Source of the DNA: Amycolatopsis sp. WQ 127309
GTDB lineage: Bacteria; Actinomycetota; Actinomycetes; Mycobacteriales; Pseudonocardiaceae
NCBI RefSeq assembly: GCF_023023025.1
Contig: NZ_CP095481.1
Location: forward strand, 682,001 to 746,000
Direction: 5' to 3'
DNA length: 64,000 nt
Shown: piece after piece, positions 1 through 64,000 of the stretch
Layout of the letters: every line of letters starts with the position of its first letter
Position numbering within the stretch: position 1 is the first letter of the stretch
Notes under the pieces: generated by a model
Database searches by the model: none
Told to the model about the DNA's origin: nothing
The model's input: only the letters and a program-made list of their open reading frames with translations
Made by a program: the position numbers and the translations under genes

Positions 1-55
1 ACATCGACGGACACCATGGCCCTCGATGTGGCATTCACGGACTTCAGCGGGCGGG

Positions 56-424
56 TCAGGCGCGGTTGTACTCGCGGACCGCGTCCAGGTAGCCGGAAAT
101 CGCGTCGCGGTTGCGCAGCAGGCACTCCGCGCGACGCGCCATGCGGTCGCGTTCCGCTTCCAGCGTGGCCAGCATCTCCGGGGTCGCGTCCGGGAAGTAG
201 ATCGCCCGGGGTTTGTCCAGGCACGGCAGGACCTGCTTGATGATCCGCGTCGGCAACCCGGCGTCCAGCAGCCCGCGGACCTGGATCACGCGGTCGACCG
301 TCGCCTCGTCGTAGTCGCGGTAGCCGTTCGGGCCGCGGGAGGCGATGATGAGGCCCTGCTCCTCGTAGTACCGCAGCAGCCGCCGGGACGTGCCGGTGCG
401 CTCGGACAGCTCGCCGATCCGCAT
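56..424 (-). CDS. MerR-family transcriptional regulator
   Basis: This is a 122-residue MerR-type regulator. The N-terminus MRIGELSERTGTSRRLLRYYEEQGLI is the classic winged helix-turn-helix, followed by a dimerisation coiled coil (about residues 80-115) and no effector domain, so it is a short MerR protein. The ATG at 424 is chosen because the MerR fold begins exactly there; the reading frame stays open upstream but carries no family sequence. It is divergent from the MFS exporter at 489, and a dyad lies between them, so it most likely controls that exporter and itself. No metal-binding cysteine pattern is visible at the C-terminus, so the ligand is unknown, perhaps a drug. Confidence 0.9.
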   Translation of the reverse strand: MRIGELSERTGTSRRLLRYYEEQGLIIASRGPNGYRDYDEATVDRVIQVRGLLDAGLPTRIIKQVLPCLDKPRAIYFPDATPEMLATLEAERDRMARRAECLLRNRDAISGYLDAVREYNRA

Positions 425-453
425 GTGCGCCACCTCACGTCCGCCGGGCTGGA

Positions 454-485
454 CCTTCACATCCATGTGAGGGTTCGAGCATATC
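454..485 (+). promoter_or_regulatory. MerR-type promoter with dyad operator
   Basis: A near-perfect palindrome (CCTTCACATCCATGTGAGGG, 454-473) lies between the divergent MerR and MFS genes. It overlaps the spacer between a possible -35 (TTCACA, 456-461) and a -10-like hexamer (about 480-486), giving an 18-19 bp spacer. Over-long spacers with the dyad inside them are the hallmark of MerR-activated promoters. The hexamers are weak matches, so the promoter part is inference; the dyad is directly visible. Confidence 0.55.
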
Positions 486-488
486 CCC

Positions 489-1628
489 ATGAGGACTCCC
501 GCTCTGCTCGCCCTGACCACCGCCGCCTTCGTCACGGTGCTCACCGAGGCCCTGCCCGCGGGCGTGCTGCCCGGCATGAGCGCCGGCCTGCGCGTCGGCG
601 AGTCCGCGGCCGGGCAGGCCGTGACGATCTACGCGCTCGGCACCGCCCTCACCGCGATCCCGCTGGCCGCGGCGACGTCGACCTGGCGCCGCAAACGTTT
701 GCTGCTCACCGGGGTGGCCGGGTTCGCCGTCGCCAACACCGTGACGGCGCTGTCCGCGGACTACGCGCTGACGATGGTGGCCCGGTTCGTCGCCGGGGTC
801 GCGGCGGGCGTCGTCTGGGCGCTGCTGGCCGGGTACGCGCGACGGCTGGCGCCCGCCGGTCGGGAGGGCAAGGCCATCGCGATCGTGATGGCCGGCATCC
901 CGCTCGCGCTGTCGCTCGGCATCCCGGCCGGGACGTTCCTGGGCGGCCTGTTCGGCTGGCGCTCGGCGTTCGGCGTGATGTCCGCGATCGCCGTCGTGCT
1001 GCTGGCCTGGATCGCCGTCGGCGTGCCGGACCACCCGGGGCAGGCCCGCGGCGGCCGGCTGCCGGTGCTGCGCACGCTCACCGTGCCGGGCGTCGCGCCC
1101 GTCCTGGTCGTGACGCTCGTGTTCGTGCTGGCGCACACCGTGCTCTACACCTACGTCGCCGCGTTCCTCGGCCACGCCGGGCTGGGCGGTTCGGTGGACG
1201 TCGTCCTGCTGGTGTTCGGCGTCGCGTCGCTGGCGGGCATCGGGATCGTCGGCGCCCGGATCGACCGCGCGCTGCGCCGGCTCACGATCCTCAGCACGAT
1301 CCTGGTCGCCGTGGCCGCCGCGCTCCTGATCGCGGACCGTCCCGCGCTGATCCACGTCGCCGTCGCGCTGTGGGGCCTCGGCTGGGGCGGCGTCCCGACG
1401 CTGCTGCAGACCGCCGCCGGCAACGCGGGCGGCGAGGCGGCGGACAACGCGCAGGCCATGCTCGTCACGTTGTGGAACGCCGCGATGGCCGCGGGCGGGG
1501 TGGCCGGCGGTGTCCTGCTCGACGCCGCCGGCCCGACGGCGTTCCCGTGGACGCTGCTCGTGCTCCTGGTGCCGGTGCTCGCTGTGGTGCTCGGCGCCCG
1601 GCGGCACGGCTTCCCCCAGCCGTCTTGA
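489..1628 (+). CDS. MFS drug-efflux transporter (DHA1-like)
   Basis: This 379-residue inner-membrane protein has about 12 hydrophobic segments and the size of DHA1-type drug:H+ antiporters (CmlR/AraJ-like). It starts with a transmembrane helix (MRTPALLALTTAAFVTVLTEA). The segment WRRKRLLLTGVAGFAVANT corresponds to the motif A region after TM2, and GIPLALSLGIPAGTFLG to motif C in TM5, which is typical of antiporters. It is divergent from the MerR gene at 56-424, with an operator-like dyad in between, so expression is probably induced by a compound sensed by MerR. The substrate cannot be read from sequence. Confidence 0.88.
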   Translation: MRTPALLALTTAAFVTVLTEALPAGVLPGMSAGLRVGESAAGQAVTIYALGTALTAIPLAAATSTWRRKRLLLTGVAGFAVANTVTALSADYALTMVARFVAGVAAGVVWALLAGYARRLAPAGREGKAIAIVMAGIPLALSLGIPAGTFLGGLFGWRSAFGVMSAIAVVLLAWIAVGVPDHPGQARGGRLPVLRTLTVPGVAPVLVVTLVFVLAHTVLYTYVAAFLGHAGLGGSVDVVLLVFGVASLAGIGIVGARIDRALRRLTILSTILVAVAAALLIADRPALIHVAVALWGLGWGGVPTLLQTAAGNAGGEAADNAQAMLVTLWNAAMAAGGVAGGVLLDAAGPTAFPWTLLVLLVPVLAVVLGARRHGFPQPS

Positions 1629-1680
1629 GCGCAGCAGTCTCGGGTGCGGCCGTCTTGAGCGGTCTTGCGTGGACGAAGGA

Positions 1681-1702
1681 CCCGGGCGGGCTCGCGCCCG
1701 GG
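1681..1702. terminator. Hairpin between convergent genes
   Basis: An 8-bp GC stem (CCCGGGCG/CGCCCGGG, loop of 6) lies between the convergent MFS and chitinase genes, flanked by further short complementarity (GGA/TCC). There is no T-tract, as is usual in GC-rich actinobacteria. It could end transcription from both sides. Confidence 0.5.
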
Positions 1703-1713
1703 CCCTCCAGCTT

Positions 1714-2940
<1,227 letters not shown>

Positions 2941-2977
2941 GGGGATTCCTTTCAGGGCCACGGACCGGCTGAGGCTA

Positions 2978-2993
2978 ACAGGTCCAGACCACT
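2978..2993 (-). promoter_or_regulatory. Putative DasR-responsive element (dre)
   Basis: The plus strand reads ACAGGTCCAGACCACT, matching 14 of 16 positions of the Streptomyces dre consensus ACTGGTCTAGACCACT, which is bound by the GntR-family regulator DasR and relieved by glucosamine-6-phosphate. It sits 38 bp upstream of the chitinase start, a normal dre position. A half-site (AGGTCT) follows near 3009. Confidence 0.7.
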
Positions 2994-3079
2994 GCGGACA
3001 GAGCGAAAGGTCTGCCGCAAACAGATTTCCCGGTCGTGTCGCAGCCGGGTCCGGATTCACGGTGTGCGAAGATCCTCGC

Positions 3080-3472
3080 ATGACGGAGTTCGGCTGCGCC
3101 CGCTGTTGCGGCAAAGACGCATTGACCGCGATGGCGTTCTGCACGACCCGGCTCCGGGAAACCCACCGCTTGGTGGAGCAGTCGCACTTCGGCGTTTCCC
3201 TGCGCGAATGTCCGGAATGCGGCCAGGCGTTTGCCTCGATCTTCACCGAGTTCGTCGACTGGACCGGCGGCGCGGACGCCCAGTTCTTCGACATCGTGCC
3301 GTTGACCGGCACCGAGGTGAACTCGTTGGCAGCGCAGGGTTCCGGCGTCGACCTGGTCACCCTGGGCGCGCTCGGCAGCGTGCGCCGGCGGCTCTCGTCG
3401 GCGTGGCCGACCGGTGGCGCGAAGACGATTTCGTGGAAATCGGAGCCGCTTTCGGTGCGCGAAGGCTACTGA
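3080..3472 (+). CDS. Hypothetical protein with zinc-ribbon-like cysteines
   Basis: This 130-residue soluble protein is not recognised. Two cysteine knuckles are visible, CARCCG near the N-terminus and CPECG about 30 residues later (LRECPECGQAFASIF), which resembles a small zinc ribbon. The rest is a mixed alpha/beta stretch ending in a basic tail. ATG 3080 is preferred over the in-frame GTG six codons upstream because the knuckle begins directly after it. It is divergent from the chitinase and its 3' end overlaps the decarboxylase by 7 bp. Its function is unknown; a link with the chitinase is only suggested by position. Confidence 0.65.
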   Translation: MTEFGCARCCGKDALTAMAFCTTRLRETHRLVEQSHFGVSLRECPECGQAFASIFTEFVDWTGGADAQFFDIVPLTGTEVNSLAAQGSGVDLVTLGALGSVRRRLSSAWPTGGAKTISWKSEPLSVREGY

Positions 3473-4842
3473 AGTCCCTGGCCACGTCCGGCCAGCCGCA
3501 GGATCGCCGCCGCCGAACGGTCGACGTCGGCCTCCGTCGTGGACCAGTTCGACACCGAAATCCGCACGTACCGGCGGCCGCGCCAGGTGGTTCCGCCGAG
3601 CCAGCACGTGCCGTCGCGCTGGATCGCCGTGACGAGCGCGTCGGTGCGGGCGTCGTCGCCGAAGGACACCAGGACCTGGTTGAGGACGACGTCGTTGGCG
3701 ATCTCCGCGCCGCCGTCGGCGAGCGCCGCGGCGAAGCGGCGGGCCAGCCGGCAGCAGCGGTCGACGAGCTCGGCCACGCCGTCGCGACCCAGTTCGCGCA
3801 GGGCCGCCCAGACGGCGAACCCGCGGGCGCGCCGCGACGACTCCGGCGTGAGGTCGCCCATGCCGGCCACCTCGCCCGCGCCGACGAGGTAGGCCGCGCG
3901 GTTGGCGAAGGCCGCGGCGTGGGCGTCCGGCCGGGCGCAGAAGACGAACCCCGAGTCGTAGGGCACGTTGAGCCACTTGTGCCCGTCGCAGGCCCAGGAG
4001 TCGGCCAGCTCGACGCCGTCGAGCAGCGCCGCCGTGGCCGGGTTGGCCGCGGCCCACAGGCCGAACGCGCCGTCGACGTGCACCCAGGCGTCACCGGCGG
4101 CTTCGCGGGCGGCGCGCAGGTCGTCGCACGCGCCGGTGTTCACGTTGCCCGCCTGCAGGCAGACGATCGCCGGACCGGTCCCGGCGGCCAGCACCCGCGC
4201 CAGGTCGGCGACGTCGATCGCGCCCTGGGGACCGGCGGCCACCTCCTCGACGGCGGCCGTGCCGAAGCCCAGCAGCCGCAACGCGCGGTCGATCGTCGCG
4301 TGCCGTTCGGCGCTCGCGACCACGCGGACGCGCGGGGCGCCGAAGAGCCCGTCGCGTTCGACGTCCCAGCCCGCTTCGGCGAGCACGTGGTGGCGCGCGG
4401 CGGTGAGCCCGGCGGTGTTCGCCGCCTGCCCGCCGGTGACGAACCCGGCGGTCGCGCCGGCCGGGATGCCGAGCAGCTCCTTGAGCCAGCCGCCGGCGGC
4501 TTCTTCCGCGGCCGCGGCGGCGGGTGAGAGCACGGCGTTGAAGGCGTTCTGGTCCCAGCCCGCGGCGAGGACGTCGGCGGCGGTCGCGGCGGGCAGTCCC
4601 CCGCCGATGACGAACCCGAAGAACCGCGGCCCGGCGGTGGCCATCAGCCCGGGCGCGGCGGCCCGCGCGAGGTGTTCGAGCACGTCGGACGGCGGGCTCG
4701 GGTCCGCCGGCAGCGGCCCGCCGAAGCCCGCGCGCAACGCGGCGAGGTCGGCGGCCGGCGCGACCGGCCGCTCGGCCAGGGAGTCCCGGTGGTCCGCGGC
4801 CAGCGCGGCGGCCCGGGCCAGGAGGTCACGCAGTTCGTCCAC
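3466..4842 (-). CDS. PLP-dependent group II decarboxylase
   Basis: This 458-residue enzyme belongs to the aromatic-L-amino-acid/glutamate decarboxylase family (PLP fold type I). Visible landmarks are GFVTGGQAANTAGL (134-145, phosphate-binding loop), HVDGAFGLW (255-263, Asp257 pairing with the PLP ring nitrogen) and DGHKWLNVPYD (286-296), where Lys289 should form the Schiff base. It is close in length to bacterial tyrosine/tryptophan decarboxylases, but the substrate is not certain. The GTG start at 4842 follows a TAGAGT hexamer by 7 bp, so the transcript is probably leaderless. The convergent end overlaps the zinc-ribbon protein. Confidence 0.85.
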   Translation of the reverse strand: MDELRDLLARAAALAADHRDSLAERPVAPAADLAALRAGFGGPLPADPSPPSDVLEHLARAAAPGLMATAGPRFFGFVIGGGLPAATAADVLAAGWDQNAFNAVLSPAAAAAEEAAGGWLKELLGIPAGATAGFVTGGQAANTAGLTAARHHVLAEAGWDVERDGLFGAPRVRVVASAERHATIDRALRLLGFGTAAVEEVAAGPQGAIDVADLARVLAAGTGPAIVCLQAGNVNTGACDDLRAAREAAGDAWVHVDGAFGLWAAANPATAALLDGVELADSWACDGHKWLNVPYDSGFVFCARPDAHAAAFANRAAYLVGAGEVAGMGDLTPESSRRARGFAVWAALRELGRDGVAELVDRCCRLARRFAAALADGGAEIANDVVLNQVLVSFGDDARTDALVTAIQRDGTCWLGGTTWRGRRYVRISVSNWSTTEADVDRSAAAILRLAGRGQGLQ

Positions 4843-4852
4843 GGCCCCGACT

Positions 4853-5434
4853 CTAGGCGGCCTTCGGGTGCGCGGCCCGCACGTTTTCCCGGGCCAGCTC
4901 GGCGGTCGTCGCGATGCGCCGCTGCCGCGTCTCCGGGCGCTTCGCCTTGGCGATCCACTCCAGGATCAGCCGCTTCGACGACGGCGGGAACGCGGCGAAG
5001 TGCGCGGCCGCGACGGCGTCGAACGCCCGCGCGAGATCCGGCGGGACGACGCCGTCCTGCGCCTCGGCCAGCGCGTCCCAGGTCCCGGTGCGGCGGGCGA
5101 GGTCGACCAGCGCCTGCCCGGACGGCGTCATCAGGCCGGCCGCCGTCAGCCGGGCCACGCGGTCGCGGTTCACGCGGCTCCACGTGCTCTTCGGGTTCCG
5201 CGGCGTGAAGCAGAGGTACGTGCTGTCCGCGTCCCGCCGCAGCGCTTTGCTGTCGATCCAGCCGAAGCACAGCGCCTGCTCCATCGCCTCGTGCACCAGC
5301 ACCCCCGGCGACGCGCTGTGCTTGCGCCGGATCACCAGCCACACCGCTGCCGCCGTGCCGCGCGACGCCAGCCACTCCCGCCACTGCGCGACCGACGTGA
5401 CCTTCAGCACCGCGATGCCGTCCAAAGTCTCCAT
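4853..5434 (-). CDS. YdeI/OmpD-associated family protein
   Basis: This 193-residue cytoplasmic protein belongs to the YdeI/OmpD-associated (bacteriocin-protection-like) family. The N-terminal part (LKVTSVAQWREWLA, AVWLVIRRK, LCFGWIDSKALRRD, YLCFTPRNPKSTWSRVNR) and the C-terminal helical part ending in a basic stretch (KAKRPETRQRRI) are typical. The molecular function of the family is not established. ATG 5434 is preferred because the conserved fold starts there; the open frame upstream is not conserved-looking. It lies 10 bp upstream of the decarboxylase and in the same direction, so some co-transcription is possible. Confidence 0.82.
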   Translation of the reverse strand: METLDGIAVLKVTSVAQWREWLASRGTAAAVWLVIRRKHSASPGVLVHEAMEQALCFGWIDSKALRRDADSTYLCFTPRNPKSTWSRVNRDRVARLTAAGLMTPSGQALVDLARRTGTWDALAEAQDGVVPPDLARAFDAVAAAHFAAFPPSSKRLILEWIAKAKRPETRQRRIATTAELARENVRAAHPKAA

Positions 5435-5519
5435 GCCCACATCATCGGGGGTGAAGTGTTCATCTTCTGAGCACTTTCCGGCGGGAACAACCGCGGCCCT
5501 CCCGGCGTAGCGTCTTGAT

Positions 5520-6053
5520 ATGGAGACTGCGCTGAGCACCGACCGGCTCGTGATCCGGGACTGGACGGTGGACGACGCCGAAGCCGCGTTCGAGATCTAC
5601 GGCGCGGAAGACGTCACGCACTGGCTGACCCCGGCCATGGACCGCGTCAGCGACGTCGGCGCCATGCGCGCCGTGCTGAACGCGTGGCAGGAGGCGCAGC
5701 CCAACCTCTGGCCGCCGCGCGGGCGCTGGGCCGTGGAGCGCAAGGAGGACGGCGCCGTGATCGGCGGCCTCGGCATCCGGCTGCTGCCGCCGTTCGAAGA
5801 GGACCTCGAGCTGAGCTGGCAGCTCAGCCCCGGCGTCTGGGGCCAGGGTTACGCGTCGGAGGCGTCGCAAGCGCTCATCCAGTGGGCGTTCACGCAGGAC
5901 ACCGACGAGCTGTTCGCCGTCGCCCGGCCGAACAACACGCGCGCGATCGCCGTCGCCAAGCGGCTCGGCATGCAGTGGGTCGGCGAGACCGACAAGTACT
6001 ACAACCTGCGGCTGCAGGTGTACCGGATCCGGCACACCGACCTCATCGACTGA
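5520..6053 (+). CDS. GNAT acetyltransferase (RimJ/RimL-like)
   Basis: This 177-residue acetyl-CoA-dependent N-acetyltransferase is of the RimJ/RimL type. It begins with TDRLVIRDWTVDDAEAAFEI, and the acetyl-CoA binding region follows as LSPGVWGQGYASEASQALIQWAF (Q/RxxGxG/A variant WGQGYA). The late NNTRAIAVAKRLGMQWVG segment is the usual beta6-alpha4 element. The substrate is unknown, either ribosomal protein N-termini or a small molecule. TAGCGT ends 6 bp before the ATG, so translation is probably leaderless. The last 11 bp overlap the convergent F420-type gene. Confidence 0.88.
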   Translation: METALSTDRLVIRDWTVDDAEAAFEIYGAEDVTHWLTPAMDRVSDVGAMRAVLNAWQEAQPNLWPPRGRWAVERKEDGAVIGGLGIRLLPPFEEDLELSWQLSPGVWGQGYASEASQALIQWAFTQDTDELFAVARPNNTRAIAVAKRLGMQWVGETDKYYNLRLQVYRIRHTDLID

Positions 6054-6519
6054 CCGGCTCCAGCAGGAAGACGCGGATCTCGCGGTGCTCGGCCCGCACG
6101 GCGTAGCGGTCGTACGCGGGCCAGTACTCCGCGACCGCGTCCCACATCTCCTGGCGCTCTTCCCCGGTGAGCAACCGCGCGGTGACGTCGGCCGTCCGGC
6201 CGCCGATCGCGGCGGTCGCCTTCGGGTTCGCCAGCAGGTTCGCCGACCACGCCGGGTGCGCCTCGCCGCCCCAGTTCGAGCCGATGACGACGTACCCGCC
6301 GCCGCGCTCGACGTACAACAGCGGCACCTGACGCGGCTCACCGCTGCGCCGCCCGATCGTCGTGAGCAGCAGCGTCCGCAGCCCGACCGCGGTGCCGACG
6401 CCGACCCGGCCGCCGCTGATCCGCAGCAGCACCCGGTCGGCCGGCATCAGCGCCCGCCCGACCACCGCGAACGCCTTGCTCTTCCCGAACCCCGCGAACA
6501 CACCCCGCAACCCAGCCAC
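6043..6519 (-). CDS. F420-type nitroreductase/deazaflavin oxidoreductase
   Basis: This 158-residue protein belongs to the deazaflavin (F420)-dependent nitroreductase family (Ddn/DUF385 split beta-barrel). Characteristic segments are LLLTTIGRRSGEPRQVPLLYVERGGGYVVIGSNWGGEAHPAWSANLLANP and the C-terminal YWPAYDRYAVRAEHREIRVFLLEPV. These enzymes use reduced F420 or, in some cases, flavin to reduce quinones and nitroaromatics; the natural substrate here is unknown. It starts with GTG at 6519, 7 bp after TAGGGT, which suggests a leaderless message. Presence of this family supports an F420-producing actinobacterium. Confidence 0.88.
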   Translation of the reverse strand: MAGLRGVFAGFGKSKAFAVVGRALMPADRVLLRISGGRVGVGTAVGLRTLLLTTIGRRSGEPRQVPLLYVERGGGYVVIGSNWGGEAHPAWSANLLANPKATAAIGGRTADVTARLLTGEERQEMWDAVAEYWPAYDRYAVRAEHREIRVFLLEPVSR

Positions 6520-6542
6520 CCCTCGAACCCTAGCGGGCCCGA

Positions 6543-6601
6543 AAAGCCGTGAAGGCCCCCTTCCCGGCCATAAGAGCCGGTAAGGAGGCCTTCACGGCTT
6601 T
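6543..6601. repeat. 59-bp palindromic intergenic repeat, probable terminator
   Basis: Arms of about 26 bp starting AAAGCCGTGAAGG and ending CCTTCACGGCTTT flank a short ATAAGA loop, with two mismatches. It lies just after the beta-helix glycosidase stop (6612) and before the F420-type gene start, so it could terminate the glycosidase message. Almost the same sequence reappears inside the HtrA-like gene at 34764-34883, so it belongs to an interspersed repeat family. Confidence 0.75.
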
Positions 6602-6611
6602 CGGCGGAGCG

Positions 6612-8591
6612 TCACCAGGCCGAGGGGGCGGGCGGCGGGACCACCGGCGGACGGTCGTCGCAGGTGATGGTGTTCGGGAGGAGCCACGGGGCCAGCCAGC
6701 TCGAGTTGCCGCCGAGGTCGGTCAGCGAGAACTCCGAGCCCGTCGGCGGGAAGTTGAACGAGCCGCAGTTGTTGACGCCGACCGCGCCGACGTTGCGGGC
6801 GTCGACGTCGCGGAACGACGCCGACCCGGCCGCGCGGGCGCTCAGCACCGACGTCCCGGCGCCGTCGACACGCAGGTCCGCGAACTTCAGGCCGTTGATC
6901 GAGTACAGGTCCTTCACCGGGAAGTCGCTGACCAGCATGATCGCGTTGTAGGTGTTGTCGAGGAAGTGGTCGCCGGTCACCTGGATGTCGGCGTCGATGT
7001 TCTTCTCCAGGGCGTAGAACCAGATCGCGCCGAGGCCGATCTTCCAGTTCAGCTCGAACGTCCCGGCCCGGACGGTCGTGTTGTCCGTGATCCGCACGTA
7101 CCCGGTGAACGGCTCGGCGCCGAAACGTGAGCCGACCTGGATCGCGCTGCCCTCGCGGATCGGGTCGGCGACCAGGTTGCCCACGACGGTGGTGTCGGTG
7201 CCGCCGTAGAGCGCGATCCCGTTGGCCAGCACCGGTGTCTGGACGGTGTTGTGGCTGAACGTGTTGCGCGCGTTCTCGGTCTTCTCCGACCACATCGCGA
7301 GGCCGTCGTCGCCGGTGTTGCGGACGAAGTTGCCGGACACCACCGAGTCCGTGACGCCGGTGTGGAAGTTCAGGCCGTCGGCGATCTGGTCGGCGATGAC
7401 GTTGTTCGTGATCCGCGTGTTGCTCATCGGGCCGTCGAACCACAGGCCGACCTTGGTGTGGTGCAGGTACAGACCGTCCACAGTGGAGTCGCTGAGCGCG
7501 CCGCCGATGGCGTTGATCTGGTCGGTGTCGACGCGTTCCCGGACGTCGCCGACGATCGCGAAGCCGGAGAGGTGGACGTTGTGGCTGCCGCCGGCCGCCG
7601 AATCCTTGCCGTAGAAGCCGACGCCGGTGTGCACCGAGCCGTCCGGCGCGGGGGTGTCCAGCTTGACCTCGTGCCCCTTGACGATCGTGTACCAGTTGCC
7701 GGCGCCCTCGATCGTGACGTCGTCGACGATGATGTGCCGGTTGACCTGATACGTGCCGGGCGGCAGGTAGACCTTGAGGTGCGTGCGCTTCGCGAAGGCG
7801 ATCGCGCGGTCGATCGCGTCCGCCGAGTCACGCCTGCCGGTCGGGTCGGCGCCGAAGAACAGCACGTTCGCGGCGACGAGGTCGACGCGCGGCGGCGCGA
7901 CGAGCTCGGAGTCGAGCAGGTCGACGACCGTCCACGCGGCGGGCGTCCCGGCCGGGACGGTCAGCCGGACCTTGTCCCCCGCCCGGTAGGTCTTGCCGAG
8001 CAGCAGGCGCTGTTCGTCGTAGAAGTGGTTGGGGCGGAACGGTTTCGTGACAACCGGCGGCGGGGTGGTCGCGGCGGGGACGCACGAGCACTCGGTGATC
8101 CACCAGTCCGGGTGCAGCAGGTCCGCGTCGGGGTCGTTCGTGAACGGGTACTGGTTGTACAGCCACGCGTACTGCGAGGTCAGCGTCATCGCCTGCCGGT
8201 GGCCGCCGTCGACGGTGACGTCCAGCGGCGCGGTGATCCCGCCGCCGCGCGGCGCGTCCGGGATGCTGTAGCGGACGGTGATCGCGTTGGCCGCGGCGGG
8301 CAGCGTGAACTCGACGTGCTGCCCCGCCGTGAGCTTGACGGCGCGCCGGCCGGACGCCTCGGCGGGCAGCGTGTAGGCCGAGCGGTCCGGGCCGATCACG
8401 GTGCCGTCGGTGCGGGCGTTCTCCGCCTCCTGCTCGGCGAAGCCGACGGTGGCGCCGCGCCCGGCGACCAGCGCGGGGTCGAGCGCGGCGCGCGTCACCA
8501 CGGGCCGGGCGGCGGCGGCTGACGCGGGGACGGCCACGGAAAGCAGGGTGAGGACCGCGACCAGCACGGTTCCGAAGGTGCGTCGCGCCAT
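6612..8591 (-). CDS. Secreted beta-helix glycosidase, GH87-like
   Basis: This 659-residue secreted protein has a signal peptide (MARRTFGTVLVAVLTLLSVAVPASA). An N-terminal beta-sandwich follows (about 50-230, FAEQEAENARTDG and VEFTLPAAANAITVRYSIPD, like CBM35/CBM6-type modules). Then comes a right-handed parallel beta-helix (about 240-620) with the pectate-lyase-superfamily start GADPTGRRDSADAIDRAIAFA. The segment FVRNTGDDGLAMWSEK carries an Asp-Asp pair like that of GH87 alpha-1,3-glucanases (mycodextranases), which makes that family the best guess; other beta-helix hydrolases are possible. It is followed by the palindromic repeat/terminator. An alpha-1,3-glucanase would attack fungal wall glucan and complement the chitinase nearby. 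Confidence 0.7.
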   Translation of the reverse strand: MARRTFGTVLVAVLTLLSVAVPASAAAARPVVTRAALDPALVAGRGATVGFAEQEAENARTDGTVIGPDRSAYTLPAEASGRRAVKLTAGQHVEFTLPAAANAITVRYSIPDAPRGGGITAPLDVTVDGGHRQAMTLTSQYAWLYNQYPFTNDPDADLLHPDWWITECSCVPAATTPPPVVTKPFRPNHFYDEQRLLLGKTYRAGDKVRLTVPAGTPAAWTVVDLLDSELVAPPRVDLVAANVLFFGADPTGRRDSADAIDRAIAFAKRTHLKVYLPPGTYQVNRHIIVDDVTIEGAGNWYTIVKGHEVKLDTPAPDGSVHTGVGFYGKDSAAGGSHNVHLSGFAIVGDVRERVDTDQINAIGGALSDSTVDGLYLHHTKVGLWFDGPMSNTRITNNVIADQIADGLNFHTGVTDSVVSGNFVRNTGDDGLAMWSEKTENARNTFSHNTVQTPVLANGIALYGGTDTTVVGNLVADPIREGSAIQVGSRFGAEPFTGYVRITDNTTVRAGTFELNWKIGLGAIWFYALEKNIDADIQVTGDHFLDNTYNAIMLVSDFPVKDLYSINGLKFADLRVDGAGTSVLSARAAGSASFRDVDARNVGAVGVNNCGSFNFPPTGSEFSLTDLGGNSSWLAPWLLPNTITCDDRPPVVPPPAPSAW

Positions 8592-8743
8592 CGCGGACCT
8601 CGTTTCACTCGGGAGTGCGGCGGAAGAGTAGGTCGCACATCGCCCTCACCACAAGGTGTTGCCACGATTTTGCCCGAACTTACTCGGTACTTGCAGGTAT
8701 CGATACAGAAGTTGCGCAATCTGACGTCTGGCAAGGTGGGCCC

Positions 8744-9373
8744 ATGACTCGTCCCGAATCCGCCGCCGAGGTCTTCGACGCGCTCGGCAAGGACTACGAA
8801 GCCGCCTTCCGCACCGCGATCGCCCAGCGGGACGCGATCACGGCGTTGATCGGATCGCTGCCCCCGCGGGCGAAGGTGCTCGACCTGGGCTCGGGCACCG
8901 GGCGCCCGGTCGCCGAGCTGCTGGCCGCGGCGGGCCACGACGTCACCGGGTACGACATCGCACCGAAGATGGTCGAGATCGCGCGGGCGCAGGTGCCCGC
9001 CGCCCGGTTCGAGCTCGGCGACCTGCGCGAACTGACCTTCGAGGACGGCACCTGGGACGCGGTCACGACGTTCTTCTCGCTGCTGCAGCTCACGCGCGCG
9101 GAGCAGGAGACCGTGCTCGGCCGGCTGGCGGCCTGGGTGAAACCGGGCGGCCTGGTCCTGCTGGCCACCGTGCCGGCGGATGTCGACGGGCTCGACATCG
9201 TCTTCATGGGACACCCCGTGCGCGCGAGCAGTTTCACCGCCGAAGCGCTGGCCGGGCTGCTCCGCGCGGCCGGGCTCGAGATCATCCGCGAGGAGCGAGC
9301 GGAGTTCGTCCCGGACCACCCCGGTGCCGCGCCCGAGCCGCACGTCTACCTGACCGCGCGCCGGGTTTCGTGA
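8744..9373 (+). CDS. Class I SAM-dependent methyltransferase
   Basis: This 209-residue methyltransferase has the Rossmann motif I VLDLGSGTGRPVAELL (about 42-57), an acidic motif II region (VTGYDIAPKMVEIARAQ), and motif IV/post-I DGTWDAVTTFFSLLQL. The substrate is unknown. ATG 8744 is chosen because AAGGTGGG precedes it and the fold begins there. It is divergent from the beta-helix glycosidase, and the 150-bp gap contains a GTATCGATAC palindrome near 8697 that could be an operator. The 3' side has about 100 bp before the PucR-type regulator, so it is probably a single gene. Confidence 0.88.
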   Translation: MTRPESAAEVFDALGKDYEAAFRTAIAQRDAITALIGSLPPRAKVLDLGSGTGRPVAELLAAAGHDVTGYDIAPKMVEIARAQVPAARFELGDLRELTFEDGTWDAVTTFFSLLQLTRAEQETVLGRLAAWVKPGGLVLLATVPADVDGLDIVFMGHPVRASSFTAEALAGLLRAAGLEIIREERAEFVPDHPGAAPEPHVYLTARRVS

Positions 9374-9478
9374 GTCAGTCGTGGCGTCAACCCCTCACCG
9401 GGAAGATCACCCGGCGGATATGAATTTTACTCAACTTCGTGCGTATCCCGGGCGCCGGAACCCGAGCTAAAGTGAGGG

Positions 9479-10654
9479 ATGGGCATCGAAGCTCTGGCCA
9501 GGCCGGTACCTCGCGAACACCGTGAGCTGGTGCGCGAAATGCTGGGCCGGCTGCCGGAGTTCGCCGATCGCCTCGCCCGGCTGCTCAGCGACGAGGACGA
9601 GTTCTACCGCCAGGTCGACCACGTCGCGCCGGCCGAGCTGCGCAAGGTCTGCCACGCCAACCTCGAACGCGCGCTCACGGCGCTGGCCGACGGCCACGGC
9701 CTGGCCCTCGACGCGGCCCGCAAGACCGGGCTCGTCCAAGCGCGGCAGGGCATTCCGCTGCCGGCGGTGCTGCGCGCGTTCCGGATCGGCGGCACGTTCG
9801 TCTACGAGGCCCTGCTGGAGCTGGCCGGGCCCGAGTTCCTCAGCTCCACCCGCACGATCGAGATCAACTCCTACGTCTGGAAGGCGATCGACCTCTACTC
9901 GGACGCGCTGACCACGGCGTACGACGAGGTCGCGGCCGAGCCGTCGCACGCGAACGTCCAGCGGCTGGACGACCTGCTGCGCGGCCGGCTGGCCGGTCAG
10001 TCCGAAATGGAGTCCGCGGCCCGCGAGCTGGGGCTGCCGACCGCGGGCATGTTCGTCGCCGTCGTCACCGAACGCGTCGAACCGGACGGACAGGACACGG
10101 TCGAGGCCTTGATGCGGGCGCGGCGCTGGCGGTCGGCCTGGCGGCCCGGCGGCGAAGCGGGCCTGGTCGCGATCGACCGGATCGAAGACGTCCGGCGGCT
10201 GCGGGAGGTGCTGGGTTCACTGCCGGTCGCGGCCGGGCTGAGCCGGCCGTTCACCGGCTTCCCGGACGTCCCGGACGCGCTGCACCGGGCCCGGATCGCG
10301 CGCCGCTCCCTGCCGTCGGCGACCGCGGGCGTGGTGGTGTTCGGCGACTCGCCGGTGACCACGCTGGTCGCGGCCGCGCCGGGGATGGCCCGCGACGTCG
10401 TGCGGTCCGCGTTGGCGGGGGTGCTGACGCTGCCGGGCGCCGAGCGCAAGGTCCTGCTCGACACGCTGCTCGCGTGGTTCGGCGGCCACGGGTCGGCGAA
10501 GGAGGCGGCGGACCGGTTGTTCGTGCACCCCAACACCGTCCGCTACCGCCTGCGGCGCGTGCAGGAGCTGACCAAGCGCGACCTGACCGACCCGGTGGAC
10601 ATCGGCGAGCTGTACGTCGCCCTCGAATCGGTACGACTGGATCCCGTCGATTGA
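9479..10654 (+). CDS. PucR/CdaR-type transcriptional regulator
   Basis: This 391-residue regulator has an N-terminal RsbRD-like helical sensor (residues about 10-160, beginning PREHRELVREMLGRLPEFADRLARLL), a central GGDEF-like/CdaR middle part, and a C-terminal PucR-type helix-turn-helix (GSAKEAADRLFVHPNTVRYRLRRVQELTKRDL, about 340-372). Related proteins sense small metabolites; the target here is unknown. TAAAGT ends 5 bp upstream of the ATG, so initiation may be leaderless even though GAGGG lies against the start. Its stop codon is embedded in the -35 box of the next gene. Confidence 0.85.
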   Translation: MGIEALARPVPREHRELVREMLGRLPEFADRLARLLSDEDEFYRQVDHVAPAELRKVCHANLERALTALADGHGLALDAARKTGLVQARQGIPLPAVLRAFRIGGTFVYEALLELAGPEFLSSTRTIEINSYVWKAIDLYSDALTTAYDEVAAEPSHANVQRLDDLLRGRLAGQSEMESAARELGLPTAGMFVAVVTERVEPDGQDTVEALMRARRWRSAWRPGGEAGLVAIDRIEDVRRLREVLGSLPVAAGLSRPFTGFPDVPDALHRARIARRSLPSATAGVVVFGDSPVTTLVAAAPGMARDVVRSALAGVLTLPGAERKVLLDTLLAWFGGHGSAKEAADRLFVHPNTVRYRLRRVQELTKRDLTDPVDIGELYVALESVRLDPVD

Positions 10655-10679
10655 CTTTCGATAGATATCCAGCGATAGT
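10651..10679 (+). promoter_or_regulatory. Sigma70-type promoter for leaderless DUF2975 gene
   Basis: TTGACT (10651-10656) and GATAGT (10674-10679) are separated by exactly 17 bp, and the -10 ends 6 bp before ATG 10686. The start codon should therefore be at or very near the transcription start. The -35 overlaps the stop codon of the upstream regulator gene. Confidence 0.7.
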
Positions 10680-10685
10680 CGTCAC

Positions 10686-11165
10686 ATGTTCGCAGAGAAG
10701 TGGGCCGTACCCGTGCTCCGGGTCTTCCTCGTCGTGCTGTTCGCCGTCCTGGTCGTCTTCCAGACGTTCTCGCTGCCTGGCGGGATCGCGTACACGACGT
10801 CGCAGAACCCGAACGACGCGAGCCTGCGGTGGCCGCTGACCGCGATCGCGGTGTTCCTGGTGCTGTGCGTCGAGGTGGTGGTGGTCGCGACGTGGAAGCT
10901 GCTGACCCTGGTCAAGAAGGACCGGATCTTCACCAGCGGCGCCCTGAAGTGGGTCGACGCGATCGTCTGGGCCGTGGTCGCCGCGTGGGTGGTCTTCGCC
11001 GGCATGCTGATCTTCGTCGGCTTCAACGCGGACGACCCGGGGATGCCGATGCTGTTGTTCCTGGTCACCGTCGGGATCACGGTGATCGGCCTGCTGATGG
11101 TGGTCATGCGCGCCCTGCTGCGCCAGGCCACTACGCTGCGTACCGACATGGAAGCGGTCATCTGA
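10686..11165 (+). CDS. DUF2975 membrane protein
   Basis: This 159-residue membrane protein has four predicted helices (about 8-28, 50-70, 90-112, 122-146) and belongs to the DUF2975 family. In Gram-positive genomes this family is regularly paired with a short YozG-type HTH protein, as here. The function is not established. The next gene's ATG overlaps its TGA (ATGA), showing tight translational coupling. The promoter is a clear TTGACT-17-GATAGT with a leaderless start. Confidence 0.85.
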   Translation: MFAEKWAVPVLRVFLVVLFAVLVVFQTFSLPGGIAYTTSQNPNDASLRWPLTAIAVFLVLCVEVVVVATWKLLTLVKKDRIFTSGALKWVDAIVWAVVAAWVVFAGMLIFVGFNADDPGMPMLLFLVTVGITVIGLLMVVMRALLRQATTLRTDMEAVI

Positions 11166-11371
11166 TGGCGATCGTCGTGCGCATCGACGTCGAGCTCGCC
11201 AAGCGCAAGCTGAGCGTCGGCGAGTTCGCGGAGAAGGTCGGGCTGACGCCGGCCAACGTCGCCGTCCTGAAGAACGGCCGTGCGAAAGCCGTGCGCTTCA
11301 GCACGCTGGAAGCCATGTGCCGGGTCCTCGAGTGCCAGCCCGGCGACCTGCTCGAGTGGGTCGACGACTAG
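11165..11371 (+). CDS. Small Cro/CI (YozG-type) HTH regulator
   Basis: This 68-residue protein is a single helix-turn-helix domain: MAIVVRIDVELAKRKLSVGEFAEKVGLTPANVAVLKNGRAKAVRF, followed by the STLEAMCRVLECQPGDLLEW ending typical of YozG-like Xre proteins. It starts in the ATGA overlap with the DUF2975 gene, so the two are co-expressed and probably work together, with the membrane protein perhaps modulating the regulator. The 3' end overlaps the convergent MarR gene by 4 bp. Confidence 0.88.
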   Translation: MAIVVRIDVELAKRKLSVGEFAEKVGLTPANVAVLKNGRAKAVRFSTLEAMCRVLECQPGDLLEWVDD

Positions 11372-11841
11372 GCGAGGTCGACGGGCCGCACCCGCAGCTT
11401 TTCGGCGATCCGGGCCAGGGCCTGCTGGTCGGCCGCGGTGAGCGGGTCGAGCACGAGCTGCCGCACGGCCCGCACGTGCGCCGGCGCCGCGGCGACGACC
11501 ACGGCGTAACCCGCGTCGGTCAGGGCGGCGAGCGTGTAGCGGCCGTCTTCGGGATCGGGTGAGCGCTCGACCCAGCCCCGCTGCTCGAACCGCTTGACCA
11601 CGTTGGACAGTCGCGAGAGCGAACCGTTGGCCAGGTAGGCGAGTTCGCTCATCCGCAGGCGGCGGTCCGGCGCCTCCGACATCTGGCTGAGCGCCAGGTA
11701 CTCGAACAGCGTGACGCCGGCTTCCTGCTGCAGCGGCGCTTCCAGCTTGCCCGGCAGCAGCAGGACGAGCGAGGCCAGCCCGGTCCAGGCGTCCTTTTCG
11801 GACGGCGTCAGCCAGCGCGGCTCGTCGTCATCGGGTGCCAT
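11368..11841 (-). CDS. MarR-family regulator
   Basis: This 157-residue winged-helix regulator shows the MarR pattern: a helical dimerisation N-terminus, LLPGKLEAPLQQEAGVTLFEYLALSQMSEAPDRRLRMSELAYLANGSLSRLSNVVKRFEQRGWVER and the wing SPDPEDGRYTLAALTDAG. TAGAGT ends 6 bp before the ATG, pointing to a leaderless message. It is divergent from the RidA gene, and a perfect 47-bp inverted repeat made of two operator palindromes lies between them, so it almost surely represses both. Confidence 0.9.
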   Translation of the reverse strand: MAPDDDEPRWLTPSEKDAWTGLASLVLLLPGKLEAPLQQEAGVTLFEYLALSQMSEAPDRRLRMSELAYLANGSLSRLSNVVKRFEQRGWVERSPDPEDGRYTLAALTDAGYAVVVAAAPAHVRAVRQLVLDPLTAADQQALARIAEKLRVRPVDLA

Positions 11842-11865
11842 GGGGGAACTCTACCCAGCCCGGCA

Positions 11866-11912
11866 TGACTTCACGCTTGAAGTCTGATACTTTGACTTCA
11901 AGCGTGAAGTCA
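11866..11912. promoter_or_regulatory. Twin MarR operator between marR-like and ridA-like genes
   Basis: Two 19-base arms (TGACTTCACGCTTGAAGTC and its exact reverse complement) flank a 9-bp spacer. Each arm is itself a dyad, ACTTCA-N4-TGAAGT, and the two dyad centres are 27 bp apart. This is the form expected for a MarR dimer binding two sites in a divergent promoter. The spacer TGATACTTT may hold -10 elements. Confidence 0.85.
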
Positions 11913-11926
11913 ATCGAAGGGACGAC

Positions 11927-12334
11927 ATGCCCGAGTTCTTCGTCACCCCCGGCTACGGCCCCAAGCACCTGGCCGCCCTGCACTACACGCAGGCGGTCCG
12001 GATCGGCGACCGCGTCGAGATCTCGGGCCAGGGCGGCTGGGACGACGACACCGTCTTCCCCGAGTCCCTGGAGGAGGAGATCGTCCAGGCCTTCGAGAAC
12101 GTCGAGCGCACGCTCGCCACCGCGGGCGCGAGCTGGACCGACGTGGTCGCGGTGGACTCGTTCCACATCCCCACGGAGCCCGGCACCATCGGCGACGACC
12201 ACACGCGCGTCATGGTGGAGCAGTTCCGCAAGCGCATGGGCGACCGAGCGCCCATCTGGACCCAGATCGGCGTCGCGGCTTTGGGCGCGCCGGGGATGCG
12301 GGTGGAGATCCGGGCCACGGCCGTCGTGAGCTGA
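11927..12334 (+). CDS. RidA-family protein
   Basis: This 135-residue protein has the RidA (YjgF/YER057c/UK114) chorismate-mutase-like fold. RidA proteins hydrolyse reactive enamine/imine intermediates and work as trimers; many subfamily members have lost the catalytic Arg. Typical segments are QAVRIGDRVEISGQGGWDDD, EIVQAFENVERTLATAGASWTDVVAVDSFHI and the C-terminal IGVAALGAPGMRVEIRATAVV, where the conserved Arg of the RidA active site (xxVEIRAxA) seems present as R in VEIRA. AAGGGA precedes ATG 11927. Probably repressed by the divergent MarR protein through the twin operator. Confidence 0.88.
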   Translation: MPEFFVTPGYGPKHLAALHYTQAVRIGDRVEISGQGGWDDDTVFPESLEEEIVQAFENVERTLATAGASWTDVVAVDSFHIPTEPGTIGDDHTRVMVEQFRKRMGDRAPIWTQIGVAALGAPGMRVEIRATAVVS

Positions 12335-12397
12335 CGCCCGGCCGGCGATGCCGGCGGCCCGGAACACCCGGCTCGCGGCCGAATGCCCGGCCCCGGG

Positions 12398-12895
12398 CTA
12401 AGCCGCGTCCAGCTCCACCAGCCTCGCCAGCTCCAGCAGGGTGCCCTCGAAGCCGGGGCCGGCGGTGAGCTCCACCGTGAGCGGGCCCCCGCGCCGGGCC
12501 GTGCCCACCGGGAGCGTCACCGCCGGCTCCGTCCACTGGGGACGGTCCACGGCGGCCGAGACGACCACGTCCGCTCTCGGCGCCGGGCGGCGGCGGCCGC
12601 CCGCGTCCAGGTCGAGCACCACGTTGCCGTGCAACGAAAGCAGGGCCGCCACGTCGGCGACGGCGTCACGCAGCTCGCGGTCGGCTATGGAGTCGGAATG
12701 GGCGCCGATCGCCGGGCGGGGCGGCTCGGCGTCGCGGGCCAGGCGGGGGACGAACCGCGCCAGGTCGCCGCGATCGCAGACGAGCGTGCGGATGCCCGGG
12801 ATGCCCGCCGACGGATCACTGAGGCTGACACCGACGCTCGCGGCCGCCGCCACGATCCGGGCACGCCAGCGAGCGGTGGCCGCGATGGCGACCAT
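12398..12895 (-). CDS. Hypothetical protein
   Basis: I do not recognise this protein. From ATG 12895 it is 165 residues: an N-terminal amphipathic/hydrophobic stretch (MVAIAATARWRARIVAAAASVGVSL), then a soluble alpha/beta region with LVCDRGDLARFVPRLARD and GNVVLDLDAGGRRRPAPRADVVVSAAVDRPQW, ending ELARLVELDAA. ATG is preceded by AGGA at 7 bp; a TTG at 12913 with GGGAG upstream is an alternative giving 171 residues. Codon use matches the neighbours. It is divergent from the DUF3068 gene, with the palindromes at 13060 and 13118 in between. Confidence 0.6.
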   Translation of the reverse strand: MVAIAATARWRARIVAAAASVGVSLSDPSAGIPGIRTLVCDRGDLARFVPRLARDAEPPRPAIGAHSDSIADRELRDAVADVAALLSLHGNVVLDLDAGGRRRPAPRADVVVSAAVDRPQWTEPAVTLPVGTARRGGPLTVELTAGPGFEGTLLELARLVELDAA

Positions 12896-13059
12896 CGGAG
12901 GATCCTGCGACAAAGTGGGGATTCTCCCTTGCGGTACTGCGCGGCGGAGTGAGGATCGTCCGATGGTGGGCCCACGCCCGTTGTGCCCGGGAACAAACAT
13001 GTTTGGTCGCTTGGTGCGAATGGCGGCGCACATGCGACCTTCCGGTCGTACCGGGTGTC

Positions 13060-13076
13060 TGTGACCGCCGGTCACA
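13060..13076. promoter_or_regulatory. Perfect 17-bp palindrome, putative operator
   Basis: TGTGACCG-C-CGGTCACA is a perfect dyad in the 260-bp gap between the hypothetical gene and the DUF3068 gene. The outer half-sites TGTGA/TCACA recall CRP/GlxR sites, but the spacer is 7 rather than 6 bp, so the binding protein is open. Confidence 0.5.
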
Positions 13077-13117
13077 CTTTGACGCCCGGCGTGGCGCGGG
13101 CCACTATCCGGGCACTG

Positions 13118-13133
13118 ATTACCGCCCGGTAAT
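13118..13133. promoter_or_regulatory. Envelope-locus motif, copy 1
   Basis: The perfect palindrome ATTACCG-CC-CGGTAAT lies 22 bp upstream of the DUF3068 start. It is one of five copies of KTACNNNYCGGTAR found at promoters of the cell-envelope locus (13.1-24.5 kb). The TAATTT within it could serve as -10. Confidence 0.6.
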
Positions 13134-13155
13134 TTGCGTGACACCAGGAGGACCG

Positions 13156-14235
13156 TTGCGACGTGCTTTCGGCCTGATCTTGCTGGCACTGGGCGTGTTC
13201 GCGGTCGCGGGCGCTGTGCTCCTGCCGACCTACGTCTACCCCAAGCTCGCCAAGGTGCCGCTCGACCAGGATTCGACGTCGCTGCTCGAAGGCACCGCGA
13301 GCCAGGTGCTCGCCGTGACGGACAACGGTTCCGGCCCGGTCTCGGCGATCCGCAAGGACGCCAAGCTGACCGCGACGGCCCACGTGCAGGCGAACTTCGC
13401 GGCGCCGGAGATGCACCAGGACACCGACTACGCGGTCTGGCTCCTGGCCGTACAGGTCACCGACGACGCCGACAACACCGTGCTCAGCGCGAGCAAGCGG
13501 CAGGTCTGCTTCGACCGGCGCACCGGCGAGGGCTACGAGCCGCGCGGCGAGTCCGACCCCAAGTGCGACGCCAAGAGCAGCTTCGTCACCGAGCTGAAGG
13601 ACAAGGCGGACAAGGACGGTCAGAAGCCGCCGGAGACGAACGACTACAAGGCGCAGCCCGGGTTGCAGTTCAAGTTCCCGTTCGGCACCGAGCAGCAGGA
13701 CTACAAGGTCTACGACGACAACACCGGCGCGGCCGTCACCGCCAAGTACTCCGGGACCGAGACCGTCGACGGGATCGAGACCTACAAGTTCGTCCAGGAC
13801 ATCCCCGACACCAAGACCGCCACGAAGGACGTGCCGGGCTCCCTCGTCGGCTCCGCGGACCCGACCGTCAAGGCCGACCTCTACTACCGCGGCGTCAACA
13901 CGCTGTGGGTGGAGCCGGTCACCGGGATCGAGGTCAAGCAGCAGCAACAGCAGCACCAGGAGCTGCGCTCCGGCACCGGCCAGCCGACCGTGGTGTTCGA
14001 CGGGACGCTCGCCTTCACCGCGGAGACCGTGGCGAAGATGGCCGACCAGGTGAACGCGAACAAGGGCCGCCTGGAGTTCCTCTCCAGCACCGGTCCCCTG
14101 TGGCTCGGGATCGGGGGCGGCGTGCTGATCATCGGCTCGATCGTGCTGCTGGCCCGGCGGCGCCGGGCCGAGCCCCCGGTCGCGCCGCGAGGGAAGCAGC
14201 CGCCGCGGAAGGTGCTCTTCACCGCCGGCCCCTGA
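13156..14235 (+). CDS. DUF3068 (PorA-like) envelope protein
   Basis: This 359-residue protein belongs to the DUF3068 family found in arabinogalactan-making actinobacteria; Rv0227c of M. tuberculosis is, from memory, the matching member. It has an N-terminal membrane anchor (RRAFGLILLALGVFAVAGAVLLPTYVYP), a large extracytoplasmic beta-rich domain, and a C-terminal helix followed by RRRRAEPP, so both ends cross the membrane. A TTG start at 13156 is chosen because AGGAGG sits 4 bp upstream; the open frame further upstream is non-conserved. The exact role is unknown. The convergent end is 1 bp from the methyltransferase stop. Confidence 0.82.
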   Translation: MRRAFGLILLALGVFAVAGAVLLPTYVYPKLAKVPLDQDSTSLLEGTASQVLAVTDNGSGPVSAIRKDAKLTATAHVQANFAAPEMHQDTDYAVWLLAVQVTDDADNTVLSASKRQVCFDRRTGEGYEPRGESDPKCDAKSSFVTELKDKADKDGQKPPETNDYKAQPGLQFKFPFGTEQQDYKVYDDNTGAAVTAKYSGTETVDGIETYKFVQDIPDTKTATKDVPGSLVGSADPTVKADLYYRGVNTLWVEPVTGIEVKQQQQQHQELRSGTGQPTVVFDGTLAFTAETVAKMADQVNANKGRLEFLSSTGPLWLGIGGGVLIIGSIVLLARRRRAEPPVAPRGKQPPRKVLFTAGP

Positions 14236-14236
14236 A

Positions 14237-14995
14237 TCACCGCCGCCGCAACACGAGAACCAGATTCCAGGAAGCGATTTCCCGCAGGGCCGGGACCCGC
14301 ACGATCCACATCGCCCAGCTCGGGTGATAACGCGGGTACCCGGCCACCAGATCGGCGAGCGGCGTCGCCTTCGCCCAGCGGAGCGCGGCGCCGACCGACA
14401 CCGGGAAAAGGCTTTCGCCGAATTTGTTCTTCGGCTGCTTCCCGAGTTTCCGGAAATACCGCTGACGCGCGTAGTAACCGCCGAGGAAATGCCACGGCGC
14501 GGTCTCGTGCCCGCCCCAGGGTGAATACCACGGCGTGAACGAGCAGAAGACGGTGCCGCCGGGCTTGGTCACCCGGCACATCTCGTCGAGCATCACCCAC
14601 GGCTTCGCGACGTGCTCCAGCACGTTCGACGAGTAGCAGACGTCCACGGATCCGCTGCGCACGGGCAGTTCCGTGCCGCTCGCGCGGATCATGTTCTCCC
14701 CCGGTTCGCCGCGCGCGGACAGCTCGCCGACGTCCGGGTCGACCCCGAGATAGGTCGCGCCGGCCGCGCGGAAAGCGTCCGAGAAATACCCCGGACCGCC
14801 CCCGACGTCGAGCACCGTGCGCCCGGACAGCGGAGCGTGGGCCGCCAGTTGCCGCACGGAGTCGGCGGCGAGCGCCGAGTAGAAGCCGTCCGGGTCCGTC
14901 TGTTCGGTGAGAAAGGTGCGGAAGAGCGTCACGGAACGGTGGAGCGTCGCGCGGTGCGGCTCGGTGTTCGGGGCGACGACCGGATTTACTGCCAT
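14237..14995 (-). CDS. Class I SAM methyltransferase of envelope locus
   Basis: This 252-residue methyltransferase matches the position and type of Rv0224c in the mycobacterial locus. It shows motif I GRTVLDVGGGPGYFSDAF, an acidic post-I (YLGVDPDVGE), and the Methyltransf_11 signature VDVCYSSNVLEHVAKPWVMLDEMCRVTKPGGTVF. The C-terminal half (WGGHETAPWHFLGGYYARQRYFRKLGKQPKNKFGESLFPVSV) is long and aromatic-rich, suggesting a lipid- or glycan-linked acceptor, but the substrate is not known. ATG 14995 is preferred; an in-frame start 19 codons upstream would run through the repeated promoter sequence. It is divergent from the GT4 gene. Confidence 0.85.
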   Translation of the reverse strand: MAVNPVVAPNTEPHRATLHRSVTLFRTFLTEQTDPDGFYSALAADSVRQLAAHAPLSGRTVLDVGGGPGYFSDAFRAAGATYLGVDPDVGELSARGEPGENMIRASGTELPVRSGSVDVCYSSNVLEHVAKPWVMLDEMCRVTKPGGTVFCSFTPWYSPWGGHETAPWHFLGGYYARQRYFRKLGKQPKNKFGESLFPVSVGAALRWAKATPLADLVAGYPRYHPSWAMWIVRVPALREIASWNLVLVLRRR

Positions 14996-15025
14996 TGAAC
15001 CATCGCTTTCCGAAATACGTTCCTC

Positions 15026-15059
15026 TACTGTGTACGCATACTGTGTACGCACCGGTAAC
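15026..15059. promoter_or_regulatory. Tandem 13-bp repeat plus envelope-locus motif, copy 2
   Basis: TACTGTGTACGCA occurs twice back to back (15026-15038, 15039-15051), and the second copy runs into the motif GTACGCACCGGTAA(C) at 15045-15059. It lies in the 95-bp divergent promoter region between the methyltransferase (start 14995) and the GT4 gene (start 15091). Exact tandem repeats of this spacing suit a regulator binding as a head-to-tail dimer. Confidence 0.65.
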
Positions 15060-15090
15060 CTAGCATCGTCGCTACAGTTTGGATAACCCG

Positions 15091-16353
15091 ATGGACCGTC
15101 CTCGTGTGCTCCTGGTCAACTGGCGCGACACCGGCCACCCCGAGGGCGGCGGGTCCGAGCGGTACGTCGAGCGGATGGCCGAAGGGCTCGCGAAAGCGGG
15201 CTACCGGGTCGAGATCCAGTGCGCGGCCTATCCGGGCGCGACCGCGGGCGAATGGCGTGACGGCGTCCGCTACCGGCGCCGCGGCAACAAGTTCGGCGTC
15301 TACGCGCACGCGCTGCGGGCGATCCGGCGGGCCCGCGCGGACCTGGTGGTGGACGTCCAGAACGGGATGCCGTTCTTCGCCCGGCTGGTCGCCGGCTGCC
15401 CGGTGCTGGTGCTCGTGCACCACGTCCACAAGGAACAGTGGATCAGCGCGCTGGGCGAGACGCTGGGCCGGGTCGGCTGGTGGATCGAGTCGCGGCTGGC
15501 GCCGTGGCTGTTCCGCGAGTGCGCCTACGTCACGGTTTCCGAGGTCACCAAGGCCGAGCTCGCCGGGCTGGGCGTCGGCCGCGACCGCGTCACCGTGGTC
15601 GCCAACGGCCTCGACGCGCCCCCGCCCGTGGCGGCCGGACGCGACAGTTCGCCCACGCTGGTCGCGGTGAGCCGGCTGGTGCCGCACAAGCGGATCGAGC
15701 ACGCCATCGACGTCGTCGCGCGGCTCGCGCGGCGCTGGCCGCAGCTGCGGCTGGAGGTCGTCGGCCAGGGGCCGTGGGACGAGGTGCTGCGGGCGCACGC
15801 GGCCGAGCGCGGCGTCGCGGACCGCGTCACCCTGCACGGCTGGGTCGACGAGCAGGCCAAGCACGAGATCCTGGCGCGCTCGTGGCTGCACCTGTGCCCG
15901 TCGGTCAAGGAGGGCTGGGGCATCGTCATCATGGAGGCGGCCGCGCACGGCGTGCCCTCGGTCGCCTACCGCGCCGCGGGCGGCGTCGCCGAGTCCATCG
16001 TGGACGGCCGGACCGGGCTGCTCGCCGACGACTTCGAAGACTTCACCGCCCGCGTCGACGGCCTGCTCGCGGACGGCCTGCGCCGCGCGGAGATGGGCCT
16101 GGCCGGCGCCGAACGGGCCGGGAAGTACAGCTGGGACCAGAGCGTCGGCGAGTTCGCGTCACTCGTGCGGGACGTCGCCGGCCGGCCCGCGCCGCGGCCC
16201 CGCGTCCTGAGTTCAGCCGGCTTGCTCCCGCACCGCGTCGCGGAACCGGTCCACCAGCCGGCCGGCGGCCGCCGCGCCGAAGTCCTTGCGGCGGGCGCGC
16301 ACGGTCACCGTGGTGGTGTCCCCCGTGGTCGCCGCGCCGAACGCCACGCCTGA
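15091..16353 (+). CDS. GT4-family glycosyltransferase
   Basis: This 420-residue retaining GT-B glycosyltransferase (family 4) corresponds to Rv0225 by position. The N-terminal domain has the glycine-rich acceptor loop HPEGGGSERYVERMAEGLAKAGYRV. The C-terminal donor domain has LVAVSRLVPHKRIEHAIDV and the EX7E region SVKEGWGIVIMEAAAHGVPSVAY, with the two glutamates of KEGWGIVIME. It acts at the cytoplasmic membrane face on a nucleotide-sugar donor. Oddity: the last 45 or so residues (after VRDVAGRPAPRPRV) look like shadow translation of the convergent gene, which it overlaps by 141 bp, so the ancestral stop may have been lost or shifted. An in-frame TTG lies 4 codons upstream of the chosen ATG. 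Confidence 0.85.
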   Translation: MDRPRVLLVNWRDTGHPEGGGSERYVERMAEGLAKAGYRVEIQCAAYPGATAGEWRDGVRYRRRGNKFGVYAHALRAIRRARADLVVDVQNGMPFFARLVAGCPVLVLVHHVHKEQWISALGETLGRVGWWIESRLAPWLFRECAYVTVSEVTKAELAGLGVGRDRVTVVANGLDAPPPVAAGRDSSPTLVAVSRLVPHKRIEHAIDVVARLARRWPQLRLEVVGQGPWDEVLRAHAAERGVADRVTLHGWVDEQAKHEILARSWLHLCPSVKEGWGIVIMEAAAHGVPSVAYRAAGGVAESIVDGRTGLLADDFEDFTARVDGLLADGLRRAEMGLAGAERAGKYSWDQSVGEFASLVRDVAGRPAPRPRVLSSAGLLPHRVAEPVHQPAGGRRAEVLAAGAHGHRGGVPRGRRAERHA

Positions 16354-17277
16354 GCGGCCGCTCGCGGCCGGGTAGAACGCGATCGAGCGGACGGTGTCCC
16401 CGGTGGACACCACGCCGAGGTTCGACACCAGGAACGTCGAACCGAGCCTGCTCGCCAGCACCCGGGTGCCCAGCCGGGCGAGCCGGCTGCTGCGCGCGGG
16501 GAAATCGGGCTCGGGCGGCTGTGCGCGCAGGACGTCCGCGACGGCGCCGGAGTCCGGGTCGGCCGGCAGCCGCAACCGGAAGAACGCGCTGTCGTGCACG
16601 GGTTCCGGCGCGGCGCCGGAGCGCCACGACGCGCCCAGCGCGGCGACGACGCGGACCGTGCGGGCGCCGTGCGCGTGGTTCCAGCGTCCGGTCGCGCGGG
16701 TGGCGGCCGCGACGAACCCCGCGGCGCCCAGCCGCAGCCGGGGCACGCGGCGGGCTTCGAAGACGTCTCCCGCGGTCTCGCCGTCCCGGTCGGGCACGAT
16801 CCGGCCCGGTGGCGCGAAAAGCGCTTCAGCGAGCCGCTGGACGGCCGAAACGAGGAACGGCTTCCCGCCTTCGGCACGAGCCCCGATGCCGCGTGCCGCC
16901 GAGGAAACCGGGACGTCGAGGAGGAAGCCGAGCAGGGCGAGCAGGCCGAGGCCGTCGAGCGCGCCGTGGTGGCCCGCGACGAGCAACGCCGGTTCGTCCG
17001 TGCTGACGGCGACGCGTACCAGGGGCGCGCCGCGTTCGTAGGGCTCGGCCGCGAACCGCGCGCGGACCCGGGAAATCCCGGCCGCGGTGGTCTGTTCGAC
17101 CGCCGGCGCGGCGCCGAGGAGCGGGTACTGCGGGAGGACGGCCGCCAGCCGCGCGCGGAGTTTCTCCGGGTCCGGGGCCGAAAAGAGGTCCGCTTCCAGG
17201 AGGATGCTCCAGGAAACGGTGGGGTCGCCGTAGAGCCCGACCACGCGGTGCGCGTGGTCGGTGGCGGACTGCGTCAT
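16213..17277 (-). CDS. Condensation-fold acyltransferase-like protein
   Basis: This 354-residue protein resembles the chloramphenicol-acetyltransferase/condensation superfamily that includes NRPS condensation domains, PapA-type acyltransferases and wax-ester synthases. The signature HHxxxDG is present as GHHGALDGLGL (near residue 105), preceded by the typical N-terminal barrel (SWSILLEADLFSAPDPEKLRARLAAVLPQYPLL). Near the C-terminus, FLVSNLGVVSTGDTVRSIAFYP matches the SNLG-type latch segment. It would transfer an acyl group, probably to a glycan or glycolipid. It starts 5 bp after the DUF2613 stop, so it is the third gene of an operon with the membrane protein and DUF2613 gene. Not part of the mycobacterial locus as I remember it. 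Confidence 0.7.
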   Translation of the reverse strand: MTQSATDHAHRVVGLYGDPTVSWSILLEADLFSAPDPEKLRARLAAVLPQYPLLGAAPAVEQTTAAGISRVRARFAAEPYERGAPLVRVAVSTDEPALLVAGHHGALDGLGLLALLGFLLDVPVSSAARGIGARAEGGKPFLVSAVQRLAEALFAPPGRIVPDRDGETAGDVFEARRVPRLRLGAAGFVAAATRATGRWNHAHGARTVRVVAALGASWRSGAAPEPVHDSAFFRLRLPADPDSGAVADVLRAQPPEPDFPARSSRLARLGTRVLASRLGSTFLVSNLGVVSTGDTVRSIAFYPAASGRSGVAFGAATTGDTTTVTVRARRKDFGAAAAGRLVDRFRDAVREQAG

Positions 17278-17282
17278 GCGCG

Positions 17283-17465
17283 TCAGCGGTTCCCGTACAG
17301 CTTGGCCGGGTGGTCCGCGGGGTTGTACTTCACCTGCGCGTTGAGCTGGTCCTGCACCTGGGCGGTGCTGTCCGGGTCGGCGCTCTGGATGAGGGCGAAG
17401 CCCGCGCCGGTCGCCAGACCGCCACCGATGATGACGGCGGCTACCACCCCGATGAGCGTGCCCAC
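17283..17465 (-). CDS. DUF2613 small membrane/secreted protein
   Basis: This 60-residue protein has one hydrophobic N-terminal helix (MGTLIGVVAAVIIGGGLATGAGFALIQSA) and a short polar tail (VQDQLNAQVKYNPADHPAKLYGNR), matching DUF2613. A DUF2613 peptide (Rv0236A) adjoins aftD in M. tuberculosis, so its presence here supports the homology of the loci. The role is unknown, perhaps a partner of the membrane glycosyltransferases. It sits 3 bp after the polytopic protein stop and 5 bp before the acyltransferase start. A copy of the envelope motif is 46 bp upstream, inside the end of the preceding gene. Confidence 0.82.
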   Translation of the reverse strand: MGTLIGVVAAVIIGGGLATGAGFALIQSADPDSTAQVQDQLNAQVKYNPADHPAKLYGNR

Positions 17466-17468
17466 GTG

Positions 17469-19160
17469 TCACTCCTTCTTCCGCGGCGGGAAAATCCTGC
17501 CGCGGCTCAATGTACGCATCGGTAACATGCGGCACAACAGTGCGACGCAGAGCAACGTGAGCGCTACTCCGTCCGCGAGCAGAGCCGGGCCCCACGCAAC
17601 GGCTTTCACGGGTGCCTCACCCGGGGTCCGGTACAGCGTCAGCCATTCCCCGGACCACACCGGCGTCGCGCCGGCGAGCAGCCGCGGGTCGACGTCACCC
17701 GGGGTCCCGTGTTCGACGAGGATCCAGCCGACCCCGGCCGCGGTGAGCTCCTCGGCGGACGTCGCGGCGCGCACGTCGCCGATCCGCGGGTCCTCACCGG
17801 CGATCCGGTCGGCCCCGACCTGCAGGGTGTCGTCCATCAGCACCGGTTTCGGGAGCACGCGCGGCGCCGGGTCGAGCTGCGTGCGGCCGCCGTTCCACGC
17901 GAAGCCGCGGAACGTCGAGAGCGGCAACGCCAGCACGTCACCGGGACGGTCGTCGCCACCGAGCACTTCGGACACCGCGCGCCAGTCGTCCGGGTACCGC
18001 ACGGTGCCGAGCCGGCCCCAGCCGCCCCACGCGAGGTCCGGCATGGTGAGGATCGGGAACAGCGCCGCGGCCGCGACGAGCCCGGTGCGTCCTTGTGTGG
18101 TCCGCAGTTTCGCGCCCGCGGCTTCGATCGCGAGCGCGAACCCGATCGCGAGCGGCAACGCCCACCAGGCCACCCACTTCTGGGCGTCACGCAGCAGTCC
18201 GGCGCCGGGGAGCCGCCGCGTCGCGAAGTCCAGCACGGTGTCACCGAACGGCAGCGTGGCGAGCGAGGCCAGCAGCACGCCCGCGACGCCGAGGAGGAGC
18301 AGGGCCCGGACCGGCGCGGTGCCCCAGCGCGCGGCGAGCGGTTTCAGCCCGGCCAGCGCGATCGCGACGGTGATGAGCACGAGCACGGGGATCAGCGGCA
18401 TCGCGCGGCTGCCGGGCACCGTCTCGGCGTTCCAGATCCCGCCGAGGCCGAGGACGCTGAGCAGCGCCGGGCCCCAGCTTTCGGCGCGGGCGCTGAACGC
18501 CGTGACGCCGGCCGGGTCGGAGTACGTGCCGCCGGCGTCGAGGAACGTCGGCACCAGCCAGGGCAGGTTGAGCAGCACGGCGATGCCGAGCGTCGCCGGG
18601 ATCCGGCGCGACCCGGCGGCCACGATGGCGACGGCGGCGGCGAGCACCCCGCCCGGCGGCGTCAGCACGGCGGGCGCGCAGGTGAGCACGAGGCGCCACA
18701 GGGATTTCGGTTCGTGGTCGCGGGCGGCGAGGCCCGCGCGGACGATCCACGGCAGGCACGCGTACGCCACCAGCAGCGGCCAGTGCCCGATGAACAGCCG
18801 CTCCGCGAGATACGGCGTCCAGGCGTACGCGGTCGCGGCGACCAGCCGGGTGCCGGTGTGCTCGGTCGGGACGAGCTTGCCCGCGCCGTACGCGGCGAAG
18901 AAGATCGCCAGCAGCAGCACGAGTTTCTGGACGACGTCGCCGGGCAGCACGGTGGTGACGAGCGCGACGGCGGCGTCGGCGGGCACCGACCGCGGCAGCG
19001 TGGCGCCGATCCCGAAGGCGTCCGGCACGAAGTACTGCCGCGGCGCGAAGACCATGTCGTAGCTCAGGACGAACCCGCGGCCGAGCAGGGGCGCGCAGAC
19101 GGCGAACGCGAGCACGGCGGAGACGGCCGGAAGGATCAGCCGCCTGCCCGGTGCGTCCAC
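17469..19160 (-). CDS. Polytopic GT-C-like membrane protein (Rv0226c-like)
   Basis: This 563-residue protein has about 11-12 transmembrane segments. The first periplasmic loop carries an acidic residue (GFVLSYDMVFAPRQYFVP), as in GT-C glycosyltransferases that use polyprenyl-phosphate sugars. After the membrane region comes an extracytoplasmic segment (PGDVLALPLSTFRGFAWNGGRT, EELTAAGVGWILVEHGTPG) similar to that in AftD-type proteins. Position, orientation and length match Rv0226c. The GTG start at 19160 has GGAAGG upstream. It probably transfers a sugar in arabinan or lipoglycan synthesis, but the donor and acceptor are not known. It heads the operon with the DUF2613 and acyltransferase genes. 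Confidence 0.78.
   Translation of the reverse strand: MDAPGRRLILPAVSAVLAFAVCAPLLGRGFVLSYDMVFAPRQYFVPDAFGIGATLPRSVPADAAVALVTTVLPGDVVQKLVLLLAIFFAAYGAGKLVPTEHTGTRLVAATAYAWTPYLAERLFIGHWPLLVAYACLPWIVRAGLAARDHEPKSLWRLVLTCAPAVLTPPGGVLAAAVAIVAAGSRRIPATLGIAVLLNLPWLVPTFLDAGGTYSDPAGVTAFSARAESWGPALLSVLGLGGIWNAETVPGSRAMPLIPVLVLITVAIALAGLKPLAARWGTAPVRALLLLGVAGVLLASLATLPFGDTVLDFATRRLPGAGLLRDAQKWVAWWALPLAIGFALAIEAAGAKLRTTQGRTGLVAAAALFPILTMPDLAWGGWGRLGTVRYPDDWRAVSEVLGGDDRPGDVLALPLSTFRGFAWNGGRTQLDPAPRVLPKPVLMDDTLQVGADRIAGEDPRIGDVRAATSAEELTAAGVGWILVEHGTPGDVDPRLLAGATPVWSGEWLTLYRTPGEAPVKAVAWGPALLADGVALTLLCVALLCRMLPMRTLSRGRIFPPRKKE
17512..17526. promoter_or_regulatory. Envelope-locus motif, copy 3
   Basis: GTACGCATCGGTAAC differs from copy 2 at a single base. 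It lies within the last codons of the polytopic protein gene and 46 bp upstream of the DUF2613 start, so it may mark an internal promoter for the DUF2613 and acyltransferase genes. Confidence 0.55.
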
Positions 19161-19202
19161 GGCCCTTCCTTTCCGTCTTCCGCGCGGTTATCGTCGCTGC
19201 TC

Positions 19203-19218
19203 ATTACTCGCCGGTAAT
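19203..19218. promoter_or_regulatory. Envelope-locus motif, copy 4
   Basis: ATTACTCGCCGGTAAT, an imperfect 16-bp palindrome like copy 1, sits in the 70-bp divergent gap between the polytopic protein (start 19160) and the flippase (start 19231). It could regulate both directions. Confidence 0.6.
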
Positions 19219-19230
19219 GGGAGCCCGTCG

Positions 19231-20433
19231 TTGAGCGTAGACACCGAAGCCGTACCGGCGCGGACCGGCAGCCGGGTCGCGGCGATCCTCGTCTCGCTGG
19301 CGCTCGCGGGCAACAACGCGGGCAGCTACGTCCTGAGCCTCGCGGCGGCGCGGATCCTCGCGCCGGGCGCGTTCGGGGAGCTGAGCTCGCTGCTGGCGGT
19401 GCTGGTGATCGGCGTCGTCCCGGCGATGGGGCTGCAGACGGTGGTGGCGCTGCGCGTCGCGCGCTCGCCGCAGCACCCGGGGTCGCTGTTCGCGCTGGGC
19501 CTGGTGACGAGCGGGATCGTCGCGGCGGCGGCGCTGACGCTCAGCCCGTTGCTGGTGCTCCTGCTGCACCTGGGCTCGCTGGCGCCGGCGCTGCTGGTGA
19601 CGGCGTCGCTCGGGCCGTTGACGCTCCTGGGGCTGTTCCACGGCTTCCTGCAGGGCAGCCACCGCTTCGCGACGCTGGCCGGGCTCATCGCGCTCGAAGG
19701 CGTCGGCAAGGTCGGCGGTTCACTGGCAGGCCTGCTCGTCTCGGGTTCGACGACGGGCGCGCTGGCCGGCACGGCGATCGGGTCGCTGGCGGTGGTCACG
19801 GCGAGCTGGCAGATCTGCGGCCGCCCCCGCCCCCGCTGGGCCGACCGCCACGGCCGCGACGTCCTCCACACGGCCCAGGCGATGCTGGCGCTGGTGCTGC
19901 TGGTGAACCTGGACCTGGTCCTGGCCCGCCACACGCTCCCCGCCGCGGAGGCGGGCGAGTACGCGCTGGGCGCGATCGTCACGAAGATCGCGTACTGGCT
20001 GCCGCAGGCGGTGGGCGTCCTGGTGCTCCCCCGGTTCGCCGTCACCGCCGATCGGCGCCGGACCCTGCCGGTGGCGCTGGGGGTGTGCGCGGCTTTGGAC
20101 GCGGTGGTGGTGCTGGTGACGCTCGTCTTCGGGTCCCGGCTGCTGCCCTTGATCGGCGGAGCCCGGTACGCCGGAAGCACGATGCCGCTGTGGCCGTTCG
20201 CCCTGGCGGGGTCGATGCTGGCGCTGGTGCAGATCCTGTTGTACGCCCGCCTGGCGGACGGCGATCGTCGCGTGACGGTGCTGATGTGGGCGGCGGTCGC
20301 GGTGGAGGCGGCGCTGATCCCGGCGTGGCTGCACGGATCGGCGACACAGGTGGTGACGGTCGCGGCGTGCTGCGCGGGCGGGCTGGCGGTGGCGGGGGCG
20401 CTGGTGGAGATCCGGGCTCGCCGCGCGGGCTGA
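19231..20433 (+). CDS. MOP-superfamily flippase (Wzx/MurJ-like)
   Basis: This 400-residue membrane protein has about 12 helices and the look of polysaccharide/oligosaccharide flippases: SLALAGNNAGSYVLSLAAARILAPGAFGELSSLLAVL at the N-terminus is the typical Wzx opening, and the ANP-like loop LVNLDLVLARHTLPAAEAGEYALGAIVTKIAYWLPQA follows in the middle. It would flip a lipid-linked glycan across the inner membrane. The start is TTG with GGGAG 7 bp upstream. It is convergent with aftD and divergent from the polytopic GT-C-like protein, which suggests it moves a precursor made or used by this locus. Confidence 0.8.
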   Translation: MSVDTEAVPARTGSRVAAILVSLALAGNNAGSYVLSLAAARILAPGAFGELSSLLAVLVIGVVPAMGLQTVVALRVARSPQHPGSLFALGLVTSGIVAAAALTLSPLLVLLLHLGSLAPALLVTASLGPLTLLGLFHGFLQGSHRFATLAGLIALEGVGKVGGSLAGLLVSGSTTGALAGTAIGSLAVVTASWQICGRPRPRWADRHGRDVLHTAQAMLALVLLVNLDLVLARHTLPAAEAGEYALGAIVTKIAYWLPQAVGVLVLPRFAVTADRRRTLPVALGVCAALDAVVVLVTLVFGSRLLPLIGGARYAGSTMPLWPFALAGSMLALVQILLYARLADGDRRVTVLMWAAVAVEAALIPAWLHGSATQVVTVAACCAGGLAVAGALVEIRARRAG

Positions 20434-20463
20434 AGCACGTGCCCAGACAGTCGGGTCGCGTAC

Positions 20464-23400
20464 TCAGGCGGTCGGCTCGGTGGGGTTCTCCTTGCGGGCG
20501 AACCAGTCGATGCACGTCGCCACCGTGGCCGCGGCCGCCAGCAGCAGTGCCGCCTGGGTGACCGGGCCGTACGCCCAGTCCTGGCCGTGGCCCAGTACCC
20601 GGCCCGTCACCGAGACCGCCGCGGCCACCGCCATGCCGCCGAACGCCAGGAACCTCGGTGCCCGTTCCGAGAACTGGCGTGCCAGCAGGCAGGCGATCAA
20701 CAGCACCACCGGGAGCATCCCGCCCAGCGCGACCAGCAGGCCGATCAGCAGCACCGGCACCACGACCGTGCCCCCCGCCACCACCGGGAAACGGCGACGG
20801 CGGGCCGGCCAGGCGACACCCACCAGCACCAGCAGCACCGCCAAAGCCCCGATCAACAAGCCCGTGCGGTAGGTGGAATCCGGGGTGAACGCAAGCGAGA
20901 CCACACCCCCGGCGCCCGCCGGGACGATCCAGGCCTGCTGCCAGCCGTCCACGCGGGTGCGGGTCAGCTGCTTGCCGTCCATTGTGGCCACCCAGCCCGC
21001 GTTCGCGTTCTCCGGGACGGCCAGCACCGACTCGTCGCCCGGGGCGACCGTCACCGATCGCGACGTCGCGTCCCACGTGCCGATCTGCACCGCCCGGTGC
21101 GAAACCGGCGCCGAAGGAGACGCGGCGGGACGCAGCCACAGGTCCTGGACCACGAACGACTCCGACCGGTCCGTGCGCAGCTCGTGCCCGCCGGAGGGCA
21201 GTTCGATGCCGCCCTCCGAGTCGCGGCACATCGTCAGCGGCAGCGGGCGGTGGTCGATGATGTCCGACAGTGTGCCCGTCACCGACGTCCGGTAGTCGAG
21301 GCCGTCCAGGTGGATGTTCGGGCCCGCGCCGCACGGCACCGTGAACGCCGGGTCCGGGCCCGGCAGCAGGCCGTCCGTGCCGGACAGCTCCAGGCTGCCG
21401 ACGCCGACCACCGCGCGGGCGGCCGGATCGTCGTCGTCGCCGGGGACGATGATCTGCAGCTGATCCGTGTCGAGGGGCTCGAAGGTGCCGGACCCGCTCT
21501 CGTCCAGCGGCACCGTGCGGTTGCCCGTCCGGCCGACCAGCTCCACCTGCCGCGGCGCCTTCGCCCCGCTCGACGGCGAAACCCCGATGTGCAGCCCCGA
21601 AATCCGCTTCGGTGCGGTCCAGCCCAGGGTCAACGTCGGCCGCAGGTCGGTGACGTCGGGGCGCCACGTCGTGCCCGGGTCGCCGTCGACCGCGGCGAAC
21701 CCGCTCGCCGCCGGGTCGCCGCCGAGCTGCGACGTCGACGCGACCGTCACCCCGGGCAGCGACACCGGGTTCTTGCCGCCGCCCGCGGGCAGCACCGAGC
21801 CGCCGACGAGGAACGTCGCGTCCGCCGAGGTGCCGAACAACCGCCGGATGCCGTCGGGTTCCTCGCCGTCGCGGGCGGCCGTCGCGTCGCAGCGCACCGC
21901 GCCGCCGGCCGGGAGGCACGCGTACCGCGGCTGCGCGCCGCGCGTGAACGCGAACCCCGGCGCCGCACCGGCGGGCAGGTCCGCGGGCACTTCGAGCGCG
22001 CGTTGCGGCTCGGTGCCGGGGATGGTCAGCTCCGCGATGCCGACGTTCCCGTCCTGCCGCCCGACCACCAGCGACAGCAACGTGATCCGCACCTTCGTGG
22101 TGACGCCCGCCGCGACCGGGTAGCTGTGCGCCCCGGCGCCGCGGATGACCTGCTGGTCGACCGAGCCGTTGTCGGTGGTGATCCGGACGCGGGTCGCCGG
22201 CCAGCCGACGCGCAGGTCGTCGACCATCTGCAGGTCGACGGCCGTGACCAGGCGCGGGGTGTCCAGCTCCACCTCCAGCCACTGACCGACCGGGCCGGTG
22301 AACGACGACGACTGCCACGCCGTGCGCGGGTCGCCGTCGATCGCGGCGAACGGCTGGTGGCTCGGGTCGGAGCCGCCGAAGGCGTCGGCGAACGACGCCG
22401 CCGTCGACGCCGTCACCGAGCGGATGCCGCGGTAGGCGGCCACGGTCTGGTGCTCCTGGCCGGGGAACGGCAGCAGGTCGCCGGCCGCGCGCTCCTGCCG
22501 GAACGCCTCGCCCGCGGTGAGCGTCTGGCTGAGGTTGTCGCGCACGCCGCCGACGTTGCGTTCGGCGCGCCGCAGCCCGTCGGTCACCAGCCGCGGCCCG
22601 CTGGGCGAGCCGCCGTCGCCGGTGAGCACCGTCGGCGTCGCCGGGTCGAGCTGGCCGGAGTCGAGCAGCGGGAGCAGGTTCTCCGGGCCGCCGCTCACCG
22701 TCGGGACGTCCGTTGTGGACGTCGCGGTGGCGAGCGGCACCGGCCGCCGCACCTCGTAGACCTCGAGCGGCCCGAACGTCGCGGCCTTGCCGATGCCCGG
22801 GGAGCCCGCCAGCCCCGAGCGCAGGGTGGCGATCGACGGGGCGTCGGTCCGGACCCGGTCGATGTCGTTGCGCAGCAGGAGGAACCGGTAGCCGGACCGG
22901 GCGAGCAGCGCGGCCAGCCCGGGATCGCCGCGGCCGTCGGCGAGCGCGGCGTCGACGGAGTCCATCAGCCGCGTGTTTCCTTCGGACCCCAGCGGTACCT
23001 GGTTGCGCACCGCCCACGGGCTCTTCGCGATCGCCTGCGCGGGCTCGTCGACCGTGCGGCCCCAGTCGTACTCGCCGAAGCCGGTCGCCGGGAGCAGCAG
23101 CGTCCGCGCGTCCGGGTCGGCCTTCGCGACCCAGCTCGTCGCGTCGTACCAATAACCCGGCACCTCGTCCCAGCCCGGCCCGGAGCGCAGGTTCAGCAGC
23201 CACGCGGGCGCGGCCATCACCAGCACCAGCAGCAGCCCCACGGCGGGCCGCAGGAACCGGCGCGCGGACTTCACGTGCACCGGACTGGAAACGCCGTGCA
23301 CGAACGCGAGCATCAGCGGCAGTCGCAGCACCGGCTCGAACTTGTGGACGTTGCGCAGCGGCGCCAGCGGCCCGTCGAGCAGGTGCCGGACCTGTTCCGC

Positions 23401-24480
23401 GAGCGGGCTGTCGAGCGTGCCGACGTACCCGATCGTCAGCAGCGTCAGGCCGGTGACGACGCCCAGCACCAGGAACCGCCGCTCCGGCAGGCCCCGCCGC
23501 GTCAGCCCGAACAGGCCGACGCCGGCGACGAGCCCGGTCGCGAGCATGAGCACCGGGTTGTCGATCAGGGACCAGCCGCCGGGCCACCACGGCGTGCCCT
23601 GCACGACGTAGGCGACCCACTGGTTCGTCCCGCGCAGCACCTCGAACAGCGACATCGGCGCGGTCGTGTTCGTCGCGGACTCGATGTAGTCGAGGAACGG
23701 CAGGCTGTACTCGCCGAGCAGGAGCAACGGGAGGATCCACCACAACGTCGCGCCGACGACGAACACGACCCACCAGGCCACCAGCCGGACGTGCTCCCGC
23801 GTCCACTTGCGCGTCACCAGCCACAGCCCGGGCAGGACGAGCGCCATCACGACCATCGCGCCGTTGACGCCGCCCATGCACAGCACGGCGATCGCGGACA
23901 GCCCGGCCGCACGACGCGGCGAGCCGGTGACCCCGGCCCGCACCAGCGGCACCAGGACCCACGGCAGCAGCACCGCGGGCAGCATCTCCGCCGACAGACC
24001 GCCGATTTCGGTCAGCATGCGCGGCGCCAGCGCGTACCCGAGCGCGCCGATCAGCCGGGTGCGCTCGGTGCCGAGCTTCATCGCGCGCGCCAGCAGCAGC
24101 GCCCCGCCGAACGCGGCCGACAGCAGCAGCGCGCCCCACAGCCGTTGCGTGATCCACGCCGGCACGCCGGCGGCCTGACCCAGCGCGAAGAACGGGCCCA
24201 TCGGGAACAGGTAGCCGTACGCCTGGTTCTGCAGCTCGCCGGCGGTGGCGTTCGGGTTCCACAGGTGCAGCGCGCGGCCGAGGAACGCGAGCGGGTCGAC
24301 GGCCAGGTCGAGCTTGGTGTCGAACGTCGTCTTCCCCGGCATCTGCAGGAACGACAACGTGGTCAGCGCCAGCACGATCCACGTGCTCGGCCGGCGGAGG
24401 AACGCCCCCGGCGAGAACTTCCGGGCGCGGCGCACCGGATCGGCGTCGTCCCGGGTTCGTTCGCGGGTGGCGGTTACCAT
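20464..24480 (-). CDS. aftD: Alpha-(1->3)-arabinofuranosyltransferase (AftD-type, DUF3367)
   Basis: This 1338-residue membrane GT-C enzyme adds alpha-(1->3) arabinofuranose branches to arabinogalactan/lipoarabinomannan from decaprenyl-phosphoryl arabinose. The N-terminal half has about 11 helices with the acidic loop after TM1 (TFDTKLDLAVDPLAFLGRALHLWNP) and GLSAEMLPAVLLPW. The C-terminal half is extracytoplasmic and carries two discoidin/CBM-like beta-sandwiches (ITASTAASFADAFGGSDPSHQPFAAIDGDPRTAWQSSSF near the middle, and SGFAAVDGDPGTTWRPDV later). Two helices end the protein. The length fits M. tuberculosis AftD (about 1400). ATG 24480 is chosen because TAGTAT ends 7 bp before it (leaderless); a start 11 codons upstream at 24513 is less likely. 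Confidence 0.9.
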   Translation of the reverse strand: MVTATRERTRDDADPVRRARKFSPGAFLRRPSTWIVLALTTLSFLQMPGKTTFDTKLDLAVDPLAFLGRALHLWNPNATAGELQNQAYGYLFPMGPFFALGQAAGVPAWITQRLWGALLLSAAFGGALLLARAMKLGTERTRLIGALGYALAPRMLTEIGGLSAEMLPAVLLPWVLVPLVRAGVTGSPRRAAGLSAIAVLCMGGVNGAMVVMALVLPGLWLVTRKWTREHVRLVAWWVVFVVGATLWWILPLLLLGEYSLPFLDYIESATNTTAPMSLFEVLRGTNQWVAYVVQGTPWWPGGWSLIDNPVLMLATGLVAGVGLFGLTRRGLPERRFLVLGVVTGLTLLTIGYVGTLDSPLAEQVRHLLDGPLAPLRNVHKFEPVLRLPLMLAFVHGVSSPVHVKSARRFLRPAVGLLLVLVMAAPAWLLNLRSGPGWDEVPGYWYDATSWVAKADPDARTLLLPATGFGEYDWGRTVDEPAQAIAKSPWAVRNQVPLGSEGNTRLMDSVDAALADGRGDPGLAALLARSGYRFLLLRNDIDRVRTDAPSIATLRSGLAGSPGIGKAATFGPLEVYEVRRPVPLATATSTTDVPTVSGGPENLLPLLDSGQLDPATPTVLTGDGGSPSGPRLVTDGLRRAERNVGGVRDNLSQTLTAGEAFRQERAAGDLLPFPGQEHQTVAAYRGIRSVTASTAASFADAFGGSDPSHQPFAAIDGDPRTAWQSSSFTGPVGQWLEVELDTPRLVTAVDLQMVDDLRVGWPATRVRITTDNGSVDQQVIRGAGAHSYPVAAGVTTKVRITLLSLVVGRQDGNVGIAELTIPGTEPQRALEVPADLPAGAAPGFAFTRGAQPRYACLPAGGAVRCDATAARDGEEPDGIRRLFGTSADATFLVGGSVLPAGGGKNPVSLPGVTVASTSQLGGDPAASGFAAVDGDPGTTWRPDVTDLRPTLTLGWTAPKRISGLHIGVSPSSGAKAPRQVELVGRTGNRTVPLDESGSGTFEPLDTDQLQIIVPGDDDDPAARAVVGVGSLELSGTDGLLPGPDPAFTVPCGAGPNIHLDGLDYRTSVTGTLSDIIDHRPLPLTMCRDSEGGIELPSGGHELRTDRSESFVVQDLWLRPAASPSAPVSHRAVQIGTWDATSRSVTVAPGDESVLAVPENANAGWVATMDGKQLTRTRVDGWQQAWIVPAGAGGVVSLAFTPDSTYRTGLLIGALAVLLVLVGVAWPARRRRFPVVAGGTVVVPVLLIGLLVALGGMLPVVLLIACLLARQFSERAPRFLAFGGMAVAAAVSVTGRVLGHGQDWAYGPVTQAALLLAAAATVATCIDWFARKENPTEPTA

Positions 24481-24493
24481 CCGGTAGATACTA
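24474..24493 (-). promoter_or_regulatory. aftD leaderless promoter overlapping envelope-locus motif, copy 5
   Basis: On the minus strand TAGTAT (24493-24488) is followed by 7 bp and then ATG 24480. The motif TTACCATCCGGTAG (24474-24487, plus strand) covers the gap and the start codon, so a bound protein would block the transcription start of aftD. Confidence 0.6.
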
Positions 24494-24599
24494 GGCCGAA
24501 ACCTGGCTACCATGTGCCGACGATTTCCGCGGTCCCCCGACTTTCCTGGGCAGGTGCGTCATCCCTTCCGAAGACACCGCGTTCGACGACGCCTGGGCC

Positions 24600-25274
24600 A
24601 TGGCCGAGCCGGTCAAGGGCTGGCTGACGCGCGCGCAGGGCGAAGCGCTCTGGGACGCCGCGCGCCGCCTGGAGAAGGGCGACGTGGTCCTCGAGATCGG
24701 CAGCCACCAGGGCCGCTCGACGATCGTGCTGGGCGCGGCCGCGCGCACGGCCGGGGCCACCGTGATCGCGGTCGACCCGTTCGTCGACGGCCGGCTGTTC
24801 GGCGGATCGCCGACGCGGCAGCTGTTCGAGCGCAACATCCGCGCGGCCGGGCTGGACGACGTCGTCGAGCTCGTCGCCGGTTACAGCACGGCACTGCGCC
24901 CTGACTGGGACCGGCCCATACAGCTGCTTTACGTCGACGGCAAGCACGACTACTGGACCTACACCGACGACCTGCGCTGGTCCGACCACCTGCCGCCGGG
25001 TGCGGAGATCCTGGTCCACGACTGCTTTTCCTCCATCGGCGTCACGCTCGGCACGATCGCGAAAGTCCTCTTCGGACGCCGGTACACCTATGTGGACCGG
25101 GCGACGTCGCTGGCGCGCTTCCGCCTCGCGCCGCCGTCCCCGGCGGACCGGCTGCGCGTGCTGGCCCAGCTGCCGTGGTTCGTCCGCAACGTCGGGATCA
25201 AGGTCCTGCTGCGCCTGCGGCTGCGGCCGGTGGCGAAGCTGGTCGGCCACGACAGCCCGTACGACCCCTACTGA
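24600..25274 (+). CDS. Class I SAM methyltransferase (Methyltransf_24)
   Basis: This 224-residue methyltransferase of the Methyltransf_24 type shows VVLEIGSHQGRSTIVLGAAART, VIAVDPFVDG, the metal/substrate region LLYVDGKHDYWTYTDDLRWSDHLPPGAEILVHDCFS, and a basic C-terminal tail (IKVLLRLRLRPVAKL). The first ATG is at 24600, but in-frame coding-like sequence (PSEDTAFDDAWA) extends upstream with no ATG, GTG or TTG; an ATC at 24561 with AGG spaced before it would give 237 residues. It is divergent from aftD and overlaps the convergent membrane protein by 7 bp. The substrate could be a glycan of the locus, but this is not shown. Confidence 0.8.
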   Translation: MAEPVKGWLTRAQGEALWDAARRLEKGDVVLEIGSHQGRSTIVLGAAARTAGATVIAVDPFVDGRLFGGSPTRQLFERNIRAAGLDDVVELVAGYSTALRPDWDRPIQLLYVDGKHDYWTYTDDLRWSDHLPPGAEILVHDCFSSIGVTLGTIAKVLFGRRYTYVDRATSLARFRLAPPSPADRLRVLAQLPWFVRNVGIKVLLRLRLRPVAKLVGHDSPYDPY

Positions 25275-27022
25275 GTGAGCGGTTTCCCGACCTCCACCTT
25301 GGCGAGGCACACCGGCGCGCCCGGGCTCGACAGCTGCACGCCGATGTGGTCGAACAGGCCGTCCACCGGCAGGAACATCGAGTGCAGCCCGTCCTGGAAC
25401 CAGACCGGCGTGCGCTTGCCTTCGAGGTCGACGAGGCCTTCGCCGCCGTCCGAGGTGTAGTAGTCGAGCTTGAGCAGGTACCGGCCGAGCACCGGGGTGT
25501 CGAGCGGGATCCGCACGAGCGTCTCGCCGATCGTGTTGCCGCAGTTGGGCACCGGACCCGGGACACCGCGGGAAACCGGTTCGACGCCGGTGATCCGGTG
25601 CGGCTCGCCGTCCGCGTCGAGCAGGTGCATCCGGCTGGTCGGCTGGTCGAAGTGCGCGCCGGGCAGCAGGCCGACCACGCGCGAGGCGAAGGAGTCCGCG
25701 CCGAACCATTCGAACACCACGTCGGACGGGACGAAGTTGTCGTAGAAGACGAGATCCGGGTCCTCGGCTATCGCGGCCCGGACGTTGGCGACGTACTGGC
25801 CGGCGTGCTCGAACCGCATCCCGGGCGACAGCTGCAGGAAGCCGACCGTGGAGCTCGCGAGCAGCAGCACGCAGACGCCTAGGGCGATCGGCCGGTCCCG
25901 CTTTCCGCCGGACGGCGCACCTTCGCCGGGGGTCAGGAACGCGAACGCTCCACAAAGGGCGGCCACGAGCGCCAGTTCGGCGAGGTAGCGCGGATCGTCA
26001 CCGGCCGCCGGGCCGACCTCGCGCAGCCGCGTCAGCGCCAGCAGCGCGACGTCCACGGCGAGCAGGACCCCGAGCAGCGCCCACGCCCGCCACGCGCGGC
26101 GCCCGCCCGCGCGCACCCCGGCGATCAGCACGCCCAGCGCCGCCAGGAACACCACGACGACGACCACGAACGGCGACGGCGCCCAGGTCGCGCCCGGCCC
26201 GGGGCCGGACCACGGGCCGCCCGCGAGGCCCGGGAGCAGGGTGTCGCCGAGCATCCGGCCGGTCAGGTCGGCGACGGTGCCGGCGGACATCGGCGTGCCA
26301 CCCGGGGTCACCTGGCTCGACGTCAGCGCGAGGTAGGCCACCACGAACGCCGCGAGCAGCGCGGCGTGCCCGGCCCAGTAGCGCCACCGGTCCCGGAAGG
26401 ACTGTCCGAGCAGGACGGTCACGCCGGCCAGCAGCACCGGGATCACGGCGGCCTTTTCGTAGAACGCCAGGCCGAAGAGCGTCCACGCGAAGGTGCCCAG
26501 CCACCAGCGGCCGCCGTCCTGGAAGTACCGGACGTGGGAGTACAGCGCGCCGGCGGTCGCCAGCACGACCGGCACGATCTGGACGCCGTAGGCCCACCAC
26601 AGCGTCGGGACGAGCAGCAGCGTCGACGCCGTGAACACGGTGAACGGCACCAGGATCGCCCACCGGCGGCCGAAGCAGCGGACCAGCAGGCACCAGAACA
26701 GCACCGTCGCGAGCGCGCGCATGAGCAGCAGCGGCAGCACCAGCAGCGGGAAGTTCAGCGGCGCCCACGCGGTCAGGACGGCGGCGAGGAAGAACCCGCC
26801 CGGCGTCAGGTGCCCGTGGTAGTCCTGGAACAGGAACCCGAGGTCGAACGGCCCGGCGGCGGCCGCTCGGTACGTCACGACGAAGTCGTCCTGGGCGAGG
26901 TTCCCGTGCAGCGCCGCCCAGGTGTGCAGCACGAACGGGACCAGGCCCGCGACGACCGCGGCGACCACCACCGCGGAGACCTTCGGGCGCACCTGCGGCT
27001 CTTCGGTCAGCTCGTCCAGCAC
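25268..27022 (-). CDS. Polytopic membrane protein, GT-C-like
   Basis: This 584-residue protein has about 11 transmembrane helices followed by a soluble C-terminal domain of about 170 residues. The first external loop holds a double aspartate (HGNLAQDDFVVTYRAAA), and a DYHGHLTPGG loop follows, a pattern seen in polyprenyl-phosphate sugar glycosyltransferases. The C-terminal domain (RITGVEPVSRGVPG...LVRIPLDTPVLGRYLLKLDYYTSDGG) looks like a beta-sandwich. I do not recognise a named family. It begins 8 bp after the VWA protein gene, so the two are an operon. Proximity to aftD suggests a role in envelope glycan assembly. Confidence 0.7.
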   Translation of the reverse strand: MLDELTEEPQVRPKVSAVVVAAVVAGLVPFVLHTWAALHGNLAQDDFVVTYRAAAAGPFDLGFLFQDYHGHLTPGGFFLAAVLTAWAPLNFPLLVLPLLLMRALATVLFWCLLVRCFGRRWAILVPFTVFTASTLLLVPTLWWAYGVQIVPVVLATAGALYSHVRYFQDGGRWWLGTFAWTLFGLAFYEKAAVIPVLLAGVTVLLGQSFRDRWRYWAGHAALLAAFVVAYLALTSSQVTPGGTPMSAGTVADLTGRMLGDTLLPGLAGGPWSGPGPGATWAPSPFVVVVVVFLAALGVLIAGVRAGGRRAWRAWALLGVLLAVDVALLALTRLREVGPAAGDDPRYLAELALVAALCGAFAFLTPGEGAPSGGKRDRPIALGVCVLLLASSTVGFLQLSPGMRFEHAGQYVANVRAAIAEDPDLVFYDNFVPSDVVFEWFGADSFASRVVGLLPGAHFDQPTSRMHLLDADGEPHRITGVEPVSRGVPGPVPNCGNTIGETLVRIPLDTPVLGRYLLKLDYYTSDGGEGLVDLEGKRTPVWFQDGLHSMFLPVDGLFDHIGVQLSSPGAPVCLAKVEVGKPLTQ

Positions 27023-27029
27023 GGAGTCC

Positions 27030-28610
27030 TCACTTCTTGCACGCCGGTGGTTGGCACATGAGCTTGCTCAGCGCCTGGTAGAAGACGTCGGAGATCTTGC
27101 GCGGGTCGGGCGTGGTGAAGGACTCGCCACCGGTCGCGGCCGAGACCTGGCGCAGCTCACCGGCGTCGATGTCCGGGCCGATGCCGATCCCGATCACCGG
27201 CAGCGGTTTGCGCGGGTCCTGCAGCTTGCCGAGCTCGGCGAGCAGGCCGGGCAGCCCGATCGAGTCGCTGTCCTCGTTGCGGCCGTCGGTGAGCACGACG
27301 ACGACGTTGATCCGGCCGAGTTTCCAGCTCTGCCGGGCGTTCTGGTACGCGGCGAGGATGGAGTCGTACAGCCCGGTGGCGCCGCCGGGTTTCGGCTTCA
27401 CCGCCTGCAACGTCGTCAGCCCGCCCTGGGCGAGCTGGTCCGCGATGGACCGCATGGGCAGCAGTTCCTTGTAGTCGCGGTCGCCGTCGAGCTTGGTGGA
27501 GAACAGCCACAACCCGAGTTCGGTCGTCGGCTTGAACAACCCGAGGCCCTGCGTCGCGGCCTCCAGCGTCAGCGCCATCCGGCTGCGGCCGGTGCCCGGG
27601 ACGGTGGCGGCCATCGAGCCGGAGACGTCGAGCAGCACCTGGACGCGGGCGCTCAGGTTGGCCCCGGCCCAGGCCTGCAGCACGCCGTACATCGCTTCGG
27701 GCGTGGGCGGGCCGACCGGCCGCGGCGCGGCGCTCGTGCGGGTGTCGGGCGCGCGGTCGCCCAGGAACTGGCCCGTCGGCGTCCGGAAACCGGCGTCGGC
27801 GAACGCCTTCGTGGCCGCTTGGTCGAGCAGCAGCCGCAGGAACCGTTCGGACGCCGTCCGGGACGCCTCCGACGCGCGCGGCAGCACGACGTACGGGTAG
27901 TCGAAGCTGGGCACCCCGACGGCCGGGTACGCGGCGACGAGCTTGCGCGCCAGCACGGACTGTTCCGACGCGGGTGACGCGGTGTACGGCTCCTTCACCG
28001 CCGACAGCCGGCGGATCTCCTCGGTGAACGCGGCGGCCGGGTCGGGCGCGTTCTTCGTCAGCTGCTGCAGGCCGATCAGCGCGGCGATCCCGGCCGGGTC
28101 ACGGCCCGGGTCGGGCAGCCCGACCGGGCTGCCGGCGACGACGTCCGACCAGGACGGTGACTTCGCCGGCCAGCCCGCCTGTTTGGCGACTTCGTCGGTC
28201 AGCGCGAGGACAACGGGCGAGCTCGCCACCGACTGCCCGGTCTCCGGCAGGTTCCACGCGCCGCCGTCGCGCGCCTGCAGCAGCCAGGTGCTCGACTCCG
28301 GCACCCAGACGTCGGGCCCGTTCGCGCCGTTGGCTTCGAGGGCCGTCGCGGTGGCCGTCGACGCGCTCGCCGTGACGTCCACGGTGTAACAGTCCGCTTC
28401 CGGCACCGACCGCGCGAGCGCCGAGAGCACCGGCGCGACGTCCGGCGCGGCGGTGATGCGGACCGGGGTCGTGGTGTCACAACCCCCGCTCGCCAGGCGG
28501 TTCTTCACGTAGTCCACGCCGAACCAGGCAAGCAGGGCCACGACGAGCAGCACGCTCAGGACGACGACCCGCGCGTCGAGACGCCGGGATCGCGCCGGGT
28601 GTGCGGCCAT
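27030..28610 (-). CDS. Membrane-anchored VWA plus solute-binding-like protein
   Basis: This 526-residue protein has an N-terminal membrane anchor (RLDARVVVLSVLLVVALLAWFGVDYV). A periplasmic-binding-protein-like region (about 45-285) follows, with VDVTASASTATATALEANGANGPDVWVPESSTWL resembling type II extracellular solute-binding domains. The C-terminal von Willebrand factor A domain (about 320-515) has a complete MIDAS: DVSGSM, the Thr in GGATGLYDS, and VLTDGRNED. The combination is known in actinobacteria as substrate-binding/VWA proteins of unknown role. GGAAGG precedes the ATG. The operon partner is a polytopic membrane protein. The last residues hold two cysteines (MCQPPACKK). Confidence 0.8.
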   Translation of the reverse strand: MAAHPARSRRLDARVVVLSVLLVVALLAWFGVDYVKNRLASGGCDTTTPVRITAAPDVAPVLSALARSVPEADCYTVDVTASASTATATALEANGANGPDVWVPESSTWLLQARDGGAWNLPETGQSVASSPVVLALTDEVAKQAGWPAKSPSWSDVVAGSPVGLPDPGRDPAGIAALIGLQQLTKNAPDPAAAFTEEIRRLSAVKEPYTASPASEQSVLARKLVAAYPAVGVPSFDYPYVVLPRASEASRTASERFLRLLLDQAATKAFADAGFRTPTGQFLGDRAPDTRTSAAPRPVGPPTPEAMYGVLQAWAGANLSARVQVLLDVSGSMAATVPGTGRSRMALTLEAATQGLGLFKPTTELGLWLFSTKLDGDRDYKELLPMRSIADQLAQGGLTTLQAVKPKPGGATGLYDSILAAYQNARQSWKLGRINVVVVLTDGRNEDSDSIGLPGLLAELGKLQDPRKPLPVIGIGIGPDIDAGELRQVSAATGGESFTTPDPRKISDVFYQALSKLMCQPPACKK

Positions 28611-28869
28611 GCACGTACCTTCCGTCCTGAAGAGTTTGCAGCTTGCCAGCCGGGTGACCGGGAAGCCAGTGCCGATAGCGGAAAGTCACCGTCACCGCGT
28701 GATCCCGTGGTGAAGGAATCGTTTGCCGCGGCCGTCTCGGTGACAGACAGGAACTGCGTAACATTTGCGCTTGACGCCCGTCCCACATGGGTAACAGCAC
28801 GATGGCGGATCGCGGAGACGACTTCGCCGTCCCCGGAACCGGCGATACACCGAACGGAGACGCAATCCC

Positions 28870-29670
28870 GTGCGCACGATGTACGACGCGGTCACGGCCG
28901 CGAACATCCCCGCCGGCGGGCAACTCGTAGCCGGCTACATCGACAAGATCAAGCTGGAACCCTGGTCGGCCGCCGACTGGGCCCGCTTCCCCAACGCGGT
29001 CAAGGTCACGATCGTCAAGAAGGCGAGCACGAACGACGGGCACGTCCTCGACGTCGAACCCGGTGACGCCACCCCGGCCGAGGCGCCGGGCTGGGCCCGG
29101 ATGCGCCGCGCGGCGGGCGCGGACCCGACGATCTACTGCAACCTCTCGACCTGGCCGTCGGTGCGCTCGGCGTTCTCGTCCGCCGGCGTCGCCGAACCGC
29201 ACTACTGGATCGCCCACTACAACGGCGATCCCACCATCCCGGACGGCGCCGTCGCCAAGCAGTACCGCGGCGACGTCGCCCCGGGTTACGACGTCTCGTC
29301 CGTCGTCGACTTCTGGCCCGGAGTGGACGGCAACGGATCCGCCTCGACTGGAGTGGAGATCATGGAACGCATCACCGTCACCCCGCCGAACGCCGAGCAG
29401 AACACGGTGCGGGTCTTCCTTTCCGGCAGCCCGGGCTCGGCCGTGGTCGTCCGCCCGCGGCTGGGCGGTGACGGCTTCTCGAAGCCGATGTGGGTCGGCG
29501 ACATCTTCGCGTGGGGCAACGACCACAACGGCGTCGGGCACAACCCGGCGCAGGTCGGCGGCTACAACTCGAAGCTGACGTCGCACCGGCGGTACGAGCT
29601 GCCGGGCGCGGTGTGGGCCGACATCAACTACAGCTCCGCGGACCCGTTCGAGATCGACATCGTCGGCTGA
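28870..29670 (+). CDS. GH25/DUF1906-like TIM-barrel protein
   Basis: This 266-residue protein begins MYDAVTAANIPAGGQLVAGYIDKIKLEPWSAADWARFPNAVKVTI, continues DGHVLDVEPGDATPAEAPGWARMRRAAGADPTIYCN and HYWIAHYNGDPTIPDGAVAKQY. This is the pattern of glycosidase-like (GH25/DUF1906) barrels that appear in phage lysins and actinobacterial proteins. A beta-rich C-terminal part (about 170-266) follows. No signal peptide is visible, which is odd for a wall hydrolase. The start is GTG 28870 with GGAGA 8 bp upstream. The activity is inferred only from fold resemblance. It overlaps nothing and ends 1 bp before the MocR gene stop. Confidence 0.65.
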   Translation: MRTMYDAVTAANIPAGGQLVAGYIDKIKLEPWSAADWARFPNAVKVTIVKKASTNDGHVLDVEPGDATPAEAPGWARMRRAAGADPTIYCNLSTWPSVRSAFSSAGVAEPHYWIAHYNGDPTIPDGAVAKQYRGDVAPGYDVSSVVDFWPGVDGNGSASTGVEIMERITVTPPNAEQNTVRVFLSGSPGSAVVVRPRLGGDGFSKPMWVGDIFAWGNDHNGVGHNPAQVGGYNSKLTSHRRYELPGAVWADINYSSADPFEIDIVG

Positions 29671-29671
29671 T

Positions 29672-31078
29672 TCACGCGGGCGGCAGGGCGCGGCACAACG
29701 CGTCGACGGCCGCGGCGTAGGCGTGTTCGGGCGGGGTCGCGTACCCGACGACCAGTCCGTCCACTGTGGACATCGTGGCGGCCGGGTGCCGGAAGGCGGC
29801 CAGGCCGTCGAGCGCGATCCCCTGCCACGTCGCGGCCTTCAGCACCGACTGCTCGGTACCCGCCGGCAGGCGCAGCACCGCGTGCAGACCGGCGGCGACG
29901 CCGGCAGGCGCGACGTGCGGCGCCTGCGCGGCGAGGGCACCGGCCAGCAGGTCGCGCCGGCGGCGGTACCGCTGCCGCATCCGCCGGATGTGCTTGTCGT
30001 ACGCGCCGGATTCGACGAATTCGGCCAGGGTGAGCTGATCCAGCACACCCGCCCAGGCCTCGCGCTCGCCCTTCACCGCCAGGACGGCGTCGACGAGGTG
30101 CTCCGGCAGCACCAGCCACCCGAGCCGCAACGCGGGTGACAGGCTCTTGCTGACCGAGCCGGCGTAGATCACGCGTTCCGGGTCGAGGCCCTGCACCGCA
30201 CCGATCGGCTTGCGGTCGTAGCGGAACTCGCCGTCGTAGTCGTCCTCGATCACCAGCCCGCCGGTCGCCCGGGCGTGGTCGACGACGGCGGTGCGGCGGT
30301 CGTGGTGCAGCGGGCCGCCCGTCGGGAACTGGTGCGCCGGGGTGAGCAGGACCGTGCGGACGTCGGCGGTCAGCTCGTCGACGCGGGCGCCGTTTTCGTC
30401 GAGGGACAACGGAATCGTCGCCACCGAAGCCGCCGTGAAGATCGAGCGGTGGAACGCCAGGCCGTAGGACTCCACCGCGAGCGGGCCGGGGAGCACCGCG
30501 GGGAACAGCAGCCGCAGCGCGTGCGCGAACCCGGAGCAGACGACGATCCGGTCCGGCGAGGTGCGCACCCCGCGAGCGCGCGCGAGGTACCCGGCCAGCG
30601 CCTCCCGCAGCTCCGGGCGGCCGCGCGGGTCGCCGGGGCCGAACGCGTCGTGCGGGGCCACGGCCAGCGCGCGGCGCGCAGCGGCGAGCCACTCGGTACG
30701 CGGGAACGACGCCGCGTCCGGCTGTCCTTGGCGGAGGTTGTACCGCGGTGCCGGGGTGCCCGGCGCCTTCTTCGGCGTCCGCACCGGCGCGAGGAGTTCC
30801 GCGCGGCCGGCGACCCGCGTCCCGGAGCCCTGGACGGCGGTGAGCCGGCCTTCGGCGACCAGCTCGGCGTAGGCGTCGGCGACGGTGTTGCGGGCGATGC
30901 CCAGGTCGGCGGCCAGCGAGCGGTACGGCGGCAGCCGGGTGCCCGGGGCGAGCCGCCCGGTGCGGACGGCGTCGCGCAGCGCGGTGATGAGCGCGGCCCG
31001 CTTGCCACCGGTGCCGGACAGCTCCAGGTGCAGGTCGGCGCCCAGCCGCTCGCCCAGATTGACCCATGATTCCGGCAC
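29672..31078 (-). CDS. MocR/PdxR-type GntR-aminotransferase regulator
   Basis: This 468-residue fusion has an N-terminal GntR winged helix (about 25-95: ALRDAVRTGRLAPGTRLPPYRSLAADLGIARNTVADAYAELVAEGRL) and a C-terminal fold-type I aminotransferase-like domain. The PLP lysine is in YAGSVSKSLSPALRLGWLVLP, and the Asp/Tyr pair in VIEDDYDGEFRYDRKPIGA. Such proteins use PLP as ligand and often activate a divergent gene. The GTG start at 31078 lies 8 bp from a TAGGGT hexamer (leaderless). The divergent target is probably the AhpD-like gene at 31126, only 47 bp away. Confidence 0.92.
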   Translation of the reverse strand: MPESWVNLGERLGADLHLELSGTGGKRAALITALRDAVRTGRLAPGTRLPPYRSLAADLGIARNTVADAYAELVAEGRLTAVQGSGTRVAGRAELLAPVRTPKKAPGTPAPRYNLRQGQPDAASFPRTEWLAAARRALAVAPHDAFGPGDPRGRPELREALAGYLARARGVRTSPDRIVVCSGFAHALRLLFPAVLPGPLAVESYGLAFHRSIFTAASVATIPLSLDENGARVDELTADVRTVLLTPAHQFPTGGPLHHDRRTAVVDHARATGGLVIEDDYDGEFRYDRKPIGAVQGLDPERVIYAGSVSKSLSPALRLGWLVLPEHLVDAVLAVKGEREAWAGVLDQLTLAEFVESGAYDKHIRRMRQRYRRRRDLLAGALAAQAPHVAPAGVAAGLHAVLRLPAGTEQSVLKAATWQGIALDGLAAFRHPAATMSTVDGLVVGYATPPEHAYAAAVDALCRALPPA

Positions 31079-31086
31079 GGAAATGC

Positions 31087-31118
31087 ACCCTACACGGCGG
31101 TCATTCCGGCCCTAGATT
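31087..31118. promoter_or_regulatory. Back-to-back leaderless -10 elements
   Basis: TAGGGT (minus strand, 31092-31087) lies 8 bp before the MocR GTG start, and TAGATT (plus strand, 31113-31118) lies 7 bp before the AhpD-like ATG. The two promoters must share overlapping upstream DNA within 47 bp, so one bound MocR dimer could control both. Confidence 0.55.
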
Positions 31119-31125
31119 TCTGGTC

Positions 31126-31578
31126 ATGACGCACCGCACCACCTTCGCCAAGTCCGCCCCGAAGGCCTTCAAGGCCCTGATCGGCTTCGACGCCGCCGCC
31201 CGCGCCGGGCTCGACCCCGCGCTGGTCGAGCTGGTCCAGATCCGGACCGCGCAGCTCAACCGCTGCGCCTACTGCCTGCACATCCACACCTCGGACGCCC
31301 GGAAGGCGGGCGAAAGCGAGGAACGGCTCAGCCTGATCGCCGTCTGGCAGGAGGCCGCCAGCTTCTTCAGCGAGCAGGAGCGGGCGGCGCTGGCGCTGAC
31401 CGACGCCGTCACGCTGATCTCGGCCGGCGGCGTCCCCGACGACGTCTACGCCCGGGCCGCCGGCCGGTTCGGCGAGGAGGAGCTGGCCCAGCTGCTCGCG
31501 CTGATCTTCGCCAGCAACACGTGGAACCGCATCGCCATCACCACGGCGAAGGTGCCCGGAACCGACGAGCGAGCCTGA
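31126..31578 (+). CDS. Carboxymuconolactone decarboxylase (AhpD-like) protein
   Basis: This 150-residue protein belongs to the CMD/AhpD superfamily. The redox motif CxxC with the downstream His is present in LNRCAYCLHIHTSDARKAGESEERL, matching AhpD-like peroxidase-associated proteins rather than true carboxymuconolactone decarboxylases. It likely has hydroperoxide or disulfide reductase activity as a trimer. ATG 31126 is preferred over an upstream frame because of the TAGATT -10 (7 bp) and family length. It is divergent from, and probably activated by, the MocR regulator. Confidence 0.85.
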   Translation: MTHRTTFAKSAPKAFKALIGFDAAARAGLDPALVELVQIRTAQLNRCAYCLHIHTSDARKAGESEERLSLIAVWQEAASFFSEQERAALALTDAVTLISAGGVPDDVYARAAGRFGEEELAQLLALIFASNTWNRIAITTAKVPGTDERA

Positions 31579-31588
31579 CGCGGGAAAC

Positions 31589-31628
31589 GCGGAAGAACCA
31601 CCATCCCCGACGATGGTGGTTCTTCCGC
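31589..31628. terminator. Bidirectional hairpin terminator
   Basis: A perfect 17-bp stem (GCGGAAGAACCACCATC / GATGGTGGTTCTTCCGC, 6-nt loop) fills the gap between the convergent AhpD-like gene and DHA2 exporter. It can act for both strands. Confidence 0.85.
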
Positions 31629-31637
31629 TGCCGATCC

Positions 31638-33095
31638 TCAGTCCGCGAGAGCCAGCAGATCCTCTTCGACGACCGGTTCCTCGACGACGCGCTTGCGGGC
31701 CACCAGACCGCTGATCGCGACCAGCAGGCCCAGCACCGCGATGCCGGTGACGACGCTCAGCGCCGGCGTCAGCCCGGTGAGCAGGGCGGCGGGCGACGCC
31801 TCACCGCCGCCGTTGGCGGTCAGGACCGCCGTCACCACCGCGAGCCCGATCGCGCCGCCGACCTGGAGCGACGTGTTGAGCAGGCCGCCGGCCAGGCCCT
31901 GTTCGTCGTCGGAGATGCCGTTCGTGCCCTGGATGTTGAGCGAGGAGAACGCCAGCATGAAGCCGATGCCGAGCAGGACCATGCTGGGCAGGACGTAGGC
32001 CGCGTAGCCCGAGTGCTCGTCGACCCGCAGGAACAGCGCGTACCCGATGACGTGCGCGACGACGCCCGCGAAGATCGTGCGCGGGGTGCCGACGCGGTCG
32101 ATCAGCGGCTCGATGCGCGGCGAGCCGAACGCGACGATCAGCGCCGCCGGCAGGAAGCCGAGCGCGGTCTGCAGCGCGGACCAGCCCAGCACCCGCTGCA
32201 GGTAGAGCATCACGACGAACTGGAACCCGATGTACGCGCCGAAGAACAACGCGCCGCCGAGGTTGGCGCGGGCCAGCGGCCCGGAGCGGAGGATGCCCAG
32301 GCGCAGCAACGGGTGGGCGCTGCGCTTCTCGATGAGGACGAACGCCGCGAGCAGCGCGATGGCGACCACGAACGTGATCAGCGTGCGCGGCGAGGCCCAG
32401 CCGACCTGCGGTGCCTCGACGACGCCGAACACCAGCAGCAGCGACCCGACGGCGCCGGTGATCGCGCCCGGGAAGTCGTACCCACGCCCCTCTTCACGGC
32501 GGTAGGACGGGATCAGCTTCCAGGCGGCGACGAACGCGACCACGGCGATCGGCGCGGGCAGCAGGAACGTCCAGCGCCAGCCGACCTCGGTCAGCAGCCC
32601 GGAGAAGACCAGCCCGGCGGAGTACCCGCTGGCGCCGAAGACGGCGAAGATGCTGATCGCCTTGTTGCGGGCGGGGCCCTCCCGGAACGTCGTGGTGATG
32701 ATGGACAGCGCGGCCGGCGCCGTGAACGCGGCGGCCAGGCCCTTGATGAAGCGGCTCGCGATGAGCAGCGCGCCGTCGTCGACCAGGCCGCCGAGCAGCG
32801 AGGCCAGCGCGAACACCGCGACCGCGACGAGGAAGACGCGGCGGCGGCCGAGCAGGTCGGCGGTGCGCCCGCCGAGCAGCAGCAGCCCGCCGTAACCCAG
32901 CACGTAGCCGCTGACGACCCATTGCAGCGCGGCGGTGGACAGGCCCAGGTCGGCCTGGATGGCGGGGAGGGCGACACCGACCATCGACACGTCGAGCGCG
33001 TCGAGGCCGATGACGATGGACACCGTGAGCAGGACACCCCAGAGGCGCGCGTCCCACCGGGTCGAGGTGGTGGACAGGTCCGCGGAAGAACTCAT
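31638..33095 (-). CDS. MFS exporter, DHA2 family (14 TM)
   Basis: This 485-residue proton-driven exporter has about 14 transmembrane helices, the hallmark of the DHA2 (EmrB/QacA) group. Family segments include GLDALDVSMVGVALPAIQADLGLSTAALQWVVSGYVLGYGGLLLLGGRTADLLGRRRVFL (TM1 motif D1, then motif A GGRTADLLGRRR), and ASGYSAGLVFSGLLTEVGWRWTFLLPAPI (motif C). It is divergent from the MarR gene at 33182. TACTGT lies 7 bp upstream of the ATG, indicating a leaderless message. It is likely a drug exporter repressed by MarR. Confidence 0.92.
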   Translation of the reverse strand: MSSSADLSTTSTRWDARLWGVLLTVSIVIGLDALDVSMVGVALPAIQADLGLSTAALQWVVSGYVLGYGGLLLLGGRTADLLGRRRVFLVAVAVFALASLLGGLVDDGALLIASRFIKGLAAAFTAPAALSIITTTFREGPARNKAISIFAVFGASGYSAGLVFSGLLTEVGWRWTFLLPAPIAVVAFVAAWKLIPSYRREEGRGYDFPGAITGAVGSLLLVFGVVEAPQVGWASPRTLITFVVAIALLAAFVLIEKRSAHPLLRLGILRSGPLARANLGGALFFGAYIGFQFVVMLYLQRVLGWSALQTALGFLPAALIVAFGSPRIEPLIDRVGTPRTIFAGVVAHVIGYALFLRVDEHSGYAAYVLPSMVLLGIGFMLAFSSLNIQGTNGISDDEQGLAGGLLNTSLQVGGAIGLAVVTAVLTANGGGEASPAALLTGLTPALSVVTGIAVLGLLVAISGLVARKRVVEEPVVEEDLLALAD

Positions 33096-33117
33096 GACGG
33101 CGACAGTACATGCACGC

Positions 33118-33158
33118 GCATCTAATGTCTAAGCATTAAATGTCATTGCATCAGATGC
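33118..33158. promoter_or_regulatory. AT-rich operator region of exporter/MarR pair
   Basis: An inverted repeat GCATCTAATG (33118-33127) / CATCAGATGC (33149-33158) with one mismatch encloses further AATG...CATT half-sites (33125-33138). It is markedly AT-rich for this genome and lies between the two divergent -10 elements, as expected for a MarR operator. Confidence 0.6.
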
Positions 33159-33181
33159 CTGCGCATGCTAAGTTGCTCGCC

Positions 33182-33571
33182 GTGAGCGACGTCGCTGAGC
33201 AAGGTCTGGTCGAAGACGGCCTGGTGCAGGAGTGGCACGAGCTGCTGGCCCGCTACTCGGCCGTGTTCGGCACGCTCGAGTGCCGCCTGCAGGAGAACCA
33301 CGGGATCGGCGCGAACGAGTTCGAGGCCCTCGAACGGCTCGCCACCTGCGACTTCAAGTGCCGCTCGGCCGATCTCACCGGCGCGATCCACCTCAGCCAG
33401 AGCGCGACGTCCCGGCTGGTCGCCCGCCTGGAGAAGGAAGGCCTGGTCGAACGCGCGCTCTGCGACGTGGACCGCCGGGGCATCTTCGTGACGATCACCG
33501 AAGCCGGCCGGGAGAAGTACCTCGCGGCGAAGCGGACGCACCGCGAGGTGCTGACCGAAATCCTGGGCTGA
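33182..33571 (+). CDS. MarR-family regulator of the DHA2 exporter
   Basis: This 129-residue MarR protein shows GANEFEALERLATCDFKCRSADLTGAIHLSQSATSRLVARLEKEGLVERALCDVDRRGIFVTITEAG, i.e. recognition helix SQSATSRLVARL and wing DRRGIFVTITEAG. GTG 33182 is preferred over the ATG at 33140 because TAAGTT ends 7 bp before it (leaderless) and the upstream codons run through the operator repeats. Two cysteines (CDFKC) near the DNA-binding domain could make it redox-responsive; this is speculation. Confidence 0.85.
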   Translation: MSDVAEQGLVEDGLVQEWHELLARYSAVFGTLECRLQENHGIGANEFEALERLATCDFKCRSADLTGAIHLSQSATSRLVARLEKEGLVERALCDVDRRGIFVTITEAGREKYLAAKRTHREVLTEILG

Positions 33572-33582
33572 GCTGCTGAGCT

Positions 33583-35103
33583 TTAGCCGACCGGGCCTTC
33601 GACGGCCTTCACCTGAAGCTGCTGCTGCGCCCCGGACGCGTCCGACACGGTCAGCGTCAGCTGGTCGCCCGGGTGGTGGGTGTCCATCACGTTCGTCAAC
33701 GTCGTCGCCGAGTCGATCGCCTTGCCGTCGATGGCCGTGATGACGTCGCCCGCCGCGAGGCCCGCCTGCTGGGCCGGGCCGCGCGCGACGACGTCGCGGA
33801 CCTGGGCGCCGCCGCCCTGGCCGTCCGACACCGAGACGCCGATGAACGCCGTCTTGCCGATGTGGATCTTGTCGGTCGCGGTGCCGGCGACGATCTGGTG
33901 CGCGATGTCGACGGCCTGGTTGATCGGGATCGCGAAGCCCTGGCCGCCCGCGCCGCTGCGGCGGCCGTTGAGCTGGTAGCCGGTGGACGCCGCGGTGTCG
34001 ACGCCGATGACCTGCGCGTTCGCGTTGACCAGCGGGCCGCCGGAGTCGCCCGACTCGATGTCGGCCTGGACCTGGATCAGCCCGGTGAGCTGCTCGGACG
34101 ACCCGCTGGACTCGTCCGACGCGGTGATCGACTGGTCCAGCGCGGTCACCGTGCCCGGCGCCGGCACCGGGTCGCCGCCGCGGCCACCCGCGTTGCCGAG
34201 GCCGAGGATCTGGTCGCCGACCTTGACCGTCGAGGAGTCGCCGATGGCCGCCGTCGGCAGCCCGGACGCGTCTTCGAGCTGGATCACCGCGATGTCCTCG
34301 CTGCGGTCGTAGCCCACGACGTGCGCGGTGTAGGTGTCGCCGGTGCCGATGCTGGTGACCTTGATGCTGGTCGCGCCGGCGACGACGTGGTTGTTCGTCA
34401 GCACCTCGCCGTCCGGGGTCAGCACGATGCCGGTGCCCGCGGCGGCCGCGCCCTGCAGGCCCAATTCGGTGTTGACGTTGACGATCGCCGGGTTGACCTT
34501 CGCGGCCACGGCGTCGGCGTCGAGCACCGTGGCCGACGCGCTGGGCTGCCCGGAGAAGCCGAAGTCCTGGTTGCCGGACGCGGTGGGGCTGTTCGCCGAG
34601 ATCAGGTGCCCGATGCCGAGCCCGGCCACCACGGCCAGCGCCACCGCGACGACGGTGACGGTCAGCGTCCGCAGCGGATGCCGCTTGCGCGGCGGCGGCT
34701 GGTACGCGGGCGGCGGCTGGTACGCAGGTGGCGGTGGCGGATAGCCATAGCCGCCGCTTTCCTGGCCGTAAAAGCCGTGAAGGGCACCTTCACGGCCATA
34801 AGAGCCGTGAGGGGCACCTTCACGACCGTAGAAGTCCTGAGGGGCACCCTCATGGCCGTAAAAGCCCTGAGGGGCACCCTCACGGCCGTAGGGCTGCTGG
34901 GGGTAGGGCTGCGGCGGGTACGGGCGGCCCCACTGGTCACGCGGCTGCTGCTGAGGCTGGTAGTAGCCGGACTGGTAGTAGCCCTGCGAGTACTCACCCT
35001 GACCTTGGCCGTACGAATCTTGGCCGTACGAATCCTGGCCGTACGGATCCTGGCCGTGGGGGTGGTCGCCGCCGCCCTGTGGCCGTTGGTCGTACTCGCT
35101 CAT
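33583..35103 (-). CDS. HtrA-like membrane-anchored serine protease with PDZ
   Basis: This 506-residue envelope protease has a cytoplasmic Gly/Tyr/Gln/Pro-rich N-terminus (1-140) with SYGQD repeats and four 10-residue YGREGAPQGF repeats (72-111). A transmembrane helix (144-166) follows, then the trypsin-like domain (about 195-400) with triad His239 (TNNHVV), Asp270 (YDRSEDIA) and Ser354 (ESGDSGGPL), and a C-terminal PDZ domain (about 405-500). This is the actinobacterial PepD/HtrA layout used in envelope quality control. ATG 35103 follows GGGAG. The decapeptide repeats are the coding form of an interspersed DNA repeat. Confidence 0.92.
   Translation of the reverse strand: MSEYDQRPQGGGDHPHGQDPYGQDSYGQDSYGQGQGEYSQGYYQSGYYQPQQQPRDQWGRPYPPQPYPQQPYGREGAPQGFYGHEGAPQDFYGREGAPHGSYGREGALHGFYGQESGGYGYPPPPPAYQPPPAYQPPPRKRHPLRTLTVTVVAVALAVVAGLGIGHLISANSPTASGNQDFGFSGQPSASATVLDADAVAAKVNPAIVNVNTELGLQGAAAAGTGIVLTPDGEVLTNNHVVAGATSIKVTSIGTGDTYTAHVVGYDRSEDIAVIQLEDASGLPTAAIGDSSTVKVGDQILGLGNAGGRGGDPVPAPGTVTALDQSITASDESSGSSEQLTGLIQVQADIESGDSGGPLVNANAQVIGVDTAASTGYQLNGRRSGAGGQGFAIPINQAVDIAHQIVAGTATDKIHIGKTAFIGVSVSDGQGGGAQVRDVVARGPAQQAGLAAGDVITAIDGKAIDSATTLTNVMDTHHPGDQLTLTVSDASGAQQQLQVKAVEGPVG
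34764..34883. repeat. 4 x 30-bp tandem repeat inside HtrA-like gene
   Basis: Four 30-bp units (34764-34793, -34823, -34853, -34883) of the form GGCCGTAAAAGCCGTGAAGG... encode YGREGAPQGF-type decapeptides on the minus strand. Units 1-2 closely match the intergenic palindrome at 6543-6601 (shared CGGCCATAAGAGCCG centre and AAAAGCCGTGAAGG arm). A shortened fifth unit follows at 34884. Confidence 0.85.
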
Positions 35104-35253
35104 GCCCTTGCTCCCAGCCCTCGGCACGCCTTCGCCATTCCAGCAAACGCCGCGTTCCTGAGAATTTCCTTGTCCGGTTCCATGGAGTTGCTGTGGATGT
35201 ACCCACCCGAACGCCGGGACCGGACCCGTGTGATCGACGTTACCCTTCCGGGT

Positions 35254-35649
35254 ATGAAGCGCACCGCCGTCCTGCTCGCGGCCGCCTTCCTGCTCGCCGG
35301 GTGCAGCGGCACGACCGCCGGGACACCGTCGCCCGCCCCGCAGGCGACCTCCGCCGCGGCCGGCGAGCCGCACCGGCTGGTGTTCGACGTCTCGGGCTCG
35401 GCCGTCGTCACCACGCTGACCTGCACCATCGACGGCAAGCCGACCGAAGAGAAGAACGTGAAGCTGCCCTGGAGCCGCACGTTCAGCTTCCCGCCGCACA
35501 CCGGCAAGCACGAGTACCAGGTCGTCATGCAGTACGCGGACGGCTCGGTGAACGCGACGGCGAAGGTCGACGGCCTGCTCCAGACCAGCAGCAGCGGTGG
35601 CGGGGACGGCGCCGGCACCCAGTCGATGAACGGCGACTTCAGCGACTGA
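35254..35649 (+). CDS. Small lipoprotein, MmpS-like fold suspected
   Basis: This 131-residue lipoprotein has a signal peptide MKRTAVLLAAAFLLAGCSG with a clear lipobox (LLAGC, Cys17). The mature part (RLVFDVSGSAVVTTLTCTIDGKPTEEKNVKLPWSRTFSF...YADGSVNATAKVDG) recalls the beta-sandwich of mycobacterial MmpS accessory proteins, including the LPWS stretch, but the match is by eye only. TACCCT ends 7 bp before ATG 35254, suggesting leaderless translation. It is divergent from the HtrA-like protease, so it may be an envelope partner or substrate. Confidence 0.78.
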   Translation: MKRTAVLLAAAFLLAGCSGTTAGTPSPAPQATSAAAGEPHRLVFDVSGSAVVTTLTCTIDGKPTEEKNVKLPWSRTFSFPPHTGKHEYQVVMQYADGSVNATAKVDGLLQTSSSGGGDGAGTQSMNGDFSD

Positions 35650-35661
35650 GCGCCGTGCGGG

Positions 35662-38940
<3,279 letters not shown>

Positions 38941-38944
<4 letters not shown>

Positions 38945-39414
38945 GAGACGTACTCCGGACTCGCGTCGGCCAGCCAGGCCGTGAAGTAGTTCGCGAACGA
39001 CTGCCGCACGAGGATCGTGAAGCCGTCTTCCCGGACCATGAGCACGATCCCGGTCCGGGCCAGCAATGTCTGCACACAGGTGCCCGGCGGCGACACCGAC
39101 GGGTCGAGGTCGATCGAGCAGCCGTGGGCGAGCACGTCCCGCGCGTGCACCCCTGTCAGCTGCACGGTCACCCGCTGCGCGGAGACGTCAACCACGGCGT
39201 CACATTCCCGGGAAAGCGCCGCCTCCAGCTCGGCTTGACGGCCGGGTTCGGCGAGCACGAGGTACTCGTCCGGACCCATCCAGAGGACGTCGACGCCGTT
39301 GCCGCTGGTGAACGTGCACGGCTCGGGCAGGTCGACGCCGAGCAGGGTGTGTCCGTCCCGGAGACGCACGGTGAGCTGGGTGCGGAACGGTTCTTCGACC
39401 GCGTCAGCCGTCAC
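38941..39414 (-). CDS. soxG: Sarcosine oxidase gamma subunit
   Basis: This 157-residue subunit of heterotetrameric sarcosine oxidase is GcvT-like: VDLPEPCTFTSGNGVDVLWMGPDEYLVLAEPG, RVTVQLTGVHARDVLAHGCSIDLDPSV and the C-terminal FTILVRQSFANYFTAWLADAS. Gamma subunits help assemble the tetramer rather than catalyse. The GTG start overlaps the end of soxA by 11 bp, and the stop overlaps the purU start by 4 bp, showing tight coupling in a soxB-D-A-G-purU order. Confidence 0.92.
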
Positions 39415-41941
39415 GGCGGGCTCCTTCCTTGTCGAAGAGCACGGATTCGGTCACGGTCACCGGCACCACCTGGTCGCCGACCGGGACGTACAGCGTCTCA
39501 CCGACGCGCTCCCGGCCCGAGCGCACCAAGGCCAGCGCGAAGGTCCGTTCCAGCGCGGCGCTGTGGTAGCTGGAGGTGACGTGGCCGAGCATCCGCACCG
39601 GTGGTTCGGGCACGGTTTCGGACTCGATGATCTGCGAGCCCTCGGGCAGCAGCACCGACGGATCGACGGGCAGCAGGCCGACGAGCTGCTTGCGGTCCGG
39701 CCGGTTGTTCTCGGCGCGGGCGAACGACCGCTTGCCGAGGAAGTCGACCTTCTTCTTGGACACCGCCCAGGCCATCCCGAGGTCCTGCGGGGTGACCGTG
39801 CCGTCGGTGTCCTGGCCGATGATCGGGTAGCCCTTCTCGGCGCGCAGGACGTGCATGGTCTCGGTGCCGTACGGCGTGGCCCCTTCGTCCACTATGGACT
39901 CCCACAGCGCGCGGCCGTACCAGGACGGGACGTTGATCTCGTAGGCCAGCTCGCCGGAGAAACTGATCCGGCAGACCCGCGCCTTGAGCCCGGCGACCTC
40001 GGCGTCCTGCCAGGTCATGAACCCGAAGGCGTCGTTGGAGACGTCGAGGTCCGGCGCCAACCGGCCCAGGACTTCCCGGGAGCGGGGGCCGACCAGCGGA
40101 AGCGTGGCCCAGTGTTCGGTGACCGACGTCGCGAAGACGTTGAGGTGCGGCCACTCCGTCTGCAGCCACTCCTCCATCCACTCGAGGACCATGGCCGCGT
40201 TGCCGGTCGTGGTGGTGACGAGGAACCGTTCTTCGGCGACGCGGATGACCGTGCCGTCGTCGATGACCATGCCGTCGACGCCGCACATGACGCCGTAGCG
40301 GATGCGGCCGACACGCAGGTTGCTCATCATGTTCGTGTAGAGCAGGTCGAGGAACGCGGCGGCGTCCGGGCCCTGGACGTCGATCTTGCCCAGGGTGGAC
40401 CCGTCCATGACGGCGACGTCGGTGCGCGCGGCGCGGCATTCGCGCTGGACGGCGTCGTGCATCGTCTCGCCCGGCCGCGGGTAGTACCACGGCCGTTTCC
40501 ACTGGCCGACGTTCTCGAACTCGGCGCCGTGCTCGACGTGCCACGGGTGGATCATGGTGACGCGCACGGGATCGTGCAGGTCACCGCGGTGCCGCCCGGC
40601 CAGCGCGGCGAACGACACGGGCGTGTACGGCGGCCGGAACGTCGTGGGCCGCTGCGTCGACAGGTCGACACCGAGAGCTTCGGCGGTGATGCCCGCGGCG
40701 AGGAGGCCGGACGTCTTGCCCTGGTCGTGCGCGGTCCCGATCGTCGTGTAGCGCTTGATGTGTTCCAGCGAGCGGAGCCCGGCGCCGGTGGCGCGCAGGA
40801 CGTCCGAGACGGTCGCGTCCCGCTGCTGGTCCACGAACCGGGTGTCCACTTCGGACTCCGGTGCGGGTACCTGCCAGAGCGTCATGGCCTCCGGCAGTCC
40901 TTCTCCCGCCGCGGCACCCACGACGCTCACGTTCGGCAGGTCGCCGGCCGGGACGTACGCGCCGAGCCGGGGGTCGTAGCGCAGGGCACCGCGGGCCTGG
41001 CTGTAGAGGTGCACGGCCGGGTTCCAGCCGCCGGACACGAGCAGCAGGTCGCACTCGACCCGCTCCCCCCGCATCTCGCCCAGTTTCGCCACGTGGGCGG
41101 CGGTGATGTGGGCGTCGCCGTCGGTGCCGATGACGCCGTAGCCCTCGCGGGCGTCGACGATCCGCACGATCTCGGCCCCGGCCGCCGCCAGGTCGGAGGC
41201 GGCGTCGTACGCGCTGTCGTTGGTGGTGAAGACAACTACGCGTTGCCCGGCCAGGACGCCGTAGCGGTTCAGGTACGTGCGCGCGGCGCCGGCGAGCATG
41301 ATGCCCGGGCGGTCGTTGTCCGGGAACACGATCGGCCGCTCGTGGGCACCGGTGGCCAGCACGATCTTTCGAGCCCGGATCCGCCACACCCGCTGCCGCG
41401 AGATCCTTTCGGGAGCAGCGGGCTCGCCACGGCGTTCCAGGGCCAGCACGAACCCGTCGTCGTAGACGCCGAACGCCGTGGTCCGCGAGAGGAACCGGAC
41501 TCCCTCGGGAGCCTCACCGCCGGGCTGGTCGTCCACCAGCAGGACACGACCAGAGGCGGCGCGGGCGGCGGCGAGCCCGGCCGGTCCGGCGCCGACGACC
41601 AGGACGTCACAGTGGACGTGCTTGGCGTCGTACCGGGCCGGGTCGGGCTCGGCGGCCAGGCGGCCTTGACCGGACAGGCCGCGCGCGACCAGGCCGTCGT
41701 ACAGCTCGACCGTCGTCGCGCTCAGCATCGGCTCCGGGAACGGCGCTTCGATCTGCACCAGGGCGTTCGAGTCCTCGACACCCGCCGCGACGATGCCGCG
41801 CGGCCGGCCGTACTTGATGCTCGTCGCGACCTGGTGGATTCCGTTGGCCAGCAACGCGGAAGCCAAGGTGTCGCCGAGGAAACCGGTCAGCTCGCGGCCG
41901 TCGAAGGTGAACTTGAGCGGGACGCCGGACAGCCGGGTCAT
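39404..41941 (-). CDS. soxA: Sarcosine oxidase alpha subunit
   Basis: This 845-residue alpha subunit binds NAD+ and tetrahydrofolate. Order of domains: N-terminal ferredoxin-like stretch (FTFDGRELTGFLGDTLASALLANGIHQV), FAD/NAD disulfide-oxidoreductase-type domain (CDVLVVGAGPAGLAAARAASG; ERPIVFPDNDRPGIMLA), then GcvT/aminomethyltransferase domains (about 480-840; VMDGSTLGKIDVQGPDAAAFLDLLYTN). Corynebacterium SoxA is near 965 residues, so this version is shorter by about 120. ATG 41941 overlaps the soxD stop (ATGA). It oxidatively demethylates sarcosine to glycine with SoxB, D and G, giving 5,10-methylene-THF and H2O2. Confidence 0.93.
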   Translation of the reverse strand: MTRLSGVPLKFTFDGRELTGFLGDTLASALLANGIHQVATSIKYGRPRGIVAAGVEDSNALVQIEAPFPEPMLSATTVELYDGLVARGLSGQGRLAAEPDPARYDAKHVHCDVLVVGAGPAGLAAARAASGRVLLVDDQPGGEAPEGVRFLSRTTAFGVYDDGFVLALERRGEPAAPERISRQRVWRIRARKIVLATGAHERPIVFPDNDRPGIMLAGAARTYLNRYGVLAGQRVVVFTTNDSAYDAASDLAAAGAEIVRIVDAREGYGVIGTDGDAHITAAHVAKLGEMRGERVECDLLLVSGGWNPAVHLYSQARGALRYDPRLGAYVPAGDLPNVSVVGAAAGEGLPEAMTLWQVPAPESEVDTRFVDQQRDATVSDVLRATGAGLRSLEHIKRYTTIGTAHDQGKTSGLLAAGITAEALGVDLSTQRPTTFRPPYTPVSFAALAGRHRGDLHDPVRVTMIHPWHVEHGAEFENVGQWKRPWYYPRPGETMHDAVQRECRAARTDVAVMDGSTLGKIDVQGPDAAAFLDLLYTNMMSNLRVGRIRYGVMCGVDGMVIDDGTVIRVAEERFLVTTTTGNAAMVLEWMEEWLQTEWPHLNVFATSVTEHWATLPLVGPRSREVLGRLAPDLDVSNDAFGFMTWQDAEVAGLKARVCRISFSGELAYEINVPSWYGRALWESIVDEGATPYGTETMHVLRAEKGYPIIGQDTDGTVTPQDLGMAWAVSKKKVDFLGKRSFARAENNRPDRKQLVGLLPVDPSVLLPEGSQIIESETVPEPPVRMLGHVTSSYHSAALERTFALALVRSGRERVGETLYVPVGDQVVPVTVTESVLFDKEGARRDG

Positions 41942-42216
41942 GAGATCACCGGCTTCGGCTCGTCGAGGCGGTAGACCGCCAGGAGGTCGTGGGTGCGGGT
42001 GTCGCGGACGGCGTTGAACCACCGGCGGCAGCCCGCGGAGTGGCTCCAGCGCTCGGCGAACGGGCCGCTCGGGTTGGCGCGGAAGAACACGAACTTCGCC
42101 CAGTCCTCATCGGACAGAGCGGCCGGGTCCTCGGGGTAGGCGACGTGGGCCTGGCCGCCGTAGTGGAACTCGGCCTCTTCACGCGGCCCGCACCAGGGGC
42201 AAGAAATCAGTTGCAT
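41938..42216 (-). CDS. soxD: Sarcosine oxidase delta subunit
   Basis: This 92-residue delta subunit starts MQLISCPWCGPREEAEFHYGGQAHVAYP, in which CxxC plus the following His and a later Cys (AGCRRWF) form the structural zinc site known for SoxD. The C-terminus contains FFRANPSGPFAERWSHSAGCRRWFNAVRDTRTH, typical of the family. ATG 42216 is chosen because the zinc motif begins at residue 6 and GGAG precedes it. It sits 10 bp after soxB. Confidence 0.93.
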   Translation of the reverse strand: MQLISCPWCGPREEAEFHYGGQAHVAYPEDPAALSDEDWAKFVFFRANPSGPFAERWSHSAGCRRWFNAVRDTRTHDLLAVYRLDEPKPVIS

Positions 42217-42226
42217 GTGGACACTC

Positions 42227-43456
42227 CTAATGCGCCACGGCGGCGGCGCCGTGCTCGTCGACGAGGGCACCGGTGGTGAACCGGTCCAAGGTGAACGGTT
42301 CGGCGTACTCGTGCGGCTTCCCGCGCGCGATGGTCGCGGCGAAGACGTCGCCGACCCCCGGGGTGGCCTTGAAGCCGCCGGTGCCCCAGCCGCAGTTGAG
42401 GAACAGGTTCTCGACCGGCGTCAGACCGACGATCGGCGACGCGTCCGGGCTGACGTCGACGATGCCCGCCCACGTCCGCAGCAGGTGCGCCCGCGCGAAC
42501 ACCGGGAACAGCTCCAGCGCGGCGGCCATCTGCTGCTCGATGACGTGGAACGAGCCGCGCTGGCCGTAACCGTTGTAACTGTCGATGCCGGCGCCCATGA
42601 CGAGCTCGCCCTTGTGCGCCTGGGAAACGTAGACGTGCACAGCGTTCGACATGACGACCGTCGGGTGGATCGGCTCCAGCAGCTCGGACACCAAGGCCTG
42701 CAAGGGATGCGACACGAGCGGCAGGTCGAGGCCGACCATCTTCGCCAGCACCGACGAGTGCCCGGCGGCGCACAACGCGACCTTGCCCGCGGCGATCCGG
42801 CCCCTCGACGTCTCGACCGCGGTGACCCGGCCGCCCGTCGTGGAGATGCCGGTGACCTCGCAGTTCTGGATGAGGTCGACGCCCATCGCGTGCGCCGCGC
42901 GGGCGAAGCCCCAGGCTACGTAGTCGTGCTTCGCGATGCCCGCGCGCGGCTGGTAGGTCGCGCCGAGCACCGGGTAGCGGACGTCCGGCGAGGTGTTGAC
43001 GATCGGGCACAGCTCTTTGACGCCGTCGGCGTCCACCCATTCGGCGTCGATGCCGTTGAGCTTGTTGGCCTCGACGCGGCGGACGCTGTCACGGACGTCC
43101 TGCAGAGTGTGCGCGAGGTTGAGCACCCCGCGCTGGCTGAACAGGATCGGGTAGCCGAGGTCCTCTTCGAGGCCTTCCCAGAGCTTGAGGGAGTGCTCGT
43201 AGATGCCGGAACTCTCGTCCCAGAGGTAGTTGGAGCGGATGATCGTGGTGTTGCGGGCCATGTTGCCGCCCGCGAGCCAGCCCTTCTCCAGCACGGCGAC
43301 GTTGGTGATGCCGTGCACCTTCGCCAGGTAGTAGGCGGTGGCGAGGCCGTGCCCGCCGCCGCCGACCACGATCACGTCGTAGGCCGGCTTCGGGTCGGGG
43401 TCGTTCCAGAGGAAGTCAGGGTGGTCCGGCAGGTCCGCGCCGGGGGTGCGAGGCAT
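42227..43456 (-). CDS. soxB: Sarcosine oxidase beta subunit
   Basis: This 409-residue flavoprotein subunit contains the sarcosine-oxidising site. It shows the FAD Rossmann motif [34 protein letters not shown] (about 27-60), [15 protein letters not shown] near the flavin site, and the DAO C-terminal pattern [40 protein letters not shown]. It carries noncovalent FAD and covalent FMN in characterised enzymes. ATG 43456 has a perfect AGGAGG 6 bp upstream. It heads the operon soxB-D-A-G-purU-dimethylglycine dehydrogenase, and a palindromic operator lies directly upstream of the ribosome-binding site. Confidence 0.93.
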
Positions 43457-43470
43457 CCGTATCCTCCTGG

Positions 43471-43496
43471 TCGACTTCTGATATATCAATTGTCGA
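43471..43496. promoter_or_regulatory. GntR/FCD operator of the sox operon
   Basis: A 26-bp imperfect palindrome TCGACTTCTGATA/TATCAATTGTCGA centred on the perfect TGATATATCA. It lies between soxB (minus) and the GntR/FCD gene (plus), abutting the soxB ribosome-binding site. FCD-type GntR regulators bind short AT-rich palindromes, and a repressor here would block both genes. Confidence 0.75.
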
Positions 43497-43511
43497 TGTA
43501 GGCTAAGCGGC

Positions 43512-44159
43512 GTGCACCCACAGGTCAATCCCCCATCGCTGGCGGAGCAGGCGTACCTCTTCGTTCGTGATCGCCTGGTCATGCTCGACATCCGGCCGGG
43601 CGACCCGATCAACGAGGAGTGGCTCGGCGCCACCCTCGGCATGGGCCGCACGCCGATCCGCGAGGCGCTCAAACGCCTCGAGTCCGAGCGGCTGGTCGTC
43701 GCCTACCCGCGGCGGGGCACGTTCGCCACCGACGTCAACATCTCCGACCTCGCGCACATCTCCGAGGTCCGCCGCACCCTGGAACCGATGGCCACCGCCG
43801 CCGCGGCCGGACGCGCGACCGAAGCCGACCGGGCGACGCTCACCGAGCTGCGCGGGCGGCTCGACGCCGGCGTCCCGGCCGGGGACAACGCCGAGCTGCT
43901 GCGCACCGACCTCGCCCTGCACCGGGCGATCTACCGGTGCGTGCACAACCCGTTCCTCGAGGACACGCTCATCCGCTACGACAACCTCGCGACGCGGATC
44001 TGGTGCGTGTTCGTCCCCCGGCTGCCCGGGATGGCCGGCCACGTCGACGAGCACGTCCCGCTCCTCACCGCGATCATCGAGGGCGACGCCGAGAAGGCCG
44101 CCGCGCTCACGCTCGAGCACGTCGCCGGCTTCGAGGCGGCCATCCGGGCCCTGATCTAG
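43512..44159 (+). CDS. GntR-family (FCD) regulator
   Basis: This 215-residue regulator has the N-terminal GntR winged helix ([66 protein letters not shown]) and a C-terminal FCD ligand-binding domain with the metal-binding Asp/His set ([23 protein letters not shown], and the late EHVAGFEA). GTG 43512 follows TAGGCT by 7 bp, so it is probably leaderless. It is divergent from soxB and most likely senses an intermediate of glycine betaine/sarcosine degradation. Confidence 0.9.
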
Positions 44160-45277
44160 AGCCCCAGACGCGCGCGGACCCAGTCGTGGAACTCGCCGAT
44201 GTGGTGCTCGCTGGGCACGAGCACCCCGCCGCCGGCGTAGGCGCGCGAGTCCATCGCGACCTGGCAGCGTTCGCACGCCTCGAAGTCCTGCAGGTTGACG
44301 CGGTGGAACAGCTCGACCGAGCGCGTCAGGTCGCGCCCGGACTCGACGACACCGGGCAGGTAGAGCCAGTCGCAGCGGACCAGCGTCCGGTCCGGGGCCA
44401 GCGGGAACATCCGGTGCAGGATCACGTGGTCGGGCACCAGGTTGACGAACACCTGCGGCCGGATGGTGATCGCGTAGTACTTGCGGTCCTGGTCCTCGGT
44501 GACACCGGGCAGCCGCTCGACGCCCTCGCTGCCGTCGATGGTGAAGCCCTGGACCTCGCCGCCGAACTCCGCGCCGTGGCCGACGTAGTACTGCGCCGCA
44601 TAGCCGTCGGCGAACTCCGGCAGGACCTCGGTGAGCTCCGGGTGGATCGTCGCGCAGTGGTAGCACTCCATGAAGTTCTCGATGATCTGTTTCCAGTTCG
44701 CCTTCACGTCGTACTCGATGCGCTTGCCGAGTGCGAGGCCGTCGACGCCGTACGCCTCGATCGCACTCTCGCCGCCGAGCCGCTCGGTGACCGCGGCGAC
44801 CACGCTGCCCTCGAACGGCGGCGGCTCGGCGGCCAGGCAGACCCACGCGTAACCGAGCCATTCGCGCAGGTGGACGCGGGTGAGCCCGAACGTCGTGCGG
44901 TCGACGTCCGGCATGCCGGTGAGGTTCGGCGCGGCGATCAGCTTGCCGTCGAGGCCGTACGTCCAGGCGTGGTACGGGCACTGGAACGCGCGCTTCACGG
45001 TGCCGGACTCGGCGGTGCACAGCCGCGCGCCGCGGTGGCGGCAGACGTTGAGGAACGCGTTCAGCTTCCCGTCGCGCCCCCGCGAGACCAGGACGCTCTC
45101 CTTGCCGATCTGCACGGTCTCGAACGCACCCGGCCCGGCGAGGTCCGCGCTGCGCACGGCGCAGAACCAGTCGGCCTCGAAGATCTTCGCCTGCTCCAGC
45201 GCGAAGATCGCCGGATCGGTGTAGTAGGAGCCGGGCAGCGTGGCGAGCAGGCTCGGCGGGAGATCGGTAGTGGTCAC
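44156..45277 (-). CDS. gbcA: Rieske oxygenase alpha subunit, glycine betaine demethylase-like
   Basis: This 373-residue ring-hydroxylating-type oxygenase has an N-terminal Rieske [2Fe-2S] domain (CxH...CxxH as CRHRGARLC and CPYHAWTYG) and a C-terminal catalytic domain with mononuclear iron ligands in ENFMECYHCATIHPEL (His, His). Members in choline/betaine clusters (GbcA-type) demethylate glycine betaine to dimethylglycine. The location next to sox and bet genes supports that substrate. No GbcB flavin reductase is beside it; the ferredoxin and ferredoxin reductase at 51.2-52.7 kb are candidate electron donors. GTG start with GAGAGGA upstream; convergent 4-bp overlap with the GntR gene. Confidence 0.82.
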   Translation of the reverse strand: MTTTDLPPSLLATLPGSYYTDPAIFALEQAKIFEADWFCAVRSADLAGPGAFETVQIGKESVLVSRGRDGKLNAFLNVCRHRGARLCTAESGTVKRAFQCPYHAWTYGLDGKLIAAPNLTGMPDVDRTTFGLTRVHLREWLGYAWVCLAAEPPPFEGSVVAAVTERLGGESAIEAYGVDGLALGKRIEYDVKANWKQIIENFMECYHCATIHPELTEVLPEFADGYAAQYYVGHGAEFGGEVQGFTIDGSEGVERLPGVTEDQDRKYYAITIRPQVFVNLVPDHVILHRMFPLAPDRTLVRCDWLYLPGVVESGRDLTRSVELFHRVNLQDFEACERCQVAMDSRAYAGGGVLVPSEHHIGEFHDWVRARLGL

Positions 45278-45423
45278 CGTCGGGGGTCCTCTCCGCGGTC
45301 AGTACGGGAGTAGTTGCGCAGAACGCGTCTTGTTGCTCACTCCGGAACAGAGTGACTCCCACCGAGGACGACTGTCAACCCAAGTTTTCAACGCCCGCCC
45401 AAGATTTCCGGCACGTTTCAGCC

Positions 45424-45528
45424 GTAACTCACGTGACTGGGCCCGTCACTCGCGTGATTGGAGACGGAACTCGCGAGTTACGGCTTCAATCACGCGAGTT
45501 CCGTGCTCGATCACGCGAGTTACGGGTT
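45424..45528. repeat. 5 x 21-bp repeat array with orientation switch
   Basis: Five 21-bp units (45424, 45445, 45466, 45487, 45508) share the core AATCACGCGAGTT. Units 1-2 carry it in the opposite orientation, unit 3 holds the perfect palindrome AACTCGCGAGTT, and units 4-5 carry it forward, so the RNA could fold into a hairpin. It fills the gap after the TetR gene, whose TAA stop (45520-45522) lies inside unit 5. A related array is at 58706-58810. Confidence 0.85.
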
Positions 45529-46113
45529 GGCCGGGCCGTGAATGGCCCGGCGGAAGAGGGTTTCGATCTCCTCGCGGGTCGGGCGGGGGTCGGCCAGGGC
45601 GGCCTGCATGAGGAGGCCGCAGAACAGGCCGGCCAGGAGCCGGCCGGTGAGCGGGTCGGTGCGGATGCCGTAGAGCTCGGTGAGGGCGTCGTCCCAGGCC
45701 GCGCTCGCCGCGCGGAGGCGGGGGCGGTGCAGGGCCGCGACGTACAGGTCGTACTCGACGACCGTGTCGCGGTACTGCTCGTTGATGTAGCCCATGACCA
45801 GGTCGGCCAGCGCCGCGGCGAAGTCGGCGTCCGGCGGCAGCGCCGCTTCCCACTCCTTCAGCGCGTGGACGTTCTTCTCGGCGGCCTCGTGCAGCGCCAC
45901 CTCGAGCAGGTCGTCCAGGGTCGCGAAGTGGTAGGTCGTCGAGCCCAGCGGCACACCCGCGGCGGCGGCGACCGCGCGGTGGGTGAGGCCGTCGATGCCC
46001 CGCTGGGCGACGACCTCGATCGCCGCCTTGGCGATCCGCGCGCGCCGGTCGGGGTCGTTGGGGCCACGCCGCCGGCCGGCCGTGGACGCCGTGGTGGATT
46101 CGGTCTTCGACAT
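45520..46113 (-). CDS. betI: TetR-family regulator (BetI-like)
   Basis: This 197-residue TetR protein has the N-terminal HTH (RRARIAKAAIEVVAQRGIDGLTHRAVAAAAGVPLGSTTYHFATLDDLLEVAL, about 20-70) and a C-terminal all-helical ligand-binding domain. BetI represses choline-to-betaine genes and is released by choline. The position divergent from betB and an inverted repeat in the gap support that assignment; BetI by name remains inference. ATG 46113 is chosen as the only conserved-looking start. The stop codon lies in the 21-bp repeat array. Confidence 0.8.
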   Translation of the reverse strand: MSKTESTTASTAGRRRGPNDPDRRARIAKAAIEVVAQRGIDGLTHRAVAAAAGVPLGSTTYHFATLDDLLEVALHEAAEKNVHALKEWEAALPPDADFAAALADLVMGYINEQYRDTVVEYDLYVAALHRPRLRAASAAWDDALTELYGIRTDPLTGRLLAGLFCGLLMQAALADPRPTREEIETLFRRAIHGPANP

Positions 46114-46194
46114 CGGTGTCGAGCAGCCCCCTTCGTGCGTCTCCGGCGCGACGGACAGATCGTCGCACGCCGACCTGACGGACCCTACTTGTGG

Positions 46195-46223
46195 ACATCT
46201 GTACACGCCTCGCGTACAAATGT
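46195..46223. promoter_or_regulatory. Putative BetI operator
   Basis: ACATCTGTAC and GTACAAATGT (one mismatch) flank a 9-bp spacer between the TetR gene and betB. The right arm also forms a second dyad, GTACA-AA-TGTAC (46214-46225). It is 49 bp upstream of betB, over the likely promoter. Confidence 0.7.
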
Positions 46224-46272
46224 ACGCACTCAAGCGCGACCAGGCAGCCACTACCGAATCGGAAGGGGCCGC

Positions 46273-47739
46273 ATGAAGGACCTGTACATCGACGGAGGCT
46301 GGACGGACGCCGCCGGCGGCACCGCCTCCGACGTGCTCAACCCCGCCACCGGCCAAGTGATCGAAAAGGTCGCCGAGGCCGGGCCCGAGGACGTCGACGC
46401 CGCTGTCAGAGCCGCACGCCGGGCCTTCGACGCCGGTCCGTGGCGCACGACCACCGCGACCGAGCGCGGCGAACTCCTCCGCCGCGTCGCCGGCCTGCTG
46501 GTCCGCGACCGCGAGGACCTCGCCCGCACCGAGAGCCTCGACACCGGCAAGACGCTGGGCGAGGGCCGGATCGACATCGACGACGTGACGAACGTCTTCC
46601 GCTACTACGCCGACCTCGCCGGCAAGGACGCCGGCCGGGTGGTCGACGCGGGCAGCGCGACCGTCGTGAGCCGGATCGTGCACGAGCCCGTCGGCGTCTG
46701 CGCGCTGATCGCGCCGTGGAACTACCCGCTGCTGCAGATGTCCTGGAAGGTCGCCCCGGCGCTGGCCGCGGGCAACACGATGGTGCTCAAGCCGAGCGAG
46801 GTGACGCCGCTGACCACGATCAAGCTGGTCGCGCTGCTCGACGAGGCCGGCGTCCCGCCGGGCGTCGTCAACCTCCTGCTCGGCCCCGGTCCCGTCGGCG
46901 CCGCGATGGTCGAGCACCCGGCCGTGGACCTCGTCTCGTTCACCGGCGGCTACGCGACCGGCGAGAAGATCATGACGGCCGCCGCGAAGGGCGTCCGCCG
47001 GGTCGCCCTGGAGCTCGGCGGCAAGAACCCGAACGTGGTGTTCGACGACGCCGCGTACGACACCGCCCTCGACTACGCGCTGATGGCCGCGTTCGTCCAT
47101 TCGGGACAGGTGTGCTCGGCGGGCGCGCGCTTGATCGTCCAGGATGGCATCCATGACCGGTTCGTGGCGGACCTCGCCGCGCGCGCCGACGCGATCCGGG
47201 TCGGCGACGGCCTCGATCCCGCCACCGAGACGGGCCCGCTCGTCTCGGCGCAGCACCGCGCCAAGGTCGAGGGCTACATCGAAAGCGCTCTCCGGGAGGG
47301 CGCGACCCTGCGGGCGGGCGGCAAGCGACCCGAAGGCGCCCGGTACGAAAGCGGTTTCTTCCTGCGCCCGACGGTGTTCTCCGGCTGCACCAGGGACATG
47401 GCGGTGGTCCGGGAAGAGGTCTTCGGCCCGGTCGTCACCGTCGAACGCTTCCGCGAAGAGGCCGACGCGATCGCGCTGGCCAACGACACCGAGTACGGGC
47501 TCGCCGGAGCCGTGTGGACGTCGGACGCGTCCCGCGCCCAGCGGGTCGCCGGGGCCCTGCGCCACGGCACCGTGTGGATCAACGACTACCACCCCTACCT
47601 GCCGCAGGCGGAGTGGGGCGGGTTCGGCCGGTCCGGCATCGGCCGCGAGCTCGGACCGTCCGGGCTGGCGGAGTACCAGGAGAGCAAGCACGTCTACCAG
47701 AACATCGATCCCGTTCCGCAGCACTGGTTCAAGGGCTGA
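46273..47739 (+). CDS. betB: Betaine aldehyde dehydrogenase
   Basis: This 488-residue NAD(P)+-dependent aldehyde dehydrogenase oxidises betaine aldehyde to glycine betaine. The ALDH fold is complete: PWNYPLLQMSWKVAPALAAGNTMVLKPSEVTPLT, glycine loop VSFTGGYATGEKI, general base Glu247 (LELGGKNPNVVF) and nucleophile Cys281 (SGQVCSAGARL), and the C-terminal FGRSGIGRELG. GGAAGGGG precedes ATG 46273. It is the first gene of betB-permease-betA and is divergent from the BetI-like regulator. Other aldehyde dehydrogenases are possible, but adjacency to choline dehydrogenase makes BetB most likely. Confidence 0.9.
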   Translation: MKDLYIDGGWTDAAGGTASDVLNPATGQVIEKVAEAGPEDVDAAVRAARRAFDAGPWRTTTATERGELLRRVAGLLVRDREDLARTESLDTGKTLGEGRIDIDDVTNVFRYYADLAGKDAGRVVDAGSATVVSRIVHEPVGVCALIAPWNYPLLQMSWKVAPALAAGNTMVLKPSEVTPLTTIKLVALLDEAGVPPGVVNLLLGPGPVGAAMVEHPAVDLVSFTGGYATGEKIMTAAAKGVRRVALELGGKNPNVVFDDAAYDTALDYALMAAFVHSGQVCSAGARLIVQDGIHDRFVADLAARADAIRVGDGLDPATETGPLVSAQHRAKVEGYIESALREGATLRAGGKRPEGARYESGFFLRPTVFSGCTRDMAVVREEVFGPVVTVERFREEADAIALANDTEYGLAGAVWTSDASRAQRVAGALRHGTVWINDYHPYLPQAEWGGFGRSGIGRELGPSGLAEYQESKHVYQNIDPVPQHWFKG

Positions 47740-47772
47740 TCACTCCCCCACCCCACCACGTGAGGACCGACG

Positions 47773-49341
47773 ATGACCATCGATTCGCAGAAGGCGGGCG
47801 GGGGGCCTGCCCCGGACGACAGCTCCGAGCTCGAGAAGTTCGGCTACCGCCAGGAACTCGAACGCTCGCTCGGCTCGTTCTCCAGCTTCGCCGCCGGGTT
47901 CAGCTACATCTCCATCCTGACCGGCGTGTTCCAGCTCTTCTTCTTCGGCTTCGGCTCGGGCGGGCCGGCCTTCATCTGGACGTGGCCGCTGGTCTTCATC
48001 GGCCAGGCCGCCGTCGCCCTCTGCTTCGCCGAGCTGGCCGGGCAGTTCCCGCTCGCCGGCTCGGTGTACCAATGGGCGAAGCAGATCGCGAAGCCCGCGA
48101 CGTCCTGGCTGGCCGGCTGGATCATGATCATCGGCGCGATCGTCACGGCCGCGGCCGTCGCGGTGGCCTACCAGATCATCCTGCCGCAGGTGTCGACCGC
48201 GTTCCAGATCGTCGGCAGCGACGACGACGCCGGCCTGACGTCCACACCGGGCGGCGCGCAGAACGCCATCATCCTGGCGCTCATCCTGGTCGTGTTCGCC
48301 ACGGTCGTGAACCTCATCGGTGTCAAGCTGATGGCGAAGATCAACAACTTCGGCGTCGCGGTGGAGCTCGGCGCGAGCGTGCTGCTCGTGATCGCGCTCG
48401 CCATCCACATCAAGCGCGGCCCGGGCATCGTCTTCGACACCCACGACACCGGTGAGGGTCACACGTTCGGGTACCTCGGGGCCTTCCTGGTGGCGTCGCT
48501 CATGAGCGCGTACGTCTTCTACGGCTTCGACACCGCCGGTTCGCTGGCCGAGGAGACGACGCAGCCGCGGCGGCACGCACCCCGCGCGATCCTGCGGGCG
48601 ATCACCGCCGCGTTCATCGTCGGCGGGCTGATGATGCTCGTGGGCATGATGGCCGTCGGCGACCTCAACGCCAAGGAGCTGAGCACGTCCGGCATGCCGT
48701 ACCTGCTGAAGAGCACCCTCGGCGAGGGTCTCGGCGACGCCTTCCTGATCTGCTCGGCGATCGCGATCACGGTGTGCTGCCTGGCCGTGCAGACCGCGGC
48801 GATCCGGATGACGTGGGCGATGTCCCGCGACGGCCGGCTGCCGTTCAGCAAGGCGATGGCCAAGGTGTCGCCGCGCTCGAAGACGCCGGTCGTGCCCGCG
48901 CTGCTCACCGGCGGCCTCACGATCGTGGTGCTGCTGATCAACCTGGGCAACCAGCGGGCGTTCTTCATCCTGACCTCGACCGCGATCATCCTGTTCTACA
49001 TCCCCTACCTGATGGTCACCGGCCCGATGCTGATCCGCCGCCTGCGCGGTGGCTGGCCGCGCCCGGGCCACGGGCCGTACTTCAAGCTCGGCCGCTGGGG
49101 CACGCTGGTGAACCTGGTCGCGGTCGTCTACGGCGCCGCGATGACGGTCAACCTGATCTGGCCGCGCGCCGAGGTCTACGGCGACGACCACTGGTACTTC
49201 CAGTGGGGGGCGGTGATCGTCACCGGGCTGATCGTCGTCGTCGGTGCGATCATGCTCTACATCCGGCGCGGTACCTGGGGTTCGTCGCACACGAGCCCCG
49301 AGCACATGCCCGACAACGCCCCGGACACCTTGCCCGGCTGA
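47773..49341 (+). CDS. APC-family permease, probable choline/betaine uptake
   Basis: This 522-residue transporter has about 12 helices of the amino acid-polyamine-organocation superfamily. Diagnostic segments are GSFSSFAAGFSYISILTGVFQLFFFGFGSGGPAFIWTWPLVFIGQAAVALCFAELAGQFPLAGSVYQWAKQI, VFYGFDTAGSLAEETTQPRRHAPRAILRA, and AIRMTWAMSRDGRLPFSKAMAKVSP. It resembles the amino acid/choline transporter group (Hnm1/Bat-type) rather than BCCT or ABC choline systems. It lies 33 bp after betB and 9 bp before betA, so it is probably the choline importer; direct evidence of substrate is lacking. Confidence 0.85.
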   Translation: MTIDSQKAGGGPAPDDSSELEKFGYRQELERSLGSFSSFAAGFSYISILTGVFQLFFFGFGSGGPAFIWTWPLVFIGQAAVALCFAELAGQFPLAGSVYQWAKQIAKPATSWLAGWIMIIGAIVTAAAVAVAYQIILPQVSTAFQIVGSDDDAGLTSTPGGAQNAIILALILVVFATVVNLIGVKLMAKINNFGVAVELGASVLLVIALAIHIKRGPGIVFDTHDTGEGHTFGYLGAFLVASLMSAYVFYGFDTAGSLAEETTQPRRHAPRAILRAITAAFIVGGLMMLVGMMAVGDLNAKELSTSGMPYLLKSTLGEGLGDAFLICSAIAITVCCLAVQTAAIRMTWAMSRDGRLPFSKAMAKVSPRSKTPVVPALLTGGLTIVVLLINLGNQRAFFILTSTAIILFYIPYLMVTGPMLIRRLRGGWPRPGHGPYFKLGRWGTLVNLVAVVYGAAMTVNLIWPRAEVYGDDHWYFQWGAVIVTGLIVVVGAIMLYIRRGTWGSSHTSPEHMPDNAPDTLPG

Positions 49342-49350
49342 GGAGGCCCC

Positions 49351-51009
49351 ATGAGTTCCGATACCTACGACTTCGTCATCGTCGGCGGTGGCTCGGCGGG
49401 CTGCGCGCTGGCGAACCGGCTGTCGGCGAACCCGTCGAACAAGGTCCTCGTCCTGGAAGCCGGCCGGTCCGACTACAAGTGGGACGTCTTCATCCACATG
49501 CCGGCCGCGCTGACGTTCCCGATCGGGTCGAAGTTCTACGACTGGGGCTACCGCAGCGAGCCCGAGCCGCACATGAACCGGCGCCGCATCTACCACGCCC
49601 GCGGCAAGGTGCTCGGCGGCTCGTCGAGCATCAACGGGATGATCTTCCAGCGCGGCAACCCGCTGGACTACGAACGCTGGGCCGGCGACCCCGGTATGTC
49701 CACATGGGACTACGCGCACTGCCTGCCGTACTTCCAGCGCATGGAGAACTGCCTCGCCGACGCGCCGGACGGGCAGTGGCGCGGCCACGACGGCCCGCTC
49801 GAGCTGGAGCGCGGCCCGGCCTCGAACCCCCTGTTCCAGGCCTTCTTCGACGCCGCCGAGGAAGCGGGCTACCCGCGCACCGACGACGTCAACGGCTACC
49901 GGCAGGAGGGCTTCGCGGCGTTCGACCGCAACGTCCGGAAAGGACGGCGGCTGTCCGCGGCCGGCGCCTACCTGCACCCGGTCGAGAACCGCGCCAACCT
50001 CACGGTGAAGACGCACGCGTTCGTCTCGCAGATCCTCTTCGACGGCACCCGCGCGATCGGCGTCGAGTACAGCGAAGGCCGGGGCGTGCCGGCCGAGGTG
50101 TACGGCAAGGAGATCATCCTCTGCGGCGGCGCGATCAACAGCCCGCAGCTACTGCAGCTCTCCGGCGTCGGCCACGCGGCCGACCTGGAGAAGCTCGGCA
50201 TCGACGTCGTGAAGGACCTGCCGGGCGTCGGCGAGAACCTGCAGGATCACCTGGAGGTGTACATCCAGTACGCCTGCAAGGAACCGGTGTCGATGCAGCC
50301 GTCGCTGGCCAAGTGGAAGCGGCCCTACATCGGCGCGCAGTGGCTGTTCCTGCGCAACGGCCCGGCCGCGACCAACCACTTCGAGGGCGGCGGGTTCGTC
50401 CGGTCGAACGACGAGGTGAAGTACCCGAACCTGATGTTCCACTTCCTGCCGGTGGCGATCCGCTACGACGGGTCGGCGCCCACGGAAGGCCACGGCTACC
50501 AGGTGCACGTCGGCCCGATGTACGCCGACACCCGCGGCTCGGTGAAGCTCACCTCGACCGACCCGCGGCAGCACCCGGCGATCAAGTTCAACTACCTGTC
50601 CACGGAGAACGACCGGCGCGAATGGGTGGAAGCCGTGCGGGTGGCGCGGAAGATCCTCAACCAGTCCGCGATGGGGCCCTACAACGGCGGGGAGATCTCG
50701 CCTGGGCCGTCGGTCGAGACCGACGAGGAGATCCTGGACTGGGTCGCGAAGGACGCCGAGACGGCGCTGCACCCGTCGTGCACGGCCAAGATGGGCGTGG
50801 ACGAGGGGGCCGTCGTCGACCCGCAGACGATGCGGGTGCACGGCACCGAGGGCCTGCGCGTGGTCGACGCGTCGGTCATGCCCTACATCCCCAACGGCAA
50901 CATCTACGCGCCGGTGATGATGACCGCGGAGAAGGCCGCGGACCTGATCCTCGGCAACACCCCGCTGGCCCCGCTCAAGCAGCCGTTCTACCGCCACGGC
51001 GAGAACTAG
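49351..51009 (+). CDS. betA: Choline dehydrogenase (GMC oxidoreductase)
   Basis: This 552-residue GMC-family FAD enzyme oxidises choline to betaine aldehyde. It shows the N-terminal Rossmann motif [34 protein letters not shown] signature 1 ([21 protein letters not shown]), signature 2 ([16 protein letters not shown]) and the C-terminal catalytic His/Asn region ([34 protein letters not shown]). The length equals typical BetA. The C-terminal [14 protein letters not shown] block is the usual GMC end. It follows the permease by 9 bp and is followed by a terminator hairpin. Confidence 0.92.
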
Positions 51010-51021
51010 CCCGGACGTCGC

Positions 51022-51054
51022 AGCGCCCGTACCACCATCCCCGGTACGGGCGCT
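51022..51054 (+). terminator. Hairpin terminator after betA
   Basis: A perfect 12-bp stem (AGCGCCCGTACC/GGTACGGGCGCT) with a 9-nt loop starts 13 bp after the betA stop. It separates the betB-permease-betA operon from the ferredoxin pair. Confidence 0.75.
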
Positions 51055-51072
51055 TCGCGGTGCCCGGATTAT

Positions 51073-51192
51073 CCGTTAGCGGGTAACGGAAACTACCGGG
51101 GCGTACCCCCTTGACGACGCCCTTCGGCGAATTCACACTTGTTGCGGATCACAGTCGATGTTCCTCAATGCGCAACAGTTAGCGGAGGCGTC
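51073..51192 (+). promoter_or_regulatory. Promoter/operator region of ferredoxin pair
   Basis: The 17-bp palindrome CCGTTA-GCGGG-TAACGG (51073-51089) is followed by TTGACG (about 51116) and a pair of 7-bp inverted arms TGTTGCG/CGCAACA (51140-51177) that surround the likely transcription start. GGAGG precedes the ATG at 51193. The ferredoxin pair thus has its own regulated promoter. Confidence 0.5.
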
Positions 51193-51513
51193 ATGATTCG
51201 CGCGTGCACCGTCGACGAGCTGCCCCCGGGTGAGTCCGTCCGGATCCCGGGGTCTCCCGCCATCGCGGTGTTCCACACCGAGGACGGCGAGCTGTACGCC
51301 ATCGACGACACGTGCACCCACCAGGACGCCTCGCTGGCCGACGGCTGGCTCGAAGGCTGCTTCGTCGAGTGCCCGCTGCACGCGGCGCTGTTCGACCTGC
51401 GCACGGGCGTGCCGAGCTGCCTGCCCGCGAAGGAACCGGTGCGGACGTACACCGTGCTGGTCGACGACGGCGTCATCTACGTCCAGGGTGTGGCCCGCGA
51501 GGACGCCGCGTGA
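51193..51513 (+). CDS. Rieske [2Fe-2S] ferredoxin
   Basis: This 106-residue small soluble Rieske protein has both cluster-binding boxes: CTHQDASLADG and CPLHAALFDLRTG (CxH-Xn-CxxH). Such ferredoxins carry electrons to Rieske oxygenases. ATG 51193 has GGAGG upstream. The FAD reductase begins in a GTGA overlap, so the pair is translationally coupled. The natural partner here is the GbcA-like oxygenase at 44.2-45.3 kb, which lacks an adjacent reductase; this pairing is an inference from context. Confidence 0.92.
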   Translation: MIRACTVDELPPGESVRIPGSPAIAVFHTEDGELYAIDDTCTHQDASLADGWLEGCFVECPLHAALFDLRTGVPSCLPAKEPVRTYTVLVDDGVIYVQGVAREDAA

Positions 51514-52655
51514 AGCGCGTAGCGGTCGTCGGCGCTTCGCTGGCCGGGGTCCGCGCCGCGCAGGAGCTGCGCGCGCAGGGCTACGACGGCGGCGTGGTGC
51601 TGATCGGCGAAGAGGCGCACCTGCCGTACGACCGGCCGCCGCTGTCCAAGGGTTTCCTGGCCGGAACGACCTCCCGCGCCGCGCTGGAGCTGCTCGACGC
51701 CGGCGACCTCGCGTCGCTGGCCCTGGACTTCCGCCTGGGCGTCCGGGCGACGTCGCTGGACCCGGCCGCCCGCCGGGTGCACCTCTCGGACGGCAGCTCG
51801 GTGCACGCGGACGGCGTCGTCATCGCCACCGGCGGCCGCGCGCGCACACTGCCGGGCTTCGAGGGCGCCCACACGCTGCGGACCATCGACGACGCGCTGG
51901 CGCTGCGGGCCGCGCTGGTCCCCGGGGTGCGCGTGGCGATCGTCGGGGCCGGGTTCATCGGCGCCGAGGTGGCCTCGACGTGCCGTTCCCTGGGCCTCGA
52001 CGTGGTCGTCTTGGAGGCCCTGCCTGCGCCTTTGGTCCCGGTGCTGGGCCCGGAGCTGGCGGCGGTGTGCGCCCGGCTGCACGCCGACCACGGCACGGAC
52101 CTGCGCTGCGGGGTCGCCGTCTCGAGCCTGTCCGAGTCCGGCGTCCACCTGGCCGACGGTTCGCTGGTACCGGCGGACGTCGTGGTGGTGGGCGTCGGGA
52201 TGACCCCGGCCACGGACTGGCTGGCGGGCTCCGGCCTGACGACCGGCAACGGCGTCCACACGGACGCGGGCCTGGTGACGGACCTGCCCCAGGTGGTGGC
52301 GATCGGCGACGTCGCCCGCTACCACGTTTCCGGTGAGGGCCGGCGCCACGAGCACTGGACGAACGCGTCCGAGCAGGCCCCGGTCGCGGTGGGCAACCTC
52401 CTGGCCGGACGGACCGAACGCACGTACACGCCGAGCGGGTACGTCTGGTCGGACCAGTACGCGGGCACGTTGCAACTGGCCGGGCACCCACGCCCGGACG
52501 ACGCGCTCACGTTCGTGGAGGGCGGCCCGTCGGACGAGTCGTTCGTGGCGACCTACCAGCGTGACGGCGTGACGGTCGGGGTGTTCGCGCTGAACAACGC
52601 GAAGCTCTTCAACCGGCTGAGGCGTCAGGCGTTGCGCCGCCCGGCCGCGGTCTAG
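51510..52655 (+). CDS. FAD-dependent ferredoxin reductase
   Basis: This 381-residue NAD(P)H-dependent reductase belongs to the pyridine nucleotide-disulfide family used with Rieske or 2Fe-2S ferredoxins. It shows the N-terminal FAD motif VAVVGASLAGVRAAQELRAQGYDGGVVLIGEEAHLPYDRPPLSKGFL, the NAD(P) motif VRVAIVGAGFIGAEVASTC, and VVAIGDVARY near the second FAD site, followed by a C-terminal reductase dimer-interface domain. It starts with GTG overlapping the ferredoxin stop (GTGA), so the two genes form a unit. Confidence 0.92.
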   Translation: MKRVAVVGASLAGVRAAQELRAQGYDGGVVLIGEEAHLPYDRPPLSKGFLAGTTSRAALELLDAGDLASLALDFRLGVRATSLDPAARRVHLSDGSSVHADGVVIATGGRARTLPGFEGAHTLRTIDDALALRAALVPGVRVAIVGAGFIGAEVASTCRSLGLDVVVLEALPAPLVPVLGPELAAVCARLHADHGTDLRCGVAVSSLSESGVHLADGSLVPADVVVVGVGMTPATDWLAGSGLTTGNGVHTDAGLVTDLPQVVAIGDVARYHVSGEGRRHEHWTNASEQAPVAVGNLLAGRTERTYTPSGYVWSDQYAGTLQLAGHPRPDDALTFVEGGPSDESFVATYQRDGVTVGVFALNNAKLFNRLRRQALRRPAAV

Positions 52656-52665
52656 CCGGCGTCGA

Positions 52666-53115
52666 TCAGCCGGTCGTCTTGTCCCGCTGGGCGACGAGCA
52701 GTTGCCACACCCGGTTCTCGGGTGCCGTGACGTGCTCGAGGATCTCCTCGACGTACTCCGGGTCCATCGCCTCGACGAGCGCGCGCACCCGCGCGGCGAC
52801 CTGCCCGCCCCGCTCCCAGGACCGGCCCCGGTCCTCGTCGGCCAGGTGGAGCAGAACCCGGGCGTGCGCGAGGTGCCCGGCCCGGTCGAGGCAGTAGCGG
52901 ACGACGTTCAGGTCCCGGGCCGACTTCACCCGATCCGGACGGTTGCCACGCAACTGCGCCAGCGCGAGGTGGAAGTACAGCGCGGGGTCCGCCGACGGCG
53001 CGCGAAGCGCTTGCGTGAGAGCCGCGACAGCCGCGTTGTAGTCCTTGCGGCCCAACGCCCGCAGGCCGTCGGCGGGATAGTCCCGGTGCCGTGATTTCTC
53101 GGCTGGCTCGTCCAT
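52666..53115 (-). CDS. Hypothetical protein, TPR-like
   Basis: This 149-residue soluble protein is helical throughout. GLRALGRKDYNAAVAALTQALRAPSADPALYFHLALAQLRG resembles a TPR pair, followed by charged helices (KSARDLNVVRYCLDRAGHLAHARVLLHLADEDRGRSWERGGQVAARVRALVEAMDPEYVEEILEHV). A helix-rich adaptor is likely, but no function can be given. It is convergent with the ferredoxin reductase (10 bp apart). AGGAG sits directly before the ATG. Confidence 0.7.
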   Translation of the reverse strand: MDEPAEKSRHRDYPADGLRALGRKDYNAAVAALTQALRAPSADPALYFHLALAQLRGNRPDRVKSARDLNVVRYCLDRAGHLAHARVLLHLADEDRGRSWERGGQVAARVRALVEAMDPEYVEEILEHVTAPENRVWQLLVAQRDKTTG

Positions 53116-53210
53116 GCTCCTGAGTCGCCCGGCCCCGACAGGATGTTCCGCGTCCGGAGGGACCCGGCCCGAAATCAGCCGTACGGCTGACTACGCTCGG
53201 TAATCTCGCG

Positions 53211-54209
53211 TCACAGGGACAGGTCGTCCAGATCGGACTCCAGCCGGGCCCGCCAGGTCCAGCGGCGCTCGGTCGTGTCGGCGCCGTCGGCCGGCGGCGG
53301 ACCCAGCGGCAGGGCCGGGTCCTTGATCCCGAACGTCACCCGGTACGCGAGCACCGAAGCCGCCGTGCGGATCCAGGCGTCGCCCGAGGTCCCCGACGGC
53401 GGGGCGACGCCGAGCGCGCGGCTGAACCACATCGGGAGCAGCGCGTTGGAGCCGAGCGCGTCGGTGATCCGGGTCCGCAGGCGGACCTGCAGGTCCTGCC
53501 ACGCGCGTTCGGCCCGCTCCAGCTGCGGGACCACGCGCGCGTCGACCGCGTCGGCCTCCCGCAACGCGAGCCGGGCCTGCTCCGCGGCGTCGAAGGCCGC
53601 GGGGATCTCCTCGTCCAGCAACGTGCGGCGCCGGGTGCTCAACGCGCGCAACGACGACTCGGCGTCCCCGCGAGCGCGGGAACCACGGTCCGTCGTGGCG
53701 AGGCGGCGGATGACGTCCAGCAGGTCGGCGTCGCAGCGCGCGCCCGCTTCGCGCACGTCCCCCAGCCGCGCGATCTCCTGCTCGTGGCGGGCGCGCTGCT
53801 CCTTCGTCACCAGCTCCTTGTGCAGGTCGTCCCAGCGCGCGGCCTGCGCCGCCAGCGCGCGCGTCTCCGCGCCGACGTCGTCGAGGTTCGCCTGCGGCAC
53901 GCCGTCGGACACGCGCACCGCGCGCTCCAGCGCCTGCACCTGCTGCTGCAGCCGTTCGAGCTGCCGGCCGAGCTGGTCGATCCGGTGCTCCTGGGGCGCT
54001 CCGGGACCCAGGCGGTCGGCCAGGTCCGCGAACTCCCGGCGCAGCCCGGCGTCCCGGGCGTCGACGTCCCGGACGGCGGTGCGCAGCCCGTCGACGGCCG
54101 CGAACAGCTCGTCGAGGTCGCGGCGCGTGTCGTCGGCCGGCTCGGCGTAGTCGGCGTACTCCGCCTCGAAGTCGGGGTCGTCGCCGTAGGTGGCGTAGCC
54201 GCGCGTCAC
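53211..54209 (-). CDS. Coiled-coil hypothetical protein
   Basis: This 332-residue protein opens with an acidic stretch (DDPDFEAEYADYAEPADDTRRDLDELFAAVDGL) and long heptad-rich helices (about 60-220: LADRLGPGAPQEHRIDQLGRQLERLQQQVQALERAVRV; AQAARWDDLHKELVTKEQRARHEQEIARLG). It ends in a mixed domain with WIRTAASVLAYRVTFGIKDPALPLG. It starts in a GTGA overlap with the upstream membrane-protein gene, so the two are coupled. I do not recognise the family. It probably works with the membrane protein at the cell membrane. Confidence 0.72.
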   Translation of the reverse strand: MTRGYATYGDDPDFEAEYADYAEPADDTRRDLDELFAAVDGLRTAVRDVDARDAGLRREFADLADRLGPGAPQEHRIDQLGRQLERLQQQVQALERAVRVSDGVPQANLDDVGAETRALAAQAARWDDLHKELVTKEQRARHEQEIARLGDVREAGARCDADLLDVIRRLATTDRGSRARGDAESSLRALSTRRRTLLDEEIPAAFDAAEQARLALREADAVDARVVPQLERAERAWQDLQVRLRTRITDALGSNALLPMWFSRALGVAPPSGTSGDAWIRTAASVLAYRVTFGIKDPALPLGPPPADGADTTERRWTWRARLESDLDDLSL

Positions 54210-54775
54210 GGGATCCGGCTTTCCCGGACCAGGCCCGCGATCGCGCCCGCCGTCCCGAGCACCGCCAGGACCGTGCTGACGACGTTCGCCGTGCTCGACG
54301 GCCACGGCAGCAACGCCGCCACCAGGAAGACCGCGGCCAGCGTGCCCGCCCAGGCCGCCCGCGTCCGCTCGCGCAGCACCGCCGGCACCTTCCGGACGGG
54401 CGCGAAGCCGACCCACATCCCGGCCGCGAACAGCGGGACCAGCAACGGCAGCCACCCGGGCGACAGCACGCCGAACAGCACGAGCGCGGCCGAGACCAGC
54501 CCGGCGAGCACCGGCCCGGCCGCGAAGAACACGACCGCGCGCTGCGTCGCCGCGTGGCGGGCGCCGAGCTCCGCCGCCACCAGCCGGTGCACGGCCTCGT
54601 CGTGGTCCGCCTCGGCGTCCAGCAGCCGGACGGCCGCAGCCACGAGCCGGTCCATCGGCTCGGCGTCCTCGGCACCGGGCTCCGGCGCCGTGTCGAGCCG
54701 GGCCGCCAGGTCCTGCTTGAGCCGGCCCACGCGCGCCGCCGCCTGGTCCCGGTCGTGCTGGGCTGGAGTCGTCAC
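54206..54775 (-). CDS. Membrane protein, operon partner of coiled-coil protein
   Basis: This 189-residue protein has a helical cytoplasmic N-terminus (about 1-75) and four transmembrane helices (AVVFFAAGPVLAGLVSAALVLFGVL, LPLLVPLFAAGMWVGFAPV, AGTLAAVFLVAALLPWP, VVSTVLAVLGTAGAIAGLV). It starts at GTG 54775, 6 bp after TAAAGT, so it is likely leaderless. Its stop overlaps the next gene's GTG. Not recognised; with its coiled-coil partner it could form a membrane-anchored complex, but no function is assigned. Confidence 0.72.
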   Translation of the reverse strand: MTTPAQHDRDQAAARVGRLKQDLAARLDTAPEPGAEDAEPMDRLVAAAVRLLDAEADHDEAVHRLVAAELGARHAATQRAVVFFAAGPVLAGLVSAALVLFGVLSPGWLPLLVPLFAAGMWVGFAPVRKVPAVLRERTRAAWAGTLAAVFLVAALLPWPSSTANVVSTVLAVLGTAGAIAGLVRESRIP

Positions 54776-54830
54776 GCGAACACTTTAAGTGCCATTCCCG
54801 TCACATCCGGCCAAGGCCGCCGGTGAGTCG

Positions 54831-56012
54831 TTACAGGTCACCGAGGGCGGTCACCGGTGACTCGACGCAGTCCGCGACGAACCGCAGGAACCCGCCCGCC
54901 GTGCCGCCGTCGCAGACGCGGTGGTCGAACGCCAACGTCAGCTCGCAGACCTTCCGCACGGCCAGCTCGCCGCCGGCCACCCACGGCCGGTCGATGATCC
55001 GGCCGATGCCGAGGATCGCGGCTTCGGGGTGGTTGATGATGGCGGCCGAACCGTCGACGCCGAAGACGCCGTAGTTGTTCACCGTGAACGTGCCGCCGGT
55101 CAGGTCGGCCGGCGCGAGCTTGCCGTCGCGCGCGGTGCGGGCGCGGTCGCCGATCGCCGCCGACAGGTCCCGCGTCGACAGCTCACCGGCGTCGCGCACG
55201 ACCGGCACCATGAGCCCGCGCCCGGTCTGCGCGGCGAACCCGAGGTGGATGCCGCGCAGCAGCACGATCTCGTCGCCTTCGACGCGCGAGTTCAGCTCCG
55301 GGTACTTCTTCAGGCCCGCCACGGCGAACCGCGCGATCAGGCCGAGCAGGCTGACGGGACGATCCGTCTTGGCGTTCAGGGCCACGCGCGCGGCGACCAG
55401 CTCGGTCGCGTCGACGTCCACCCAGACCGTGGCCTCGGGGATCTCGCGCCGCGACGCCGTGAGCTTGTCGGCGACGACCTTGCGGACGCCGGTGAGCGGG
55501 ATCCGGCGCTCGCCGTCGTGCTGCGCGGGCTTGTTCAGCAGCGCTTCGACGTCGGCGCGGCGGATGATCCCGTCCGGGCCGCCGGCGGTGACCTTCGCGA
55601 GGTCGATCCCGTTGTCCGCGGCCATCTTCCGGACGAACGGCGAGATCACGCCGGGCGCCTTGGCTTTCACGACGGGCGCTTCCACACGTCGGACGCGCTT
55701 GCGCCGGGTCGTCGGCGCGGTGCCGTAGCCGATGAGGACGTTGCCGCTGCCGGACGACGTCGTGACGCCCGGCTCGGCGAACCCGCCGACGCTCAGCAGC
55801 GGAGCGCCGACCGGCAGCAGCTGCCCGGGTTCGCCGTGCAGCGCGGACACCACGCCGGCGAACGGCACGGGCACCTCGACCGCGGCCTTCGCCGTCTCGA
55901 CCTCGACGACGATCTGGTCGATCTTGACCGTGTCCCCGATCTTGACGTGCCAGTTCAGGATCGCCGCCTCGGTCAGGCCCTCGCCGAGGTCCGGCAGCAG
56001 GAAGTCAGGCAC
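54831..56012 (-). CDS. bkdC: Branched-chain 2-oxoacid dehydrogenase E2 (dihydrolipoamide acyltransferase)
   Basis: This 393-residue E2 has an N-terminal lipoyl domain with the lipoyl-lysine in VEVETAKAAVEVPVP (Lys42), a peripheral-subunit-binding domain (ISPFVRKMAADNGIDLAKVTAGGPDGIIRRADVEALL, about 118-154), and the catalytic domain ending LAFDHRVCDGGTAGGFL, where His and Asp of DHRxxDG are present. It transfers acyl groups from branched-chain 2-oxoacids to CoA. GTG start; overlaps the E1-beta stop by 8 bp. Third gene of bkdABC. Confidence 0.93.
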   Translation of the reverse strand: MPDFLLPDLGEGLTEAAILNWHVKIGDTVKIDQIVVEVETAKAAVEVPVPFAGVVSALHGEPGQLLPVGAPLLSVGGFAEPGVTTSSGSGNVLIGYGTAPTTRRKRVRRVEAPVVKAKAPGVISPFVRKMAADNGIDLAKVTAGGPDGIIRRADVEALLNKPAQHDGERRIPLTGVRKVVADKLTASRREIPEATVWVDVDATELVAARVALNAKTDRPVSLLGLIARFAVAGLKKYPELNSRVEGDEIVLLRGIHLGFAAQTGRGLMVPVVRDAGELSTRDLSAAIGDRARTARDGKLAPADLTGGTFTVNNYGVFGVDGSAAIINHPEAAILGIGRIIDRPWVAGGELAVRKVCELTLAFDHRVCDGGTAGGFLRFVADCVESPVTALGDL

Positions 56013-57000
56013 CGGCCACCACCGGCGTGTCGGCCCACTGCAGGCGGGCGATCGTGTCGAGGATCCGGTCGACGTCCGGCAGCTGGTGACGCTCCAGCTT
56101 CGGCGCCGGGAACGGGATGTCGAGGCCGGTCGCGCGCAGCACCGGCGCGTGCAGCTGGTGGAAGCACTGCTCTGTTACGCGAGCAACGACCTCGGCGCCG
56201 TAGCCGCCGAAACCGGCGGCCTCGTGCACGACGACCGCGCGGCCGGTGCGGCGGACCGACGCCGTCACGGTCTCGTCGTCGAACGGGCTCAGCGACCGCA
56301 GGTCGACGACCTCGACGTCCCAGCCCTCGTCCTTCGCGGCTTCGGCGGTCTCCAGCGCGGTGGCGACCATCGGGCCGTACGCGATGAGCGTGACGTCCTT
56401 GCCGCTCTTGCGGACCACGGCCTGGTCCATGGCCGGGCCGCTGCGCGTGAAGCTCACCTCTTCGCTCGACCAGTAGCGGCACTTCGGTTCGAGGAAGACG
56501 ACCGGGTCCGGCGAGTCGATGGCGTCGCGGAGCAGGTCGTAGGCGTCCTGCGCGGTGCCCGGCGTGACGACGCGCAGGCCCGGCGTGTGCGTGTAGTAGG
56601 CCTCGCTGGAGTCGCAGTGGTGCTCGACGCCGCCGATCCCGCCGGCGTAGGGGATCCGGATGACCATCGGCAGCGAAAGCGCGCCGCGGGTGCGGTTGCG
56701 CAGCTTCGCGACGTGCGAGGTGATCTGCTCGAACGCGGGGTAGGCGAAGGCGTCGAACTGCATCTCGACGACCGGCCGGAAGCCGCCCATGGCCATCCCG
56801 ACGGCGAACCCGACGATGCCGGCCTCGGCGAGCGGGGTGTCGAAGCAGCGGTCCTCGCCGAAGTCGGCGGTGATGCCGTCGGTGACCCGGAAGACCCCGC
56901 CGAGCGCGCCGACGTCCTCGCCGAACACGACCACGTTGTCGTCGTCCTTGAGCGCGTCCCGCAAGGCGGCGTTGAGCGCCTGCGCCATCGTGGTCGTCAT
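56005..57000 (-). CDS. bkdB: Branched-chain 2-oxoacid dehydrogenase E1 beta
   Basis: This 331-residue E1 beta subunit shows VVVFGEDVGALGGVFRVTDGITADFGEDRCFDTPLAEAGIVGFAVGMAMGGFRPVVEMQFDAFAYPAFEQITSHVAKLRNRT and the C-terminal GYGAEVVARVTEQCFHQLHAPVLRATGLDIPFP, typical of BCKDH/PDH beta. It completes the thiamine diphosphate active site with E1 alpha. The ATG overlaps the E1 alpha TGA (ATGA). Length is standard. Confidence 0.94.
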   Translation of the reverse strand: MTTTMAQALNAALRDALKDDDNVVVFGEDVGALGGVFRVTDGITADFGEDRCFDTPLAEAGIVGFAVGMAMGGFRPVVEMQFDAFAYPAFEQITSHVAKLRNRTRGALSLPMVIRIPYAGGIGGVEHHCDSSEAYYTHTPGLRVVTPGTAQDAYDLLRDAIDSPDPVVFLEPKCRYWSSEEVSFTRSGPAMDQAVVRKSGKDVTLIAYGPMVATALETAEAAKDEGWDVEVVDLRSLSPFDDETVTASVRRTGRAVVVHEAAGFGGYGAEVVARVTEQCFHQLHAPVLRATGLDIPFPAPKLERHQLPDVDRILDTIARLQWADTPVVAGA

Positions 57001-58076
57001 CAGGCCTCCAGCTCGGCTTTCAGGGCGGCCCGCTGCGCCTTGAGGTGGCGGGTCGGCTCGGCGTAGACGTGGTCGAACAGCGACAGCGGGTCCAGCTCGG
57101 GCTCGGCGTTGAGCGTGTCGCGGACGGTCTGGGCGAAGTCCTCGGCGTCCGTGCGGAACTGCTCGATCTCGTTGTCGTCTATGGCCTTCTGTGACTTGAG
57201 GTAGGTCTCGAGCCTGGTCACCGGGTCTGCTTCGCGCCACTTCGCGACTTCGCCGGCTTCGCGGTAGCGGGTGGCGTCGTCGGCGTTCGTGTGGGCGTCG
57301 ATGCGGTAGGTGTGGGCCTCGACGAGGACCGGGCCGTTCTTGTCCCGCGCGTGCTTCACCGCGTCGTCGAGGACGCTCAGCACCGCGACGGCGTCGTTGC
57401 CGTCGACCTGCTCCGAGCGCATGCCGTAGCCGATCCCCTTGTACGCCAGCGCGGGCGCGGCGCTCTGCTTCTCGAACGGCACGGAGATCGCGTACCGGTT
57501 GTTCTGCACGAAGAACACCACGGGCGCCTTGAAGACGGCGGCGAAGTTGAGCGCCTCGTGGAAGTCGCCTTCGCTGGTGGCGCCGTCGCCGATGAGCGCG
57601 AGCGCGACGCCGTCCTCACCGCGCCGCTGCATCGCGTGCGCCAGGCCGGTGGCGTGCAGGGTCTGCGTCGCGAGCGGAGTGCACTGCGGCGCGACGCGCG
57701 TCTCGGCGGGGTTGTAGCCGCAGTGCGCGTCGCCGCGAAGCAGCGTCAGGACTTCGCCGGGCTTCAGGCCGCGCGCGATGAGGGCGACGGAGTCGCGGTA
57801 GGTCGGGAAGAGCCAGTCCTGCTTGCTCAGGGTGAGCGCGGCGGCGACCTGGCAGGCCTCCTGGCCGGCGCTGGAGGGGTAGACGGCGAGGCGGCCCTGC
57901 TTGGTGAGCGCGGTCGCCTGGACGTCGAACCGGCGGCCCAGGACCATCAGCCGGTAGGCCTCCTTGAGCCGCTCCCGGGACGGCTCGCGGTAGCCGCCTT
58001 CCCGGTCGGCACGCGTCCCGTCCTCGGCGACGAACCGCACCGGCGACGCGGACGGCAGCAGGGTTTCCGTCGCCAT
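57000..58076 (-). CDS. bkdA: Branched-chain 2-oxoacid dehydrogenase E1 alpha
   Basis: This 358-residue E1 alpha subunit contains the thiamine diphosphate motif GDGATSEGDFHEALNFAAVFKAPVVFFVQNN (GDG-X26-NN) and RDSVALIARGLKPGEVL, HATGLAHAMQRRGEDGVAL. It decarboxylates 2-oxoacids from Val, Leu and Ile, feeding branched fatty acid and polyketide starter supply in actinomycetes. ATG 58076 is chosen because the ORF before it is low-complexity. It is the first gene of the operon and divergent from the Lrp-type regulator at 58154; the 77-bp gap carries a CATATG-containing AT-rich spot. Confidence 0.94.
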   Translation of the reverse strand: MATETLLPSASPVRFVAEDGTRADREGGYREPSRERLKEAYRLMVLGRRFDVQATALTKQGRLAVYPSSAGQEACQVAAALTLSKQDWLFPTYRDSVALIARGLKPGEVLTLLRGDAHCGYNPAETRVAPQCTPLATQTLHATGLAHAMQRRGEDGVALALIGDGATSEGDFHEALNFAAVFKAPVVFFVQNNRYAISVPFEKQSAAPALAYKGIGYGMRSEQVDGNDAVAVLSVLDDAVKHARDKNGPVLVEAHTYRIDAHTNADDATRYREAGEVAKWREADPVTRLETYLKSQKAIDDNEIEQFRTDAEDFAQTVRDTLNAEPELDPLSLFDHVYAEPTRHLKAQRAALKAELEA

Positions 58077-58153
58077 GACGCACACCACCTCTCGCAGACA
58101 TATGATGCTCAGATGGTGGTTCTCGGCGGTGTTGTGTACAAGGGTTGCGCGAA

Positions 58154-58687
58154 ATGAGCGACAAACAGTCTTTTCCGGACCCTTTCGACGACCAAACGTC
58201 TTTTCCTGCTTCCGCGCACGGCGGTCCCCCGGGACGGACGGTCGCGCCGCTGGACGACATCGACCGCGCGATGCTGGCGGAGCTGTCGGCCGACGGCCGC
58301 CTGGCGGTCCGGGCACTGGCGGAGCGCCTGCACATCTCGCGCACGAACGCGTACGCGCGGCTGGAGCGCCTCATGGCGGAGGGCGTCATCACGGGCTTCG
58401 GCGCCCGCATCGACCCGCGCCGCGCGGGCCTGGGCACGTCGGCGTACATCATGGTGACGGTGGAGCAGACGTCCTGGCGCACGATGGCCACGGACCTGCA
58501 CGAGATCCCGTACGTCGACCACGTCACCCTGGTCGGCGGCGACTTCGACATCCTGCTGCTGGTCCGGACCCCGGACAACACGACGTTGCGCGACGTGGTC
58601 CTGGAGCGCCTCCAGGCCCTGGACGGCGTCCGCTCGACAAGAACGTGGCTGATCTTCGAGGAACTCCCCGGCTCAGTCCTGGCCTGA
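58154..58687 (+). CDS. Lrp/AsnC-family regulator (BkdR-like)
   Basis: This 177-residue regulator has a 35-residue N-terminal extension, the AsnC-type HTH (LDDIDRAMLAELSADGRLAVRALAERLHISRTNAYARLERLMAEGVITGFGARID, about 36-90), and the C-terminal RAM domain with HVTLVGGDFDILLLVRTPDNTTLRDVVLERLQALDGVRSTRTWLIFEE. Divergent from bkdABC, so it is likely the branched-chain amino-acid-responsive regulator. ATG 58154 lies 16 bp after TGTACA; a weak TTG three codons upstream is possible. Confidence 0.9.
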   Translation: MSDKQSFPDPFDDQTSFPASAHGGPPGRTVAPLDDIDRAMLAELSADGRLAVRALAERLHISRTNAYARLERLMAEGVITGFGARIDPRRAGLGTSAYIMVTVEQTSWRTMATDLHEIPYVDHVTLVGGDFDILLLVRTPDNTTLRDVVLERLQALDGVRSTRTWLIFEELPGSVLA

Positions 58688-58705
58688 CCCCCGTGTCGTC
58701 CCCGC

Positions 58706-58810
58706 AATCACGCGAGATCCGCCTCCAATCACGCGAGTCACGCGCCCAATCACGCGAGATCCGCCTCCAGTCACGCGAGATCCGGATCCAGACACGCGAG
58801 TTGGCTACGT
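58706..58810. repeat. 5 x 21-bp direct repeat array
   Basis: Five 21-bp units (58706, 58727, 58748, 58769, 58790) share AATCACGCGAGATCC, all in one orientation. It fills the gap between the convergent Lrp and GNAT genes; the GNAT stop codon TAG (58807-58805, minus) lies inside the fifth unit. Same core as the array at 45424-45528. Confidence 0.85.
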
Positions 58811-59215
58811 GAAGTCCCACTCCAGGACCACCTGGCGGCCCGTCCCCGCTCCGCCGGCGCGGCGGTACGTCGCCTGGGCCGCGGCGTTGTCCTCCTCCGT
58901 CACCACCCACATGTCGTAACACCCCCGCGAACGGGCCAGCGCGGCCAGCTCCGTCACCAAGGCCGAGCCGATGCCGCGACCCTGGAACGACGGGGAGACG
59001 CCCAGCTCGTACAGGAACATCTCCGTCCCCTTGTCCGGGTGCGTCATCTCGACGCCAGTCACCATGCCCGCCGGGACGTCGTCGACGTATGCGATCAGCA
59101 GGTGGTGGCCTTCCGACGCCAGGAACCGCGATAAAACCGCCAAAACCGGCGGGTCGTCGAAGAGGTGTCCCGCGGCCAGCGCCGGCGCGGACGTCGTGAT
59201 GCGGCGGATGTCCAT
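58805..59215 (-). CDS. GNAT acetyltransferase
   Basis: This 136-residue GNAT protein has the acetyl-CoA motif SPSFQGRGIGSALVTELAALARSRGCYDMWVVTEEDNAAAQATYRRAGG (Q-x-x-G-x-G/A followed by NxAAxxxYxxxGF-like end). The pattern resembles aminoglycoside 3-N-acetyltransferase AAC(3)-I-like GNATs (DIRRITTSAPALAAGHLFDD, LPRF LASEG), but a resistance function is not shown. The 3' end, including the stop codon, lies in the 21-bp repeat array. It is divergent from the GH3 gene. Confidence 0.82.
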   Translation of the reverse strand: MDIRRITTSAPALAAGHLFDDPPVLAVLSRFLASEGHHLLIAYVDDVPAGMVTGVEMTHPDKGTEMFLYELGVSPSFQGRGIGSALVTELAALARSRGCYDMWVVTEEDNAAAQATYRRAGGAGTGRQVVLEWDFT

Positions 59216-59274
59216 CCGGCCATCCTGGCAAACAGCTCAGCCTCCGCGGGCAGAACGGCTGCCCCCGCGCACCC

Positions 59275-59303
59275 TTGACCCGGCCCGACCTGCGCGGTAA
59301 TGG
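59275..59303 (+). promoter_or_regulatory. Promoter upstream of GH3 gene
   Basis: TTGACC (59275-59280), a 17-bp spacer and TAATGG (59298-59303) form a sigma70-like promoter. The transcript would start near 59310 and carry about 115 bp of leader before ATG 59426. Confidence 0.5.
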
Positions 59304-59425
59304 GGTGCCGCCCACCGGACGACTCTTATTTTATGGCGAGAATTAACGAAGAGCGTACCGGCCGGAAACTATTGACGCCGTCCCCTTTGCCCGGTGAGGA
59401 TCGGCCGGTCCGCCGCCCTCGCAGA

Positions 59426-62089
<2,664 letters not shown>

Positions 62090-62096
62090 CGACCGG

Positions 62097-62129
62097 CCGG
62101 GCCGGGAGCGGATTCCGCTCCCGGCCCGG
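62097..62129 (+). terminator. Terminator hairpin after GH3 gene
   Basis: A perfect 15-bp stem CCGGGCCGGGAGCGG/CCGCTCCCGGCCCGG with a 3-nt loop, followed by TCCGTTTTCC. It separates the GH3 gene from the DUF885 gene. Confidence 0.85.
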
Positions 62130-62153
62130 TCCGTTTTCCGCCACGATGAAGTG

Positions 62154-63755
62154 ATGACCACCGACGCGATCGCGCTCGCCGACGAACTCCTCGACGTCCT
62201 GGGCACCTGGCAGCCGCTCGAAGCGACCTTGGTCGGCATCGAAGGCCACGACGCCGAGCTGACCGATCCCAGCGAAGCCGCCCACGACGCGTTGAAGGCG
62301 CGGGCCGCGGACATCCTCGCCCGGGCACAGGCCTCGACCGACGAAGACCGCGTCACGCTGGGCGTCGTCGTCCAGCAGGCCGAGGCCGTTCTCACCCAGC
62401 TCGACGCGCGGGTCGTGGAGTTCACCCTGGCCGATCCGATGTTCGCCGTCGGGATCGGCCACCTCGCCTTCCTGCCCCAGCTCGCGCCGTCCGGCGAGCA
62501 GGACGCGACCGGCTTCCGGGCCCGGCTGGCCGCCCTGCCCGCGCTCTACGAGGCCCTCGCCCAGCGGCACCGCGACGGCCTGGAAGCCGGACGGACGCCG
62601 GTCGAGCGGATGGTCGGCAGCGCCGTCGCGTTCCTCGACCGCTTCCTCGCGCAGGAGTCGCCGTTCCCGGGCCACGAGCAGCTGGTCGCCGACGTCGTGC
62701 GGCCCGCGCTGACGCGCTACCGCGAGGTGCTCGCGACCGAGATCGCCGGGCACGGCCGGCCCGACGAGCGGCCCGGGCTCTGCTGGCTCGAAGACGGCGA
62801 AGCGACGTACGCGGCGCTGGCCCGGGTGCACACGACCACCGGCCACACGCCCGCGGAGCTGCACCAGCTCGGCTTGGACGTCCTGGCGGGGCTCGAAGCC
62901 GAGTACGCCGAGCTCGGCGAGCGCGTCTTCGGGCTGACCGAGCCGGCCGAGGTGCGCCGCCGGCTGCGGACCGACGAGAGCCTCCGCTGGCGCGACGCCG
63001 AGGAGATGCTCGGCACCGCCCGCGCCGCCGTCGCCCGCGCGACCGCCGCGGCGCCGGGCTGGTTCCCGCGGATGCCGAAGGCCGAGTGCGTCGTGCGCGC
63101 GGTCCCGGACGCGGACGCGCCCGTCGCCGCCCCCGCGTACTACCTGCCGGGCGCGCCCGACGGCTCGCGGCCCGGCGCCTACTTCACCAACACCCACGAG
63201 GTGCGCACGCGGGACCGGTTCATCGCCGAGACCGTGGCGTTCCACGAGGCCGTGCCGGGACACCACTTCGAGGTCTCGCTGGCCCAGGAGCTGACCGGGC
63301 TCCCGCAGCTGCGCCGGATCGCGCCGGTGACCGCCTACAGCGAGGGCTGGGGGCTCTACACCGAGCGGCTGGCCGACGAAATGGGCTTGTTCTCCGGTGA
63401 CGTCATGCGCCTCGGCATGGTGGCCGAGGACTCCGTCCGCGCCGCGCGGCTGGTGGTCGACACCGGTCTGCACGCGCTGCGCTGGACACGCGAGCAGTGC
63501 GTTGGATTCCTCCGCACGCACACGGTGCTCAGCGAGGTCGAGGTGCAGTCCGAGACCGACCGGTACATCGAGTGCCCCGGGCAGGCGCTGGCCTACATGA
63601 CCGGCCGGCTGGAGATCGTCCGCCTGCGCCGGTTCGCCGAGGAGGCACTCGGGGATTCCTTCGACATCAAGGAGTTCCACGGCGTCGTGCTCGGCGGCGG
63701 ACCGGTGCCGCTGCAGGTGCTGGACGACGTCGTGCGCGCCTGGGTCGCCCGCTGA
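62154..63755 (+). CDS. DUF885 family metallopeptidase-like protein
   Basis: This 533-residue cytoplasmic protein belongs to DUF885, a group of gluzincin-like zinc peptidase relatives. The HExxxGHH motif is intact in VAFHEAVPGHHFEVSLAQEL, and a second Glu is in AYSEGWGLYTERLADEMGL, as expected for zinc coordination. The segment CPGQALAYMTGRLEIVRLR near the C-terminus is also conserved in the group. A peptidase or amidase activity is plausible but not established for this family. ATG 62154 follows the in-frame GTG 62151 immediately. Confidence 0.85.
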   Translation: MTTDAIALADELLDVLGTWQPLEATLVGIEGHDAELTDPSEAAHDALKARAADILARAQASTDEDRVTLGVVVQQAEAVLTQLDARVVEFTLADPMFAVGIGHLAFLPQLAPSGEQDATGFRARLAALPALYEALAQRHRDGLEAGRTPVERMVGSAVAFLDRFLAQESPFPGHEQLVADVVRPALTRYREVLATEIAGHGRPDERPGLCWLEDGEATYAALARVHTTTGHTPAELHQLGLDVLAGLEAEYAELGERVFGLTEPAEVRRRLRTDESLRWRDAEEMLGTARAAVARATAAAPGWFPRMPKAECVVRAVPDADAPVAAPAYYLPGAPDGSRPGAYFTNTHEVRTRDRFIAETVAFHEAVPGHHFEVSLAQELTGLPQLRRIAPVTAYSEGWGLYTERLADEMGLFSGDVMRLGMVAEDSVRAARLVVDTGLHALRWTREQCVGFLRTHTVLSEVEVQSETDRYIECPGQALAYMTGRLEIVRLRRFAEEALGDSFDIKEFHGVVLGGGPVPLQVLDDVVRAWVAR

Positions 63756-63756
63756 C

Positions 63757-64000
63757 TCAGTGCTGCATACCGTAGGACTTCTGGCACGGGTAGCCGTCGC
63801 CGGTGGCCGACCAGCTCGCCGGGTAGCCGTTCTGCGCCCACGCCGCGTAGGCCTGGGCGTAGGTGTAGCCGCGGGAGTACAGCCACTGGCACGGCGTCTG
63901 GCTGCCCGAGCTGGTGATGGAGATCCACGGCTGGGCGTTGTACCAGCTCGGCTGGGCGTACCACTGGCTCGTCGCCGCGACGCCCGGGCTCTTCGGCTGG
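63757..64000 (-). CDS. Partial CDS: C-terminal end of a Trp/Tyr-rich secreted-type protein
   Basis: The minus strand is open from the window edge to a TGA at 63757-63759, giving 80 residues of C-terminus with no start in the window. The ending SQTPCQWLYSRGYTYAQAYAAWAQNGYPASWSATGDGYPCQKSYGMQH carries two cysteines that could pair, repeated Tyr/Trp/Ala/Gln stretches (SQWYAQPSWYNAQPW) and the look of actinobacterial secreted or wall-associated proteins. No function can be given. It is convergent with the DUF885 gene (1 bp apart). Confidence 0.75.
   Translation of the reverse strand, partial: QPKSPGVAATSQWYAQPSWYNAQPWISITSSGSQTPCQWLYSRGYTYAQAYAAWAQNGYPASWSATGDGYPCQKSYGMQH

Follow-up and report, generated by a model that had tools for sequence, protein, structure and literature searches.

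The likeness between a 59-bp intergenic palindrome and the coding repeats of an HtrA-type protease gene, both in one 64-kb stretch of DNA (hereafter the window, positions 682001-746000 of the single 11,133,454-bp contig of Amycolatopsis sp. WQ 127309), raises the question of whether a dispersed non-coding repeat became part of a protein or whether the two sequences resemble each other through codon choice. The first-pass annotation had proposed that an interspersed repeat was fitted into the HtrA reading frame. The account that we find probable as a whole is that the palindrome belongs to a superfamily located at the 3' ends of genes, was taken up in frame by the HtrA gene, and was expanded there in steps of 30 bp. 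The following features of the window enter the argument:

6543..6601, no strand: 59-bp intergenic palindrome of family A (self-complementarity, fold, family profile E = 3.2e-18)
33583..35103, minus strand: HtrA-type serine protease gene (Pfam Trypsin_2 and PDZ_2, orthologue comparison)
34771..34890, minus strand: four in-frame 30-bp units (YGREGAPQGF, YGHEGAPQDF, YGREGAPHGS, YGREGALHGF)
34771..34826: best palindrome-profile match in the HtrA gene, units 3-4, nearest family A (profile A+B E = 8e-12, A alone 1.3e-9)
34832..34887: second palindrome-profile match in the HtrA gene, units 1-2, nearest family B (A+B E = 2e-6; B alone, to 34886, 1.1e-7)

The intergenic element is the palindrome that the first-pass annotation had described. 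Of its 59 positions, 50 agree with the reverse complement, its arms (6543-6568 and 6576-6601, 26 nt each) are 92% complementary and separated by 7 nt, and its RNA fold of -50 kcal/mol (z = -9.3) was equalled by none of 200 shuffles. It follows the family A plan of two 21-bp half-sites flanking a 9-bp spacer, with AAA/TTT ends, and each half-site is a quasi-palindrome in its own right. Known RNA families gave no match at gathering scores anywhere in the 64-kb window, nor did a search of 6300-6900 that allowed E up to 0.1. Also in the window are a family C palindrome truncated by the left edge (about 1-46; G000:C1 centre 682015), with a GCC variant at the same site of G066, the closest relative compared, and a strong palindrome at about 11860-11915 (CTTCACGCTTGAAGT / ACTTCAAGCGTGAAG), which lies between divergent genes at a position conserved in G066 and looks like an operator.

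A whole-genome search for further copies of the 59-bp element, suggested with the initial proposal, found many. BLAST with a 63-bp query returned 82 matches, which correspond to 40 places, each on both strands, and two weak matches (E 0.18 and 4.0) at one further place; the genome thus holds at least 40 strong places, a floor because just 40 of 162 first-look candidates were scored. The half-site pattern CCGTGAAGGNNNCCTTNNNGG had 136 matches on one strand and 130 on the other, against 0 for its reversed control. We distinguished families A (core CCT, CCC or ACT) and B (core GCA), which have the 21-9-21 plan in common, and collected 52 distinct intergenic copies (44 A and 8 B), leaving the HtrA locus out of the profile. 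A generic hairpin scan of a tile sample of 1.654 Mb of the genome (80 tiles, one of them trimmed, and the window) gave 150 hairpins, some within genes, and the sample contains further recurrent hairpin types, including C (GTGAATGCCACATCGAGGGA) and D (CCAATGTGGCGTTGGGTGCG). The GTCGTGAGTG type, named G, is frequent in G066. Within the genus, the A/B pattern is found in 57 of 80 genomes, with 0 to 273 forward matches per genome, and in a family-wide sample in 53 of 297 genomes and 14 of 46 genera. Outside the genus there are mostly one or few matches per genome, and large sets in a few genomes (70/65 and 80/80 in two of them).

The placement of the copies is strict. We used 61 distinct A/B copies (E up to 1e-6) from 3-kb loci retrieved by sequence searches (L002-L067, without L001 and the HtrA locus L043), with gene calls from our own codon scorer, which missed the 5' part of the HtrA gene. 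In every one of the 61, the distance from an edge to a stop codon is between -10 and +68 bp; 43 lie between convergent genes, 18 between tandem genes, and none between divergent genes or inside a gene. Because the first 100 bp downstream of stop codons make up about 0.29 of all intergenic bases, the result for these copies, which are not fully independent, is far from chance. The tile sample, which overlaps the previous one, gave 36 matches with E no higher than 1e-3, including a few weak ones to type C: 14 convergent, 16 tandem, 3 in HtrA, 2 at tile ends, and 1 at the 3' end of a gene. GC-rich stable hairpins directly downstream of stop codons are what intrinsic terminators look like, and the intergenic palindromes most likely act as bidirectional terminators or 3'-end blocks. 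The stem ends in GGCTTT and the T-run is short, with three or four T, so that termination is not certain.

The HtrA gene encodes a Q/Y/P-rich N-terminal segment that includes the array, a hydrophobic segment that we read by eye as a membrane helix, a trypsin-like domain, and a PDZ domain; we set its start at M(S/N)EYD, the sequence with which most orthologues begin. The four 30-bp units claimed in the HtrA frame are present, and the codons place them at 34771-34890, 7 bp away from the span of 34764-34883 first given. They are direct units spaced 30 bp, not a single long palindrome, and the RNA of the array forms two hairpins (units 1-2 and units 3-4; z -6.0). The arm and centre said to be common to the palindrome and the HtrA units were recovered as well: AAAAGCCGTGAAGG and CGGCCATAAGAGCCG have one exact occurrence each in 34701-34950, on the plus strand, and the other units carry degenerate versions. 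The profile made from the 52 intergenic copies, with the HtrA locus excluded, matches the array at E = 8e-12 in a search space of 1.654 Mb.

Each half of the palindrome is quasi-palindromic and the two recur at 30 bp, so that a copy placed in a suitable frame is translated into two decapeptides. In the reading frame of HtrA, one intergenic copy yields REGLLHGSYGREGGLHGF, to be compared with REGAPHGSYGREGALHGF for HtrA units 3-4. The commonest such reading of family A copies is REGLLTGSYGREGGLHGF (7 of the 104 readings of all 52 copies). The eight family B copies have 16 readings, e.g., REGHLQGHHVPEGAPHGV, which follow the pattern REGHLQG....PEGA(L/P)HG and include 2 with a stop. A B-type copy at L143:7911 reads REGHPHGSYVHEGALHD, near the REGHPHGFYGPEGAPQD of units 1-2 of the G066 array and the PEGAPHG also found in that array. 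A stop codon interrupts 53 of the 104 readings of the 52 copies, and therefore only some copies could enter the frame whole.

A Y/G/P-rich repeat might nevertheless come to resemble the palindrome only through its codons, and decapeptide repeats do exist in this genome without kinship to the palindrome. A search of the genome with the array peptide ranks an unrelated decapeptide array second (E = 1.4e-6) and puts the intergenic palindromes below it (best 2.7e-4; the window's own palindrome 0.0045). We ruled out this second array as a family member: it is an unrelated repeat in another gene, of NVQGAPSGPY type, and scores 0 to 4.8 bits with the three palindrome profiles. It is itself an in-frame 30-bp array (L251, about bases 2195-2320; G000:C1:10509195-10509320), which we read in nine genomes and whose unit number varies. 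The HtrA array behaves differently at the level of DNA. None of 1000 reverse translations of its peptide, drawn with the codon usage of the genome, reaches the observed score with profile A+B, A, or B, and the G066 array likewise scores above 1000 of 1000. Of 16,804 coding windows, 0.07% have a mean codon typicality as low as that of the HtrA array or lower (0.02% for the G066 array, scored on the codons and genes of WQ 127309), and the HtrA array uses the rare codons TTT, TCT, TAT, and CCT. Because the DNA similarity exceeds that of all reverse translations and the codon usage is extreme, we favour capture over convergence. On these sequence grounds, coding capture of the palindrome in HtrA is well supported, and the proposal that an interspersed repeat was fitted into this frame is supported. 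Convergence by codon choice, rejected on the reverse-translation test, is very improbable. The first-pass annotation had tied it to a genome with no other copies and to orthologues all having the same decapeptides with unrelated DNA; we found many copies and orthologues with 0 to 7 units.

These unit numbers come from a comparison of HtrA orthologues for repeat number and presence, which had also been suggested at the outset and for which we took one genome per species. HtrA matches at E up to 1e-100 occur in 33 of 80 genomes of the genus, of which 30 loci were read. Twelve of the 13 named contigs that carry an HtrA relative come from Amycolatopsis, and the thirteenth, a Yoonia bin with 34% identity, was left out. 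Counted by eye in the 30 orthologues, arrays are present in two (four units in WQ 127309, seven in G066), a single similar unit in four (G008, G031, G040, and G067), and no unit in 24. This supports an uptake in or before the common ancestor of WQ 127309 and G066. In the G066 array, units 1-2 form an inverted pair that matches family B (36.3 bits), the pattern expected of a fresh capture. Separately, G009 has a tandem array of roughly 30-bp palindrome units (L253; G009:C1:4846359-4846469), a possible counterpart of the HtrA array.

The orthologues with a single unit bear on how the process began. Because four species have one similar decapeptide, the first step in HtrA may have been the conversion of a native unit. 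In its full form, this alternative holds that a native single decapeptide of YGHEGAPHGY type was later overwritten by gene conversion from intergenic palindromes and expanded, so that the palindrome was not the founder. The codons of the single unit are rare in two of the four (G008 and G031, falling within the bottom 0.9% and 1.1% of 42,926 ten-codon windows) and ordinary in the other two (18% in G040 and 31% in G067). With the half-unit profile, the single units of G008, G031, G040, and G067 score 0, 0, 1.4, and 0 bits, no better than their own reverse translations. On these scores the array may have had a native peptide seed; the low scores and the ordinary codons of two of the units are also points against the conversion scenario. 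It is equally conceivable that a scattered single unit is what remains of a decayed capture. The tree built from the catalytic region, with 9 of its 27 inner branches open, neither dates the capture nor shows the single units to be ancestral. We regard the native-unit scenario as improbable, and prefer the palindrome as the founder of the array.

The HtrA gene is not the only one to have incorporated a palindrome. In a GT87 glycosyltransferase gene (L129:10481-11725, minus strand), the part that encodes the C-terminal tail is an A copy. A palindrome encodes this tail in WQ 127309 and in each of eight hand-picked relatives (L284-L291), 9 of 9 species in all (16 to 18 of 18 arm pairs): an A palindrome in WQ 127309 and G066, and other palindromes in the remaining seven. 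Hence, the tail of the protein changes with the palindrome. Beyond HtrA and GT87, the 1.654-Mb tile sample yielded no further in-gene matches at E up to 1e-3.

Such differences are also seen between genes. At the site orthologous to 6543-6601 we read 28 loci, that of WQ 127309 included, of which 13 have a common downstream gene; the other 15 are not comparable because the downstream gene did not match (one of these, in G065, has yet another palindrome). The 13 comparable loci comprise the A palindrome of WQ 127309, the GTCGTGAGTG type in G066 and G031, and 10 loci without a hairpin above 14/18 arm pairs. Across about 200 kb compared with G066, there are 17 hairpins in WQ 127309 vs 24 in G066. 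In a shared A site (G000:C1:626987) and a shared B site (635247) the central spacer has opposite orientations in the two genomes, as a cruciform-linked inversion would give; two shared C sites have a differing C variant in G066; and five GTCGTGAGTG copies of G066 correspond to WQ 127309 sites without a hairpin.

The variants also differ in number. In non-overlapping samples, the GTCGTGAGTG type occupies 1 place in 1.762 Mb of WQ 127309 vs 9 in 0.380 Mb of G066, and type D 6 places vs 0. Counted on both strands, the inner triplet of type C is CCA 12 times, TCG twice, and TCA once in WQ 127309, and GCC 4 times and GCA twice in G066. In a listing of C triplets that leaves out G000, G066, and G041, it is GCA in 98 of the 100 matches listed (of 245) for G008, CCA in 45 of 45 for G025, and mixed among the five matches listed of 104 for G030. 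CCA is thus common to WQ 127309 and G025, and not to the closer relative G066. Overall, the palindrome variants tend to be species-typical, if not purely so, which in this sequence comparison would fit concerted evolution.

One explanation of these differences is that the intergenic elements are selfish transposons of MITE or REPIN type that prefer gene ends and have no role at the end of transcripts, a possibility that is compatible with the capture in HtrA. The spread of 0 to 273 matches per genome across the genus, the excess of the GTCGTGAGTG type in G066, and the relatives' sites without a palindrome would all agree with it. Yet a search of the genome for PF01797 (Y1_Tnp, RAYT-type) gave no match, while the same search was positive in 5 of 14 control genomes, and no clean target-site duplication was seen by eye in the alignments of the five gained GTCGTGAGTG copies. 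The strict placement at stop codons and the different palindromes found at one site between species also argue against it, and we consider purely selfish elements rather unlikely. More tentatively than for the capture itself, we suggest that the 3'-end palindromes of Amycolatopsis evolve in concert: sites would persist while their sequence is replaced or homogenised by a putative enzyme system, and the in-frame cases (the HtrA N-terminal array and the GT87 C-terminal tail) would rewrite the protein.

The favoured history of the HtrA array can then be put together as follows. The 59-bp element is one copy of a superfamily dispersed at gene 3' ends in Amycolatopsis, whose copies, as the comparison shows, are gained or lost and swapped at their sites, with a sequence that tends to follow the species. 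One or two copies of mixed A/B type probably entered the HtrA frame in the low-complexity segment before the hydrophobic helix. Slippage or unequal exchange in 30-bp steps could then have led to the present four and seven units, the extra decapeptides presumably being tolerated in this segment. The locus is a readable case of a non-coding repeat becoming protein: a single genome contains coding and non-coding copies, rare codons mark the captured stretch, and the unit number varies among relatives. A second implication is that gene-end palindromes scattered through a bacterial genome may evolve in concert, which raises the question of what copies or converts them.

By analogy, the nearest known kinds would be REP/REPIN elements, repeated terminators, and Rickettsia palindromic elements (RPE). 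REP/REPIN sequences of enterobacteria and pseudomonads are short multicopy palindromes at gene 3' ends, made of two inverted hairpin halves, with a GTAG tetranucleotide at the head of the unit and a cognate RAYT transposase (Y1_Tnp). The family described here likewise consists of two inverted short hairpin units, dispersed and extragenic. It differs in its near-perfect 59-bp dyad and in a consensus that begins AAAGCCGTGAAGG, without a GTAG head, and we rejected REPIN membership because the genome has no Y1 transposase. The TRITs of Mycobacterium tuberculosis are repeated, near-identical intrinsic terminators; they share with our family the many near-identical hairpins downstream of genes and the actinobacterial host, whereas here there are several families per genome, different palindromes at one site between species, and a short T-run, and termination is putative. 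The paired uptake-sequence terminators of Neisseria and Pasteurellaceae resemble the palindromes studied here in that inverted pairs, of a sequence typical of the species, stand at gene ends; the several families per genome set ours apart. Finally, RPE are dispersed palindromes that occur both between genes and in frame within protein genes, and the same holds for the present element. The host is unrelated, however, and in Amycolatopsis the intergenic copies examined lie at stop codons, few captures into coding sequence occur in the sample, and the unit taken up has been expanded as decapeptides.
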